From NCBI RefSeq assembly GCF_010672455.1, contig NZ_JAAHGO010000013.1, forward strand, positions 28,938-92,937: a stretch of DNA of 64,000 bases, in the 5' to 3' direction. A program made the position numbers and the translations under genes. Shown here piece by piece: positions 1 to 64,000 of the stretch (position 1 is the stretch's first letter; each line of letters opens with the position of its first letter). Source of the stretch: Okeania sp. SIO2C9. GTDB taxonomy: Bacteria; Cyanobacteriota; Cyanobacteriia; Cyanobacteriales; Microcoleaceae. Under the pieces are notes generated by a model that had not been told where the DNA came from, made no database searches, and saw only the letters and a program-made list of their open reading frames with translations.

Positions 1-174
1 ATATCATGTCCGGCAGCATCGGTCTTGTATAGCAAAGGTAAGGAAGAAGGAAGAGGGAAGAAGGAAGAGGGAAGAGAGAAGAGGAAGAAAGGCTACCCTC
101 GCAAGAAAAAAACCATTATTTCCTGCAGATATTCACCCTTGGGTTTACACAAACGATATAAACGGACATGATAT
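1..174. mobile_element. MITE, ATATCATGTCCG family
   Basis: Begins ATATCATGTCCGG at base 1 and ends CGGACATGATAT at 163-174, so the ends are inverted repeats. The core holds GGAAGAAGGAAGAG low-complexity repeats. The inner arms (GCATCGGTCTTGTATA on one side, TTTACACAAACGAT on the other) recur in the copies at 8658-8798 and 18072-18248, which marks a sub-family. It interrupts the 3' end of the WD40 reading frame. No transposase inside. Confidence 0.8.
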
Positions 175-824
175 GACCATATCCGATCTGTATATCCTTT
201 ACTTGTATGAAGACACTCGCCACTAGCAACATTCCAGATTTTCACAGTTTGGTCGGGACTAGCACTAAATACTTTTTGACCATCCAGACTGAAAGAAACT
301 GAGATCACCCTAGCAGGATGTTTCTCTAAAGTGTTGAGGCATTTACCAGTAGCAACATCCCATACCTTTACCGTTTGGTCTTCACTACCACTAGCTAAGA
401 TTTGACCATCAGGACTGAAAGCTACTGACCAAATCACACCAGTATGTCCTGTTAAAGTTTTGAGACATTGACCGTTATCAACATCCCATATTTTTAAAGT
501 GGTATCTTCACTACCAGTAGCTAGTTTTTGACCATTGTGATTGAAGGTTACTGATAGAAACCAATGAGGTTTATCCTGAAGAACTTGAAGGCATTTACCA
601 GAATCAAGATTCCATATTCTCATTGTTTGATTTTCGCTAGCACTGGCTAATATTTGACCATTCGGGCTAAAAGTAACTGAACGAATTCTCGCAGTATGAC
701 CCCTTGCCGACATCAAAGTTGGGGAGTCGTTTGGAAGGCGATCGCTTGCCAACTTTAGGAAATGTTTTTTTCCATTCAAAACTTTGTACTGTCCAGTTAA
801 CCAGAATAATTTAGGAAAAGTCAA
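93..824 (-). pseudogene. WD40-repeat protein fragment, 3' end cut by a MITE
   Basis: The frame encodes four WD40 repeats (about residues 42-205), each ending in an IWNL/IWDV/VWDV/IWNV motif with a GH or equivalent start. WD40 repeats form propellers that act as protein-binding platforms; seven blades are usual, so four plus the start of a fifth (GYTDRIWS) is a fragment. The last 30 or so residues (from YHVRL) are encoded by the MITE at 1-174, not by the gene. The only upstream start is TTG at 824, overlapping the stop of the GHL10 gene, with no good Shine-Dalgarno, and the N-terminal 40 residues look like no known domain. I infer the remains of a larger WD40 protein, perhaps an NTPase-WD40 fusion. 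The specific partner or role cannot be told. Confidence 0.7.
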
Positions 825-1852
825 GGAATCATTCGCAATGCTTTAGCCAAAGCATCGTTATTTTCTCTGAGACCTTCATAGAAAAATAACACTTCTCCAT
901 TAATCCCTACAGAACGATTATAGGCGATCGCCTCCAACAAATAATCTACACTAATTCGATAAGAGCCAACTTTTATTAAAATTCCTGGAAACACCTGGCT
1001 TAAATGACTACAAATAAATTGCTGTTTCACTAACTGTTGCACAAGAGATTTGTAACTAGCAAAGTCACGACGGTAAAGTTGAGGGTGAATAATATCGACA
1101 ATTCCTTGATTTATCCAAGTGGGGTAGTCTTGTAAATATTCATTCAAACTCCACTTGTAAAAACTGGGAGCCATTGAAACCAAAAGTTCAGGCTTAATTG
1201 CTTTCACTTCCCGATGTAAACGAGTTAAAAAATTTGTCAAAATATCTGCACGCCATTGCAACCATTTGTGATGTTTATGATTTTTGGGTGGATGACAAGA
1301 AAATTGCTGACGATAACGTTCCACTGTTTTAGCATCGTAGCCACCTTCAGAAGGAAATGCTGGCATTCGGTCGTCTCCCTGGATGCCATCAATGTCATAG
1401 TTTCTCACAACTTCCAAGACTAGATCGATCAGAAAATTTTGCACTTGCTCATCCAAAGCATTCATCCACTCAAAACCATTTTTTACCAATAAATTACCCC
1501 TACAGTCACGAGCTGCCCATTCTGGTTTTTTTGCTAGAAGTAACCCTCCATTTTGTTTGTAAGAACTGACAAACCCGTATTCAAACCAAGGAATAATTTT
1601 AATACCGACTCGCCGTGCTTCTATAATTACTTCTGCTAAGGGATCGCGACCTTTGTATTGGGGGTCTATTTCTCTACCAAAAGTTGTCTGCATCAGTTGA
1701 CTGGGGTAGAGGGTAAATGCTTTATTCCAGACCACAGGAAATACAACATTAAATCCTGTTTCAGCAAGAAAGTCCATTGCCTCAGCGATACTATCTCTAG
1801 AATGGAGGACTTTACTATCAACATTTGTGAGCCAGATACCGCGTAATATCAT
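821..1852 (-). CDS. GHL10 family glycoside hydrolase-like protein
   Basis: 343 residues. The start (RGIWLTNVDSKVL), then NVVFPVVWNKAFTLYPS, GIKIIPWFEYGF, YDIDGIQGDD and DIIHPQLYRRD match the GHL10/DUF187 TIM-barrel family, distant relatives of glycoside hydrolases thought to act on cell-wall or exopolymer sugars. The acidic residues in GIQGDD and the WFEYG segment are where family catalytic residues lie. No signal peptide is visible. The ATG used (1850-1852) lies inside the inverted repeat of the MITE at 1846-2142, so the mobile repeat supplies the start codon and everything upstream. The mature family begins close to this point, so little or no coding sequence is lost, but the native promoter is displaced. 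The gene ends 4 bases into the WD40 frame. Confidence 0.8.
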   Translation of the reverse strand: MILRGIWLTNVDSKVLHSRDSIAEAMDFLAETGFNVVFPVVWNKAFTLYPSQLMQTTFGREIDPQYKGRDPLAEVIIEARRVGIKIIPWFEYGFVSSYKQNGGLLLAKKPEWAARDCRGNLLVKNGFEWMNALDEQVQNFLIDLVLEVVRNYDIDGIQGDDRMPAFPSEGGYDAKTVERYRQQFSCHPPKNHKHHKWLQWRADILTNFLTRLHREVKAIKPELLVSMAPSFYKWSLNEYLQDYPTWINQGIVDIIHPQLYRRDFASYKSLVQQLVKQQFICSHLSQVFPGILIKVGSYRISVDYLLEAIAYNRSVGINGEVLFFYEGLRENNDALAKALRMIP

Positions 1853-2142
1853 GTCCAGTAGTTGAGTGTGGGGAGTAGGGGAGTGGGGGAGTGGGGGAGC
1901 TTACAAGGGTAAGTTTTTAAGATTTGACACGAGGACGCGGAGATTGGATAATTGAGTAATTAATTCAATCTACTCGCTCTATTCATTAAAGAAAACTCCC
2001 GCGTCCGGATAAGAGCGTGGTAAAAAAACTTTATCCTTTTCCTCCTCTTTTTTTCTTGCTTCTTCCTTCTTTCTTCCCTCCTGACTCCTGACTCCTGACT
2101 CCTCCGTTATTTATTTATAACTATTCAACCGGACATGATATT
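1846..2142. mobile_element. MITE, ATATCATGTCCG family
   Basis: Left end ATATCATGTCC at 1846, right end CCGGACATGATAT at 2130-2142. The arm TTATTTATAACTATTCAACC next to the right end is shared with copies at 8337, 16736 and 51164 and marks the second sub-family. The core has GTGGGGGA repeats and three CTCCTGA heptamers. Its left end provides the ATG of the GHL10 gene. Confidence 0.8.
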
Positions 2143-2275
2143 ACTTCTTAATCATTCTTAATGTAAATTCTTATCCATTCATTTTAATCTATAGAAATAG
2201 GCAATAAATTTCTAAATTTCTGTAGGAATTGATACGCCAAATTGTATAATTTAGTATTGGTAAGGAAATTTTAAC

Positions 2276-2995
2276 ATGAGTGTAAACCTAGCAACTCAAT
2301 TGCGTGAAGGAACCAAAAAAGCTCATACAAATGCAGAAAACGTAGGTTTTGTCAAGTGTTTTTTAAAGGGTGTTGTAGAAAAGAACTCCTACCGGAATTT
2401 AGTTAAGAATCTTTACTTTGTTTATTCTGCAATGGAAGAAGAGATGCAACGCCACCAGGAACATCCAATCCTTTCCAAGGTTTATTTTGCCCAACTAAAC
2501 CGTAAACAGAGTCTAGAGAAAGACCTACAGTTTTATTATGGTGCTGGTTGGCGCGATCAGGTTGCTCCTTCTGCTGCGGGTGAAGCTTATGTACAGAGAA
2601 TTAGAGAAATTTCAGAAAAAGAACCAGAATTGTTAGTAGCTCACTCTTATACTCGCTACTTGGGAGATTTGTCTGGTGGTCAAATTCTCAAGAAAATTGC
2701 TCAGAGAGGTATGAATTTAGTTGATGGGGAAGGTACTGCTTTCTATGAGTTCCCAGAAATTTCTGATGAGAAAGCATTCAAGAATATGTATCGTCAGAGG
2801 ATGAATGATTTACCTATCGATCAGGCAACAGCAGATAGAATGGTTGATGAGGCGAATGCAGCTTTTGAAATGAACATGAAAATGTTCAATGAACTAGAAG
2901 GTAATTTAATTAAGGCGATCGGTATCTTGTTGTTCAATACTTTAACTAGAAGACGTAGTTCAGGCAGTACAGAGTTAGCTACTGCTGCTGAATAA
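2276..2995 (+). CDS. ho1: Heme oxygenase (biliverdin-producing)
   Basis: 239 residues, the usual cyanobacterial HO-1 length. It opens heme with ferredoxin electrons and O2 to biliverdin IX-alpha, CO and iron, the first step toward phycobilins, in the cytoplasm. The proximal heme-ligand histidine is His17 in KKAHTNAE; the distal helix carries GDLSGGQ (about 147-153), whose flexible glycines sit over the heme. AAGGAA lies 8 bases before the ATG. The gene stands alone between a MITE (ends 2142) and a repeat-rich spacer, so it is probably its own transcription unit. Nothing looks broken. The O2-independent paralog type (HO-2) cannot be wholly excluded, but length and motifs fit the main housekeeping enzyme (also called pbsA). 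Confidence 0.95.
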   Translation: MSVNLATQLREGTKKAHTNAENVGFVKCFLKGVVEKNSYRNLVKNLYFVYSAMEEEMQRHQEHPILSKVYFAQLNRKQSLEKDLQFYYGAGWRDQVAPSAAGEAYVQRIREISEKEPELLVAHSYTRYLGDLSGGQILKKIAQRGMNLVDGEGTAFYEFPEISDEKAFKNMYRQRMNDLPIDQATADRMVDEANAAFEMNMKMFNELEGNLIKAIGILLFNTLTRRRSSGSTELATAAE

Positions 2996-3139
2996 TAACG
3001 GTTGATTGGTTAATATTTCTATCTTAAGTAGAAAGAATACTTTTAAGTTATCTTTATAAATCCTGGGGGTTTGATGGCTGTCAAGCAGTCACCAAGTATC
3101 CAGGATTTTGCTTTTGAAGAGGAGCATGGAAAGGAATCT

Positions 3140-3253
3140 CATATAGAATCCGGTTATATAGTATATGTTGATAATTCTATAATTACTTCAATATTTAATC
3201 GGACCCACTCCCCTACTCCCAACTATACAATAACTATTCAACCGGATTCTATA
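3140..3253. mobile_element. Small inverted-repeat element (ATATAGAATCCGG ends)
   Basis: A perfect 13-base terminal inverted repeat, ATATAGAATCCGG at 3140 and its complement ending at 3253, encloses about 90 bases. The inner arm ATAACTATTCAA next to the right end is the same as in the ATATCATGTCCG elements, so this is a sequence variant of that family. Confidence 0.7.
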
Positions 3254-3310
3254 TCAGACTAAATCCGTTGGCTTCGGAGTAATATAATTCTGTTGATCGT
3301 CATACAATGT

Positions 3311-3338
3311 GTAAGGGCGAATGGCCATTCGCCCCTAC
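3311..3338. repeat. Palindromic dispersed repeat
   Basis: GGGCGAATGGCCATTCGCCC is a perfect 20-base palindrome inside a 28-base near-palindrome. Sequences of this type are widespread intergenic repeats in cyanobacteria. A related GCGGGCATCTTGCCCGC hairpin is at about 40245. Confidence 0.6.
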
Positions 3339-3507
3339 AGTTATTTCAATACTGAATAACACCGATGCTACCGGATTTGATATCAGACTAAATCTGGTTT
3401 AGTTAGTATCTGGAGTTTAGACTAAATTTTGGAATCTTCAAATAATCTACCCAGAAGCAATGAAGACTTGGAACTCACTACCCTTGGGTAATATCAGGGA
3501 CGCAAAT

Positions 3508-3812
3508 GTGCGATTCGTTTAACCTAAAATAGGCTGAAAAGTCTATGGGACGGTTAGTGTGGCTCCTAAAGCTACAACAACTGATTATATATGAGGTGCA
3601 ACTCCTCCCTCCAAGTGCAGGAGTGAAAGCATGACCCCTGTCAGTTAGACCAGTAGCCTAAATGATCAAGCGGGGACAAAAGGCAGACTACTGATAGTCG
3701 AATTTGGTAACTGTCGAGGAAGAGTCCATGTGTAGCGAAAGCAAAGATATGTTTGAACCACGGCTTTGTTGCATGAAAGTTGTAATTGCAACACTTCCCG
3801 CTAGAGGCATGA
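3508..3812 (+). other. Probable group II intron remnant, no reverse transcriptase
   Basis: GTGCGATTCG at 3508 resembles the GUGYG 5' end of group II introns. The following 220 bases (TATGGGACGGTTAGTG, GAGGTGCAACTCCTCCC, CAGGAGTGAAAGCATGACCC, GGTAACTGTCGAGGAAGAG) are GC-richer and more structured than the surroundings, as in intron domain I. TTGCATGAAAGTTGTAA near 3770-3786 could be a degenerate domain V stem with a GAAA-type loop. No reverse transcriptase frame remains. The class is recalled from memory, not aligned; it could instead be some other structured RNA. Confidence 0.45.
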
Positions 3813-4406
3813 ACTTAAAATTCCACTTTGTAACTTTCAGGCTTGCAATTTTGTATCATGGCATTGAGCATAGCACACTGTATGAATAACTCTACTGCTT
3901 GATTGTCTAATTTTCGTCTTAGCAACTTGCCACCAAATATCAGTTTCAATCTAAACATAGTAGTTTTCCCACGGAATGCTTCGCCAACAAGGAAATTGGA
4001 AATTTTTGCCTAGAAGAAGCTTATCTCATTCTATTTTATACCTATATCTACAATTTTTTCCCTTTTTTTCTTTTTCCCTCTTCCTTACCTTTACTATTCT
4101 GGCATTACTTGATCAAATTGGTAGTTAAGATGACAGACAAGGACAAAAATCAAGGAAAGAAGAGTTTTTAGCTGATATGATGTCCGGCAAATTAATGAGA
4201 AGAAAAGCTTTCTTCTTGATTTTTTCTTTCCTGGCAATACCCTTTTTCCTGTCTTTATATTAGGTCTTTCAACTAACATAATATAAATGATGTGCCATAT
4301 TATAAATCTGAAAAATTACATTTTTTAGACTTATGAAGTTAGTTTGCGATAATGGTTGTAGGAGTTAAACTAGTAATGTAAGGGAAAAATTAGGAGGGTT
4401 GTTAAT

Positions 4407-5108
4407 ATGGCATCTCATAAAATTCTTGTAGTTGATGATGACCAGGCAATCAGAATTTTAGTTCATCGTTTTTTAACGAAGCAAGAATATCAAGTAGAGT
4501 CCGCAGAAGATGGTAAAACAGCTTTAATTTTATTTAAAGAATTTCAACCAGACTTAGTTGTTTTAGATATAAATCTACCAGATACTAATGGTTTTCAGCT
4601 TTGTCAGGAAATGCAGAGTTATAATGATGTATTGGTACTGATGTTGAGCAGTCTATGTGATGAAGCAGCTAAAGTCCTAGCTTTTCAGTTAGGTGCTGAT
4701 GATTATCTCACAAAACCATTTAGTTTAGTAGAACTGAATGCTCGTATTAGAGCAATATTGAAACGTCAAAGGTTACTTTCTCCGAGAAAATCAGAACGGC
4801 TTGTATTTGGGGATTTAGTAATAAATAGTCTTGAAAAAGAAGTAAAATTTCAGCATAAAATTGTTTCTCTAACTAACCTACAATTTAATTTATTATTTTG
4901 TATGGCTAATCAACCAGGATATGTTTGGACTCGCTCTGAATTGTGCGATAAAGTATTTAAGGGTGAAGATGGTGATTGGTTTGGCAGCGTAAAAGTTTGT
5001 GATGTGCATATTAGTCAGATTCGCAAAAAAATCAAAAATTGTGGTTGTGATTTTGAGTATATAAAAACTATTATTAAAGTTGGCTATAAGTTTGAAGCGC
5101 CAGTATAA
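4407..5108 (+). CDS. OmpR/PhoB-family response regulator
   Basis: 233 residues: receiver domain (about 5-120) with the acidic pair D10-D11, phospho-acceptor D54 in VVLDINLPD, S81/S82 as the switch residue position and K103 in the LTKPF motif; then a winged-helix DNA-binding domain (about 138-230) with the GYVWTRSELCDKVF and VCDVHISQIRKKI segments. It should bind promoter DNA after phosphorylation by a histidine kinase. AGGAGG lies 11 bases before the ATG. No kinase gene is adjacent, so it is an orphan here and its partner cannot be told. Both domains look complete. The residues do not let me assign it to RpaA, RpaB or NblR. Confidence 0.9.
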   Translation: MASHKILVVDDDQAIRILVHRFLTKQEYQVESAEDGKTALILFKEFQPDLVVLDINLPDTNGFQLCQEMQSYNDVLVLMLSSLCDEAAKVLAFQLGADDYLTKPFSLVELNARIRAILKRQRLLSPRKSERLVFGDLVINSLEKEVKFQHKIVSLTNLQFNLLFCMANQPGYVWTRSELCDKVFKGEDGDWFGSVKVCDVHISQIRKKIKNCGCDFEYIKTIIKVGYKFEAPV

Positions 5109-5397
5109 AGATGATTTTATACAGGAGTAACTAAATTCTTTCTATTCTGCTCTCTTGCTAATATTCCATATCATAATTCTTAATGATTTTCATTAAACAG
5201 GACTTTAATTATAATTAAGTTGTTTTGCATTTAAACCATATATCCAAATTTTTGTCAAACGAAATAGGGAACAGCGGTACGACCCCGCGGGGTGCGATAG
5301 ACCCAAGCAGTTGGAACCCCGCGAGGTCTCCTCGTAATGGGAATGCGGACTCCTGTGAGGGAATATAAAATCTATAATGATTCTTAGCTTACCTAGC
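5109..5397. other. Spacer between convergent genes with a GC-rich repeat patch
   Basis: AT-rich except for 5275-5355 (ACCCCGCGGGGTGCGATAG, GAACCCCGCGAGGTCTCC), which is locally GC-rich and resembles the GCGAGGTCTCCTCGCC block found in element C copies (42822-43004, 48018-48164). CCCCGCGGGG is a perfect palindrome. I see no clear intrinsic terminator. Confidence 0.4.
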
Positions 5398-7485
<2,088 letters not shown>

Positions 7486-7543
7486 TTAGACCCAATATTT
7501 TGATCGTATTCTCAATACCAATATTTATTTGATTTTTTTTTGT

Positions 7544-7628
7544 TATAGCAGAAGGAAAAAGGAAAAATCTTACGTTGTCTGAGTTTTAAGCTTTTGATAT
7601 GTCCGCGCCCTTTCCTTTGACTGCTATA
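7544..7628. mobile_element. Small MITE, TATAGCAG ends
   Basis: TATAGCAGAAGGAAA at the left and TTTCCTTTGACTGCTATA at the right form inverted ends around about 55 bases. Most of the same unit (CTGAGTTTTAAG, TATGTCCGC, CCCTTTCCTT, ACTGCTATA) recurs at 17845-17911, so it is a dispersed element. Confidence 0.65.
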
Positions 7629-8315
7629 TACCAAGAGGAATAAACGAGTGCGTAGAAGTGTTGCGGAAGTTCTCCCCCTACAATTAGTTCAAAAATTGAT
7701 GTATAGTATTAATCCACAAGAAATGGTTTTACTCCTGAAAATCAAATAAGTAGAAGAACTTATATTGAGTTAAAAATTTATTAGATAGGCCACAGTTGGC
7801 AAAGTATTATCCTACTACCTGCTCCCTACTTCCTAAACCAAAATAATTTTGTAGTCTACTTAAATAGAAAAGCGCTGTAATTGCAGTCTTGAGATGATTA
7901 ACTCTGCTAAAAATTAGTGATTTTCATTTATCTGACTTTTTAAATGTTGGTCTACAAAAAAAATTACTTTTTTTGTTATACAATTTATGCATTAAATTGT
8001 ACTTTAAAAAATATAATAAAGTCAGTTTAATAAAGTATCAGCAACAATTATTAAGTGCATTATTACAAATAAATAGTATTATAAATAAACTAACATCGCC
8101 AATATTTATCTAATCTTATGAGATGATTTTATTGTACTTCAAAATAAAGTTATTTGTATTTAGGAAATAGTTTCTTAGTCTGTTTTAATTCTACTGATTG
8201 GAAATGAGCGTCTAGTTTACTGTAAATTCAACCTATATATAGGACATTAAATGAATAAGCAAAGGTAAATTTGAGCAAAAAAAAAGGTCTCAACTTTCCC
8301 CTTTTAAGCTATCCA

Positions 8316-8658
8316 TTACCGAAAAATTAAGGTATAATATCATGTCCGGATAATTAGTTATAAAAAAACTTTCTCCTTCAACTCCAGTTCTTCTTCTTTC
8401 TTCCCTCTTTCCTCCTGAGGACTGACTCGGTCCTCCTGAGGACTCCGTAGTTATTTATTTATCACTGTTCAACCGGACATGATATAAAGCCTCTAAATTC
8501 ATGGAGAAAAAAGCGGTCGTTAGCGGAGCTTCCCGTAGGGTGGGATGGCGATCTTCGGAGCGGCTCTGATAAGAGCGGGTCTCCTCGCCATATCCAATCG
8601 ACCAAGAGAAGAAAAAAATTCTTTTTAACCAAATCCTCTCCTTGAAAAGAAGAGGTAA
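8316..8658. mobile_element. Element C copy interrupted by another MITE
   Basis: Starts TTACCGAAAAATTAAGG and ends GAAGAGGTAAT, the two ends shared by the other element C copies (28888-28985, 42822-43004, 48018-48164). It contains the family block AAGCGGTCG...GGCGAT...CCATATCCAATCGA. The ATATCATGTCCG element at 8337-8485 sits inside it, splitting left arm from the rest. Confidence 0.65.
8337..8485. mobile_element. MITE, ATATCATGTCCG family, nested
   Basis: ATATCATGTCCGG to CCGGACATGATAT with 13-base perfect inverted ends; right arm TTATTTATCACTGTTCAACC as in the 1846-2142 copy; core with CTCCTGAGGA repeats. It lies inside element C, so it arrived later. Confidence 0.8.
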
Positions 8659-8798
8659 TATCATGTCCGTTGGTATCTTTTGTGTAAAAGTTGGCGTGGA
8701 TATTTGCAGGAAATTTAAGTTTTTTTCTTGCCTGTTGCCTGTTGCCTGTTGCCTGTTGCCTATTTACTATACAAGACCGATGCTACCGGACATGATAT
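8658..8798. mobile_element. MITE, ATATCATGTCCG family, at the edge of element C
   Basis: Same sub-family as copies 1-174 and 18072-18248 (left arm ending TTTTGTGTAAAA, right arm ACAAGACCGATGCTA). The core is CCTGTTG heptamers repeated about four times. It abuts the right end of element C (GAAGAGGTAAT). Confidence 0.8.
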
Positions 8799-9335
8799 AA
8801 TTCTAAATTGGCGCATTCTAAATTCGCGCATTCTTGAACCACATCTTTCTTAACATAAAACTTGACAAAATAGACAAGTTATATTTAAGTCTTTTAGAGG
8901 CTTCTTCCGGAGAAAAGTGTATTGAAAAATACATTTTTTTGAGAACTGTAGACAAGATTTTTACTCCCCACACTCCCCATAAAGTTTTCAGGAGTTCCGT
9001 ATCAGGGATAGCCTTTTAAGAGGGGATAAAAAAAGAAAATTATGCATCTTCTAGCTTCCCTATTGCAGCAGTTACTGTTAACTGTTAACTGATAACTGAA
9101 TTGATATCTGGTTCTATTTAACCAATCTAATCATTGACCTAAAGCTTAATTCCAATGTCTTTTCAAAAGTTATAAATAAATTATATATTGTGGTTATTTA
9201 TTAAATCTTAGATTGGATTCCATACCAGTGACTTATCATCGCGCAAACTAACTCAAATCACATCTGATTTGAATTACATAAATTAATTATATTGATTGAT
9301 AGTTTTTTTTGTGAAAATCATGACATTTTTTCTAG

Positions 9336-10292
9336 TCATAAATTCAAGCCTAAAAATTCACTAAATTTCTTTTTATTCACTGGTGTTGTGTTGGGAATAT
9401 CTCCATTCGTGTAACTTTTATTCTTGGCATCTAGTAATTTTGTACCATTAGTTTTTTCCTTTGGTTCATGTTCTACCTGAAACACATTTGCATAGAGATT
9501 AGCAATAATTTGTTTGCCACTTTGAGTCAATTCTAAATAATTAATAGCTGCCGGAATATAAGGATAAACCCCATCCCAATAAAATTTGGCATAGCTACGT
9601 CTTAGATCCCCTGGAGATTTATAACCCAAAACTTTATTAGTGCCAACCTCTTCAAATTCATAGAATAAAGCACTAATTTTCAGCAAATAATTAGGGTCAC
9701 TTAATTGACCAATTAAATCTGCTGCTCTCGATAATCCAGAAAAATTATTTCTATCTTGATGAGTTTCTGCTTTAGGAACAGGAAAACGGGTTAGTTCAAT
9801 ATTACGTTTAATTTGATCGGCGTCAATTAGTCGATGACCACCAAAGCGTTCATCTATTACTAATTTACCTCGATCCACATGATAAGGAGTAAGACTAGCT
9901 GAAGTAGCACCGTCTCCCAAAGAAACCATTCCATCATTGATTCCTGTAGCATATAAACTTAATAATTCTTGGTCCTCTCGGCAAACTCCCTTAACATAAC
10001 CAATATCGTGGCACAATAATGAAATAATATAGTGTAACCAATCTTCGGGAGATACCCCACCTTCACGAATGTGCTTACCCCGCAAAATTTCTTGCCCGAC
10101 AAGAGTAACTAACATTGTATGTTCAACGTTGTGATATAAAGCATCACAGTTAGCAATATTTTCCAGAGCCATATTTCCTGCCCAGGCAATAATTTCTGGA
10201 TAGTTTGGCTTAAAACCACCATAAGTACGATGGTAGCCTGCTTGTAACTCTTTTACGAAAGCATTTATTAATATTTCCGTTGCATTTAACAT
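9336..10292 (-). CDS. HD-domain metalloprotein (probable phosphohydrolase)
   Basis: About 318 residues from ATG at 10292 (a GTG 15 bases earlier is possible). HD-superfamily metal ligands are visible: H54 and H58 in YHNVEHT and the H95-D96 pair in LLCHDIGYVKG; a later GGHRLIDADQIKRNIELTRFP segment is typical of the cyanobacterial family I recall as the Npun_R2479 type. HD enzymes hydrolyse phosphate esters or nucleotides with divalent metals; the substrate here is unknown. The C-terminal 60 residues are polar and low-complexity. It stands alone, flanked by long spacers. No defect seen. Confidence 0.8.
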   Translation of the reverse strand: MLNATEILINAFVKELQAGYHRTYGGFKPNYPEIIAWAGNMALENIANCDALYHNVEHTMLVTLVGQEILRGKHIREGGVSPEDWLHYIISLLCHDIGYVKGVCREDQELLSLYATGINDGMVSLGDGATSASLTPYHVDRGKLVIDERFGGHRLIDADQIKRNIELTRFPVPKAETHQDRNNFSGLSRAADLIGQLSDPNYLLKISALFYEFEEVGTNKVLGYKSPGDLRRSYAKFYWDGVYPYIPAAINYLELTQSGKQIIANLYANVFQVEHEPKEKTNGTKLLDAKNKSYTNGDIPNTTPVNKKKFSEFLGLNL

Positions 10293-10896
<604 letters not shown>

Positions 10897-10965
10897 TGAC
10901 ATCCTCCCGACGCTGCTCTATGAGACAGCGCGGGATTCCCTGGCATCACTGTTAGGGGCTTTCTG
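10897..10965 (-). ncRNA. IS200/IS605 right end, possible omega RNA
   Basis: Read on the minus strand, GGGAATCCCGCGCTGTCTC...GCAGCGTCGGGAGGATGTCA is the typical structured right end following IS1341/IS891-type tnpB genes. In TnpB systems this 3' region is processed into the guide (omega) RNA. The adjoining tnpB is dead, so function is doubtful. Confidence 0.45.
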
Positions 10966-11316
10966 TTTCAATGCACCCGCCTTCCGAGATTTACTCTCAG
11001 AAGGTCTTACGGTCGCTCCACAGACTGACACTGCTCCTCCCGCAGCCTTCTTGGTGGGCGTTCCCTCGCGTCTGACGCCGACGCGGGTTCCCATCCGCAA
11101 AATATTTATTGAAGCGTTTATGTCCCTGTCATGGTGAGCTGCACACTATGGGCAATCCCACTCTCTAATACTTAAAGATAATTTTTCTACTATATGTCCA
11201 CAATTAGAGCAACGCTTAGAACTGGGGAAATATCTGTCAATTTTAATTAATTGACTCCCGTACCATTCAGCCTTGTATTCTAATTGTCTGACTAACTCGG
11301 ACCAATTAGCATCACT

Positions 11317-11360
11317 ACCCACCCCTCTTGCTCCCCTCCCGGGAAGGGATGGGGGTGGGT
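11317..11360. repeat. REP-like palindrome inserted in tnpB
   Basis: ACCCACCCC...CTCCCCTCCCGGGAAGGG...GGGGTGGGT is a 44-base imperfect palindrome. Similar CCCACCC..CCCCTCC..GGAGGGG units lie at 16305-16335, 16390-16425, 41511-41541 and 62911-62938. Here it adds codons in frame to the tnpB relic. Confidence 0.65.
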
Positions 11361-11930
11361 TATGATTCTTGACCATATTTTTGAGTGCCAAATCCTCCAC
11401 TACCACAGTTTGATTTTCTCTGATTAGTTGGGTTGTCAGTTTGTGAGTATAGTCAAGTCTTGAATCTTTAATTTTTGCCTGTACCCTAGCTACTTTAAGC
11501 CTAGCTTTTTGATAGTTATTTGATCCAAAGGTTTTCCTAGATAGAGACTTTTGGGCTAATCTTAGTTTTTTGTGCAACTTATGCGAATTCTTAGGGTTAG
11601 CTACTTTTCCCCCATCATTTGTAGTTATTAGGCTGGTGATTCCTAAGTCAATACCAACTTGTTTTTTTACTGGTGCAAAGCTTAAATCTCTCTTGTCATT
11701 AACTCTTAAAGATACAGACCATCTACCAGAGGGTTCAAGCTTCACTGTAATCGTACTTGGTACAAAGTTTTGCGGTAGTTGCCTACTCCATCTGATAGGT
11801 AATGCTTCAGCACACTTAGCCAAATATATTTGACCATCTTTCCACTTAAATGCGGACTTTGTAAATTCTGCACTACCACCATTACGCTTTTTTTTAAAGT
11901 TTGGGTATTTAGCCCGCCCACTAAAAAAGT

Positions 11931-11954
11931 TAGTGTTTGCGCAGCATCTCCGTT
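11931..11954. repeat. Short dispersed repeat inserted in tnpB
   Basis: On the minus strand AACGGAGATGCTGCGCAAAC interrupts the codons between AFSN and FSGRAKYP. The same string is at 25438-25459 (ACGGAGATGCTGCGCAAACA), with relatives at 48203-48220 and 57712-57734. It resembles the very small mobile repeats described from Nostoc-type cyanobacteria. Confidence 0.6.
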
Positions 11955-12223
11955 GGAAAAGCTGTTTGTAGATGTCTCAAGCCTTGCTGTAATGGAACAC
12001 TGCTAACTTATGTGAGGAAATCTAAATCTTCCTGTTTTTTCCAGTTCGTCAGCATAGCAGAAGTTTGCTTATACCCTACTCGCTCTTTGTTTTCTTGCCA
12101 AGCTTGAGTCCTGGCTGCCAAGGCTTTGTTGTAGATTAGTCGTACACATCCCAAAGTCCTCCGCAACAAGTTTTCTTGCTCTGGAGTTGGGTATAACCTA
12201 AATTTGTAAGCTTTTTCGACCAT

Positions 12224-13212
12224 CTACTGTTTACTTATTTAAGACTTAAATTTCAGTATATCATGTGTGAAACCACAACATTGATTGGTTTTCCAATCCC
12301 TCCGCTCCCCTGCGGGAGAGCGCGGGTCTTCAACCAACCTTGAGATAAACAGGGAGACAGGGTATAGGGAAGATGAGGAGAGGGTTAAATCTGATCATCT
12401 TTAATAATCGGATTTGGTATAAACTAGAAGGCATCAGAAGACACAAGACAGGAGTAAGAATAAATTTAGTGGGCAATCAAACTTAAGACCAGCAAATATG
12501 ATGATTTATTTGCTGAAGGTCTTAGATCCATAGGAATTCAAAATCACGACTCCTGACTAGTAAATCTCGCCAATCTGACAGTACCCCAATAGCCTCTTGA
12601 AAAAATAACTTTAATTATGACCAGATTTATTAGGCTCTGACAAAAATAACCAAGCAATTCTTTTAGGGTTGCAGATTATGGAATAATATTGCCAAAAATT
12701 AGTTTAAACTTTGACTAAAAAAAACCTAATATTAATTATTTTAGCAATTGATTAATCCAAAATCCAATTCAATCAAAAATCTAAAATCATTCGTCACTGT
12801 GCAACGCCATTATTTTGAATAGTGTATTTGTCAAATATTATCCCTATTAACTATTACTGCACAGGCGAATAAAAATATAATTAACAGATTATGTATAGTA
12901 AGGAACACTCGCTCTAGAAACAGTAGGAAAAACATTTCCCTGTCTAAAAATCATTATCATATGAAATCCGGTTATACAGTTATCGCACTTTCTACTTCCA
13001 TTAAATACAGACATAAAATGCCTGAATATCCCAAGATTTTTCCCACTCTCATCCTGACTTTCTCACTCCTTTACTCCTGACTCCTGAGGACTGACTCCTG
13101 AATGATACGATAACTAATTATCCGGATACTGTATCACTTGATGTCCTAACCTATCTATACTATTACTATAAATATAAATATAATTCACAAAGAAGTTATT
13201 CGGTAAAGTTTT
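12224..13212. other. 1 kb spacer, left end of the decayed IS and a degenerate MITE
   Basis: 12240-12345 probably includes the IS605 left end, with the hairpin CGCTCCCCTGCGGGAGAGCG. The rest is AT-rich with no gene. A degenerate inverted-repeat element runs about 12959-13135 (ATATGAAATCCGG at the left, TCCGGATACTGTAT at the right) with CTCCTGA heptamers in its core. Confidence 0.5.
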
Positions 13213-14079
13213 ATGGTCACGGCAACAGAAGAAGACCTTTTTAACGGTGTAATCGATCTGTTTAGTTTTTTTAGGCCTTCGATTATTGATGAATCAATGC
13301 CAGGAGGGGGTAACGATACCAATGGAGGTAGTAATGGCGATGGGAGTGGTAATGGCACAAACACCAATGGAAGTGGGAGTTCTGGAAATCAATTCAATGA
13401 AATTCTCGGCACAGAAGAGGATGAAAGTATCAATGGTACAGCAGGAGCAGACCTCATTATGGGAATCGGAGGTCGAGATTCTATAGAAGGTAGAGGCGGA
13501 GGAGATAGAATTTTTGGAGAGGGAGATAATGATACTCTGCTCGGAGGAGAGGGTAATGATTCCCTGCTCGGTGGTCAACAACAGGATTCTATTCTAGGCG
13601 GTGATGGTAGCGACACATTGTGGGGTGGTAGGAATAATGACTCTCTATTTGGTGAAGAAAATGAAGATATACTCTATGGTAATAAAGGCAATGACTGTCT
13701 TTTTGGTGGTTTAGAAGATGATAGCCTCTTGGGAGGTAAAGAAGATGATTCTCTAGATGGAGGTGAAGGTGATGATACTCTAGTCGGCGATCGCGACTCT
13801 GATACTTTAACTGGAGGAACAGGAGAAGATTTATTTGCTATTAGTGAAAACACAGGTGGTATCAGTCCATCAAATGCAGATATTATTACAGACTACAATT
13901 CTGAAGAAGACGATCAAATTGGATTAATTAATGGTTTGGAGCGTAGTGACATAGAATTTGAGACAACAGTTGTGGGTGGAGAAAACGGTGTAGCTATTAG
14001 GTTGAGGGATGATGAAGAAGATTATCTGGCAATAGTGCTGAATGTCGTAGAAGGCGATCTTAACTTAACTATTATCTAA
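13213..14079 (+). CDS. RTX / hemolysin-type calcium-binding repeat protein
   Basis: 288 residues. After a Gly/Asn/Ser-rich linker (about 34-60) come about eight nonapeptide-style repeats of the GGxGxDxLxGG kind (about 78-205), which form calcium-bound parallel beta-rolls in RTX proteins. The last 80 residues are acidic and end in NVVEGDLNLTII. Such proteins are usually exported by type I secretion with an uncleaved C-terminal signal; no N-terminal signal peptide is visible and no transporter is nearby. There is no catalytic domain, so it may be a surface or matrix protein rather than a toxin. The Shine-Dalgarno is weak (GGTAAAG). Confidence 0.8.
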   Translation: MVTATEEDLFNGVIDLFSFFRPSIIDESMPGGGNDTNGGSNGDGSGNGTNTNGSGSSGNQFNEILGTEEDESINGTAGADLIMGIGGRDSIEGRGGGDRIFGEGDNDTLLGGEGNDSLLGGQQQDSILGGDGSDTLWGGRNNDSLFGEENEDILYGNKGNDCLFGGLEDDSLLGGKEDDSLDGGEGDDTLVGDRDSDTLTGGTGEDLFAISENTGGISPSNADIITDYNSEEDDQIGLINGLERSDIEFETTVVGGENGVAIRLRDDEEDYLAIVLNVVEGDLNLTII

Positions 14080-14213
14080 GAGCAAATTTTAACTGAAGTC
14101 TGAATGAAGTATATCATTATTTTTGGGGATTATTATCTAGTGCAGGATGGCGGAAATAACTGATGTTTGCTAAAGGACAAAAATATAGACTATCCTAGAC
14201 AAATATGTACAAA

Positions 14214-14319
14214 ATGTCTAGATATTAAACCACACGAATTTGCAGAAAGATTAGGAGTTAGCGTCAAAACTTTACAGCGTTGGGATAAGTGTGAAAAGTT
14301 AAAAACTAAACGCGTATAG
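14214..14319 (+). pseudogene. tnpA: 5' fragment of IS607 tnpA (serine recombinase)
   Basis: After ATGTCTAGATAT and a base deletion the frame reads KPHEFAERLGVSVKTLQRWD, the MerR-like helix-turn-helix that opens IS607-family TnpA. A stop (TAG, 14317-14319) follows and no catalytic domain is left. Traces of the same segment (GAATTAGCAGAAAAAT) persist in copy 3, so the family once had tnpA before tnpB. Confidence 0.65.
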
Positions 14320-14400
14320 GTTAAATCACCGCTACTATACTATAACAAATATTGTTGACATTCCTAGACAGACCATGCTAACTTTGATAAAAGTAATTCA

Positions 14401-15956
14401 ATGTTAGCAATGGGCAAGTCTCACGGTTCCTTGAGAGGCATAGAAGCAAAAATTGAATATCATCCTGTTTTTGAGGAACTGGGAGCATTATATGAATCCT
14501 GGAAACGGTCTGCTGTCAACTGGATGCAAACTGAGAAATTGTCAGATTCTGTTGTAGAAAAGCGACTAATGAAGCAGTTTAACATCCAATGGGCATGGGC
14601 TGATTCAATCGCCACTGAAGCACGAACATGCTTAAGCCAATTAAAAACAGCTAAAACTAATAATATTACTAAACTAGAACTACAAATTAAAGCTAAAATA
14701 ACTGCTGCCCAAAAACTCATCACTAAACTAGAAAAAACATTAAAATTAGCAACAAAAAAAGGTTTTCCGCATCTACAAGCCCGAAATAAATTTTTTCATC
14801 AATTGCTAGGTTTAAAGAGTAAAATTCAGAAAATAAAGTGCCTGAAACGAAAATTAAAGCAATTAAAAAACACAGAACGTTTACATATTTGTTTTGGCTC
14901 ACAGAAATTATTTAAGGCTCAACATAATTTAGCAGAAAACGGATATAAAACCCAAGAAGAATGGAGTGTTGATTGGAGAAAAAAACGCTCAGGTAGGTTT
15001 TTCTGTGTAGGAAAATCTCAGCCAGGCGGTGGAACTATGCTCAAAGTTTTCCCTTTACAAGAGTATGGGTTATATCAACTAGAAATTCAATTACCGAGAG
15101 CATTAGAGGATAAATATGGTCAGAAAATCAAGTTAGAATTTTCTGTTTCAGATAGGAGTGGTCGATATAGAACAACAGATTTAGACTATGCCCTAAATAG
15201 TTTAAAACCAATCACAATTTCTATTTTTCGTCGGGAACACAAACAAGACAATTGGTATATACATCTTTCTACTTATGTACAAGAAATTCCAGTAGTTCAT
15301 ACTAGAAAAAATGGTTGTCTTGGTATTGATTTTAATGCCGACTCAATTTCAGTTACTTATGTTAAATGGGATGGTAATATTGAATATCTAGAAGAGCTAC
15401 CTTATCAATGGAAAAATCAAACTACAGGGCAACGACAAGCAACTATGAGGAATATTGTCGCTGAGATTGTCGCTCTTAGCAGATTTTTTTGAGTGCGCTA
15501 TTGCCATTGAATCCTTAGATTTTACCAAGAAAAAATCCATTGCTCGGAGCGAGGAAAGTAAAGTTTATAATGAGATGCTTTCTAACCTAGCTACGGGAAT
15601 ATTTAGAGAAACTTTAGAGTCACGTTGTAGAAGATTTGGAGTTGAATTAATAAAAGTCAACCCTGCTTTTACGCTTGGTGATAGGAATGATTAATTACAT
15701 GGCTAAATATGGCCTGAATAGTGGCACTGCTGCAGCTTTAGTAATTGGCCGTAGAGCCTTAAAATTATCAGAAAAAATCCCCAAATGTTTGTTGAGACCA
15801 GAGGATGTCAACAAACATGATTGGAGTCATTGGAGGCGAGTTGCTAGTTTTATTAAACTACATCGTATTCGGAGGACTCAACTTTTTCAATGGAGGAAAG
15901 CCCTTGAGGGTATCCTAACCCATAGTTTGTGGGCGGAACATCAACTTTCTGTGTAA
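14401..15956 (+). pseudogene. TnpB-related gene of IS607-like copy 1, frameshifted
   Basis: Closely similar to the intact proteins at 36154-37722 and 53770-55371. Read-through is broken near 15470 (extra bases in GTCGCTCTTAGCAGATTTTTTT) and near 15670-15680 (GCTTGGTGATAGG for the SVIGMINYM segment), giving three frames. LGIDFNADSISVTYV and AIAIESLDF are still present. The C-terminal stop is also early (QLSV-stop). It cannot make the full protein. Confidence 0.85.
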
Positions 15957-16041
15957 GTACACATTGAAACGGGTGAGCCACGAAATCATTTGCAGTCACC
16001 GATGGCAAATGTCTAGCTTTGTCTAGTTTTCAAGAAGGTGA

Positions 16042-16906
16042 CCAGTTATACCAATTTTAAAAAAGAATGTTACAAATAATAAGGGCAATTAAAAGACTTG
16101 ATAGGAGATGTCTACTGGATTGAAAATATAAATTCCGACCTAATAAATGGTATTAAAGCTATTCCCATACGACTCCTGACTCCTGACTCCTGACTCCTAA
16201 GAAATAACCTATTTATTTGTAGCCAATATTTATAAAATTGGTATTACAAAATCCGGCGTTGGTAAAGCGCGGGTATGATATTAATCTTAATTACTTAGGA
16301 GTCAACCCACCGGTAGCTCCCAGGAGGGGAAGAACCGAGTCATATCAAATCCTGTTAAACAGTTATAGAATGGTTAAGTCAGGAGGAATCAACCCACCCG
16401 CGCGCCCCTCCCTGGAGGGGAAGTCAGTCGGACCGATTCAGGAGAAGAGAGAATTGCAAAGATGAGCGTAGTTATGACGATTGGAGATTTTTTTTATGTC
16501 CAATAAAACGGATTTGATATCAAAAGGGAAGAAAGAAGAAGAAATAAGGAATAGAAGGAGAAAGTTTTTTGTTTACTGGCGCACAACGCACGTTAACGGG
16601 GAGTACGGAACGGAGTTCTATCTCACTCTTATCCGGACATGATATCATAGCTCTTTTCACTAATGCCCAAAATCCTAAAACAATTACAAATCAAAAATGA
16701 TTGACTTTTAACTTCTGCGTAGCGGAACTAGTATTATATTATGTTCGGATAATTAGTGATCAAAAAACTTTCTCCTTTTCCTCGTCTTCTTTCTTCCCTC
16801 CTGACTCCTGACTCCTGACTCCTCCGTCGTTTGATTTATAAGTATTCAACCAGACATGATATCAGACCAAAGAATAACGAAAAATTATGGGTGGAATAAC
16901 AATATA
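16042..16906. other. Repeat-filled spacer before truB
   Basis: No gene. Holds CTCCTGA heptamers (16170-16198), a repeat unit TCCGGCGTTGGT...TTAATTACTTAGGAGTCA (16250-16302) also found at 52820-52872, two palindromic CCCACC...GGAGGGG repeats, an element-like interval bounded by CATATCAAATCC (16335) and GGATTTGATATC (16510), a right element end CCGGACATGATATC at 16634, and the MITE at 16736-16862. Confidence 0.55.
16736..16862. mobile_element. MITE, ATATCATGTCCG family, abutting truB
   Basis: ATATTATGTTCGG at the left, CCAGACATGATAT at the right, with the arm TTTATAAGTATTCAACC and three CTCCTGA heptamers. Its right end contains an ATG in frame with truB, 51 bases before the likely true start. 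Confidence 0.75.
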
Positions 16907-17812
16907 ATGCAAGGCTTTCTCAATCTCAACAAACCATCTGGCATGACTTCCCATGACTGTGTAGCAAAAGTAAGAAAGTTACTACGTCTCAAGCGTGTTG
17001 GCCATGGAGGAACTCTCGATCCTACTGCTACTGGTGTCTTACCTATTGCCGTGGGAAAAGCAACTAGATTATTACAGTTTCTACGCTCAGAAAAAGCTTA
17101 TTGTGGCACAGTCAAATTTGGTGTAATTACGACCACTGATGATTTAGAGGGAGAAATTGTTAAATCTACACTAGCGCCACAGTTAACATTGTCTAATATA
17201 GAAGCGGTGCTGCCAAATTTCTTAGGAAAAATTGAACAAGTTCCTCCTAGTTACAGTGCAATACAGGTGGAAGGAAAGCGACTTTATGATTTAGCTCGTC
17301 AGGGAAAAACTGTTGAAATTCCTACTCGGGTTGTAGAAGTTTCTAGTTTAGAAGTTCTGGAATGGCGGAGTGGAGATTTTCCTGAGCTGGATTTAGCGAT
17401 CGCTTGTGGTACTGGAACTTATATTCGGGCGATCGCTCGCGATCTAGGTGCAGTTTTAAATACTGGGGGAACTTTAGCTACTTTAACTCGAACAGAAAGT
17501 AGTGGCTTTTGTTTGAAAGATAGTCTGACTTTTGAGGATATGGAAACTCAACTGCAACAAAAAACTTTTAGTCTCTTATCACCGGAGGTAGCATTGGCAC
17601 ATTTACAAACAATAGTTTTAGTTGTTGAGGATGCCAAAAGATGGTGTCAAGGTCAACGTTTACCTTATCAAAAAAAATGGGAAATAGAAGACGAAAAAAC
17701 TGAAAATCCTTTACGAGTATATAATATTGAAGGTGTCTTTCTGGGTATTGGGCAGTTAATCAAATCCGAGGAAAATTTATTATTAGCACCTCAAGTTGTT
17801 ATTTGTGAATAA
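16907..17812 (+). CDS. truB: tRNA pseudouridine(55) synthase TruB
   Basis: 301 residues from ATG at 16907. It converts U55 of the tRNA T-loop to pseudouridine in the cytoplasm. The N-terminus [19 protein letters not shown] is the classic TruB start; the catalytic Asp lies in [15 protein letters not shown] (about residue 39), followed by [12 protein letters not shown] and [13 protein letters not shown] chose this ATG and not the one 51 bases upstream, because the upstream one lies in a MITE end and the extra 17 residues are not TruB-like. The MITE ends only 44 bases before the start, so promoter or leader may be MITE-derived. Complete. Confidence 0.93.
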
Positions 17813-17920
17813 GAAGGAAGAAGGAGGAAGCAAGAAGGAAGAAGGAAAAATCTAGCTTTGTCTGAGTTTTAAGTTTTTAATATGTCCGCACCCTTTCCTT
17901 CGACTGCTATATCAATTTTT

Positions 17921-18042
17921 GGTGGTGGTGCATAGTAATGGTAAAGGAGTGTGGGGGGATGGGGAGATGGGGAGATGGAGAGTGTGGGAGTGTGGGAGAA
18001 ATTAAAGAATGTGTATCCTACCATTACCATGCAGGACTATCC
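17921..18042. mobile_element. Element E (GGTGGTGCATAGTAATGGTA ends)
   Basis: Left GGTGGTGCATAGTAATGGTA, right TACCATTACCATGCAGGACT: imperfect inverted ends around GTGGGGAGATGGGGAG repeats. The same unit is at 41468-41613, with a palindromic repeat added to the core there. Confidence 0.6.
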
Positions 18043-18071
18043 AATTTTTTTTAAATTAGACCTCTTGCATA

Positions 18072-18248
18072 ATATCATGTCCGCACTTTATCGTTTGTGT
18101 AAAACCAAGGATGAATATCTACAGGAAATTTACCTTGTTTCAAGCTTTTAAGCCTTCCTCCCTCTCTCCTAGATAACTAAAACCTTCCTCTCTCTTCACT
18201 TCTTCCTTACCTTCACGCTTACAATACCGATGCTACCGGACATGATAT
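18072..18248. mobile_element. MITE, ATATCATGTCCG family
   Basis: ATATCATGTCCG to CCGGACATGATAT. Arms TTTGTGTAAAACC, GGATGAATATCTACAGGAAA and ACCGATGCTACC match the copies at 1-174 and 8658-8798. The core is CTTCCTC-type low-complexity sequence. Confidence 0.8.
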
Positions 18249-18560
18249 AAATCATTTGATTGGACATAAAAAAAATCTCCAATCGTCATAACTACGCTCA
18301 TCAAAGTGATTCTCTCAGCAGGGAAGAAGAGGAAGTTTTAAAGTGTAGAAAGTTTTTTTTGTCACACTCTTATCCGGACATTATATTAGAAATATCACGA
18401 GTTTACCTAACTTATACAATATTGCTAACTTATCTGAATTAAGAAAATTCCCAATTTCAATTTTTCAGATAAAAAGTCTGAAAATATTACTTTTATTGCC
18501 CGTCTTTATGTAGACATTACATTGGCGAATGAAATATCTCCAGACCCACATCAATACCAC

Positions 18561-18902
18561 CTAATTATTCAATAATAATTCAAAGGATTGCCTTAAAGAT
18601 TTAATATCTCCCACTCTTGCCACTAAAAGGTTTTCCTCCCCAGCATCTTTTAAGCGAGAATTCCAATACTGAATACTATCAGCGTTATTCATCCAAAAAT
18701 TAATCACTGTTTCGACAACTTTATCTACTCTCCAACCACGATTAGTAGAAACATTTTCTACAGATTTTATAAACACATCTAGAGAACATTCATGGTTTCC
18801 GAGATATTCTACAGTTAAGTTTTTTTCTACTTGCAGTTTTTGTTGGTGATTAAAAAAATGTAAGATTGGAGAAATACCTAAAAGTTCAAAAGTATACTGC
18901 AT
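18561..18902 (-). CDS. Conserved cyanobacterial hypothetical protein
   Basis: 113 residues, no known domain. The sequence is well mixed and codon-like, opening MQYTFELLGISPILHFFNHQ and ending VARVGDIKSLRQSFELLLNN; I have the impression of a small family widespread in cyanobacteria with this N-terminus, but cannot check. GAGAGGAAACACAGAA before the ATG is a good ribosome-binding site. No membrane segment or signal. The downstream side runs into a repeat-rich spacer and the upstream side into an 830-base gap before sat, so it is probably monocistronic. Confidence 0.7.
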   Translation of the reverse strand: MQYTFELLGISPILHFFNHQQKLQVEKNLTVEYLGNHECSLDVFIKSVENVSTNRGWRVDKVVETVINFWMNNADSIQYWNSRLKDAGEENLLVARVGDIKSLRQSFELLLNN

Positions 18903-19736
18903 TTCTGTGTTTCCTCTCTAATTATTTTTGATATTATAACTATATTTGAGATACATTCAAGTTAGCAGTCTTTCAAGGTGAGTGCTAATTTTTTGACCTC
19001 TAATTAATTATTAATCAGATGCAAAACCTTGACTTTATTCTTTAATTTGTCCTCAAAATATAATGGCGTATTTTTAGCACTCATTATCAAAGATTGCTAA
19101 TAGTTTCTCTAGTTAAATTTTGTGGTTTTATCAACTTCTTATTTAGATAATACTAATTTGTCAAACCAGTTTTTGTCAAATTATTTACATTCAAGACAAC
19201 ATTTTCTTTACATAACTTTACATTATCTGATTTTTACTTTTTTTATATCTATATTAGATTGTGTGGAAAATCTCTGAAAATTAGAGAAAAGAAAACACTG
19301 ATAATAATGTCAGACTTGATTATCTATAATTAATTTAGATTTTTTTACGAATGTAGTAAGATTTTATGACTGTAACGATCAAACAAATATTCCTAATTTA
19401 ATTCCCAGTTGCTTTATTCCTCAAAAATATTCTCACAGCTTAATTAAATAGAAATGCTATATTAGTAAATTGTGATTTATAAATATTTAGAGTTTTTATA
19501 TAGATAGCGACACAATTTTTTTACCACCCTGGGCCTTAGATATAATTTTGATTAAGTCCGGTCATATAATTACAACTAAAGAAGTTAGAAAAAAGAAAGC
19601 ATCTTTGATAGTTACCTGAACCTCAGTCAACTTCTAATAACTAAATTTGAAGATAGAAGTGCCTCAAAGATGTAAGATCGAGATGAGAAAACCTAATTTT
19701 GATCAACTACTGTAGTTAACAAAGAGAGGAATTGCT
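18903..19736. other. AT-rich divergent promoter region upstream of sat
   Basis: No gene. Very AT-rich, with paired sequences around 18960-19100 (GGTGAGTGCTAAT..., TTTAGCACTCATTATCAAAG) and around 19585-19672 (AAAGCATCTTTGATAGTTA, GTGCCTCAAAGATGTAAG). It should hold divergent promoters. I see no clear known riboswitch. Confidence 0.5.
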
Positions 19737-20909
19737 TTGAGTCAGCATCCCAATGGTATACCAGCACACGGTGGCCATCTGATTAATCGGATTGCCACAC
19801 CAGCAGAACGACAAGAGTTCATGGAAAAAGCTGAAAGCTTACCACAAGTAAAACTAGATAAACGAGCACTTTCAGACTTAGTGATGATAGCTATAGGAGG
19901 TTTTAGTCCTCTAAATGGCTTTATGGAAGCGGCAGACTATGAAACTGTAGTTACTGATATGCGTCTTCAAAATGGGCTACCTTGGAGTATACCAGTCACT
20001 CTACCAGTCTCAGAAGAAGTAGCAGATTCAATCAAAGAAGGAAGTTGGGTGCGTCTTGATTCTCCCGATGGAGAATTTGTAGGAGTTTTAGAATTAACTC
20101 AAAAGTTTCGCTACAATAAAGCCCATGAAGCAATTAATGTTTATCGCACAGATGAAATCAAACATCCAGGAGTAAAAGTTCTCTATGATGCTGGCCCTAT
20201 TAACTTAGCAGGTCCAGTGTGGTTATTAGAACGTCATCCTCACCCATTATTTCCCAAATATCAAATCGATCCAGCCGAGTCTAGAAAACTATTTCTAGAA
20301 AGAGATTGGAAAACAGTAGTAGGTTTCCAAACTCGTAACCCCATCCACCGTGCCCATGAATATATTCAAAAGTGTGCTTTAGAAGTAGTAGATGGTTTAT
20401 TTCTACATCCTTTAGTAGGTGCGACAAAATCCGATGATATTCCTGCTGATGTCCGGATGCGTTGCTACGAGATTATGTTTGAGAAATACTTTCCTCAAAA
20501 CCGAGTAATTATGGCCATTAATCCCTCAGCTATGCGTTATGCTGGCCCAAGGGAAGCAATTTTTCATGCTTTAGTGCGGAAAAACTATGGTTGTACCCAT
20601 TTCATCGTTGGTCGAGATCATGCCGGGGTAGGAGATTATTACGGTACTTATGATGCTCAATATATCTTTGATGAGTTTGAACCCGGAGAGTTAGATATTG
20701 TGCCAATGAAGTTTGAACACGCTTTCTACTGTACTCGTACTAAAGGTATGGCCACAAGTAAAACAAGTCCAAGCTTGCCAGAAGAACGAATTCATCTATC
20801 AGGAACAAAAGTACGAGAAATGTTACGTCGGGGTGAGTTACCACCACCAGAATTTTCACGACCAGAGGTGGCAAAAGAGTTGGCTAAGGCAATGAAAGCA
20901 TCTAGCTGA
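19737..20909 (+). CDS. sat: Sulfate adenylyltransferase (ATP sulfurylase)
   Basis: 390 residues, the usual length of the single-chain Sat enzyme. It makes adenosine 5'-phosphosulfate from sulfate and ATP, the entry to assimilatory sulfate reduction in the cytosol. Key motifs: [12 protein letters not shown] at 198-209 with H204 and H207 (the HxxH of the nucleotidyltransferase site), and [12 protein letters not shown] further on. No APS-kinase domain is attached. The start is TTG at 19737, backed by AGAGAGGA 7 bases upstream and by the [17 protein letters not shown]-terminus. A strong hairpin lies downstream (20977-21013). Confidence 0.96.
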
Positions 20910-20976
20910 TATTAGCAGAAATTTTTCTGGTACACTCCTTAATGATGAGGCATAATTGTACCAGAATTTGGAGGTG

Positions 20977-21013
20977 GGTTGAAAAAGCTATACAAAAAGT
21001 AAGCTTTTCAACC
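20977..21013. terminator. Hairpin after sat
   Basis: GGTTGAAAAAGCT pairs with AGCTTTTCAACC across an 11-base loop. There is no T-run right after it, so it may be a factor-assisted terminator, or a stem in the left end of the following IS605-type element. Confidence 0.45.
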
Positions 21014-21157
21014 GCCCCTTAGAATTGGGGTAAATACAGAAGGAGAAAATTTATCTAAAGTTAATCAAACTTACTCATAACTATAGCTATCAAACTAAAA
21101 TGAGTGAGTTTGTTCAGTTGTCTATCCATTGAGTCGTTATCAGCTACAATATAAGAT

Positions 21158-22318
21158 ATGAAGCTAGTTGAACGTCATGTTATTACCAAATCGCATTATT
21201 TGTGGTTAGAAATTGACCACAAGGCTTTTTTGTCGAAAAATCTGTTCAATTTAGCCAATTACCATTATCGCCAACATTTCTTTTCCTATCAAAAGAAATT
21301 AAATTTTAATCAACATCTGTACAAGGTATCTAAAAGCGACGATTATCAAGCTTTACCTACCAAAGTAAGTAAGCAAATAATCAGGAGATTAGATTCAGCT
21401 TGGAGTAGTTATTTTTCAGCTTTAAGAGAGTGGAAAAAACAGCCAAATAAATTTTTAGGTAAACCAAAAGTCCCCAAATACAAACATAAGATAAAAGGCC
21501 GAAATATTCTGCCCTATATAGATGAATCAATTTATCAAAAAGCCTTAAAAAAAGGGATTTGTCACTGATCGATGAGTGAAATAAAAATCCCCACTTCACA
21601 GACAGAAAGAATAGAAGCCAGAATTATCCCCAAAAGTAGCTGTTACATAATAGAAATAGTATATGAAAAAGCGGAGGAAACAACAGAAAATCAACAAATA
21701 GCAGGAGTAGATTTAGGGGTAAATAACTTAATAGCTCTAACTACAAATCAAACAGGAATTGCACCTCTATTGATTAAAGGCAGACCATTAAAAGCAATTA
21801 ATACCTTTTATAATAAACAGCGCTCTTGTTTACAATATCAATTAAATAGCCACAATAAAAGTAGTTCTCATCGGTAAAAAAAATTAACTCACAAACGAAA
21901 TTGTCGAGGAGGAAACTATCTCCATACAGCAAGTAAAAGAGTAATAGATTGGTGTGTAAACCATGAAATAGGCATCTTAATCATTGGGCAGAATCAAAAT
22001 TGGAAACAAGAAATAAAGTTAGGGAAAAAGAACAATCAACAATTTGTGAATATCCCTCATTATAAGTTAATAGAGATGTTAACGTATAAAGCCCAACTAA
22101 GAGGAATAAAAGTAATAATTACCGAAGAATCCTATACATCTCAATCGAGCTGTTTAGATGGGGATGATTTACCGAAATATGGAGAACAAAAACCGAAATT
22201 TAGTGGAAAAAGAGTAACAAGAGGACTGTATAAAACCAGGGAAAATAAATTATTAAATGCAGATGTCAATGGGTCATTGAATATAATTAAAAAAGTAATT
22301 CCTGATGTCTTGGACTAA
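21158..22318 (+). pseudogene. tnpB: tnpB (IS200/IS605 family), interrupted by two in-frame stops
   Basis: One uninterrupted frame of about 387 codons except for TGA at 21566-21568 and TAA at 21875-21877. N-terminus MKLVERHVITKSHYLWLEID; RuvC-I Asp in GVDLGVNNLIAL; C-terminal DVNGSLNIIKK. This clade lacks the usual VVVEDL motif: the position reads LIIGQNQNWKQE, and the acidic residues are in ITEESYTSQSSCLDGD, as in TnpB types with a rearranged catalytic glutamate. The first zinc-finger cysteine of the TSKCS-like motif is Ser here. Also note FSGKRVTRGLYKTRENKLLNADVNGS. No TnpA nearby. It is likely inactive unless stops are read through. Confidence 0.85.
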
Positions 22319-22380
22319 GGAATAAAGGGTTTGCCGTTTAACCCCGTGGTGGTCGAGCCACTTGCGTTCAACTAAGGTTT
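22319..22380 (+). ncRNA. IS605-type right end, possible omega RNA region
   Basis: Directly after the tnpB stop: TTTAACCCCGTGGTGGTCGAGCCACTTGCG can fold (GTGG...CCAC), as is usual for the structured 3' end of such elements. Assignment rests on position and folding only. Confidence 0.35.
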
Positions 22381-22630
22381 CAGGCTTTTGATTAAGTTTA
22401 AGTAAGTTTAGTTGAGCGGTCAAGTTATCTATATTAAATTTACATTAACTTGATGGCTGGTTAAGAGCTGACCTGAAAGATGTAGTAAACTAAACTCGCA
22501 AGTGTTTAAAGTTGGCTACGATCACCCCTATCGGTTAACTGCAGAATGCTTCAATTATGTAAAAAACTAATAATGTTGTTATAAAAAGTCCTGATTGACT
22601 CAGTTCAGGTGAGGAGTTTAAGGAAAAAGC

Positions 22631-25048
22631 ATGGGATTAAAGCGGCGTGAATTTCTGCAAAGGGCTAGCTTGGCCCTAGGAGCATTGGGAATAAGTGAAG
22701 CATGGTGGTGGCGACTCCAAAGTCGTTATTCAACTGCCTTAGCTCAAACTACTGGACGTAAATTAGCACTTCTCATAGGTATTAACGAATATCCGGATGC
22801 AGCTCTATCTGGGTGTGTTACAGATGTGGAGATGCAACAGGAATTGCTAGTTCATAAGTTTGGTTTTTTACCTACTGATATTCTCACTCTCACAAATAAA
22901 CAAGCAACTAGAGAAAATATAGAAACAGCTTTTATTAGTCATCTAACTAATCAAGCTAAACCCGACGATCTAGTTCTCTTTCACTTTAGTGGTTATGGTA
23001 GTCGTGTCAGCAAAATGATAGATGAAAGTGAACAAAATGAGTCCAGTTCCTCAAAATTAACGTTTCAAAACACTCTAGTGCCAATAGATGGTATACCTCC
23101 TAACAAAGAAGGTAGAGCAATAAATGACGTACTAGAAGAAACTCTATGGTTATTAGCGCGATCGCTTGATACGACAAAAGTAGTGACGGTACTAGACACT
23201 AGCTATGTATATCCTGGTAAAAGTTTGCAAGGTGCTCTAAGAGTTCGTTCTCGACCTAGTTCGACCACGGAACAAATTAATATCAAAGAGAAAGCAATGC
23301 AAACACAGCTACGGGATGATCAAAATTTGGCAAAAGGACAGCCAATTAATCAAAACCAACTACCAGCACTGATCCTTAATGCTAGTCGAGATAACCAATT
23401 TGCTACCGAAACTGACTGGAATGGTTTTAGCTCGGGTTTATTCACTTATGCTCTTACCCAAAATTTATGGCATACAACCCCTGCAACCAAACTACAAATT
23501 AGTTTTGCACAAAGCACTAGCTTCGTCGAACAACTAGCTGGAACTTATCAGCAACCGGAACTCAAAGAAGGAACAAAACAAAGTATAGCTCAATTTACGC
23601 CAGAAGCTACTATAACTCCAGCTACGCGTTATCAAAATCTCTTGACCCCCCTATCACCCCCTGCTAGTGGTGTAGTCACTTCAGTAGAAGATAACGGCAA
23701 AATAGCAAGCCTTTGGTTAGGAGGATTGCCAATTAATGTTCTTGATGCAATTACATCTAATTCCCTATTTACAACTGTACCTTCTTCAAATTTAAACTCA
23801 AACAACTACCAATTTAAATTACAAATTCGCAGTCGGACTGGTTTAAAAGCTAAAGCTTCTATAATTATTGAAACTAATACCTCACAAAAGTTATCAGAGC
23901 AGGAAAAACAGCAGTTTGAAAATGGAGAAAATGCAAACAGCAAAACACAAAAATCTTCTCCTAATTCTCAACTTTTGGCTGGAGAAATGGTGCGAGAAAA
24001 AATTCGCATTTTGCCAAAATCTAATGAATTGAGTATTGCTCTGGCTCCAGAACTGTCAAGAATTGAGCGGGTAGATGCTACTAGTGGATTCTCCGCAGAA
24101 TCACAAGTTACAGTAGTAAATAATACCCAAGCAGCAGATTATGTATTTAGTCGAGTACGGGAAACAACTATTGCTCAAAGTCTCTCTGCTCCTCTACCTT
24201 CAATGTACCAAGGTCGTTATGCTTTATTTTCTCTAGGTCAGGTGCTTATACCCAATAGTGTAGGAGAAGGAGGAGAAGGAGGAGAAGCAGTAAAAGTAGC
24301 AGTACAAAGGTTAAGTTCCCAATTAAAAACTTTACTGGCAGCTAAAATACTACGCTTAACGAGCAATGAAGCTTCGACTCAAATGAAAGTCAGAGCTGAT
24401 TTCGCTACTATTACTCCAGAAGCAAAGATAGTTATGCGTAGGGAAACTTTAGGGGTAAGTAATGAGGCGAAATTTCAAACAAACATAGAAGGTGTAGGTA
24501 GTTTTGGAGTTTCTGATGGATTACTCACATTACCAGTTGGTAGTCGAATTCAATGTCGATTATATAATGACGGCGATCGCCCAGTCTATTTAATGTTGTT
24601 CAGTTTAGACAGTAGTGGGCGTATTCTTGTTCTCGATCCCACTGTATCTAATCAACCTCTCAATAATAACGAGTCTTCACAAACCGGGTTAGTTATTTCT
24701 CCAGAAGATAGTGTAAATATGCCTCCTGTGGTTAGTAATTCTCCCAAAGATACAGAATCTTTCGGGTGGAAGTTAATCGGTCCTGAAGGATTGGCAGAAA
24801 ACCTAATTATCTTTAGCCATCAACCATTCAAGGAAACAATAGCAGCTCTTAATGGAGAGGTACGTCAAGCTAGAGACGATGGACTAATTCAAGAAGTATT
24901 AAATCCTTTGAATGTAGCACAAGCAGTATTACGAGACTTACAAAGTGCTAGTCAATCAGCTGTTAAATCAAGTGGGTTATCAACTGATGATTATGCTCTA
25001 GATATTAATCGTTGGGCAACTCTGAGCTTTTTGTATAGGATCGTTTGA
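22631..25048 (+). CDS. Pseudo-orthocaspase (C14-like, Tyr-Ser variant) with DUF4384-type C-terminus
   Basis: 805 residues. The N-terminus has a twin-arginine-like signal (RREFLQRASLALGALG), so export is likely. Residues 43-330 are a caspase-like p20/p10 fold: KLALLIGINEYPD, LVLFHFSGYGSR and VVTVLDTSYVYPG. In active orthocaspases these read SGHG (catalytic His) and DSCHSG (catalytic Cys); here they are Y122 and S191, so the proteolytic dyad is replaced by Tyr-Ser. Such YS pseudo-orthocaspases are known in cyanobacteria. The C-terminal 250 residues (QCRLYNDGDRPVYLMLFSLD) look like DUF4384, typical of these proteins. A binding or regulatory role is inferred; no protease activity is expected. A terminator follows at 25082. 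Confidence 0.85.
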   Translation: MGLKRREFLQRASLALGALGISEAWWWRLQSRYSTALAQTTGRKLALLIGINEYPDAALSGCVTDVEMQQELLVHKFGFLPTDILTLTNKQATRENIETAFISHLTNQAKPDDLVLFHFSGYGSRVSKMIDESEQNESSSSKLTFQNTLVPIDGIPPNKEGRAINDVLEETLWLLARSLDTTKVVTVLDTSYVYPGKSLQGALRVRSRPSSTTEQINIKEKAMQTQLRDDQNLAKGQPINQNQLPALILNASRDNQFATETDWNGFSSGLFTYALTQNLWHTTPATKLQISFAQSTSFVEQLAGTYQQPELKEGTKQSIAQFTPEATITPATRYQNLLTPLSPPASGVVTSVEDNGKIASLWLGGLPINVLDAITSNSLFTTVPSSNLNSNNYQFKLQIRSRTGLKAKASIIIETNTSQKLSEQEKQQFENGENANSKTQKSSPNSQLLAGEMVREKIRILPKSNELSIALAPELSRIERVDATSGFSAESQVTVVNNTQAADYVFSRVRETTIAQSLSAPLPSMYQGRYALFSLGQVLIPNSVGEGGEGGEAVKVAVQRLSSQLKTLLAAKILRLTSNEASTQMKVRADFATITPEAKIVMRRETLGVSNEAKFQTNIEGVGSFGVSDGLLTLPVGSRIQCRLYNDGDRPVYLMLFSLDSSGRILVLDPTVSNQPLNNNESSQTGLVISPEDSVNMPPVVSNSPKDTESFGWKLIGPEGLAENLIIFSHQPFKETIAALNGEVRQARDDGLIQEVLNPLNVAQAVLRDLQSASQSAVKSSGLSTDDYALDINRWATLSFLYRIV

Positions 25049-25081
25049 AAAAAATACTTTTGATCGGACAATTTCAGACAT

Positions 25082-25107
25082 AGGGGCTTGAGTAGCCTCT
25101 TTTTTTT
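25082..25107 (+). terminator. Rho-independent terminator of the orthocaspase gene
   Basis: AGGGGCT-TGAG-TAGCCTCT followed by eight T: a 7-base-pair stem with one G-T pair, a short loop and a T-run, 34 bases after the stop. Confidence 0.8.
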
Positions 25108-25820
25108 ATCTGTTTTTTCACTCTCGCAGCACACATATAGCAATGAGCGCTGGTATATTTACAAATTGCAGGAGGGGCAAAATAGCTAAAAGTCTTATAG
25201 AACCCATTTGAGATCTATATAATTATGGTAGCCAAGTCTTTTCGCCCATCAATGAGTGAGGAAAAATCTGAAAAGGAGTGTTGAATTTTTTGTATTATTT
25301 CTCCCCACATCTTCCCTCTTCCCTCTTCCCTCTTCCCTCTTCCCTCTTCCCTCCTGTCTCCTGTCTCCAGTATAGCTGTCTCCTAGCTAGAAAAATTTAA
25401 TATTTATGAAGATACGCTTAGGGGTTCTATATTATTCCAACGGAGATGCTGCGCAAACAGCAATTTATTTCCCCTGTTGCCTGTTGCCAGATGAGCTGTT
25501 GCCTGCGCACAGCGCTATAGTGTGATACCAATTTGATAAGTGTTTGTTGCAAATCCAGTCAGAAAGAAGGAAGACACAAGAAAATTTTTAAGAAGGAAAA
25601 GTAGATATTTCTCAAGTTTTTACACCAACAGACATAATATTAATCAGTGATCGCTGATTGTATTCCGGTCTCTCACGGCCAGTTTTACTGGCAATTTTCC
25701 AGACTATTTAACATATATTGGCATGAATGTCAAAATAAATTTTGTCGTATTAACACTCTTGATCGACTTCTGTAAAATTAGCTATACTGACAAAGAATAA
25801 AATTTTAAGGAAATAATTGA
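25108..25820. other. Spacer upstream of ahcY with a MITE and a short repeat
   Basis: The MITE (25196-25431) is followed directly by the short dispersed repeat AACGGAGATGCTGCGCAAAC (25439-25458), then GTTGCCT repeats. 25520-25820 is the ahcY upstream region, with AAGGAAATAATTG before the start; no SAH riboswitch was recognised there. Confidence 0.5.
25196..25431. mobile_element. MITE with IS5-family ends (near relative of the 48566 IS)
   Basis: Left TATAGAACCCATTTGAGATC; right AGATACGCTTAGGGGTTCTA then TA. The right 22 bases are the exact complement of the left end of the IS at 48566. The arms match the MITE at 10651-10881. The core is CTTCCCT and CTCCTGT repeats. No coding capacity. Confidence 0.8.
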
Positions 25821-27098
<1,278 letters not shown>

Positions 27099-27104
27099 TA
27101 GGAA

Positions 27105-27165
27105 GTAGCACTCAGCTATCAGCTATCAGCTTCTCAAGGTATATAATGGGGGTTTTAATCCCCCA
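27105..27165. repeat. Dispersed repeat F
   Basis: TAGCACTCAGCTATCAGC...CTTCTCAAGGTATATAATGGG...CCCCC after ahcY recurs in inverted orientation at about 48297-48362. GGGGGTTTTAATCCCCC is a hairpin that could help terminate ahcY. Confidence 0.5.
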
Positions 27166-27341
27166 ATCAAGCCTCATTAAACTAGCGATAATAAATCAGC
27201 TACCTTAGTTATAATTAAAGCTCGTAGTAGGGCTAAAGCCTTATATATCTTAGGGTTGAACCCCCTACTACAAAAAATAACTTTTTTATCACTTATCCTA
27301 CTTTTATATTATTCAAAATTTATATTCTTTAAGATTAATCC

Positions 27342-27968
27342 GTGGCTAAATTATCTGTAGAATTACAACAGTATTTTTTTGACGAAAAATGTGCTTCTAA
27401 AGTGACTTTAGGAGATATTATTGGTTTAGCAGGAGAGAGAATTTTTGGCTTTTTATTCGTGATTTTGTCTCTGCCTTCTGCTTTGCCTGTACCTGCTCCT
27501 GGTTACTCTATTCCATTTGGAATTTTATTACTTTTATTAGCACTTCAATTAATAATTGGTTCAACAACTCCCTGGTTACCTAAAAGTTGGTTAAATCATT
27601 CAATTTCTCTGGATAAAGTACAAGGAATTTTGAAAAAAGCTATTCCCTGGTTACAGAAAATTGAGTTGATATCTCGTCCTCGGTTGAGTTATATTTGCAC
27701 GAGTTTTATAGGTAGAATTATTATTGGTTGCGCGATCGCTCTGATGGCTATTTCGATGATGATTCCAATTCCGGGTACTAATACTTTACCAGCGATCGGG
27801 ATTTTTGTTACTGGTTTTGGTTTGTTGGATGATGATGGTTTTATTAGTTTGGGTGGGTTGGTTGTTTGTCTAATGGGAGCGACTTTAAGTGGTCTAATTC
27901 TGCGTTTTGGTTATGAGGGTGTCAAGGGTGGAATTGAATTGATTAAAAATTCTCTTACTGGAAGTTAG
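27342..27968 (+). CDS. ExoD-family exopolysaccharide synthesis protein
   Basis: 208 residues, starting GTG at 27342. The pattern LGDIIGLAGERIFGFLFVILSLPSALPVPAPGYS, then hydrophobic segments around 30-75, 122-145, 150-167 and 172-190 and a PIPGTNTLPAIGIF motif, fits the ExoD family of inner-membrane proteins linked with exopolysaccharide production in rhizobia. The molecular activity is not known. The Shine-Dalgarno is weak (AAGATTAA). No polysaccharide genes are adjacent, so the role here is by family only. Confidence 0.8.
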   Translation: MAKLSVELQQYFFDEKCASKVTLGDIIGLAGERIFGFLFVILSLPSALPVPAPGYSIPFGILLLLLALQLIIGSTTPWLPKSWLNHSISLDKVQGILKKAIPWLQKIELISRPRLSYICTSFIGRIIIGCAIALMAISMMIPIPGTNTLPAIGIFVTGFGLLDDDGFISLGGLVVCLMGATLSGLILRFGYEGVKGGIELIKNSLTGS

Positions 27969-28267
27969 GTTCAACAATTAATAATTAATAATTAATAATT
28001 AATAATTATTACCTCTCCTTTCAAGGATAGGCTTTAAACCTTAATTATTCGGTAAAGTCAAAAGTAAAAATTCAAAAGTTAAAAGTAAAAAATTAAAAGT
28101 TAAATTTATCTATCTTTCCTAAATTTGGCGTTGCATAAATGCGCTTGGGATTTTAATAGTCTTGTCTTGTTGAATGGGCATCTTGCCCGTTCCTATGTCC
28201 GTTCCTATACAAGCCTAATATATTTGTTAATAACCAATATTTCTATTGATAACTGATAACTCAAAAA

Positions 28268-28456
28268 AGGCGATCGCTCCAATTAATATTTGCCATAAAA
28301 AAAATTCAGCAAAGGGTTGATTTAAAATTTATTTGTGGTACTATTTGTATAGTGGAGAAGGTGCGCTCATATATACTCTATGTCCAGTAGCTCAATTATC
28401 GCTTCATAACATCCCCTGCTGAAAAAAAAAGACGATATAGATAATTTAGTCATCTT
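28268..28456. repeat. Direct repeat flanking the UPF0175/DUF3368 module, copy 1
   Basis: GGCGATCGCTCCAATTAATATTTGCC, GGTTGATTTAAAATTTATTTG, TATACTCTATGTCCAGTAG and GACGATATAGATAATTTAGTC occur in the same order and spacing at 29400-29588. The two copies differ at only a few positions. Confidence 0.8.
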
Positions 28457-28512
28457 TTAGATGACTTAAGCTATTAGCCAAGGATTGAAATCCTTGGTTT
28501 GGTTGATTACTT

Positions 28513-28560
28513 TTGAGAAAATTTGGGATAATCCCGAAGATGATAATGCTGATAACTGAT
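28513..28560 (+). pseudogene. Tail of a DUF2281-like antitoxin gene
   Basis: TTTGAGAAAATTTGGGATAATCC codes FEKIWDNPEDDNADN-stop, nearly the same as the C-terminus FEKIWDNPQDDDHDYL of the gene at 30046-30264. Nothing upstream of it remains. Confidence 0.6.
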
Positions 28561-28585
28561 AACTGATAACTGAAAAGGAGCAATT

Positions 28586-28801
28586 ATGAATTTAGTTTGT
28601 GAACTTCCTATGGGAATTTCTGAAAATGAGGCTAAGTTATTCTTAGCAATAAAATTGTATGAAATTAATAAAATTTATTTAGGAAAAGCAGCAAAATTAG
28701 CAGGATATTCTAAGTCAGCTTTTATAGAAGTTTTGGGACAATATAAAATCCCTATTTTTAATTATTCTCCTGAAGAATTGCGGGAAGAGATAAGTAAATG
28801 A
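28586..28801 (+). CDS. UPF0175 family antitoxin-like protein
   Basis: 71 residues. The ENEAKLFLAIKLYEINKIYLGKAAKLAGYSKSAFIEVLGQYKIPIFNYSPEEL pattern is UPF0175, a small helix-turn-helix-like family paired with PIN-like (DUF3368) toxins. AAAAGGAG precedes the ATG. Its stop overlaps the start of the next gene (ATGA at 28798-28801), the usual translational coupling of antitoxin and toxin. The partner is broken, so this now looks like a solitary antitoxin. Complete. Confidence 0.85.
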   Translation: MNLVCELPMGISENEAKLFLAIKLYEINKIYLGKAAKLAGYSKSAFIEVLGQYKIPIFNYSPEELREEISK

Positions 28802-29375
28802 CTGATTTAATTATTGCTGATAGTACCTGCTTAATCGGGTTAGAAAGAATTGTTCAAGAATTTAGAATTTAGAATTTAGAATTTAGAATTACCTCTCCTT
28901 GAAAAGAAGAGGATTGATTCAAAGGACAATTTTTATTTATTATCCCCTTAAAAGGGGGGGCTTTAAACCACAATTTTTCGGTAAAATAGATTTATTACCA
29001 CAGATGTTTTCTCAGGTGATAATTCCACCAGAGGTTCAAAAAGAGTTTGGTATTTATTTTTCTTGGTTGATTGTTAAAAGTACCCAAAATATAGGGATGG
29101 TTAATTCTTTAAAGTTAGTGGTTGATGATGGAGAAGCAGAGGCTATTACTTTAGCTTATTAGTTAGGTTATCGTTTAATTGTTGATGATAAACAAGCAAG
29201 AAATACAGCGAAAAGATTAGGGATTAAAATAATAGAAACAGTAGGAGTTTTAGTGAATGCTAAACAGTTAGGATTACCTTACCATGCTTCTAAAATAGAA
29301 GCATTAGAAAGTAATGGTTTTTATTTAAGTCAATCTCTGAAAACAGAAGCATTAATTTTAGTGGACGAAAGTTAA
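28798..29375 (+). pseudogene. DUF3368/PIN-like toxin, cut by element C and a nonsense codon
   Basis: Starts MTDLIIADSTCLIGLERI, with the PIN-type first Asp, then about 138 bases of repeats and element C break in (28848-28985), then the gene resumes DLLPQMFSQVIIPPEVQKEFG, VVDDGEAEAITLAY, TAG stop (29160), LGYRLIVDDKQARNTAKRLGIKIIETVGVLVNAKQLG. The acidic residues of the nuclease site (D in IADS, E in DDGEAEA, D in VDDKQAR) can still be read across the breaks. It is the toxin half of a UPF0175 pair and is no longer producible. Confidence 0.85.
28848..28985. mobile_element. Element C with AATTTAG tandem repeats, inserted in the toxin gene
   Basis: GAATTTA tandem repeats (28857-28888) then ATTACCTCTCCTTGAAAAG...CCCCTTAAAAGGGG...ACCACAATTTTTCGGTAAA. 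Both element ends match copies at 42822 and 48018 in inverted orientation. Gene sequence on the two sides joins as LERI/DLLPQ when it is removed. Confidence 0.7.
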
Positions 29376-29399
29376 TCTGGCAAAACCGATAACTGAAAA

Positions 29400-29588
29400 A
29401 AGGCGATCGCTCCGATGAATATTTGCCAGAAAAAAAATTTCAGCAAAGGGTTGATTTAAAATTTATTTGTGGTACTATTTGTATAGTGGGAAAGGTGCGC
29501 TCATATATACTCTATGTCCAGTAGCCCAATTATCGCTCCATAACTTCTCTTGTTGAAAAAAAAAGACGATATAGATAATTTAGTCATC
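29400..29588. repeat. Direct repeat flanking the UPF0175/DUF3368 module, copy 2
   Basis: Second copy of the 28268-28456 sequence, same orientation, about 1.1 kb downstream. Confidence 0.8.
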
Positions 29589-29612
29589 TAAAGTTTGGTT
29601 TTTCGTTAAAGT

Positions 29613-29864
29613 TCATTCTGGTTTTTGTTGATTAATATAATCCCGCAAAACTTGATTGATAATAGTTTTATAGTTCGGACCTTGATGTTTAAACCAGTTG
29701 GTAATATCTGGATCTAATTTAATCAAAACTGTTTCTTGAGGTATCGGTTCAACTCTTCTAGCTTTTTGCCAAAATTGTTCATCAAGTTCGGGAATGTCTG
29801 AGGTGTCAATCTCAGAGTCATTTATATTTTGCAATTCTTTAAGTCGTTCGGGTGAGATAGTCAT
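29613..29864 (-). CDS. BrnA-like antitoxin, orphan
   Basis: 83 residues. SDIPELDEQFWQKARRVEPI followed by ETVLIKLDPDITNWFKHQGPNYKTIINQVLRDYI is the BrnA pattern: a linker that binds toxin and a ribbon-helix-helix DNA-binding C-terminus. BrnA neutralises the BrnT ribonuclease and represses its own operon. No BrnT gene lies upstream or downstream here, so it is a solitary antitoxin or a regulator. The sequence before the start consists of tandem TCAGTTA repeats rather than a clear Shine-Dalgarno. Confidence 0.8.
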   Translation of the reverse strand: MTISPERLKELQNINDSEIDTSDIPELDEQFWQKARRVEPIPQETVLIKLDPDITNWFKHQGPNYKTIINQVLRDYINQQKPE

Positions 29865-30045
29865 TTCAGTTATCAGTTATCAGTTATCAGTGTTTCAAAT
29901 CTGGAGTTTATTATTTTCGTCCCGTTAAAAGAGTAGGCATAAGACCTGATTTTTTGAATATAATAAATTCTCCGTTGAATATTTGCTATAAAAAATTAAT
30001 TGCCTCTTGTAATATTACGCTGTTAACAAGAAGAGATATAAATTA

Positions 30046-30264
30046 ATGGTACACACAAATATTTACACTGAGTCGGAAAAAATACTAATTGCCAAAATTC
30101 GGAGTTTGCCTCCGGATAAAGTTGCCGAAACAATAGATTTTGTGGATTTTTTATCTCAGCGAGAGCAAGAGCAAAGTTTGGTTTACTCTACTACTAAACT
30201 ATCTGAAACAGCTTTTGAGAAAATTTGGGATAATCCCCAAGATGATGATCATGACTATTTATAA
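30046..30264 (+). CDS. DUF2281/VapB-type antitoxin-like protein, orphan
   Basis: 72 residues. ESEKILIAKIRSLPPDKVAETIDFVDFLSQRE is the DUF2281-like pattern of short cyanobacterial proteins usually placed before a PIN toxin; the tail AFEKIWDNPQDDDHDYL is typical. AAGAAGAG lies about 11 bases before the ATG. There is no PIN gene downstream, only AATTATT tandem repeats and an opposing Phd gene. A 15-codon copy of its tail exists at 28513-28560. Confidence 0.75.
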   Translation: MVHTNIYTESEKILIAKIRSLPPDKVAETIDFVDFLSQREQEQSLVYSTTKLSETAFEKIWDNPQDDDHDYL

Positions 30265-30302
30265 ATAAGGAGAGGTAATTATTAATTATTAATTATTAAT
30301 TA

Positions 30303-30569
30303 TTAATTGTTGAAAGGGTTTGGTCTATTTTTGCGAGTGGGAATTTCTAGTACATAATCTGCTTGAGTACACAAACTGCGTAACTCCCCGAAGGTATCAG
30401 CGAAGGAAGGTTTTTGATGTTGTTTTTGCCATGCTAAAAACTCCTGAAATGTTTGAGCATCGATAATAGCCGCTACAAGTTTTTCTTGTTCATAAATCAT
30501 TTGTGGTTTTTGGGTTGGTTATTTCAGGCCTGATAAATTTTGTTGTGCTTCGTGTATTTCCCAATTCAA
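30303..30569 (-). pseudogene. Phd/YefM-type antitoxin with a nonsense codon
   Basis: AGGAGG before a TTG start at 30569 leads to NWEIHEAQQNLSGLK, then TAA (codon 17), then in the same frame PTQKPQMIYEQEKLVAAIIDAQTFQEFLAWQ. This is the Phd family layout (N-terminal DNA-binding beta sheet, LVAAII, C-terminal toxin-binding tail). Translation could restart at ATG 30500, but that would lack the DNA-binding part. No RelE/Doc toxin follows. Confidence 0.7.
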
Positions 30570-30623
30570 TTTTTACCTCCTATATTGTTGATATTTTGAT
30601 TGATAATTTAATGTTATTTATAC

Positions 30624-30712
30624 AGGACTTACGCAAAGACACTATGTATAGAGTCCAGTAACTATTGTCCAATAGTTACAAGTACTATATATAGCGTATC
30701 TGCGTAAGTCCT
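30624..30712. mobile_element. 89-base MITE with AGGACTTACGCA ends
   Basis: Perfect 12-base inverted ends, AGGACTTACGCA and TGCGTAAGTCCT, with an inner inverted region (GTAACTATTG...CAATAGTTAC), so the whole unit can fold into a hairpin. No coding capacity. Confidence 0.85.
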
Positions 30713-30755
30713 ATTATATTAACATTGAACTCTAGAAATATTTTTATCTGGAAAA

Positions 30756-30848
30756 ATGCCCAAAAAGGTTAGAGAATTAAAACAAATCTTGCAAAAAGCA
30801 GGATTTTCACTCTTATCAAGAAAATTTCTCCTAAATTCAGAATTATAA
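30756..30848 (+). pseudogene. hicA: HicA toxin, truncated
   Basis: MPKKVRELKQILQKAGFSLLSRK is the HicA start, but the dsRBD-like fold and the catalytic histidine (GSH motif) are missing: after 23 codons the frame enters CTAAATTCAGAATTATAAATT repeats and stops. HicA is an mRNA-cleaving toxin whose gene normally overlaps or abuts hicB. Confidence 0.75.
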
Positions 30849-30883
30849 ATTATAAATTCTAAATTAATCTCTGGAGATGTCTA

Positions 30884-31081
30884 ATGAAATATAGTATTTT
30901 AGTTCAATGGTCTGAACAGGATAAAACCTATATTGCTAGTTTGCCTGAATGGGGAAAGTATGCTCAAACTCATGGTGAATCTTATGAGGAAGCACTGGAA
31001 AATGCGAAGGAAGTTTTGGCAGATTTAGTTTACGCTTATGAAGAAATGGGAAAACCTCTACCACAGCTACAGAATTTATAA
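30884..31081 (+). CDS. hicB: HicB family antitoxin
   Basis: 65 residues, a short HicB: MKYSILVQWSEQDKTYIASLPEW, AQTHGESYEEALENAKEVLADLV and EEMGKPLPQL match the partially degraded RNase H-like fold of HicB. GGAGATGTCTA precedes the ATG. The toxin gene just upstream is truncated, so HicB has nothing obvious to neutralise here; it lacks the longer C-terminal DNA-binding domain. Immediately downstream begins the seven-copy repeat array. Confidence 0.85.
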   Translation: MKYSILVQWSEQDKTYIASLPEWGKYAQTHGESYEEALENAKEVLADLVYAYEEMGKPLPQLQNL

Positions 31082-31109
31082 ACAATATAATTTGTATGGA
31101 GAGCTATAT

Positions 31110-32290
31110 AGAAGTCAAAAGTCAGAAGTTAGAAGTTAAATTTTTGCTGTGACTAATTTTAATTGTGGGATATTTATATCGAACCCTCAATATATTTGAT
31201 TCAACAGAAGTTAGGTAAGGAAATATTGGTTGACCTATTTTTGAGGAAGGTTTAAATTTAGCGTACGCCTGCCTTGAAGTCAGAAGTCACAAGTCAAAAG
31301 TCAGAAGTTAGAAGTTAAATTTTTGCTGTGACTCATTTTAATTGTGGGATATTTATATCGAACCCTCAATATATTTGATTCAACAGAAGTTAGGTAAGGA
31401 AATATTGGTTGACCTATTTTTGAGGAAGGTTTAAATTTAGCGTACGCCTGCCTTGAAGTCAGAAGTCACAAGTCAAAAGTCAGAAGTTAGAAGTTAAATT
31501 TTTGCTGTGACTCATTTTAATTGTGGGATATTTATATCGAACGCTCTATATATTTGATTCAACAGAAGTTAGGTCAGGAAATATTGGTTGACCTATTTTT
31601 GAGGAAGGTTTAAATTTAGCGTACGCCTGCCTTGAAGTCAGAAGTCAGAAGTTAGAAGTCAAAAGTTAGAAGTTAAATTTTTGCTGTGACCAATCAATTT
31701 GAATTGTGGGATATTTATATTGAACGCTCGATATATTTGATTCAACAGAAGTTAGGTCAGGAAATATTGGTTGACCTATTTTTGAGGAAGGTTTAAATTT
31801 AGCGTACGCCTGCCTTGAAGTCAGAAGTCAGAAGTTAGAAGTCAAAAGTTAGAAGTTAAATTTTTGCTGTGACCAATCAATTTGAATTGTGGGATATTTA
31901 TATCGAACGCTCTATATATTTGATTCAACAGAAGTGAGGTAAGGAAATATTGGTTGACCTATTTTTGAGGAAGGTTTAAATTTAGCGTACGCCAGCCTTG
32001 AAGTCAAAAGTCACAAGTCAAAAGTCAGAAGTTAGAAGTTAAATTTTTGCTGTGACTAATTTTAATTGTGGGATATTTATATCCAACCCTCGATATATTT
32101 GATTCAACAGAGGTGAGGTAAGGAAATATTGGTTGACCTATTTTTGAGGAAGGTTTAAATTTAGCGTACGCCAGCCTTGAAGTCAGAAGTCAAAAGTCAG
32201 AAGTCAGAAGTTAGAAGTTAAATTTTTGCTGTGACTAATTTGAATTGTGGGATATTTATATCGAACGCTCGATATATTTGATTCAACTTT
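31110..32290. repeat. Seven-copy direct repeat array, unit about 180 bases
   Basis: Marker GTGGGATATTTATAT occurs at 31165, 31344, 31523, 31706, 31889, 32068 and 32247, so the spacing is 179-183. Each unit has an AAGTCAGAAGT-type short-repeat block of variable length and a conserved 140-base block up to GCGTACGCC. In units 4 and 5 the block reads FELWDIYIERSIYLIQQKLG then QEILVDLFLRKV-stop in one frame, suggesting amplified gene-tail sequence. The last unit is cut after GATTCAAC. Confidence 0.9.
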
Positions 32291-32442
32291 GGGAGAAAAA
32301 CTGATAACTGATAACTGAAATGGCATCCTGCTTTTTTGTCTCTGGGAAAAACTCTTGACGACTGTGCTAAAAACTATAGGGGGTTTTGCAGAAACTACAA
32401 ACCCCGACCAAAACTGGAAAAGGGCAGTCGGTGGGGTAGTAG

Positions 32443-32631
32443 ATTTTTGCCGAAGGTGGTGAAAAGGAAGGGAAAAATAAAATTTCTCCTGGGCAAATGC
32501 GACTTCCCTGGGCAGAGTGGGAAGCTCCCTCAACTGAAGTGGTGGAGGTGGCAAGGCAGTTTGTCTTGGCAAATTGTTATGACCCGGAAGTGGCAATGCA
32601 ATTTTTTGATGATATGTCTGATATAAATTGA
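32443..32631 (+). pseudogene. Gene tail of unknown family
   Basis: A frame without ATG reads PWAEWEAPSTEVVEVARQFV then LANCYDPEVAMQFFDDMSDIN-stop, with gene-like composition. Upstream in the same frame are stops (TAGTAG at 32437). I do not recognise the family. It may be the 3' end of the gene whose other pieces make the array at 31110-32290, but nothing proves this. Confidence 0.4.
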
Positions 32632-32762
32632 TTATCAAAAACTAAAACTACTGTCTGATAAAATTTTCCCGCCACGCGAAGTGTCAGGTATCAAAATCCT
32701 CAAACTTAGTAAAATCGTCCAATTTGCTTCCTCAAACTTTTTTCTCTTGACGGCTGAAACCC

Positions 32763-35078
32763 TTAGATGTTACAGTCCACAAGTCTCTGCGCTAGAGAAG
32801 AGAGAGCATCCCCCGGCACACGTCGCAACGGGAGGTACTCCCCCTCGGAGGAGTCTGTATACGACCCCTCCACAACCACATTTACTTCCTCTGCCGAACG
32901 AACGTACACCGTATACTTACCCATCTCTAAGGCTATCCTTCCCCCCACTCCGCAGCTTTTTGTACCATCTAAATACTGATAAATTTGCTTCATAATAGAA
33001 AAGCCAAACTTACCATTACTATATTTTACCCAAAGTTGGTCTATTTTACGGAGGTCTTCACAAGGAAAATTTTCTATATCTTCAACCCTCAGAAAGTCAC
33101 CCTCTTCCCTTCCCACAGTTTGTAACATTACTCGCCAGGTTTCTCCATCAGCTTCTTTCCACTGTTGATTTTTTAAATAATCTTCGAGTTGTCTACAGCG
33201 CACATCTAGAATATAAGAAATCAAGTCTGAGTCAACTTGCCGAGGATATTCCCTGAAGCAGTTATAAGCAAGATCCCCCGCTTCTTGAGTGTCACCCTCC
33301 AATAATTTATAAACAAACTGGCTAAAATGAGCAGGCTTTAATTGTGCTGTATAAAGAATAATAGTTTCCCGCCACCAAGATTTATCCCAGTTTTCCTTCA
33401 ACAAATATTCCTGCTCTTTTTCCTTAATTTCAACCGCAGCTAAATATCCCTGAAAACTCAAATGAGCAAATTCATAATATCGGTCAACCTTAACCAATAA
33501 TTCACTCACCTCTTCAATTTTCTGCAAAAAATCTTTCGGAGCGATCGCCTCACCCAAATTACTAATATAAGTATTCAATTGTGGCAGAAGCTCTTTTTTA
33601 TTAATCTGAGGTTGATTAGATTGAAGCATATACAGAGCTAACTCTTGTAAAATCTTTTGGCCATCCTCACGGTCTAGCAACATATCAATTTTTTTCACCA
33701 TAGGGCGATCGCCAAGCTGCATCCGGCATATTTCCGCATACAAATCTATTCTACGTTTAGGTAATTTTTCACCAGAATAATAACTGTGTAATTTGACAAT
33801 AATATTAAGCAATAGAGGATTTTTGGATAGATCGCTCAATTCTGGACTCTCTTGTAACTGAACAACTAAATTACTTGCTTGTCGATCTGCTTCCTGCTTT
33901 ACTGACGGGTTATTCGGTGCCGCACTCTTATGACGTTCTATACTCAAATACCAACTCCGAATAAATCTTTCTTGTTGCGATTCACTCAGAGGTTTAACAA
34001 ATAGAGAATTAAGTTTGCTATCTCTTGCATACTTGCGATATCCACTAGGCCGAGAAGTTATAATAAAAAAACATGAGTCATAATCTTTGATAGCTTTTTT
34101 TATCCACTCCATCACCTCATCTCGCCACTCCTCCTTCACCTCATCAAGTCCATCCAGCATCACCAGCATTTTACCTGCCTGGAGTTGATTTTTCACCCAC
34201 TTGGGCGGTAACTTCAGAGTTTTTCGTTTTGGCAAATTAGGGATGTGAAACTTTTCAATTAAAGAAGGTAAATCTATTCGTTGACCATCAGCAGTTGCCA
34301 TAATTTTGCTTTGGCACTGTCGCAAATAAAGTAAAACAGGAATTAAATCCGGGGCATTCCCAATATTTCTAGTTTTGCTCGTGTAACTATAGGTAATGTG
34401 CCGTAGTAGAGTTGTTTTTCCGTAGCCTCCCCATGCTTGAATTACTAAATGACGGTATCCAGGGTTTCTTTTCCCTTTGCTAAGAATATCCCAAATTTTC
34501 AAGCCTTCATCTCTTTCAAGCCTTTTAATAATCTCCTAATCCCATTGGAACCCAGGAAGTCCTGGTAAATCTTCACCTTCAGCTCCTCGAATAAAATCAC
34601 CACTCAAACCTAACGGTACGAAAACATCTTTGAGTAATGGTTTGAAGGTTTTGGCCACACCTTCAGTTGTATAATGGAGACAATCATTTTTCTGATATTG
34701 CAAATATTGATTTTTTGTCCCAGCTAGCTGCCAACGCATAGTTTCATCCAGCTTGTTCAGGAATGTCATTAGAGACTTAGCATCATCTTTTCCTCGTTCC
34801 TGATAAACCGCTCCCAGTTGTGTGAGAAAACCTTCAGTGTACCTTGCCCAAACAACAGTAGCGATAGTCACAGGGAAAGTAATTAAAGCTTGAAGCCATT
34901 CTTGGTTGAGCAAAAAGGAGAATAGTAAACCACCACTTCCCCCCAATGGCACCCACTGGATAAAAGCCTGGGTTGTACCAGATACAAATTTTTGAGCAAT
35001 TTTGCGTTCTGCTTCTACAGAAGGAGTTTGTGATTGAGAAGGTTCCTGAGTGTCTTTTTGTTTCTCGTCGTCAGACAT
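32763..35078 (-). pseudogene. NACHT (STAND) NTPase with GUN4-like domain, split by one amber codon
   Basis: One frame from ATG 35078 to 32763, 771 codons, broken only by TAG at 34536-34538 (GFQWD-stop-EIIKRLERDEGLKIWD). N-terminus: two hydrophobic stretches (WVPLGGSGGLLFSFLL, ALITFPVTIATVVWA), probably a membrane anchor. Then the NACHT NTPase: Walker A AWGGYGKTT and Walker B MLVMLDGLDE. C-terminus (last 135 residues): a GUN4 domain (WKEADGETWRVML, EDIENFPCEDLRKIDQLWVKYSNGKFGFS), which in other proteins binds porphyrins. The stretch after YLDGTKS is unlike GUN4 and locally GC-rich, then DALSSLAQRLVDCN returns. STAND proteins sense a signal and oligomerise. Two products or a dead gene are both possible. 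Confidence 0.85.
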
Positions 35079-35163
35079 TCTGATTTTTATTCTTTATATC
35101 TACATCTATATATCTGCAACTTCATAATTGATTATGCGTTTTCCTGAACCAGAAAAGTCATTG

Positions 35164-35790
35164 CCCTAAAAAAAAAGCCACTATTTTCCCATAATACTTA
35201 TCTACTTTGAAAATAAAACAACTTTTTCTAGTTGTCAAGGAGCGATCGCTCAATTGCTGTATTTTTTGATTATCCGTGTTCTGGAAATTTCCAAATATAC
35301 TCTTTTTATTCTTGACCCTAGATTCTGATTTTTCCTCACCCTAAAAAAAGAGCCACTATTTTCCCATAATACTTATCTACTTTGAAAATAAAACAACTTT
35401 TTCTAGTTGTCAAGGAGTGATCGCTCAATTGCTGTAATTTTTGATTATCCGTGTTCTGGAAATTTCCAAATATACTCTTTTTATTCTTGACCCTAGATTC
35501 TAATTTTTCCTCGCCCTAAAAAAAGAGCCACTATTTTCCCATAATACTTATCTACTTTGAAAATAAAATAACTTTTTCTAGTTGTCAAGTAGCGATCACT
35601 TTTTCAGTTATCAGTTATCAGTTATCAGTACTAATTTAATGAGACTTGATACGAATCCTAAAATTATAGACAAAATTGAAAAGGTCATTGCTCTAAAAAA
35701 AGAGCCACTATTTTCCCATAATACTTATCTACTATGAAAATAAAACAATTTTTTCTAGTTGTCAAGCAGCGATCGCCCCAAATTAGTCTT
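35164..35790. repeat. Four-copy direct repeat array, unit about 175 bases
   Basis: GCCACTATTTTCCCATAATA at 35177, 35352, 35527 and 35704. Each copy continues TTATCTACTTTGAAAATAAA, then AACTTTTTCTAGTTGTCAAG, then a GATCGC motif. Units 1-3 also share the 90-base linker (TTATCCGTGTTCTGGAAATT). A fifth partial copy (35927-35952) is split by the IS607-like element, whose far side resumes TGTCAAGGAGCGATCGC at 37779. Confidence 0.9.
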
Positions 35791-35951
35791 CAAACAAAAT
35801 GAAAATTCTTCCTCACTTCTGACTTGTGAGTTCTAACTTCTGACTTCATTTCCTGCCTGTCCCTGCCAAGGATTGAAAATATCAGGAACGGGCAAGATGC
35901 CCCCAAACACAAAACTATTAAAATCATTTTGAAAATAAAACAACTTTTTCT

Positions 35952-37781
35952 GGCTGTTGCTTGCTAACACCAAAAAATATAGACTATCCTAGACAAACAC
36001 CTACAAAATGTCTAGGATATTACGCAATGGCAAATAGGTAGAAAAATTAGGAACCAGACACGAAACTTAAGTTCATGTCAAAGTTATAGCAAATATTATT
36101 TACACAAAAAGGCAAGCTCTGCTAACCTTGAGTAAAGTGATTCAATGTGAGTAATGGCCAAATCTCACGGTTCCTTAATAGGGATAGAAGCCAAAATTGA
36201 ATATCATCCCGTATTTGAGGAACTCGGAGCATTATATGAATCCTGGAAACGCTCTGCTGTCAACTGGATTCAAACTGAGAAATTGTCAGAATCAGAAGTA
36301 GAAAAGCGTCTAATGAAGCGGTTTAACATCCAATGGGCATGGGCTGATTCAATTGCCACTGAAGCCACTCAATGCTTAAGCCAATTAAAAACAGCTAAGA
36401 ATAACAATATCACTAAATTAGAGTTACAAATTCAAGCTAAAACAACTGCTGCCAAAAAACTTATCACTAAACTAGAAAAAACTTTAAAATTAGCAACAAA
36501 AAAAGGTTTTCCCCATCTACAAGCCCGAAATAAATTTTTTCATCAATTGCTAGGCTTAAAGAGTAAAATTCAGAAAATAAAGTGCCTGAAACGAAAATTA
36601 AAGAAGTTAAAAAACACAGAACGTTTACATATTTGTTTTGGCTCAAAGAGATTATTTAATGCTCAACATAATTTAGCAGAAAATGGATATAAAACCCAAG
36701 AAGAATGGGGTGTAGATTGGATAAAAAAGCGTTCAGGCAGATGTTTATGTGTAGGAAAATCTCAGCCAGGGGGTGGAACTATGCTCAAAGTTTTCCCGTT
36801 ACAACAAGAGGAAGGCTTGTATCAACTACAAGTTCAACTACCTAGACCATTACAAGACAAATATGGTCAGAAAATACAGTTAGAATTTTCTGTTTCAGAT
36901 AGGGATGGTAGATATAGAGCAACAGATTTAGATTATGCCATCAATAGTTTAAAACCAATCACAATTCAAATTTTTCGCAGGGAGCATAAACAGGATAATT
37001 GGTATGTACATCTTTCAACTTATGTACCAGAAATACCAGTAGTTCATACAAGAAAAAATGGTTGTCTAGGTATTGATTTTAATGCAGAATCAATTTCAGT
37101 TGCTTATGTTAAATGGGATGGAAATATTGAATATTTAGAAGAAATCCCGTATAAATGGAAAAATCAAACTACAGGGCAGCGACAAGCATCCATGAGAAAT
37201 ATTGTTTCTCAAATTGTCAAATTAGCAGAATTTTTTGAATGTGCTATTGCCATTGAATCTCTAAACTTTAGTAAGAAAAAGTCCAAGATGAGTGAGGAAA
37301 GTAAAGTTTACAATGAAATGCTTTCTAACTTATCTACAGCAATATTTAGAGAAGCTATATTATCACGTTGTAGAAGATTTGGAGTGGAATTAATTAAAGT
37401 TAATCCAGCTTTTACCAGTGTGATTGGAATGATTAATTACATGGCTAAATACGGTCTAAATAGTGGCACTGCTGCAGCTTTAGTGATTGGCCGTAGAGCC
37501 TTAAAATTATCAGAAAAAATCCCACAGTGTTTGTTGAGACCAGAGGATGTCAACAAACATGATTGGAGTCATTGGAGGCGAGTTGCTAGTTTTATTAAAC
37601 TACATCGTATCCAGAGGACTCAACTTTTTCAATGGAGGAAAGCCCTTGAGGGAATCCTAACCCATAGTTTGTGGGCGGAACATCAACTTTCACAGCAAGT
37701 ACACATTGAAACGGGTGAGTAATCAAATCATTTGCACTCACCGATGGCAAATGTCTAGCTTTGTCTAGTTTTCAAGAAGGT
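35952..37781 (+). mobile_element. IS607-like element, copy 2 (intact tnpB-like gene)
   Basis: Left part GTTGCTTGCTAACACC, inverted repeat CCTAGACAAAC...ATGTCTAGG; right end TCTAGTTTTCAAGAAGGTG. The flanks are two halves of the 175-base repeat (TTTTTCTGG on the left, TGTCAAGGAGCGATCGC on the right; uninterrupted copies read CTAGTTGTCAAGG), so the empty site can be read directly. About 1.83 kb. No tnpA. Confidence 0.8.
36154..37722 (+). CDS. TnpB-related protein of IS607-like element
   Basis: 522 residues, longer than the typical 350-450 of TnpB. N-terminal 200 residues are Lys-rich and helical (KLITKLEKTLKLATKKGFPH). RuvC-like core: D308 in LGIDFNAESISVAYV, E368 in AIAIESLNF, and VNPAFTS (416-422), where TnpB usually continues into the CxxC zinc finger. 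Here no zinc finger occurs; instead it goes SVIGMINYMAKYGLNSGTAAALVIGRRAL, with no DRDxNAA motif, so the third acidic residue is absent or moved. This matches proteins annotated as TnpB-related or accessory. Whether it cuts DNA is unknown. Start ATG at 36154, weak Shine-Dalgarno (GAGTA). The frame is intact, as in copy 3. Confidence 0.8.
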   Translation: MAKSHGSLIGIEAKIEYHPVFEELGALYESWKRSAVNWIQTEKLSESEVEKRLMKRFNIQWAWADSIATEATQCLSQLKTAKNNNITKLELQIQAKTTAAKKLITKLEKTLKLATKKGFPHLQARNKFFHQLLGLKSKIQKIKCLKRKLKKLKNTERLHICFGSKRLFNAQHNLAENGYKTQEEWGVDWIKKRSGRCLCVGKSQPGGGTMLKVFPLQQEEGLYQLQVQLPRPLQDKYGQKIQLEFSVSDRDGRYRATDLDYAINSLKPITIQIFRREHKQDNWYVHLSTYVPEIPVVHTRKNGCLGIDFNAESISVAYVKWDGNIEYLEEIPYKWKNQTTGQRQASMRNIVSQIVKLAEFFECAIAIESLNFSKKKSKMSEESKVYNEMLSNLSTAIFREAILSRCRRFGVELIKVNPAFTSVIGMINYMAKYGLNSGTAAALVIGRRALKLSEKIPQCLLRPEDVNKHDWSHWRRVASFIKLHRIQRTQLFQWRKALEGILTHSLWAEHQLSQQVHIETGE

Positions 37782-37864
37782 GTCAAGGAGCGATCGCTTA
37801 AAATTAATCTTCCAGCAAATCAAGAAAATTTCCCCTAAATTCTAAATTCTAAATTCTAAATTCA

Positions 37865-39079
37865 TCAAGCAATACTCCCCCTCTTCCGAGTCTCCTTATA
37901 AGAAGTTCCTACATTTCTCAAACCAGCTTTAATCATTTCCTGCTCTAATAAAGCAAAGAAACTCGCTCGATCGCCTCCCCGAACCACTGCCTGATTATGA
38001 GCTTCTGCCAATACCACCGGATAACCATAACCTTTTTGCACTTGAGCCAACATCATTCCTAACACTAATTCCAACATTTCTTCATCTTCAGCCACCCATT
38101 CCGGCATATCAATTCTCGCAACTTCCGTACCCACATTCACATAACAAAAATAGATAATATTATCTCCATATAAATCCAAAATTCTAGCGGAAGATTGCCA
38201 TAAAGGACTTCTTTGCCCTGGTTGCAATATCGAACCCCAAAATATCACATCTCGCAAAGGTTCAAATGACTGACAAGGAGCTTTTTCCGTAAAACCAAAT
38301 CCTCCTAAACCAACATTCGGACAATTACTAACACAATCAGGTTCATCATAAATACAAGCCTTTAAACGTAAAAAAGACAAACTTTCACTACTGCGAGAAG
38401 CACTCAAATAACCAATCAAAGGAATACCCGCTAACTTTAATTTATTCCAAGCATCTAAAATCGGATTTAAAATTCTATCCCGTGCTTCAGAAGGCAAAGA
38501 TTCTAAGAACCAATAAATCAGAGAACCATCAACCATAGCTAATATTGGGGAATCTAAATTATCCGGATTATTTTCCCTCCATTCACAACCCAAATCTGCC
38601 AAAACCAAAGCCTCAGAAATAGTCCGTCGATAACCCATCCATTCTTCAGTTTTAATTCCCCATTGTCGAGAAATATAAAGATCATCTGCCTGATAAAAAA
38701 TCTCTGGAATACTATCTAAAAGTGGATAAATACTTTCACCATAATTCAACATAACTCTTCCAATATTTAGCAAATAACAATAAGCAATTTCATGGTGACT
38801 TGGTGCTATTTGAGAACCGTCCGTAGCAAATACCGTATGATTTTTTGGAGGAGGATTAATTTGAGGATAAGTATCTAAAGATTCTATAGGAATAGCCGGA
38901 TTAAAAAGTATGCGATCGCTCCAACTTTCTTCTAATTCTAATAATTCTTCTTGTTCATTTTTTGCCTCTTCTAGTAATTGTTGAGCTATTTCCAATCTAT
39001 TTTGTGCTGCCATTGCTTCTGCTGTGAGATGTTGGCTCATCCCTTGCATTTGTTTCGCTAGTTTTGTGAGGTCTAGCAT
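37865..39079 (-). CDS. NurA-domain DNA repair nuclease
   Basis: 404 residues. VFATDGSQIAPSHHEIAYCYLLNIG (D87 in the first catalytic motif) and a second AMVDGSLIYWFLE motif near 190 are the NurA signature; NurA is a 5'-3' nuclease that in archaea works with HerA and Mre11-Rad50 in end resection. Cyanobacteria carry NurA-domain proteins of this length. Residues 1-50 are a coiled coil rich in Glu/Gln. Later motifs: SFLRLKACIYDEPDC and YPVVLAEAHNQAVVRGGDR. No HerA neighbour is seen. Upstream is a purine-rich repeat array; the promoter must lie within or before it. Confidence 0.85.
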   Translation of the reverse strand: MLDLTKLAKQMQGMSQHLTAEAMAAQNRLEIAQQLLEEAKNEQEELLELEESWSDRILFNPAIPIESLDTYPQINPPPKNHTVFATDGSQIAPSHHEIAYCYLLNIGRVMLNYGESIYPLLDSIPEIFYQADDLYISRQWGIKTEEWMGYRRTISEALVLADLGCEWRENNPDNLDSPILAMVDGSLIYWFLESLPSEARDRILNPILDAWNKLKLAGIPLIGYLSASRSSESLSFLRLKACIYDEPDCVSNCPNVGLGGFGFTEKAPCQSFEPLRDVIFWGSILQPGQRSPLWQSSARILDLYGDNIIYFCYVNVGTEVARIDMPEWVAEDEEMLELVLGMMLAQVQKGYGYPVVLAEAHNQAVVRGGDRASFFALLEQEMIKAGLRNVGTSYKETRKRGSIA

Positions 39080-39116
39080 CGTTTTTATTTCCTATTTTTA
39101 GAGATTTAAGTAATTA

Positions 39117-39560
39117 GTAAGGAAGAAGGAAGAGGGAAGAAGGAAAAGAGAAGAAGGAAAGAAGGAAATAATCAATAGTGACATTGAAGAAAAAAAGGTA
39201 AGATATAGCAATATAGCTATCTAAAATAATCTGACAAGATATAGCTTTAAGAAGGAAGAAGGAAGAAGGAAGAAGGAAAAGGGAAGAAGGAAGAAAGAAG
39301 GAAAGAAGGAAATAATCAATAGTGACATTGAAGAAAAAAAGGTAAAAATAATAGATATAGCAATATAGCTATCTAAAATAATCTGACAAGATATAGCTTT
39401 AAGAAGGAAGAAGGAAGAAGGAAGAAGGAAAAGGGAAGAAGGAAGGAAAGAAGGAAAGAAGGAAATAATCAATAGTGACATTGAAGAAAAAAAGGTAAAA
39501 ATAATAAATATAGCAATATAGCTATCTAAAATAATCTGACAAGATACAGCTTTTTGTAGC
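39117..39560. repeat. Three-copy direct repeat array, unit about 150 bases
   Basis: CAATAGTGACATTGAAGAAA at about 39173, 39317 and 39469, each preceded by a GGAAGAAGGAAG tract and followed by ATATAGCAATATAGCTATCT and AAAATAATCTGACAAGATA. The units differ mainly in the length of the GGAAGAA tract. No believable gene inside. Confidence 0.85.
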
Positions 39561-40524
39561 ATTTTTTTTCCAAGCTGGTATTAAACTTTGAATAATACCA
39601 TTTCTCAAAAAAAAATCTACATTTTCTTGAGCATGGTAGTAGGGCATAGAAGCAAACATAAGAATAATTAACATTAAATTAGCTTAAATTAGCAAAAAAG
39701 TGATTTTACTGGCGCTGATTAGTTAATAATTGAAGTACTGCACAAGTATAGCAATACTTTTGGGAATTGGTATAACTTGGTCATTTCAGTTATCAGTTAG
39801 CCTTCTAATGTCGGAACTACGTTAACAGTACATCTGCAATAAGGAGGCTTGAAATCGGGAATATTCTCTTTTTATCCCCTTAAAATTGGAGGCTTTAGAC
39901 CACAAATTTTCGGTAAAAATATTATAGATATACCTTCTAAAATGAATTGCATAAGCTCTTTTTAAGTATCTCTGATCGAGATGCAGCTTTTTGTAGCATT
40001 CTTTTTTCAAGCTGGTATTAAAATTTAAGAATTTGTTCATTTCAGTTAGTCAGTTATCAGTATCTCTCCAGAAGAGAGGGATTAGGGAGCAGGGAGAAAA
40101 AATTGATAAATAAGAGTGGGATAATTGATTTGATTTTTTATTATTGGAAATGTCTAATTTAGGATTGTTATACTATTTCTCAAATAGAGAGCATATTCCA
40201 AGTATATGAAATACAGAGATTAACAATCAAATTTTTGTAGTGCGGGCATCTTGCCCGCGATTGGTATAACTGACCAAAGTGGAATCTACTGTAAGTTTTT
40301 CCTAACCTTCAAGCAGTCTTCCTCTTCCTTCTTTACTCAAACTTTCCTCAAACTTTTCATGTAGAAAATTATGACAAAACTGAGCAGGATAATGCTATTA
40401 AAGTTTAAGTTTTTTCCTAACCTTCAAGGGGTCTTCCTCTTCCTTCCTTCTTAACTTCTTAACTTCTTCCCTCTTCCCTCTTCCTTCTTACTTCTTTCCA
40501 TGGGGTCTTCCTCTTCCTTCCTTC
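39561..40524. other. Gene-free spacer with element C and purine/pyrimidine tracts
   Basis: TTTTTGTAGCATT...CAAGCTGGTATTAAA occurs twice (39550-39585 and 39986-40023). An element C copy is at 39832-39920. GCGGGCATCTTGCCCGC hairpin at 40243-40259. CTTCCTTCTTAACTTCTTCC tracts from 40430 on run into the 3' end of the HAD gene. Confidence 0.55.
39832..39920. mobile_element. Element C, degenerate copy
   Basis: TATCCCCTTAAAATTGGAGG, CTTTAGACCACAAATTTTCG, GTAAAAAT matches the right half of the 28888-28985 copy. Confidence 0.5.
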
Positions 40525-41340
40525 TTAACTTCTTCCTTCTTCCCTCTTCCTTCTTCCTTCTTTCCATGTGTAAAAATCCTGGCAAAACTGAGTAGAAGAT
40601 AATAAATGAATAGGTGGATATTGAGTTACAGATTCTCGTTCTTTCTGAGTATTGTAACCCCAATCTGCTAAAAATAATTCTACATCTTTTAAGTCTGATT
40701 GTTTTTGTACAGATAGTAAAGTTTTCAATCTATCTTCAACAAACCAAATAATCGTTCCTGCTCCTGATGCTGCTAATAACATTCTCAGAGTTTCATACTT
40801 AGGACGTTTACATTCTTTGCCAATAATATCCGTTTCCGGTAAATTAACACCTTGTTTTTGCAGGAGCGATCGTACAAACCGCCCCTCTTTAGTTGTCACA
40901 ATAACTGGTTTAACTTCTGATACTATCAACTGCTTTAACTTTTCCACTACTCCTGGATAAAACTCATGTAAAGACAACCATCCTTCTAAATCTTTTGCTA
41001 TCCATTCATCTCTAGTATTATCCAGACAACTACCAATTTCCCCTGAATTTTTATTCTCCTCAGTCACAATCTTTGTAGCGATCGCTTGCCATTCCCGTAA
41101 AATACTTTCTTCTTCAATACCTAATATTAAAGCCCGAATCAAAACAGGCATTTCCCAGCCAATTTCAATTACCGGACGTAATCGATAAAATTGTTCTGCC
41201 AAATCATTATTAGGTATTTGTTCTAATGGTTGCCAAATTTGACAGTAGGTACGCCAGGCTGTTTGAAAATATTCTACTAATCCGTTGCATAAAACACCAT
41301 CAAAGTCAAGTGCTAGAAGAGTAGGAATTGTTGTTTGCAT
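40525..41340 (-). CDS. HAD family hydrolase
   Basis: 271 residues. The N-terminal LLALDFDGVLCNG has the HAD nucleophile D12 and acid/base D14; PVIVTTKEGRFVRSLLQKQGV carries the motif II Thr and IIWFVEDRLKTLL the motif IV acidic residues. Insertion between motifs I and II (about 20-120) is a helical cap. HAD enzymes are mostly phosphatases; the substrate here is unknown. The last dozen residues (KEGRRKREEGRS) are encoded by GGAAGAA tandem repeats, so the original C-terminus was probably at or just after CQDFYTW and the repeat replaced the stop. Cyanobacterial homologs of this length are common. Confidence 0.8.
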   Translation of the reverse strand: MQTTIPTLLALDFDGVLCNGLVEYFQTAWRTYCQIWQPLEQIPNNDLAEQFYRLRPVIEIGWEMPVLIRALILGIEEESILREWQAIATKIVTEENKNSGEIGSCLDNTRDEWIAKDLEGWLSLHEFYPGVVEKLKQLIVSEVKPVIVTTKEGRFVRSLLQKQGVNLPETDIIGKECKRPKYETLRMLLAASGAGTIIWFVEDRLKTLLSVQKQSDLKDVELFLADWGYNTQKERESVTQYPPIHLLSSTQFCQDFYTWKEGRRKREEGRS

Positions 41341-41923
41341 AATTTAAAAGTTAAAAATAAAAAATCAAAAGTAAGACTGCTCGGTCGCTGTTTCCTACCC
41401 TACATAGATTTTATCGTCAACTACTACCGACCTATCACCCTCAGGCTGAATTAAACCTAAAACCTTGGGTGGTGGTGCATAGTAATGGTAAAGGAAGTGT
41501 GGGGAGATGGGGACCCACCCGCGAACCCCTCCGGTGGAGGGGAATGTGGGGAGATGGGGAGTGTGGGAAAAATTAAAAAATATATATCCTCACCATTACC
41601 ATGCAGGACTACCAAACCTTGAATCGACAACCTTCTTCAAGTTCTTGGAGTCTCCGACGGCCACCCTACCTGACTCCTAACTCCTGACTCCTGACTCCTG
41701 ACTCCTAAGAAATACCCTAGCTATTTGTAGCAAACATTTATCACGCTTGGTATTAGATGTTGCATTTTTTAACAAAACTATGTTTTTGACTTTAAGTATG
41801 GTTACAATAACTACAGGTTTATTAAAATTTAAGAATTAAATAAACAAACAAAGACCAATAACAAAAATTGGTGGTTCTAATTATCAAGCGATAAACCAAT
41901 TTTAATAATGGAGATGTAAAATT
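41341..41923. other. Spacer with element E and CTCCTGA repeats
   Basis: Element E (41468-41613), four CTCCTGA heptamers (41671-41699), then about 200 AT-rich bases that should hold the promoter for the next gene. No gene. Confidence 0.55.
41468..41613. mobile_element. Element E, second copy with embedded palindrome
   Basis: GGTGGTGCATAGTAATGGTA to ACCATTACCATGCAGGACTA as in 17921-18042. The core includes the CCCACCCGCGAACCCCTCC-GGTGGAGGGG palindromic repeat (41511-41541), which the other copy lacks. Confidence 0.6.
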
Positions 41924-42388
41924 ATGAGCACTAATGGAACTATGACAGAAACTAATAAAACTACTAACAGTAGTAGTGAATCTAATACTCAAAGTAATCA
42001 GCCAACAAAATTGGATCAAGGGTCAGGGCAGCGTACCACTTTACAAGTAGAAACTAAACCAGTACAAGAAAAGCAAGCACAAGAGTCTCAAGTATCTGAA
42101 AAATTAGCCTTGCCTGGAAATCGTCCTATTGGTACAACTCATCTTCAGTATACTCAAACAATTTCTAATCGTCCTGTAGTTTCAACAGGTCTTGAAGTTC
42201 ATCATACAATGTCCGCTTCTGGAATTCGCCCAGTTGTCGTTAGTGGATTAGAATTTAATAGTACTATTACTGCTTCTGGAGTTCGCCCTGTAGGTACTAA
42301 TCATTTAGAAGTTAGTCAAACTTTGATGAATCGTCCAGTTGCTTCTAATCAGATTGATAATGAAGGTTTGATGGGTTTTTTAGATTAG
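41924..42388 (+). CDS. Small repeat protein of unknown function
   Basis: 154 residues. The first 70 are polar and disordered (Thr/Ser/Gln-rich). Then four repeats of about 19 residues: NRPIGTTHLQYTQTI, NRPVVSTGLEVHHTMSASG, IRPVVVSGLEFNSTITASG, VRPVGTNHLEVSQTLM, then NRPVASNQID and the tail LMGFLD. The RPV-x4-LEV periodicity suggests a beta-solenoid-like or adapter structure. I believe proteins with this RPI/RPV repeat and a LMGFLD-like tail are common in cyanobacteria, but no function is known to me. GGAGATGTAAAATT precedes the ATG. No signal peptide. Stands alone. Confidence 0.75.
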   Translation: MSTNGTMTETNKTTNSSSESNTQSNQPTKLDQGSGQRTTLQVETKPVQEKQAQESQVSEKLALPGNRPIGTTHLQYTQTISNRPVVSTGLEVHHTMSASGIRPVVVSGLEFNSTITASGVRPVGTNHLEVSQTLMNRPVASNQIDNEGLMGFLD

Positions 42389-43149
42389 AATTTAACCATT
42401 TTCTTCTAATTTAGAAAGTGTGTCTATAGATTATTAATTACGTTTGTTTGTCAAAATTTATATTATTTTGGCAAACTATAATTATTAAGTTAAATCCAAA
42501 GTTAAAAAATGAATAATTAATTATTGATTACTACTTATTCTTAAAGCAGAGAGTATTGAAAAAAAGTATTTTGTTTGTTTATTTATTCAAACTAAGAATA
42601 TGCTTTAAACCTTAATTATTCGGTAGATATTATTAAAGATATGCTAATTTTTTTTTGCGGTATAACTCTGTCAAATAATTTTTATCAAAAATTTTCTTGA
42701 TTGGCCTAATTTTGTTTGATACTATAACTTAAATATAATTACTATAAATAGTATTTTTATTTGAAATGTTAAACAAGAGTTGCTTATTTACTAAGAGTAA
42801 AAAGTCCAGCAAACCATCTTACCGAATAATTAATAATTAATAATTAATAATTAATAATTAAATAATTATGGTTTAAAGCCTCCCCTTTTAAGGGGAAAAA
42901 AGCGGTCGAGAGATGGCGAGGTCTCGGAGCCATATCCAATCGACTCCTGTGAAGAAATAATATCTCCTTATATTCAATTCCGTAACGGTTTTAACCAGAG
43001 GTAATTATCAATTATCCATTATCAATTATCAATTAATGAACTGTGGCCTATTGCCTTTCACCTTTTTCCTAAGCAAGGTGTTTGAAGCAGTTCAAATAAA
43101 ATTACTGCTATATTATATTCATAATTTTTTTGAAGTTAAATTGAGGACT
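42389..43149. other. Spacer with element C and AATAATT repeats
   Basis: AT-rich, no gene. A short element C end (42603-42635, GCTTTAAACCTTAATTATTC) and a full element C (42822-43004). The stretch 43036-43149 is open in frame with the DsbA-like gene but is not needed by it. Confidence 0.5.
42822..43004. mobile_element. Element C, full copy
   Basis: CTTACCGAATAATTAAT, tandem AATAATT, GGTTTAAAGCCTCCCCTTTT-AAGGGG, AAGCGGTCGAGAGATGGCGA, CCATATCCAATCGACTCCTG, ending CAGAGGTAATT. It is collinear with 48018-48164 and 8316-8658. Confidence 0.65.
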
Positions 43150-43935
43150 ATGAGTAATTATTCTACTAGATTTAATCTATATAACTTGAAAGTTTTATAC
43201 TTCATAGCAATATTCAGTATGGTTATTGCTATTAGTGGTTGTACTCCATCAGCTCAATCAACTGGTACTCAAGTAAATTCAGAAGAATTAGAACAGCAAG
43301 TATTACAGATTATTCGTAATAATCCAGAAGCAATTATCGAATCAGTACAAGCTTACCAAAAACAACAGCAAGAACAACAGCAAGCTAGTAATCAGGAAGT
43401 TTTAAAACAGTTTAAAACCAATCCTCAAGCAAAAATTGGTAATTCTCCTACTTTGGGTTCTACCGAACAAAAAATCGTGTTGTTTGAATTTTCAGATTTT
43501 CAATGTCCTTTCTGCTCCAGAGTGCAAGGAAATCTTAAGGAATTTATGGATAAACATCAAGATAGAGTAACTTTAGTATTTAAGCATTTACCTCTAGTAA
43601 GAATTCATCCTCAAGCAATTCCTGCAGCAAAAGCATCTTGGGCAGCTCAACAACAAGGTAAATTTTGGGAGTATCACGATGCTTTATTTGAACAACAAGA
43701 CAAATTAGGTGAAGAGTTATATATAGAAATTGCTAATAATTTGAATTTAGATATAGAGCAGTTTAATAGCGATCGAAAGTCTCAGGAAGCAACTGATTCA
43801 ATTCAACAAGATTTTCAATTAGCTCAAGAAATTGGTGCTTCTGGTACACCTTTCTTTGTGATGAATGGAGAAACTTTTTCTGGTGCAGTAAAAGTATCAG
43901 ATATGGAGAAACTTTTGGCTAAAGTTAGTCAATAA
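43150..43935 (+). CDS. DsbA-family thioredoxin-fold lipoprotein
   Basis: 261 residues from ATG 43150. Residues 13-30 are hydrophobic and end in the lipobox AISG-C31, so a lipoprotein facing the periplasm. Residues 40-95 are a Gln-rich helix; the thioredoxin fold follows with FEFSDFQCPFCSRVQ (C119-P-F-C122) and cis-Pro in GASGTPFFVMNG. Such enzymes oxidise or isomerise disulfides of exported proteins. I chose this ATG over an in-frame one 114 bases upstream because the signal sequence then starts normally and GAGG lies just before. A bidirectional terminator separates it from rpe. Complete. Confidence 0.87.
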   Translation: MSNYSTRFNLYNLKVLYFIAIFSMVIAISGCTPSAQSTGTQVNSEELEQQVLQIIRNNPEAIIESVQAYQKQQQEQQQASNQEVLKQFKTNPQAKIGNSPTLGSTEQKIVLFEFSDFQCPFCSRVQGNLKEFMDKHQDRVTLVFKHLPLVRIHPQAIPAAKASWAAQQQGKFWEYHDALFEQQDKLGEELYIEIANNLNLDIEQFNSDRKSQEATDSIQQDFQLAQEIGASGTPFFVMNGETFSGAVKVSDMEKLLAKVSQ

Positions 43936-44084
43936 ATTTAACTTTTGAAAAGATTAACATATACCAATTCTCATACTTGTGATGTACACAATTCTGGGTT
44001 TGAGGCAAAAGGCAACAGGGAAATACGAAGAAAAAAGATAACTGTACCTCACTCTTCTTGGGAAATGCTATATGGATGGCTTGA

Positions 44085-44150
44085 AGAAGGAAGAAGGAAG
44101 AAGGAAGAAGGAAGAAGGAAGAAGGAAGAAGGAAGAAGGAAGGAGGGAAA
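44085..44150. repeat. GGAAGAA tandem repeats
   Basis: About eight GAAGGAA-type heptamers in a row. The same unit forms the core of several elements and tracts elsewhere (38-153, 39120-39450). Confidence 0.8.
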
Positions 44151-44172
44151 GTTGGATAGCCATAGCTAAAAG

Positions 44173-44206
44173 AATTAAAAATGGATTGTAAAACCCATTT
44201 TTAATT
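44173..44206. terminator. Bidirectional terminator between the DsbA-like gene and rpe
   Basis: AATTAAAAATGG and CCATTTTTAATT form a perfect 12-base-pair stem with a 10-base loop; T-rich sequence follows on both strands. It lies between two convergent genes. Confidence 0.75.
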
Positions 44207-44240
44207 TTAATAATTTTTTATTAAACTGTATTTTTTGTTA

Positions 44241-44951
44241 TTAAACAGTAGCTAACTCAGGTTCAGGAACAGAACGCTTACTATTACGAATACCATTAAT
44301 TGCTTCTGCATAATCATTAGCTTTAAACACGGCAGAACCTGCAACAATAGCATTAGCACCAGCTTCTAACACCTGCCAAGTATTATTGGTCTTAAGACCA
44401 CCATCTACTTCAATCCAAGGATCGAGTCCTCGTTCATCACACATTTGACGAAGCTTGCGAATCTTAGATACTACTCCAGGAATAAAACTCTGGCCTCCAA
44501 AACCAGGGTTAACACTCATAATTAATACCAAGTCACACAAATCTAAAGTATATTCAATTAATTCTAGTGGTGTAGAAGGATTTAGAACTACACCAGCTTG
44601 CTTACCCAACTCTTTAATTTGGCCTAGAGTTCGGTGTAAATGGGGTGAAGCATTATGTTCAGCATGAACAGATATAATATCTGCACCTGCCTTAGCAAAA
44701 TCTTCAACATATTTCTCTGGCTCCACAATCATTAAGTGGACATCAAGAGGTTTTTGAGTGACAGGACGAAGTGCTTGGACAATTAATGGACCGATAGTAA
44801 TGTTGGGTACAAAACGGCCATCCATAACATCAACGTGAATCCAGTCAGCACCAGCTTGGTCTACAGCTCGTACTTCATCTCCAAGACGGCTAAAATCTGC
44901 TGATAGTATAGATGGGGCAATAACAATAGGTTTTTTCTGCATAGTGGTCAT
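44241..44951 (-). CDS. rpe: Ribulose-phosphate 3-epimerase
   Basis: 236 residues. It interconverts ribulose-5-phosphate and xylulose-5-phosphate in the Calvin and oxidative pentose phosphate pathways. TIM-barrel motifs: [24 protein letters not shown] (H39, D41 as metal/catalytic ligands), [18 protein letters not shown] and EVDGGL (second catalytic Asp), GSAVF phosphate loop. AGGAGAA stands 12 bases upstream; a start at Met4 is possible. Single transcription unit, converging on the DsbA-like gene. Complete. Confidence 0.96.
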
Positions 44952-45354
44952 AAGAGTGAATGTTCTCCTACTATTCTCTGTTGCGTAAATTTTAACACTA
45001 ATTTAATAATTTATTGTCAGAATATATATGTAGCATTGAAATTTGAGATATAAATAAAAAATTAAATGTTTGAGGAAACAGGGGAAAGTCAAATATTTGA
45101 CAGGGTTTTTAGGAGGAGAAAAAATTAATAACTTACAAAATACTTACCAAGAAAGTCAGTAACATGGTGAGTAGAGAAATCTGTTTTAGGAAAATCTAAT
45201 CAAGATATATCATTCCGGTCAGAATAATCATAAAAATCTCCAAAAAATTTACCAGGATCAGGTAAAAATCCTGGCATTGATACTGAATTTTTTATTAGTT
45301 TATTAGAAGAAAAATTAACTTTTGAATAATAAGATATGACTTTTATTTGTGGAA
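44952..45354. other. AT-rich spacer upstream of rpe
   Basis: No gene. CCAGGATCAGGTAAAAATCCTGG (45253-45275) is a hairpin; otherwise AT-rich with no recognisable element. The rpe promoter should lie in the first 150 bases. Confidence 0.5.
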
Positions 45355-45677
45355 TCACAAAAAATCAGTTATTTTACCACCTTTTTGACAAACATAAATT
45401 TTTAAATTATTTTGATATATATACGCAGTAAACATCGGTAATTTGCTAGTTACCATGATTGTAAATGTATATTTTTCATCCTCAAGTACATACTCAAAAT
45501 TTATATCAAACTTCCATATATCGCCTCTAATTTTTTTTTATAATCTAGAATGAATCTCTTAATTTATTCTATAGAAGCATTATTTTTTATATCAAAAATA
45601 AACTTGTTTAAGTCAATTATTTCATTGATTAAATGTGGTATATATTTTAGATTCTCAGCTTTAATTAAATGCATCAT
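45355..45677 (-). pseudogene. Decayed small gene of unknown family
   Basis: GAGGTG then ATGATG (45675-45677) opens HLIKAENLKYIPHLINEIID...IKNNASIE, stop (TAA), then IKRFILDY, a frame change at a run of nine A, then GDIWKFDINFEYVLEDEKYT and MVTSKLPMFTAYIYQNNLKI, KGGKITDFL-stop. Together about 106 codons with protein-like composition. I do not recognise the family. The A-run shift could be a sequencing error, but the TAA is separate. Confidence 0.45.
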
Positions 45678-45882
45678 CACCTCTATATATTTTTTCAGTT
45701 GTTAATTTAAGGTAATTAGACGAAGAAACAAAAATGGGATATACTTATTCTAATTCAAATATTCTTATTGTTATTATAGTGACTTTGATTTTCTGTACCC
45801 TCAAAAAAAAGAGATTACCAGAATCTGACAGATTTAAGTTATATAAATACCAACAAAAACTGAACTTTTGCTAATAACCAAA

Positions 45883-46254
45883 ATGAAAAATACTCAGCAA
45901 CTAGAAAACTCTAACATTAACCGCCTACAACTATATTTATTAGTCACTCCAGTATTAGGTTTCTTCATGGCAATGTGGATTCTGTATCGTCAACACCGTA
46001 GTCCACAACATAGAGCAGTCAGCAAATTAGTTATTACTTTAACCATGATGTGGATCTTGGGCAATATTTTATTACAACCAGGGACTGAAATTGGGGAATC
46101 TGGGACTATCACACTGTTATTAATTAATAGTCTGCTAACTACTAGCTACTTCATAATAAGTTTAGGGCTAATGGTTCGTATTTGGAAAAGACAACCATTA
46201 TGGCTACCAGGAATTAGCCGGATAGCAGAAAAAGTGGTAGGTAAACATTTATGA
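45883..46254 (+). CDS. Small membrane protein, conserved in position with LCP gene
   Basis: 123 residues from ATG 45883. Three hydrophobic segments (about 15-35 LYLLVTPVLGFFMAMWILY; 51-65 LVITLTMMWILGNIL; 79-103 ITLLLINSLLTTSYFIIS) with a basic C-terminus KRQPLWLPGISRIAEKVVG. Family not identified. It lies 86 bases before the LCP gene in the same orientation and could be cotranscribed, suggesting a cell-envelope role. No clear Shine-Dalgarno. Confidence 0.7.
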   Translation: MKNTQQLENSNINRLQLYLLVTPVLGFFMAMWILYRQHRSPQHRAVSKLVITLTMMWILGNILLQPGTEIGESGTITLLLINSLLTTSYFIISLGLMVRIWKRQPLWLPGISRIAEKVVGKHL

Positions 46255-46340
46255 TAGTCGAAGATTCTATTAAACTATTGAAAATTCTAATTTTCAGTAA
46301 AATTTTTCTGACAATAAAACCTTATTTTAATATTTAGTGT

Positions 46341-47771
46341 GTGAGGAAGCCAGTGCCCGCTAATAAATTTTTACATTCAACCTCTAGAAAACATTCAACA
46401 ACAGAAAATCTACAGAGACAACCTACCCAATTTAGTCCAGGACATTGGTTTGGTTTAGGTCTAGGTTTAGCCGGAGTGGCAATGATATCTGCAACAGCAG
46501 GCGCTCTCTTAGCCGTATCTCTTTCCAGCACTCCACTAATGCAACAAAAGCTCTCTCCAGAAGAAGCAGCAGTATTTTCTCAACAAGACCTGGCCAAAAG
46601 TAATATGAGATTGCCAGAGTTAACCCGACCTGTAAATATATTATTATTGGGAATTAAAGTATTAACGTCAGATTTAGAAGAATATCCCCATTATAGTAAT
46701 GATGTAGGATATCACGCTTTAGTTAATTCTTTTAAAGGATTATCTGATACGATGCTTCTAGTAAGGTTCGACCCGAAAAATCAGAAGTTAACTTTGCTTT
46801 CTATTCCTAGAGATACTCGTACCTATGTAGAAGACCGAGGCTTAACCAAGATTAATGCTGCGAACTATTACGGAGGACCTGCTAAAAGTGCCAAAGCTGT
46901 GAGTGAACTTCTTGGTGGGGTAGGAATTGACCGTTATATTCGAGTCAATGTACAAGGAGTAGAAAAATTAATAGATGCTCTTGGGGGTGTTACAGTTAAT
47001 GTGCCCAAAGATATGAAATATCAAGATGATAGTCAACATTTGTATATTAATCTCAAAGCTGGCAACCAACATCTCGATGGCGATCAAGTTTTACAATTTT
47101 TGAGATTTCGCTACGATAATTTAGGAGACATTGGGCGAGTGCAACGCCAACAACTTCTGATGCGAGCATTTATGGAACAGTCGGTTAACGTGAAAACTTT
47201 ATCACGACTACCAAAAATTCTTTCAGTAATTCAGTCTCATATTGATACAAATTTGAGTGTTGAAGAATTAGTAGCTTTGATGAATTTTGCTGCTAAAACT
47301 GACCGCTCTAATGTGCAGATGTTGATGGTACCTGGTGAGTTTAGCAACCCTAGACAGTATAATGCTAGTTACTGGTTGCCCGATCTGATAACTCTAGATA
47401 CGATGATTGCTAAACACTTTGATTTTGGTTATGACCGCGAACAATTAGAAAATTCTGAGTCTTCTTATGTTAGAGTAGCAATTCAAGATAGTACAGATGA
47501 TTGGGAGTCTGTTGATGAATTAGTAAATTCCCTAAATGATGCTGGTTATTGGAATGTCAAAGTGGCTAAACCTTGGAATTCACCTTTGGAAGTGACTCGA
47601 ATTATTGCTCAGAAAGGAGATATGCAAGCTGCGCAGGAAGTTCAAAAGTCTCTAGGTTTTGGAGAAGTTTTTGTAGAAAGTACGGGATATTTAAGGTCAG
47701 ATGTGACTATTCAGTTAGGAAAAGATTGGTTATCAATTCAGGATGAGTCTAAAAATTCACGAGATTGGTAG
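46341..47771 (+). CDS. LytR-CpsA-Psr (LCP) family protein
   Basis: 476 residues, start GTG. A single membrane anchor (about 35-65, HWFGLGLGLAGVAMISATAGALLAVSL) with the rest in the periplasm. The LCP domain (about 100-300) shows LSDTMLLVRFDPKNQKLTLLSIPRDTR, with the Asp and Arg residues that bind the polyprenyl-phosphate substrate, LTKINAANYYGG, and QVLQFLRFRYDNLGDIGRVQRQQ. A C-terminal LytR_C domain (385-470) follows. LCP enzymes transfer lipid-linked glycopolymers to peptidoglycan. Likely an operon with the small membrane protein upstream. Complete. Confidence 0.92.
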   Translation: MRKPVPANKFLHSTSRKHSTTENLQRQPTQFSPGHWFGLGLGLAGVAMISATAGALLAVSLSSTPLMQQKLSPEEAAVFSQQDLAKSNMRLPELTRPVNILLLGIKVLTSDLEEYPHYSNDVGYHALVNSFKGLSDTMLLVRFDPKNQKLTLLSIPRDTRTYVEDRGLTKINAANYYGGPAKSAKAVSELLGGVGIDRYIRVNVQGVEKLIDALGGVTVNVPKDMKYQDDSQHLYINLKAGNQHLDGDQVLQFLRFRYDNLGDIGRVQRQQLLMRAFMEQSVNVKTLSRLPKILSVIQSHIDTNLSVEELVALMNFAAKTDRSNVQMLMVPGEFSNPRQYNASYWLPDLITLDTMIAKHFDFGYDREQLENSESSYVRVAIQDSTDDWESVDELVNSLNDAGYWNVKVAKPWNSPLEVTRIIAQKGDMQAAQEVQKSLGFGEVFVESTGYLRSDVTIQLGKDWLSIQDESKNSRDW

Positions 47772-48017
47772 TACAAAAGTCAAATTTTGCAGTTAGGGCG
47801 CTATACTTGCAGAAATTTTCTATTTGATGAGGTACATCTTGGCAGTAGAGAACACAGGAACTAGAAGTAGGGAGTAGCTGTACCTTACCATCTTAAAAAG
47901 TGCTGTAATATTATGCCTAAATCTAGAGAGACATTCCCCTGGAATGTTTTTACCCTAAAAAATTTTCTAGGTTTTGTTAATTTTGATGAGAATTTAACTA
48001 GCTATCAGCTTTTCCTT

Positions 48018-48164
48018 ACCGAAAAATTGTGGGTATGCGCCTCCCCTTTTAAGGGGATAATAAGCGGTCGAGGGATGGCGAGGTCTCCTCGCCATATCCA
48101 ATCACTCCTGTGAAGAAAAATTTTCATGAATTTGTCAATCCTCTTCAATTCATGGAGAGGTAAT
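48018..48164. mobile_element. Element C, full copy
   Basis: CCTTACCGAAAAATTGTGG, CCTCCCCTTTTAAGGGGATA, AAGCGGTCGAGGGATGGCGA, GGTCTCCTCGCCATATCC, ending GGAGAGGTAATT. It is collinear with 42822-43004. GGCGAGGTCTCCTCGCC is an internal palindrome. Confidence 0.65.
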
Positions 48165-48386
48165 TATTCATTATTCATTATTCATTATTAATTGTTGAAG
48201 GAATGCTTCGCAAACAGCATTTAGCTGGAGTGCTAAAAAAAATCAAGGGTTTAAAGCCCCCTCTATATTTGAAAAAGCGCGTGGTGCGACTTTTATGGGG
48301 GTTTTAATCTCCCATTATACACCTTGAGAAGCTGATCGCTGATAGCTGAGTGCTGAGTGCTACTTCAAAAAAATATTAATGAAAGT

Positions 48387-48420
48387 TATAGAACCCCTAA
48401 GCGTATCTTTTATTGAAATA
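48387..48420. repeat. Solo left end of the IS5-family element
   Basis: TATAGAACCCCTAAGCGTAT then CTTTT, identical to the left end at 48566. No matching right end nearby, so it is the remnant of an older insertion or a partial duplication. Confidence 0.65.
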
Positions 48421-48565
48421 CAAAGGCTTCAGGAAAGCAGTTTTAAGGAGCCTAACAACTATAAGGGTTCAGGAAACCGAAAAATTATGAAAAATGACTG
48501 CCAGAATCATAAAACCCAGATGGGTATTGAACTTGTAACTTCTTAAATAGATACCAAATGGCTTC

Positions 48566-49523
48566 TATAGAACCCCTAAGCGTATCTTTTGAGGGAAAGG
48601 TTATACTAAGTCGCGATCGCCAACTAGCAGAGAAAATGCCGTATTCCAGCAGTTTAACAGACAAAGAATGGGTTCTAATCGAACCACTACTACCTAAGAA
48701 GAAGAAGACTTGTCCAACATGCAGGGAGCAACAGAGAAATCTTAGATGGTATCTTGTATCAACTAAAAAATGGTTGTAACTGGTGTGATCTACCCAAAGA
48801 TTTACCACCCTATTCAACTGTATTTTGGCACTACAAGCAGTGGCGAACATCAGGGGTGACCCTTGAAGATTAGAGATGTATTGCATTCTCAAGTACGCTG
48901 CTCAGGTAAAAAAAAAGCCAGATGGACAACTTTAATCATCATTGATTCACAGGCAGTAAAAAATACCTGTAATGCTAGTATCAAGTCCAAGGGATTCTGT
49001 TTTTACAAGGCTACCAACGGAATTAAAAGACATCTAGCAGTTGATAGTCTAGGTTTTCCTTTTTTTACTCATTGCAGCAAAGCCAATGTGTCTGACGATC
49101 AGGGATTAATAGAAATGTTGTCAGATAACATTGATTACTTGAAGTCCAAACCAGTTAACATTCCTAAAATTACTATCTTACTTGACAATGGATATCATCC
49201 AGAAAAAATAACACAGGAGTTAAAGAAAATTTATCCAGCAATTATGACCAAGATTCGGTTTAAACTATCACCAAAACCTTCACAGGTGGAGAAAAAACAG
49301 CGAGGAAAAACAGGATTTGTTCCCGTCAAGGCCAGGTGGGTCATCGAAAGAACCAACTCTTGGATGGAAAGGTGTAAAAGCTTGACTAAAAATTTGATGC
49401 GAACTCTGGAAAATGCCACAGCCAAGATTAATATGCCGTTTTATTCGACTGATGCTTAAGAGGTTGGCGATCGCGACTTAGTATAATCTTTTTAGGAAAA
49501 GATACCATTCAGGGGTTCTATAA
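48566..49523 (+). mobile_element. IS5-family insertion sequence (degenerate)
   Basis: Left end TATAGAACCCCTAAGCGTAT, right end ATACCATTCAGGGGTTCTATA: inverted ends of about 11 perfect bases with further matches (AAAAGATAC). About 958 bases with a broken transposase. The left end is identical to the right end of the MITE at 25196-25431. Confidence 0.8.
48636..49459 (+). pseudogene. IS5-family DDE transposase, two frameshifts
   Basis: Frame 1: MPYSSSLTDKEWVLIEPLLP, the usual IS5-group start. Around 48740 it moves to another frame, DGILYQLKNGCNWCDLPKDL then PPYSTVFWHYKQWR. Around 48867 it moves again to IRDVLHSQVRCS...LIIIDSQAVKNT, ILLDNGYHPE and WVIERTNSWMERCKSL, which carry the DDE triad (D, D, E). 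Some IS5 groups use one programmed frameshift, but two shifts in the same direction and a TAG at the second suggest decay. Ends in a poorly related STDA tail. Confidence 0.75.
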
Positions 49524-49688
49524 ACAAGTCTCCGCGATTATAGAAAATGAGATCTATTTTTCGCAGCTTATACTGTGAAAAACTACCCTATAAGTCCTAA
49601 TACTATACCTTAATTCAGTAAAATTCTATTCTGAAAAGATTGGTAGTTTTTATCAAAAAAAAGTTTTTTAACATAAACAAATATCTAG

Positions 49689-49907
49689 TTATTGGATTAA
49701 AAAATTTTTACGAATAGAAAGTAAAATTAGTATACAAGCAACCTTCAATAACCAAGGAATAACGTTAAAAAACCATATTAATCCAATGAATCCTATACAG
49801 GGAGCGAGCAAGCGAGGAATCCCATCCAGAGTTTTGACATCAGAATTGACACTGACAAAAATAGCCAGACAAGAAATACATAAGGGAATTATATAGTTCA
49901 GATTCAT
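49689..49907 (-). CDS. Small hydrophobic protein, two or three membrane segments
   Basis: 72 residues from ATG 49907 (an in-frame ATG at 49982 would add 25). MNLNYIIPLCISCLAIFVSV, RLLAPCIGFIGLIWFFNVIP and LLKVACILILLSI are membrane-spanning. Composition fits a real membrane peptide, but neither start has a clear Shine-Dalgarno. No family recognised. Confidence 0.5.
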   Translation of the reverse strand: MNLNYIIPLCISCLAIFVSVNSDVKTLDGIPRLLAPCIGFIGLIWFFNVIPWLLKVACILILLSIRKNFLIQ

Positions 49908-49982
49908 TGTATTTATGAGTGATTTATAAATTAATGAGCGATCTAGATAAACAGTATAGCTAAAGATCGAATAAGTTCCCAT

Positions 49983-50402
49983 CTTAGATCTGATTTATAA
50001 AGTAAATATTAAAAGGATAAATAAGGCTTCATTGACTTTCAATCTGAGGTATAATTTGACCTTGGGATTGCACACAAAACAGAATTAGTGCAAAAATAAA
50101 AATATATAATAGTTGCAATTACCATATTTTATTTGCAATTTGCTACTTGAGAATAACAGTGAAATCACTGAAAAATCACTGATAAGTTTTCTGCCCTCAG
50201 TGGAAGCACGGAAACCTTCAAACTATCAAAGTTTTTAGGTGAAATTTGAGTTCATCAACTAAAAAAGTAAAAGCAGAAACTTGTTAATTTTATTCATCAT
50301 TAAACGAATAAATTCCTGAAATAATTCAGGAATATTGGCATTTGCAGAAACTAAAGTAGTTAATTTCAATTATTCAAGGTAAGTTACTAAAAGTTTTTAA
50401 CC
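49983..50402. other. Spacer upstream of the molybdopterin oxidoreductase
   Basis: AT-rich, no repeat element found. CACTGAAAAATCACTG near 50165 is a short direct repeat and ATTCCTGAAATAATTCAGGAATA (50310-50332) is an inverted repeat of about 10 bases per arm that could be an operator or a terminator for an upstream transcript. Confidence 0.45.
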
Positions 50403-51005
50403 ATGTTAGGTAAATTTTTCCACAAACCAGAAGCAGAAAATAGCGATCGCGTTCCTCCCGGTCAATACTTGGCTAAAGGCTTTCCCGTACTGACTTATGG
50501 CGAAATTCCTAATATCAGTACAGATACATGGGAATTGAAAGTATGGGGTTTGGCTAAACCATTAACCTTGACTTGGTCAGATTTAATGGCCATGCCACAA
50601 AACCACTTCACAGCAGATTTTCATTGTGTGACTCGCTGGTCAAAACTAGATGTTCAGTGGACAGGGGTAAAAGTTACAGATTTGATGGACCATGTAGAAG
50701 TCGATCCTAAAGCTGTCCATATTATGGAACATTGTTATGGAGGCTACACTACTAATATTTCTGTGACTGATTTTCTCACAGAAGAAAATTTCTTTGCCCA
50801 CACTTTATTTGGTGAGCCATTACCAGCAGATCATGGTGGCCCTGTGCGATTAGTAGTTCCTCACCTCTATGCTTGGAAAAGTGCCAAATGGATTAATGGA
50901 TTAGAATTCCTCAAAGATGAAGAGTTAGGTTTCTGGGAGAAGAATGGTTATCACATAAGAGGTGAACCTTGGGCAGAAGAGCGTTATAGTAGCTCTGGTT
51001 TTTAA
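50403..51005 (+). CDS. Sulfite oxidase-like molybdopterin-dependent oxidoreductase
   Basis: 200 residues, a single Mo-binding domain of the sulfite oxidase superfamily. FHCVTRWSKLDVQWTGV holds C75, the conserved molybdenum-ligating cysteine; GGYTTNISVTDFL, PLPADHGGPVRLVVPHLYAWKSAKWI and the tail GYHIRGEPWAEERY are typical of this short cytoplasmic subfamily. No twin-arginine signal (unlike MsrP/YedY) and no heme or dimerisation domain. The substrate is unknown. The AT-rich leader has no strong Shine-Dalgarno (AAGTTACTAAAAG is distant). Complete. Confidence 0.9.
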   Translation: MLGKFFHKPEAENSDRVPPGQYLAKGFPVLTYGEIPNISTDTWELKVWGLAKPLTLTWSDLMAMPQNHFTADFHCVTRWSKLDVQWTGVKVTDLMDHVEVDPKAVHIMEHCYGGYTTNISVTDFLTEENFFAHTLFGEPLPADHGGPVRLVVPHLYAWKSAKWINGLEFLKDEELGFWEKNGYHIRGEPWAEERYSSSGF

Positions 51006-51510
51006 GTATATTTTTTGGCGAAGAGTTGTCTAGTTTTTAGATAGTAAAGTTAACCTTGGTATTACTAGCTAATAATTATCAAAAATCTCCGATGCGCCTA
51101 TGTTAATTACTTAATAATTGAAGTTTCACCTAACAAAAACATTCTTTTTTCACCCTTGGTATTATATCATGTCCGCTTAGTAGCACAATCAAAAAAATTT
51201 CTCCTGCCCGATTTTTCTTTAGATTCTTTTCCTCCTCTGCTCCCTGTTTACTTATTTATAAGTATTCAACCGGATATGATATTACTATATTGGGAACAAG
51301 TTATTTTAGAATTTCAAGGCAGAAGGAAGAAGAAATCAAGAAAGAATAAAAAAACCGAAACAATGATAATAGGTAGCTTCTAGGATTGGAGATATCTCCT
51401 TAATCTAAATTTAAAATTTATTTTTTATAATATTCATACATAATAATTGGTATAATATTTTCTTAGATATTTATAAACACTAACTAGATTACATAGACAA
51501 CGCATTAAAG
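51006..51510. other. Spacer with a MITE
   Basis: The ATATCATGTCCG MITE (51164-51282) and AT-rich sequence leading to the oxygenase pair. No gene. Confidence 0.55.
51164..51282. mobile_element. MITE, ATATCATGTCCG family
   Basis: ATATCATGTCCG left, CCGGATATGATAT right, arm TTATTTATAAGTATTCAACC. At 119 bases it is one of the shortest copies and lacks CTCCTGA heptamers, so the core is not essential to the family. Confidence 0.8.
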
Positions 51511-52143
51511 ATGTTTTGGATGTATCCTGAGAAAAAATATAATCAAACTCCATTCACTTATTACGATGGTAGTCAGCCAAGTCATTTTTGTCAAAAAGGT
51601 GAAAATTGGGGAGCTTTTACAACACAAGAGTGTGACTTGATTATCTCATTTTCACAAAATTTATTCAAGGATAAAAGTCATAGGTTTGAAGGTCTTCACC
51701 AGAACTATCGTCAAGCTAATGCTTGGGAAATATCTCAAACAAAAGAAACAAATTGGCTTTGGCAACGATTAATTAATAATCTTATAACTGCAAATAATCG
51801 TTGGTGGAACTATGATATTGTGGGAATTATAGAGCCTTTACAGCTCCTCTGTTATGACAGCACAAATAATTCTAATCAGATTAAAGATAATTGTGATTTA
51901 CATATAGATAATGAATATCCTTTTTCTTGTAGGAAGATGTCTTTTTCTGTAGAATTATCTGATCCCAAGACTTATGAGGGCGCAAAACTAAATTTGTATC
52001 TACAAGAAAATCCCCAAATATTACCTAGAAATAAAGGAACAATGATTATGTTTCCTTCATTTATTTTGCATGAAGTAACGCCTATTTTTGAAGGTAAAAG
52101 ATGGGAACTTATTGGTTGGATTAGTGGTCCTCAATTCCGATAA
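51511..52143 (+). CDS. 2OG-Fe(II) dioxygenase-like protein, first of a tandem pair
   Basis: 210 residues. A prolyl-hydroxylase-like double-stranded beta-helix: iron ligands H131 and D133 (HID in CDLHIDNEYPFSC) and H187 (FPSFILHEVTPI), with R197 ten residues later for 2-oxoglutarate. SFSVELSDPKTYEGAKLNLY and GTMIMFPSFILHEV match PKHD/YbiX-type enzymes, which hydroxylate protein or peptide side chains. The N-terminal half (CQKGENWGAFTTQECDLIISFS) resembles the usual helix before the jelly roll. The gene lies 43 bases before its paralog in the same direction. No peptide-product genes are adjacent. Substrate unknown. Confidence 0.8.
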   Translation: MFWMYPEKKYNQTPFTYYDGSQPSHFCQKGENWGAFTTQECDLIISFSQNLFKDKSHRFEGLHQNYRQANAWEISQTKETNWLWQRLINNLITANNRWWNYDIVGIIEPLQLLCYDSTNNSNQIKDNCDLHIDNEYPFSCRKMSFSVELSDPKTYEGAKLNLYLQENPQILPRNKGTMIMFPSFILHEVTPIFEGKRWELIGWISGPQFR

Positions 52144-52186
52144 TTTGCAAAAATAAATAGTTTTCATAAATTAGGATTGAGAAAAT

Positions 52187-52819
52187 ATGGTTTGGATTTC
52201 TCCTGAACAAAAGTATCGTCAAATTACATATGCTTGCTATGATGCTTCTCAAAAAGAGCATTTCTGTCAACCAGGTGAAAACTGGGGCGCTTTAACAGCA
52301 AAAGAGTGTGAGTGGGTTATTTCTTTATCAAAACAAATAAAGCCATCAAACCCTACTGTAGATGGAAAATTGAAACCAGAGTTTCGTCAAGTCAAACTCT
52401 GGGGTGTGAATTATTCGGCATCCACGAGATGGCTGTGGGAAAGGTTAACTAATAGTGTTAAATATGCCAATAATAAGTGGTGGAATTATGATATTTACGG
52501 TATTATTGATTCCTTACAACTATTATGTTATGAAGCTAGTAATAATCAGGAAAATATTCAGGATCATTACAATAAACATCTAGATAATGGGGATATTTAT
52601 TATTATCGCAAAATTTCTATCTCGATCCAACTTTCCAATCCTCAAGATTATGAAGGTTCAGAATTGAAGTTGTATACTAACAGAGAACCAGAAAAATTAC
52701 CAAAAGAAAGAGGAACAATGGTTTTGTTTCCTTCTACGATACTCCATGAAGTAACACCTATTACTCAAGGTAAGAGATGGGCACTTGTTTGTTGGGTAGG
52801 CGGTCCTCAGTTTAGATAA
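52187..52819 (+). CDS. 2OG-Fe(II) dioxygenase-like protein, second of a tandem pair
   Basis: 210 residues, same length as the preceding gene and collinear without gaps through most of it. Same ligand set: H131, D133 (HLD), H187 and R197. Shared blocks: WWNYDI, GII-x-QLLCY, GTM-FPS-ILHEVTPI and the C-terminal GGPQFR/SGPQFR. The residues around the pocket differ (KISISIQLSNPQDYEGSELK), so the two may have diverged in substrate. The ATG follows GATTGAGAAAAT, a weak Shine-Dalgarno. Both frames are intact, arguing that both are used. Likely cotranscribed. Confidence 0.8.
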   Translation: MVWISPEQKYRQITYACYDASQKEHFCQPGENWGALTAKECEWVISLSKQIKPSNPTVDGKLKPEFRQVKLWGVNYSASTRWLWERLTNSVKYANNKWWNYDIYGIIDSLQLLCYEASNNQENIQDHYNKHLDNGDIYYYRKISISIQLSNPQDYEGSELKLYTNREPEKLPKERGTMVLFPSTILHEVTPITQGKRWALVCWVGGPQFR

Positions 52820-52949
52820 TTCGGCGTTGGTGAATTATTGTATGATATTAACCTTAATTACTTAGGAGTCAGGAGGACCGAGTCAGGAGTCAGGAGAAAG
52901 AAAAGTGCTTTTCGGTCAATTAAGTAAAGACAATATCTAATCAAGGCAT
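52820..52949. repeat. Dispersed repeat with CAGGAGT heptamers
   Basis: TTCGGCGTTGGTGAATT...TATGATATTAACCTTAATTA-CTTAGGAGTCAGGAG matches 16248-16302. Followed by GGAGTCA heptamers. Confidence 0.5.
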
Positions 52950-53465
52950 TCAAAGAATTACTCTTAATTTAGCTAAATTACTAATTTCATACCTCCAATC
53001 ACCAACCCTTGTAATGGCAGCTTTGACTTTTTCTTTTGCATAGTGTCTAGAGCCATATATTCGACATGAAAAACAGTGGATAATAGCCAGCAGATCTTCT
53101 ACTAGCTCCTGTTGTGGTGATAGATTAGACTGATTGGCTACAATGATTTGACAACCGGAACGGTTCACTAATGTTTCAACTCGCATCACTCTTCAAATCT
53201 ACATAATCTATCTTTGTGGGCAACTACAATACTTTCTGTTTTACCATCTATGGCATCTATAACAATTCTTAAGAATTCTCGGCGCTTAAAATTCATACCC
53301 CCGCCTATTTCACAAATCCACTGATCGACACATAAACCTTTAGCTAGACAAAATTTTTCCATAGCCTCTTTTTGGTTCTGTAGTTCCTGATTTTGTTTAG
53401 CGGAGGATACAAGGGCAATAAACTACAACTTGACGTTTCCTAGATTGAGGTTTTAACCCTCAAGC
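52950..53465 (-). pseudogene. tnpA: IS607-type tnpA (serine recombinase), decayed
   Basis: Read on the minus strand in three frames: QSRKRQVVVYC, then SSAKQNQELQNQKEAMEKFC...MNFKRREFLRIVIDAIDGKT, SIVVAHKDRLCRF, then VETLVNRSGCQIIVANQSNL-SPQQELVEDLLAIIHCFSCR. This is the IS607 TnpA catalytic domain (VYCRVSS with its active-site serine, AHKDRLCRFG) with a shift near 53415 and one near 53194. The N-terminal helix-turn-helix is not recognisable. It lies just downstream of IS607-like copy 3 on the same strand, in the wrong order for a normal tnpA-tnpB pair. Confidence 0.75.
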
Positions 53466-53740
53466 TAGCTGCTAAATCCTCTTCAGTGATGAAAGACTAG
53501 CTCCCTGATATGTTCTTCGTGAGCATATATACAATATTTTTCCTCGATATTCATCGTGAAACTCAGTCCTTAACTCAACGGTCTCCACAATTTTTAATTT
53601 TAATATTTTCCAGAATAGGTAAAGTTTTCCACAGTTAAAATATAGTTTTCCACAGAATTTTCCACAAAGATTAAGGTTAAGTTAAAGTCAAAAATAATTG
53701 GTATTTTAAGATTAACTAATATTTTTCTAATAGGAGTATG

Positions 53741-55573
53741 AGCGACACCTTCTTGAAAACTAGACAAAGCTAGACATTTGCCATCGGTGACTGCAAATGA
53801 TTTTGTGGCTCACCCGTTTCAATGTGTACTTGCTGTGAAAGTTGATGTTCCGCCCACAAGCTATGGGTTAGGATTCCCTCAAGGGCTTTCCTCCATTGAA
53901 AAAGTTGAGTCCTCTGGATACGATGTAGTTTAATAAAACTAGCAACTCGCCTCCAATGACTCCAATCATGTTTGTTGACATCCCCTGGTCTCAACAAACA
54001 CTGTGGTATTTTTTCTGATAATTTTAATGCTCTACGACCAATTACTAAAGCTGCAGCAGTGCCACTATTGAGGCCATACTTAGGCATATAATTAATCATT
54101 CCAATTACACTGGTAAAAGCTGGATTAACTTTAATTAATTCAACTCCAAATCTTCTACAACGTGACAATATAGCTTCCCTAAACATTCCCGTAGACAAAT
54201 TGGAAAGCATCTCATTATAAACTTTACCTTCCTCGCTCATCTTGGATTTTTTCTTGCTAAAGTCTAGAGACTCAACCGCAATAGCACATTCAAAAAACTC
54301 TGCTAATTTGACAATTTGACAAACAATATTTCTCATAGTTGCTTGTCGTTTTCCTGTTGTTTGATTTTTCCATTTATACGGGATTTCTTCTAAATATTCA
54401 ATGTTACCATCCCACTTCACATAAGTAACTGAAATTGATTCTGCATTAAAATCAATACCAAGGCAACCATTTTTTCTAGTATGAACTACTGGAATTTCTT
54501 GTACATAAGTTGAAAGATGTATATACCAATTATCCTGTTTATGTTCTCTACGAAAAATAGAAATTGTAATTGGTTTTAAACTGTTTATGGCATAATCTAA
54601 ATCTGTTGTTCTATATCGACCATTCCTATCTGAAACAGAAAATTCTAACTGTATTTTTTGACCATATTTGTCCTGTAATGGTCTCGGTAGTTGAATCTCT
54701 AATTTATACTTACCATCCTCTTGTAATGGGAAAACTTTCATCATAGTTCCACCGCCTGGCTGAGATTTTCCTACACATAAAAATCTGCCTGACCGTTTTT
54801 TTCGCCAATCTAAACTCCATCCCGATCGGGTTTTATATCCATTTTCTGCTAAATTATGTTGAGCGTTAAATAATTTCTGTGAACCAAAACAAATATGTAG
54901 ACGTTCTGTATTTTTTAACTTCTTTAATTTTTGTTTCAGACTAGCTATTTTCTGAACTTTACTCTTTAAACCTAGTAATTGATGAAAAAATTTGTTTCGA
55001 GATTGTGTATGTGGAAAACCTTTTTTTGTTGCTAGTTTTAATGTTTTTTCTAGCTTAGTGATAAGTTTTTTTGTAGCAGTTGTTTTAGCTTGGATTTGTA
55101 ACTCTAATTTAGTGATATAGTTTTTTTTAGCTGTTTTTAATTGGTTTAAACATGTTCGTGCTTCAGTAGCGATTGAGTCAGCCCATGCCCACTGAATGTT
55201 AAACTTTTTCTGGAGACGCTTTTCTACTGAGGATTCTGATAATTTCTCTGTTTGCATCCAGTTAATAGCAGAGCGTTTCCAGGATTCATATAATGCTCCG
55301 AGTTCCTCAAATACTGGATGATATTCAATTTTGGCTTCTATCCCTATTAAGGAACCGTGAGATTTGACCATTACTTACATTGAATTACTTTACTCAAGGT
55401 TAGCAGAGCTTGTCTCAGGGTGTCAATAATATTTGTGATAGCTTTGACATGAACTCAAGTTTCGTGTCAGGATCTATATTTTTCTGCTAATTCGCGATTG
55501 TCTCATATCCTAGACATTTTGTATATGTTTGTTTAGGATAGTCTATATTTTTTGGTGTTAGCAAGCAACAGTC
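53741..55573 (-). mobile_element. IS607-like element, copy 3 (intact tnpB-like gene)
   Basis: On the minus strand: GTTGCTTGCTAACACC, inverted repeat CCTAAACAAAC...ATGTCTAGGATA, gene, right end CTTTGTCTAGTTTTCAAGAAG-GTGT. Flanks differ from copy 2, confirming the ends. About 1.83 kb. The 190 bases before the gene still show traces of tnpA. Confidence 0.8.
53770..55371 (-). CDS. TnpB-related protein of IS607-like element
   Basis: 533 residues, clearly homologous and mostly collinear with the copy 2 protein; the C-terminal difference is only that copy 3 has no early stop after HIETGE. Same features: Lys-rich helical N-terminus, LGIDFNAESISVTYV and AVESLDF RuvC-like motifs, VNPAFTSVIGMINYMPKYGL instead of a zinc finger. 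Two intact copies and one broken copy show recent mobility or selection on the gene. Start ATG at 55371 after TGTAAGTA. Copies lack a linked tnpA, so transposition would need TnpA in trans. Confidence 0.8.
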   Translation of the reverse strand: MVKSHGSLIGIEAKIEYHPVFEELGALYESWKRSAINWMQTEKLSESSVEKRLQKKFNIQWAWADSIATEARTCLNQLKTAKKNYITKLELQIQAKTTATKKLITKLEKTLKLATKKGFPHTQSRNKFFHQLLGLKSKVQKIASLKQKLKKLKNTERLHICFGSQKLFNAQHNLAENGYKTRSGWSLDWRKKRSGRFLCVGKSQPGGGTMMKVFPLQEDGKYKLEIQLPRPLQDKYGQKIQLEFSVSDRNGRYRTTDLDYAINSLKPITISIFRREHKQDNWYIHLSTYVQEIPVVHTRKNGCLGIDFNAESISVTYVKWDGNIEYLEEIPYKWKNQTTGKRQATMRNIVCQIVKLAEFFECAIAVESLDFSKKKSKMSEEGKVYNEMLSNLSTGMFREAILSRCRRFGVELIKVNPAFTSVIGMINYMPKYGLNSGTAAALVIGRRALKLSEKIPQCLLRPGDVNKHDWSHWRRVASFIKLHRIQRTQLFQWRKALEGILTHSLWAEHQLSQQVHIETGEPQNHLQSPMANV

Positions 55574-56043
55574 ATCGTCTAGACAAATTTACATTACTTA
55601 TACTTCCAATATATCTCCCCTACTCCCCTACTTCCCTACTCCCCTACTCCTAACTATCGCACAATCGCATATCGACATGATATTACTGGTTGAGTTTGCA
55701 GAGATCGCCACGTGATGACAAAAAGCAAACTGGATCGCCACGCGATGACAAACGGAAAATACCACAAACGATGATAGTTTTATGAAGATTCAGTAAAAAT
55801 TTGGTAGTGATTTAACTGATTTTATGAAGAGTTGATGAAGTAGGCGAAACCCTCTTGACACTAGGGGGGGAGAATTATGCTTGTATGTGAAGAACAAAGA
55901 TTACAACATCATAGAAACTTCGTTGCTTTTAGCTGGCTTGTGAAGAAGTTGGTTGAATATGAAGATGTGGAAATGTGTAGTTTGTTTGGCGTTGGGGAGT
56001 GGTTCTCCCAAAAACATACCATAAAAAATAAAGAGAATACAGC
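55574..56043. other. Spacer with C-rich repeats and a duplicated 20-mer
   Basis: CTCCCCTACTCCCCTACTTC repeats (55615-55650), then a lone element end ATCGACATGATATTA, and two copies of GATCGCCACGYGATGACAAA (55704 and 55733). GGGGGGGAGAATTATG near 55865 is GC-rich. The PEP-CTERM gene promoter should be in the last 150 bases. Confidence 0.5.
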
Positions 56044-56724
56044 ATGAACAGCAGCAGTAATAAGATTAACAAATTGCAAAAGGCTTTAGGCATTTGTGCC
56101 AGTAAATGCCTGGCAACTACTTTTGGAATACTCGGCGGTGGATTGGGATTGTGGGGTGTGATGCTGAACCCAGCCACAGTGGAATCAGCGCAGGCGCTCC
56201 TAATTAACAGACAGACAACTTTTGAGTTAGAGGAGAGTAATGCGCCTTACTCCTCTTTTCAGTTCGATTGGTCTTATGACTCCACGGCCGGGACTGATGG
56301 AATTATCAGCTATGGAGAGTTAGAAAATTGGTCTTTCTCTCTCACCCTTGCCGATGGAACGGATGTGCAGCAGCGGAAAATCGTGGAAGAAGGTATCGTG
56401 ATCAACACCGATAATTTGTTAGACCCTTCTTTTTTTGAATTTGAATTTGATTTGATTTCGGAAAGTTTTATTGAATACGGTTATGGGTGGGCCGATGTTC
56501 TCGCGCCCCCGGAATTTTTAGATTTTCAAGTATATAAAGATATATTTATTCCTTCTGCTAGTCTTCAATCGGGTTACAGCATTAGTGGAACTTTTGGCAG
56601 TCAAGTGGTTGTGAGAGAGGAAACGACGCCATTGAGTATGAGCACCCCTGAACCAAGCCTAATGTTAGGTTTTATCACATTAGGAGGTGTAATGCTAGGC
56701 AGTAAAAGAAAAACTAAAGGCTAA
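56044..56724 (+). CDS. PEP-CTERM sorting-domain protein
   Basis: 226 residues. N-terminal hydrophobic signal (about 20-50, CLATTFGILGGGLGLWGVML, cleavage likely after AQA). The C-terminus TPEPSLMLGFITLGGVMLGS plus KRKTKG is the PEP-CTERM signal: PEP motif, transmembrane helix, basic tail, recognised by exosortase, which links export to exopolysaccharide. The middle is an acidic, beta-rich domain without a known family. No exosortase is nearby, as is usual for these proteins. The codon mix is slightly GC-richer than the neighbours. Confidence 0.88.
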   Translation: MNSSSNKINKLQKALGICASKCLATTFGILGGGLGLWGVMLNPATVESAQALLINRQTTFELEESNAPYSSFQFDWSYDSTAGTDGIISYGELENWSFSLTLADGTDVQQRKIVEEGIVINTDNLLDPSFFEFEFDLISESFIEYGYGWADVLAPPEFLDFQVYKDIFIPSASLQSGYSISGTFGSQVVVREETTPLSMSTPEPSLMLGFITLGGVMLGSKRKTKG

Positions 56725-56928
56725 AAAGTGCGAGAAGAAGGAGTCAGAAGACAGGAGTCAGGAGTCAGAATGAAGAAAGAATTTGCTAAAAAGTGCGAGA
56801 AGAAAAAGTGATTGAAACGATGAGCAGAAGGGAATTTTCCCTTCTATTTTTTTTCTTGTGATACCTGGCACTTATTTCAGTTATCAGTTATCAGTTATCA
56901 GTAGAAATGTTGCTTGTTAATAAATATA

Positions 56929-57375
56929 TTAAGCTTGTATTGGATCGCCTGGAGGTGGATGTCTATCAACTTCGACATCTGCCGCACGAATGTTAATAAT
57001 TCGATTTCTGTTAAGATTTAGAGTTATTATTGTAGCGCGACCTATTGCTGTTAAACCAATTATTAAAGTTTTATCTCTAGACCAAATAAAATGTTCTTGC
57101 CAGAGATTATTTCGAGGATTAAATAAGGGTACTTCTTTGCCAGATTGTCGATCTGATAGCACTAATTTTATTAGACTTTCTTCTGGAGGAGTGGAGCAAG
57201 CTAAGGCTAAATTATCAATTGAGTTGCTGCCTGCTTTATTGACAGGAATTATATGATCTACAGTAAATGTTACATACTGCCATTTTTCTGATGCGTGGCA
57301 ATATTCGCAAAGATAATTTGCTCTTTGACGTACTTTTTCTATAGTTTTTTCAGTAATATAACGATTAGCAGACAC
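56929..57375 (-). CDS. HNH endonuclease domain protein with a shifted segment
   Basis: 148 residues. ANYLCEYCHASEKW (C23, C26) and FTVDHIIPVNKAGSNSIDNLALAC are HNH motifs (D40-H41 and Asn54). Family members then continue with HCNRRKSNK-type residues, but here the frame gives STPPEESLIKLVLS; the +1 frame over the same bases reads HSSRRKSNKISAI. After that, QSGKEVPLFNPR...HFIWS...LNLNRNRIINIRAADVE is family-like again. So an indel pair probably shifted about 15 codons, removing the last metal-binding motif. Activity is doubtful. It follows a small gene with a 27-base gap, a common cyanobacterial pair. Confidence 0.75.
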   Translation of the reverse strand: MSANRYITEKTIEKVRQRANYLCEYCHASEKWQYVTFTVDHIIPVNKAGSNSIDNLALACSTPPEESLIKLVLSDRQSGKEVPLFNPRNNLWQEHFIWSRDKTLIIGLTAIGRATIITLNLNRNRIINIRAADVEVDRHPPPGDPIQA

Positions 57376-57402
57376 AGCTATAAAATTATAAAATTCTGGG
57401 AA

Positions 57403-57669
57403 TTAATTTTCTTTGAGCATGATATTCCTCACAGTCCGATTAATAAAACTGAGGTAATCATCCAATTCTTCATAATCATCTAATTCTTTTTCTTCTGCTA
57501 AAGCTAGCTCCGAATCTTGGAGTTTAGCCACGAGATTTTCTATTCGTTCTTGAACAATTTTAGAAGCACGAAATATTGGAACCCCTTCTACTAATTCCAT
57601 ACTTATTCCACCTTCAAGAGGTAAATTTTTTGGTAATTGATTTAGTTTCAATGTTGGATTATCGAGCAT
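57403..57669 (-). CDS. Small protein upstream of the HNH gene
   Basis: 88 residues, acidic. LELVEGVPIFRASKIVQERI-like centre (MELVEGVPIFRASKIVQERI) and EELDDYLSFINRTVRN; no known domain. It is 27 bases before the HNH gene on the same strand, so they form a two-gene unit that resembles an antitoxin-like partner and nuclease. AAGAAAAGGCTAAAAATATC precedes the ATG with AAAGG as a possible Shine-Dalgarno. Confidence 0.65.
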   Translation of the reverse strand: MLDNPTLKLNQLPKNLPLEGGISMELVEGVPIFRASKIVQERIENLVAKLQDSELALAEEKELDDYEELDDYLSFINRTVRNIMLKEN

Positions 57670-57890
57670 GATATTTTTAGCCTTTTCTTAGTTGTAGGTT
57701 GGGTTGAGGTACGTTTGCGGAGCATTTCCAACGGAAAAACCCAACATTCTCCAAACAGCTTAGTTTATTTGATCGAGGTAGGTTGAAAGCAAAAGTTAAC
57801 CCTGGTTGTGTTGGGTTGCGAGATACGCTTAACCCAACCTACAACACACTTCTAATTTTTGACTTTTGACTTTTGAATTTTAACTTGAGA

Positions 57891-59498
57891 TCACTCCCAC
57901 TCAATAGTACCAGGAGGCTTAGAAGTAATGTCATACACTACTCGGTTAACTCCTTTAACCTCATTGACAATGCGATTAGAAATACTTTCCAACAAATCAT
58001 AAGGTACACGAGACCAGTCAGCAGTCATCCCATCCTCACTAGAAACAAACCGCAACACAATTGGGTAAGCATAAGTGCGTTGGTCTCCCATCACTCCCAC
58101 ACTACGAATAGGCAATAACACCGCAAACGCTTGCCAAAAATCGTGATACATTCCTTGCTGTTCAATTTCATCCCGCACAACAAAGTCAGCATCCCGCAAT
58201 ATTTTCAACCGTTTGTCTGTAACTTCCCCTAATATCCGAATTGCTAACCCTGGACCGGGAAAAGGATGTCGTCGCACGATTTTTTCTGGTAAACCAATAG
58301 AGCGAGCTACTTTTCTGACTTCATCTTTAAATAGCTTGCGCAACGGTTCGACCAACTTAAACCTCAAATCTTTTGGCAGACCTCCAACATTATGATGACT
58401 CTTGATTTTAACTGCTACTCGCTCCCCCGTTTTGGGGTCAACGTTGGTGTTAGCAGATTCAATCACGTCTGGATAAAGAGTACCTTGAGCAAGATAATCA
58501 AAAGGTCCTAAACGTTTTGACTCCTCTTCAAATACTTGGATAAATTCGTGGCCAATTAATTTGCGTTTTTGTTCTGGGTCTGTGACTCCTTCGAGTTTAC
58601 CTAAGAAGCGCTCGCGAGCATTCACATATTCAACTGATATATGAAAAGATTCCTGAAATATTTGTACCAAGTTTTCTGGTTCATACTTCCGCATGAAACC
58701 TTGGTCAATAAACATACAAGTTAATTTATCCCCGATCGCTCGATGCAGCAAAAATGCTAAAGTTGAAGAGTCAACTCCTCCAGACAATGCTAATAATACT
58801 CGTTTGTCCCCTACCTTAGCTCTAATTTCTCGAATCGCTTCTTCTACAAAAGCTTCTGTCGTCCAAGTTGCTTCACACTTACAAATATGGTAGACAAAAT
58901 TCCGAATCAATGCTTGACCACCAAGGGAGTGAACTACCTCTGGGTGAAACTGTGTCCCGTATAGCTTTTTCTCATGGTGAGCGATCGCTGCACAAGGAGT
59001 ATTATCTGTATGAGCTAATACTTCAAAACCTGAGGGCATTTTTGTCACAGCATCTCCATGACTCATCCACATAGTTGTACCTTCTTCTACATTAGTCAGT
59101 AAATCTGTGGGGTCATCTATAGATAAAGATGCTTTGCCATATTCAGCTAATTGAGCGCGTTTAACTTCACCCCCTAATTGCTGTACCATCAACTGCATTC
59201 CGTAGCACACGCCCAAAATTGGTATTCCCAATTGCCAAATTTCGGGGTCGCAATGAGGTGCAGCTTGGTCGTAAACTGAGTTAGGACCTCCAGAAAGAAT
59301 AATTCCCTTGGGATTGAGGGTTGCCAGTTTTTCAGCAGTTGTCCGATAAGAAATTACTTCTGAGTATACTTGAGTTTCGCGAATCCGGCGGGCAATTAGT
59401 TCTGAATATTGAGAACCGAAGTCCAGAATCACGATCATCTGACGATTAAACTGAGTGGAGAAATTAGAAATTTCTTCTGTCTGTCTTGTTAGAGTCAC
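57891..59498 (-). CDS. guaA: GMP synthase (glutamine-hydrolysing)
   Basis: 535 residues. It aminates XMP to GMP with glutamine and ATP, the last step of guanine nucleotide synthesis. Glutamine amidotransferase domain: [20 protein letters not shown], catalytic C98 in GVCYGMQLM, and HPEV His in [14 protein letters not shown]-pyrophosphatase domain: [20 protein letters not shown] with the SGGVDSS loop. Dimerisation domain to the C-terminal [18 protein letters not shown], which is the conserved end. Downstream of cbiD on the same strand with a 700-base gap containing IS remnants; the gene order cbiD-guaA recurs in cyanobacteria as I recall. Complete. Confidence 0.97.
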
Positions 59499-59765
59499 GG
59501 TTAATATGCTATAATATAATATTCTAATTGTGAGGTTAATTTTCCTGAATAAAGTTGTTAGCCCGAGCTTAGTAAGATATCAATATATGTTTTTCGGTGA
59601 GGAAAATTTTTTTCTCCACACTTTTTGTATCAAACTAAATTTTTCCTACCGCCACAAAAGCTTTTATACTTGAATTGCTAATAAGCTAACAACTTACAGG
59701 CTAAGTTGTTTAATGAGCAATAGGGATCGCTTTTCCTACCGAATTATTCATCAAGGCTAGTTCTA

Positions 59766-60052
59766 TTAAAAATGGAGCTTTGATGACTCCTGGTAAAATC
59801 TCCGATTTACCGGGATATGAATCGCGACCAAACAAACAATAAGCACTCCATTGAGAATTATGATACAATGGGGACATGATAACATTGAGTTGTTACTGTG
59901 GCCGGGCAGATCGTAGACCAAATTGACGCTCGTTGGCGTACTGTCGGGGACTGGCAAGAGTCTAGATAAGTGCCACTCAAGCAGTAAACCTAAATCGTGA
60001 GGTTTAGGAATCTCCCGTTATAATCTTTGATTTAACGGAAGAGGATGTCAAT
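59766..60052 (+). mobile_element. IS200/IS605-type remnant without tnpB
   Basis: CTGTGGCCGGGCAGATCGTAG, AAATCGTGAGGTTTAGGAATC-TCCCGTTATAATC and AACGGAAGAGGATGTCAA at 60033-60050 fit the structured right end (hairpin plus GAGGATGTCA end) of IS1341-type elements; compare GGGAGGATGTCA at 10897. AATTATGATACAATGGGGACA at 59856 may be the left-end region. Without tnpB it is a non-autonomous relic. Confidence 0.5.
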
Positions 60053-60073
60053 AAAAATGTTTTGGTATTGTGA

Positions 60074-60115
60074 CTAGAGTGAGTAACTGGCTTATAAGCC
60101 AGTTACTCACTCTAG
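60074..60115. repeat. Perfect 42-base palindrome
   Basis: CTAGAGTGAGTAACTGGCTTA followed by its exact complement; no mismatch in 21 base pairs and no loop bases. It is 98 bases past the cbiD stop on that strand. It could be a strong bidirectional terminator or an inserted palindromic element. Confidence 0.95.
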
Positions 60116-60182
60116 CTAGTTATAAAATTTACCAATTTATTTTAATTTTCCCCGTGCCTCATCCACTATTGTTTATTTTTCC

Positions 60183-60215
60183 TAGAATACCCTCAGCTAG
60201 AGTTAGGGTATTCTA
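60183..60215 (-). terminator. Hairpin overlapping the cbiD stop codon
   Basis: TAGAATACCCT and AGGGTATTCTA form a perfect 11-base-pair stem with an 11-base loop; the TAG stop of cbiD is inside the stem. On the minus strand it is followed by GGAAAAATAAAC, not a T-run, so it may act mainly in mRNA stability. Confidence 0.65.
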
Positions 60216-61352
60216 AATAGAATAACAAATTTCTGCAAAAAGTCGATCAGCTACTTCAGTTTTTAGGAAAATTTGACGATCGCGGTCAAATAACATCGAA
60301 CCTACTTGGACCTGTTTTTGACTATGATTAAAAATATAAGCTTGACTACGTTCCTCTATACGGTAGGCGATCGCCCCATATACCATATCCACCCAATTCT
60401 TTTGATTATCTTTATCTAAACTCCGTAGGATTTTCAAAGCAGCTTCGGCAGTAGTACAAGCAAAAATTTCTTGTAGTACAGAGGTGGGCAAACCTATATT
60501 TGCACAGTGAGCTGTTAAAATTTCTAATCGTCCGTCAGCCAGATGATGATGAGTATGAAAAATCCCACCAGCCAACTTAATTAATTTGCCATGATAGCCT
60601 AACAATAAAATAGACTCTACTCCAGCAATAGCAGCAGCTACTAACATTGGGCCTAACCAGTTAGCTGTTTTAATGGTCTGTTGTGGTGGTATGCCCATTT
60701 TCCTAGCTAGGTCTAAACCATTTTCTCCCACACAAAACACCAAACAACTAAACTGTGCTGCCTTTTTTTGTAACTCCTCCCGATAAGCATCAAGTTGTCC
60801 AGGCACACTCAAAGGTTGAGAAACTCCAGTAGTGCCCAACAAAGAAAGTCCTTCAACTATGCCAAAAGCTGAATTAGAAGTCCGAGTTGCCAGTTGACGT
60901 CCCTCCGGTAAGATAATAGTCACTTTAATTTGTTCATTAAAATTTAGCAGAGGTTTCAAATTTTCTTGTAGCAGTCGTCGTGCATAACTATAGATAGCTG
61001 CTTCCCCATTACTAATATTATGTCCCACTCCAGCGCCACCCAAAATCACAATTTGTTCTGAAGCGTCACTTATAGAAAATTCCCCTAATTCTACCATTGC
61101 CCACACAGGAGTATTGCGAGTTAGATCGAGATTATCACCGGGATCGGAGTGAGTAATAGCTAAAGCAGTATTAGTTTTTAGCAAGACCAACTGTTGTATG
61201 GGAATATCTACAATTTTTGCTGGTTCAATTAAATCTATTGATACAGTAGACAAAGATGGGACATCTTGATGTAGGCATTGTAGGGCAGCTACTGCACTTG
61301 CACAAGCAAAGACGGGAAGAGTATACCCACAGAGAGGTTCAGGAGTTATCAT
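60213..61352 (-). CDS. cbiD: Cobalt-precorrin-5B C1-methyltransferase CbiD
   Basis: 379 residues. It methylates C1 of cobalt-precorrin-5B with SAM, in the anaerobic-type cobalamin pathway used by cyanobacteria (pseudocobalamin). Motifs: YTLPVFACASAVAAL at the start, LAITHSDPGDNLDLTRNTPVWAMVEL, GGAGVGHNISNGEAAI, SAFGIVEGLSLLGTTGVSQPLS, and GLPTSVLQEIFACTTAEAAL. All of the family's conserved Gly/Thr blocks are present. Divergent from the GTPase gene with only 63 bases between start codons, so the two promoters overlap. Complete. Confidence 0.93.
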   Translation of the reverse strand: MITPEPLCGYTLPVFACASAVAALQCLHQDVPSLSTVSIDLIEPAKIVDIPIQQLVLLKTNTALAITHSDPGDNLDLTRNTPVWAMVELGEFSISDASEQIVILGGAGVGHNISNGEAAIYSYARRLLQENLKPLLNFNEQIKVTIILPEGRQLATRTSNSAFGIVEGLSLLGTTGVSQPLSVPGQLDAYREELQKKAAQFSCLVFCVGENGLDLARKMGIPPQQTIKTANWLGPMLVAAAIAGVESILLLGYHGKLIKLAGGIFHTHHHLADGRLEILTAHCANIGLPTSVLQEIFACTTAEAALKILRSLDKDNQKNWVDMVYGAIAYRIEERSQAYIFNHSQKQVQVGSMLFDRDRQIFLKTEVADRLFAEICYSI

Positions 61353-61415
61353 AGTGAACTAAGATAATTTTCTTATTATACTATTACTGGAAAAAATTGT
61401 TGCTATTAGGCTTAG

Positions 61416-62333
61416 ATGGGAAAAAAAGACTGGTCACAATATCCTGGTCGTTTAGTCAAAAGTTATGCAGGTTTACCGGGGGTAGGTTTAACAATAAGTG
61501 GTTTTTTACTTGGTGCAGCTGCACTTATACCAGGAGTTAATATTGCTGGAAGTATTATTCTCGGAATAGGAGCAGGTATTGGAGGAGCATCTATTCTTGG
61601 GGGAGCTATTTCGGCAATTCCTCAAGAGCTTCGTGAAGCAGTAAAGTTAGTAGGAAAATATGAAACTCTAGATAGTCTTGCAGATATCGATCCACCACTT
61701 TATAAAATTGGTATTGTTGGAATAAGTAGATCGGGTAAAAGCACTTTAACTAAATCCTTTTGCCGAATACCTGAAGAGAAAAGAGAAGAGGGAAAAACAG
61801 AAGGAAAAACGACTGAACTTTATGTGTATATTTATGGACTTTTTTTATCTCCAAAAGAAAGTGTTATAGTCAACAATACAAAATTTTTGGGATTTATTGA
61901 CGGTGATGGAGCAGCTTATTATCAACAATTAAAAATAGCTCAAGAATCAGATTTTCTTTGTGTTGTTATGGATCATAATTCTATAGGTAAAGAATCTCAT
62001 AAAAATCGGAATATTGCTCAGATAGATAAAGATAGATTGACAAAGCATGAAGAATTTCTCGATCAGATATATCAACACTTAAAGAATCAAAGAAAAGAAA
62101 ATCCTCTTTCACGCATTCATTTTCTGCTCAATAAGAAAGATTTTTGGAACAAGAATGGTTCACAAAGTAGTAATGAGCTGGAGAGCTGGTTTGAAACTCA
62201 TATTAATAAATGGCGCGATACAGCTATATTTACAAAATCAATATCTTTTGATTATCACTCTAATCAAGAAGTAGAATATATGCAAAAATTTGAAAGCGAG
62301 ATATTAAATGCACTTACTGCAGAAGATGCCTAA
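61416..62333 (+). CDS. P-loop GTPase-like protein with hydrophobic N-terminus
   Basis: 305 residues. Two long hydrophobic segments (about 22-39 VGLTISGFLLGAAALIPG and 41-67 IAGSIILGIGAGIGGASILG), then a nucleotide-binding domain: P-loop GISRSGKST (102-110), KTTELYVYIYGLF as a switch region, FIDGDGA as a DxxG-like motif, LCVVMDHNS and LLNKKDFW (NKKD, a G4 guanine-specificity motif). So a membrane-tethered GTPase of the dynamin/septin-like or IRG-like kind. I cannot name the family. It overlaps the next gene by eight bases, so the two are coupled. No domain known for defence, but the layout resembles conflict systems. Confidence 0.65.
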   Translation: MGKKDWSQYPGRLVKSYAGLPGVGLTISGFLLGAAALIPGVNIAGSIILGIGAGIGGASILGGAISAIPQELREAVKLVGKYETLDSLADIDPPLYKIGIVGISRSGKSTLTKSFCRIPEEKREEGKTEGKTTELYVYIYGLFLSPKESVIVNNTKFLGFIDGDGAAYYQQLKIAQESDFLCVVMDHNSIGKESHKNRNIAQIDKDRLTKHEEFLDQIYQHLKNQRKENPLSRIHFLLNKKDFWNKNGSQSSNELESWFETHINKWRDTAIFTKSISFDYHSNQEVEYMQKFESEILNALTAEDA

Positions 62334-62814
62334 AGAAAACCCAATATTTCCCATCGTAATTGAAAATTCTCCGATTGATTTTATTTTAATTGGATTAAAA
62401 GAAGATGATTTATGTGTTTTAGTAAAAAATGATAAATTGACTATTGATTTTATTGGTGAATATATAGCTAGATACGAAAATAGAGAAAAGCCGGAACCAA
62501 ATACCTGGTGGAATTATTTGTTGAAATTATTTCATGTTTTATCTTCTGCAAAAGTTTATTGCATTAAAAGTTATGCTATAGAAAATCTACTGAATAAAAA
62601 TGATGAAAGAAGTATAAACTATATATTTTGTTGGCGGGGTCGCTGTCGGAAAAAAGATATTTATTCTGTCAAAGAAGTTTTAAATTTGCAGATACAAAGT
62701 ATACAGTTATCTCTGATAAATAATGATAAAGAAAAGTTGATTTGGCATCTTGCGCCAATAATTTATAAATGCACGCAAATAGAAAATACTAATTTTTTAT
62801 ACAACATTTTCTAA
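62326..62814 (+). CDS. Unknown protein coupled to the GTPase-like gene
   Basis: 162 residues from ATG 62326 (MPKENPIFPIVIENSPIDFI), inside the last bases of the GTPase gene; an ATG 18 bases earlier is possible. No recognisable domain. It shows alternating hydrophobic segments (SPIDFILIGLKEDDLCVLV, WWNYLLKLFHVLSS) and a basic stretch CWRGRCRKKD, ending with IIYKCTQIENTNFLYNIF. The overlap suggests it forms a complex with the GTPase-like protein. Confidence 0.6.
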   Translation: MPKENPIFPIVIENSPIDFILIGLKEDDLCVLVKNDKLTIDFIGEYIARYENREKPEPNTWWNYLLKLFHVLSSAKVYCIKSYAIENLLNKNDERSINYIFCWRGRCRKKDIYSVKEVLNLQIQSIQLSLINNDKEKLIWHLAPIIYKCTQIENTNFLYNIF

Positions 62815-62862
62815 ATGATAATTATGGAGTCCTCAGGAGTCAGGAGTCAGGAGTCAGGAGTT

Positions 62863-63017
62863 ATATTAAATCCGGTAGCATTGGTGTAATTAGATGGGGA
62901 GATGGGGGACTCACCCCTAACCACTCCCAGGAGGGGAATGTGGGGAGATCGAGAAATATTTGGTAATGGTTGAAGATAGAACATTTTTTTTTATACCGAA
63001 TTAAACGGATTTGATAT
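62863..63017. mobile_element. Inverted-repeat element, ATATTAAATCCG ends
   Basis: ATATTAAATCCGGTAGCATTG at the left, CGGATTTGATAT at the right (11 of 12 bases pair). The core has ATGGGGAGATGGGGG and the CACCCCTAACCACTCC-AGGAGGGG palindrome. A relative of the ATATCATGTCCG family by end sequence. Confidence 0.6.
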
Positions 63018-63029
63018 CAAGAGGGAATA

Positions 63030-63179
63030 ATATCATGTTCGGTTGAATAGTTATAAATAAAAATGGAGGAGTAATGAGTTATGAGTAATGAGTTATGAGT
63101 AATGAGTTATGAGGAGGGAATTTTAAGCTATAAATGAAGAGAAAGTTTTTTGCGAAGCGCTCTGATCCGGACATGATAT
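63030..63179. mobile_element. MITE, ATATCATGTCCG family
   Basis: ATATCATGTTCGG left, CCGGACATGATAT right. Arms TGAATAGTTATAAATAAA and GAGAAAGTTTTTT; the core is five ATGAGTTATGAGTA repeats, an unusual repeat for the family. Only 12 bases separate it from the preceding element. Confidence 0.8.
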
Positions 63180-63490
63180 AACTTGTTTCCATTGGTGGCC
63201 TCAAACTAGGGCTGTTCAGTTATAAGCGATCGTCAGAACATAGAGGTAGTTGGCGATCGCCATCTTTTGGGCCATAAAATTTGAAGACTTCTACTGTAAT
63301 GATTCTGGCTTTATTATAAGTGATCATCCGAACATGATATTATTTTACCTGTTCAAGTAAACTTGATGGTAGCAGTTTTCCTCAAAGTGGAAACCAGTAA
63401 TTAAACCTATCATTTGCTGTTGTTTCACTTACTCCGAATTGGATACCCAACAATTGAAATGTTGTCAATCGTTGGGATAATGCTGTTTAT

Positions 63491-63823
63491 TTGGCAGGTT
63501 ATGTGGTAGAATGCACTTTCAAAGTTATTATACAAAAATGTATTGACTATAAAACTTGTCGAAAATTAAGCCACAATTTAATAAAACTTGAAAGTGAAAG
63601 TATTGAAATTTTACGGATAACTTATCCCAGTCTTAATTCTAAACTGCCAGTTTCCTGGATAAACGATACAGTTTTAGAAAAAGATCATCCAAGGCGACGT
63701 TATTTTAAGTCTGGTTTGTGGAATAAAGAGCGGGCAACAGAGGCAGTTGAACGAGCAAAAAAAATCTATGAAATTATTCTCAATCTAATTTTAGATGGTA
63801 AGATATCTAGCGAGGAGCTTTAA
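63491..63823 (+). CDS. HEPN-domain-like protein, 5' end probably damaged
   Basis: 110 residues from TTG 63491. LAGYVVECTFKVIIQKCIDY and HNLIKLESESIEIL follow the HEPN pattern (AVYLAGYAVECALKALI, H-D-L-x-K-L). Upstream in frame are the codons NVVNRWDNAVY, also HEPN-like, but then TGA at 63455; the gene therefore once started earlier. HEPN proteins are all-alpha, often RNases or toxins, yet no RxxxxH motif is evident. Its stop abuts the next ATG (TAAATG), so the two are coupled. Confidence 0.6.
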   Translation: MAGYVVECTFKVIIQKCIDYKTCRKLSHNLIKLESESIEILRITYPSLNSKLPVSWINDTVLEKDHPRRRYFKSGLWNKERATEAVERAKKIYEIILNLILDGKISSEEL

Positions 63824-64000
63824 ATGATTGATATAAATTTCGGTAAAACATTTGACAAAGTACAAGAATGTTTTGAGGAATCTTCCATAAAAGACCAACT
63901 AGAATCAATAACTATCATTCGCGATGTTGAGGGAAAAATTCGACTTTTCTTGGAACCGAAAAATAGCAACCCTGAACTAGATAACCTAAAACAATCTCTC
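63824..64000 (+). CDS. Partner of the HEPN gene, cut by the window edge
   Basis: At least 59 codons: MIDINFGKTFDKVQECFEES then SIKDQLESITIIRDVEGKIR, LFLEPKNSNPELDNLKQSL. Family not recognised. It begins on the base after the HEPN stop, so they are probably translated together. GAGGAGCTTTAA provides the Shine-Dalgarno. Confidence 0.6.
   Translation, partial: MIDINFGKTFDKVQECFEESSIKDQLESITIIRDVEGKIRLFLEPKNSNPELDNLKQSL

What the first reader, a model, noticed from the sequence alone, without database searches (positions are those of the whole stretch)
35952..37781. TnpA-less IS607-like family encoding a zinc-finger-less TnpB-related protein
Three copies (14168-16041, 35952-37781, 53741-55573) share ends and a 522-533-residue RuvC-like protein. 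It keeps two acidic RuvC motifs but replaces the zinc finger and the DRDxNAA motif with SVIGMINYMAKYGLNSGTAA. Two copies are intact, which suggests selection or recent movement. The 190 bases before the gene retain only tnpA scraps, so movement would need TnpA in trans. The long Lys-rich N-terminus is another difference from normal TnpB. Whether it uses a guide RNA from the conserved right end is an open question.
Basis: partly seen in the sequence, partly recalled or inferred. Interest (0 to 1): 0.7.

Follow-up and report, generated by a model that had tools for sequence, protein, structure and literature searches.

The report
Zinc-finger-less TnpB element with guide RNA
A cyanobacterium carries several copies of a jumping element that has lost its own transposase but keeps an unusual relative of the RNA-guided DNA cutter TnpB together with what looks like a conserved guide RNA, which may show how such cutters alter or lose their cutting site and still survive.

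Summary
Three copies (about 14160-16040, 35954-37782, 53746-55571) share ends and a TnpB-related protein; two are open here (522 and 533 aa) and a third open copy lies elsewhere in the genome. These three evolve under purifying selection (dN/dS 0.14). The family is IS607: relatives with the same kind of protein carry an intact serine-recombinase tnpA, while the window holds only tnpA relics. A hairpin keeps its loop (TCACC) while its stem changes by compensation, and the loop can pair with the terminal GGTG; two other subgroups show the same plan with other loop/terminus pairs. It matches a pseudoknot described for experimentally tested IS607 TnpBs. Empty sites show insertion at C-TG with a TG core, so the flank after AGAAGGTG is the predicted guide and (A)CTG the predicted TAM. 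Five tnpB-free derivatives of about 310 bp retain this end, one of them decayed. D308 and E368 are invariant; the third RuvC Asp is Gly here and D/H/G/A across the family, while E454 is nearly invariant. Whether the protein cuts or only binds is unresolved. New variant of a known kind.

The parts
35954..37782 (+). copy B, full-length tnpA-less element: target C, core TG (35955-35956) to GGTG (37779-37782)
   Evidence: alignment of three copies; other units of the local repeat are empty sites
36154..37722 (+). tnpB-related gene, 522 aa
37660..37676 (+). hairpin inside the 3' end of the gene, kept with changed pairs in miniature copies
37729..37753 (+). right-end RNA hairpin, stem CATTTGC/GCAAATG, loop with TCACCGA
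37779..37782 (+). terminal GGTG, complementary to CACC of the loop (37739-37742); holds the TG core; predicted guide starts after it
14160..16040 (+). copy A, broken tnpB, keeps the HTH start of tnpA (14224-14313)
53746..55571 (-). copy C, intact
53770..55371 (-). tnpB-related gene of copy C, 533 aa
53019..53465 (-). broken relic of a tnpA close to that of relative L077 (serine-recombinase domain)
35209..35279 (+). one of four units of the repeat that serve as empty paralogues of copy B's site (others start at 35384, 35559, 35736)

Best explanation
This is a non-autonomous IS607-family element. It encodes a divergent TnpB that forms a complex with an RNA read from the 3' end of its own gene and the right end. 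The RNA scaffold ends with a hairpin whose loop pairs with the terminal GGUG; the bases after it, from the flanking DNA, are the guide. The complex recognises the re-formed empty site, (A)CTG followed by the guide sequence, after an IS607 TnpA acting in trans has excised the element at its TG core. It most likely cuts there, so that repair restores the element. The cutting centre is altered: D308 and E368 stay, the third Asp is Gly, and another acid (best candidate E454) would have to replace it. Shown here by sequence or prediction: copies, ends, TG core, selection, covarying RNA, protein fold. Inferred: transcription of the RNA, the complex, the TAM, targeting, cutting, TnpA in trans and the role of E454.
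For: RNA: stem 93.5% paired, 25 doubly changed cells, 0/500 shuffles for both; seven divergent representatives average 6.0 bp against at most 4.14 in 1854 re-pairings; 26 of 28 members of the nearest subgroup have loop, stem and GGTG, the other two being cut by a contig end; loop and terminus differ together between subgroups, CACC/GGTG, GYGC/GCGC, CCG(C)/GCGG, in 22 of 23 rows. Ends: empty sites in three congeners and in the window; C before the core in 23 of 24 left junctions. IS607: intact tnpA beside homologues in L077 and L089. Selection: dN/dS 0.14 for each pair of the three intact copies. Fold: the best PDB matches are Cas12f, with Cas12m, RuvC and Cas12k lower. D308 and E368 in 42 of 42 and 30 of 30 aligned homologues; E454 in 42 of 42.
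Against: No transcript or activity data. The third acid is absent from its usual place; in ISFba1 TnpB the RuvC mutations D194A, E290A, D371A stop interference (PMC11061315, passages). E454 comes after the last RuvC helix (437-449), in a block of only moderate confidence (451-460, pLDDT 73; the next blocks 61 and 64), and its distance to D308 and E368 could not be measured. E454 is also present in members that keep D438, and in 2 of 8 members of the clade with D437, so relocation is not demonstrated. Whole-chain structural matches are loose (TM 0.2-0.4, rmsd mostly over 10 A). The count of pairs changed on both sides is weaker than the other measures (6 pairs; 36 of 500 shuffles reach it). CACC/GGTG itself hardly varies within the nearest subgroup, and the patterns for the two other subgroups were chosen after looking at their alignments.
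Confidence: 0.5

Rival explanations
1. Nuclease-deficient version: the protein and its right-end RNA bind CTG+guide sites but no longer cut, and act as a roadblock or repressor, as Cas12m does; Cas12k and TldR are other nuclease-deficient cases.
For: The RuvC-III Asp is Gly or Ala in this clade and in at least one other; the four states at this place need 7 changes over 46 rows. Cas12m binds without cutting dsDNA even with D-E-D (PMC11013384, passages). Cas12m and Cas12k are among the structural matches.
Against: D308 and E368 are invariant over deep divergence, which is unexpected if no chemistry is left. The copies sit beside many different flanks, thus many different predicted guides, not one regulatory target.
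Confidence: 0.35
2. The right-end conservation serves only TnpA binding to DNA or is a remnant; the protein is kept for some task without a guide RNA, or is only decaying slowly.
For: The right end also holds TGTCTAG motifs shared with the left end, as expected of TnpA sites; several copies are broken.
Against: DNA sites do not explain stems that change by compensation around a fixed loop or a loop that changes together with the terminus; dN/dS 0.14 argues against decay of the intact copies.
Confidence: 0.1

Closest known systems
IS607 TnpBs ISXfa1 and ISFba1
   Same: IS607 element; right-end RNA with a loop-to-terminus pseudoknot; in ISXfa1 the right-flanking core nucleotide belongs to the scaffold (PMC10711439, passages; PMC11061315, section 10 and passages)
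   Different: ISFba1 has a D-E-D site and its group averages 390 aa; reported TAMs are GGG and AGGAG and IS607 exchange is at GG. Here: no zinc finger, Gly at the third position, TG core, 522 aa, no tnpA; no Rfam match for the RNA
pro-Fanzors (cyanobacterial IS607 TnpBs)
   Same: cyanobacterial IS607 TnpBs with an altered RuvC site (PMC10711439, passages)
   Different: there the RuvC-II Glu is moved and the zinc finger is kept, with DPG at RuvC-I; here Glu is in place, the zinc finger is gone, and RuvC-I reads GIDFN
Cas12m and Cas12k
   Same: TnpB-related fold, DNA binding without cutting (Cas12m: PMC11013384, passages)
   Different: CRISPR-guided effectors; here the predicted guide comes from a transposon end
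NCBI 'IS200/IS605 family accessory protein TnpB-related protein' (TIGR01766), including Thermus homologues
   Same: P0001 passes its cut-off (41.7 against 32); distant homologues in Thermus plasmids and phages bear such names
   Different: a sequence label without a tested function; the narrower guided_TnpB model is not passed (47.5 against 100)

Membership tests
IS607 family | serine-recombinase tnpA in the element | tested here: inconclusive
   only relics in the window copies; intact in relatives L077 and L089
IS607 family | exchange over an identical dinucleotide, no target duplication beyond it | tested here: met
   empty and filled sites, core TG rather than the GG of known members (PMC6188088 passages)
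TnpB (RNA-guided nuclease) | RuvC fold with the first two catalytic acids | tested here: met
   D308, E368 invariant; Foldseek to Cas12 and RuvC
TnpB (RNA-guided nuclease) | third RuvC acid (DRDxNAA) and zinc finger | tested here: not met
TnpB (RNA-guided nuclease) | structured right-end RNA | tested here: met
   by covariation only; no expression data
TnpB (RNA-guided nuclease) | guide-dependent DNA cleavage | not testable with these tools
   needs an experiment
pro-Fanzor | moved RuvC-II Glu just before a zinc finger, DPG motif | tested here: not met
IS1341-type (tnpB only) | no tnpA-derived sequence | tested here: not met
   tnpA remnants at the left end; PMC9956272 (passages) excludes such decays
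type V CRISPR effector | CRISPR array next to the gene | not tested
   no array search was run on the window; the copies behave as an IS with fixed ends

The most novel reading that the evidence does not exclude
A lineage of IS607 TnpBs has lost the zinc finger and, more than once, the third RuvC acid, yet stays under selection with its own covarying guide RNA. It either cuts with a relocated acid (E454) or has become an RNA-guided binder that lives in transposons. tnpB-free miniature elements spread further guide RNAs around the genome for the same protein to use in trans.
Probability: 0.4. Interest if true: 0.72.

Novelty: new variant of a known kind. Interest (0 to 1): 0.52.

Why it matters
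It offers a testable natural series (D, H, G, A at one catalytic position, with two other acids fixed) for how TnpB and Cas12 nucleases change or lose cutting while keeping RNA guidance. It also predicts the guide, the scaffold and the target motif of a TnpB branch for which I found no characterisation in the library searched, and shows miniature elements that may carry solo guide RNAs.

Tried and rejected
Rfam gave no match to 37560-37900. Pfam gave only sub-threshold matches for P0001 and P0002. phmmer against PDB sequences gave a coiled-coil match (SH3BP5, E 0.03) to the long helices and a weak Cas12m4a match (E 0.087); neither was used.

Empty-site searches with the flanks of the full-length copies on C124 and C270 found the flanks only apart, never joined. 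Only the miniature copy on C113 and the repeat in the window gave empty sites.

I first took E454 for a clean replacement of the lost Asp. That is weakened: it also occurs together with D438, and in 2 of 8 members of the D437 clade. It stays a candidate only.

A search for sites like copy B's predicted target in its own genome gave 32 matches with up to 2 mismatches; 2 were perfect over 17 bases: the copy's own right junction and an empty repeat unit with TTG, not CTG. This says nothing either way about cutting.

MAFFT alignments with mixed spacer lengths misplace the stem, so no covariance model was built and no genome was searched with one. Covariation was counted on fixed windows: 65 used 11 rows of one loop spacing out of the 18 rows aligned; it includes the decayed L018 and leaves out L108 and the L076-L080 and L134 rows, whose loop length differs. 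These are covered (23 sequences, 19 distinct, mean stem 5.84 bp against a shuffled mean of 2.84 and maximum of 4.05 in 5000). The rows are related, so its shuffles are not probabilities.

Dropped rows: 7 of 49 family members as partial; 16 of 62 rows as near-copies. The states were set by hand (the script found no motif in 11 of 62). The tree is a quick one with long branches (L192c, L144, L143). One search counts junctions that fit a pattern and misses deviant left ends seen (such as L011, L017, L019, L073, L114); L017 has A before the core. In one search L085 was missed by the pattern and read by eye; L083, L084, L088, L093-L095 and L135-L138 were not tested there.

Full report
What is there. 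The window lies in a 10.9-Mb genome of 317 contigs; the close named homologues of the protein are mostly in Okeania records. Three copies of one element lie at about 14160-16040, 35954-37782 and 53746-55571. Two carry an open tnpB-like gene; a third open copy is on contig C270. The genome also holds fragments and five miniature copies of about 310 bp (C24, two on C113, C68, C124), which have only about the first 75 and the last 165 bases in common with the full-length element.

Element type. The left end still encodes the start of an IS607 TnpA; the 14-kb copy keeps its HTH. A broken relic of the catalytic domain lies at 53019-53465 (-), with pieces 59-68% identical to the intact TnpA of relative L077. 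L077 and L089 carry an intact tnpA directly before the tnpB-like gene. The genome has 20 matches to the IS607 TnpA model, 8 over its cut-off. Of the frames compared, the nearest complete one (L057) is 44% identical to L077's TnpA over 200 residues, and part of another (L058) 47% over 89, so none is clearly the cognate. Copies at different sites share the same shortened left end, which suggests that the loss came before they spread and that TnpA acted in trans (inference).

Ends and target. A miniature copy on C113 has an empty site in three congeners (G291, G250, G293); in G292 the two flanks lie 319 bp apart with the element's left end between them. The empty site reads AACTG-TGTC, the filled one AACTG...GGTG-TGTC. 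Copy B lies in one unit of a local repeat whose other units read CTAGTTG-TCAAG, against CTGGCTG...GGTG-TCAAG. So exchange is over TG, with C before it in 23 of 24 left junctions that fit the search pattern, and A before that in 13 of 24. IS607 itself uses GG (PMC6188088, passages). Searches with the flanks of two full-length copies on other contigs gave no joined empty site.

Guide RNA. Of 49 family members looked at, 28 form the nearest subgroup; 26 of these, down to Calothrix NIES-4105 (41% protein identity), have near the gene's end a hairpin with CACC in its loop and GGTG downstream, and the other two are cut by a contig end. The stem changes sequence but stays paired: 93.5% of cells and 25 double changes, reached by 0 of 500 shuffles; 6 pairs with a change on both sides, reached by 36 of 500. 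Seven divergent representatives average 6.0 bp, while the best of 1854 re-pairings averages 4.14. The loop's CACC complements the terminal GGTG. In two other subgroups the hairpin recurs with loop GYGC and end GCGC, or loop CCG(C) and end GCGG (22 of 23 rows, with patterns chosen after seeing the alignments; L085 by eye). One miniature copy, L018, has a mostly broken stem and the end GGTC. In ISXfa1 and ISFba1 TnpB such a loop-to-terminus pseudoknot is described; a mutation against it lowers activity in ISXfa1, and loop mutations impair complex formation in ISFba1 (PMC10711439 passages; PMC11061315 section 10). A second hairpin inside the 3' end of the gene is kept with changed pairs in the miniature copies, but not cleanly in L074, and could not be placed in the more distant rows.

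Protein. NCBIfam TIGR01766 is passed, guided_TnpB is not. AlphaFold2 gives mean pLDDT 78.8 and pTM 0.56 on 30 sequences. Foldseek finds Cas12f first, then Cas12e, Cas12g, Cas12m, RuvC and Cas12k, loosely over the whole chain. D308 and E368 are invariant in 42 of 42 and 30 of 30 aligned homologues. The zinc finger is gone. The second D of DRD in a canonical TnpB lines up with G438. Homologues have D, H, G or A there, and a far viral clade has D at 437; the tree needs 7 changes among the four states over 46 rows. E454 is E in 42 of 42; in the second set it is E in 21 and D in 1 of the 22 rows outside the D437 clade, and E in 2 of the 8 rows inside it. dN/dS is 0.14 for each pair of the three intact copies of this genome and 0.09-0.34 over all 45 pairs of ten genes.

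Reading. The most likely account is an RNA-guided TnpB of a non-autonomous IS607 element with an altered cutting centre. Whether it cuts with a relocated acid or only binds is open. Literature: eight searches of the open library did not list a description of this branch; I saw listings, abstracts and passages, and section 10 of PMC11061315. The main TnpB census (Altae-Tran 2023, PNAS) is not held; from recall it reports rearranged TnpB sites, so this branch may be noted there. TldR is known to me here from listings and abstracts only; Cas12k from passages and recall.

Noticed in passing
window 30976-32357: Seven overlapping 300-nt matches at steps of 179-183 bp, 68-99% alike: a tandem repeat.
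   Followed up: no
window 35209, 35384, 35559, 35736: The local repeat CTTTTTCTAGTTGTCAAGGAGCGATCGC resembles the element's right end (CTAGTTTTCAAGAAGG); may be chance.
   Followed up: partly
L138 2201-4280: Thermus phage Lalka27b: TnpB homologue beside a CRISPR-like array, as its authors note (PMC11437467, passages).
   Followed up: partly
L057 375-2040 (-) and L058 1463-3139: An IS607 tnpA is overlapped by a 551-558 aa frame on the same strand.
   Followed up: no
L116 425-2995: An 857-aa frame in Okeania sp. SIO3B5 ends with 45 residues 60% identical to the TnpA C-terminus of L077, just before tnpB.
   Followed up: no
L156-L174 (8 full frames): Viral-contig clade of 424-489 aa with the RuvC-III Asp one residue earlier (such as SDPVNASLEIGRR) and no zinc finger between NPAYSS and that motif.
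   Followed up: partly
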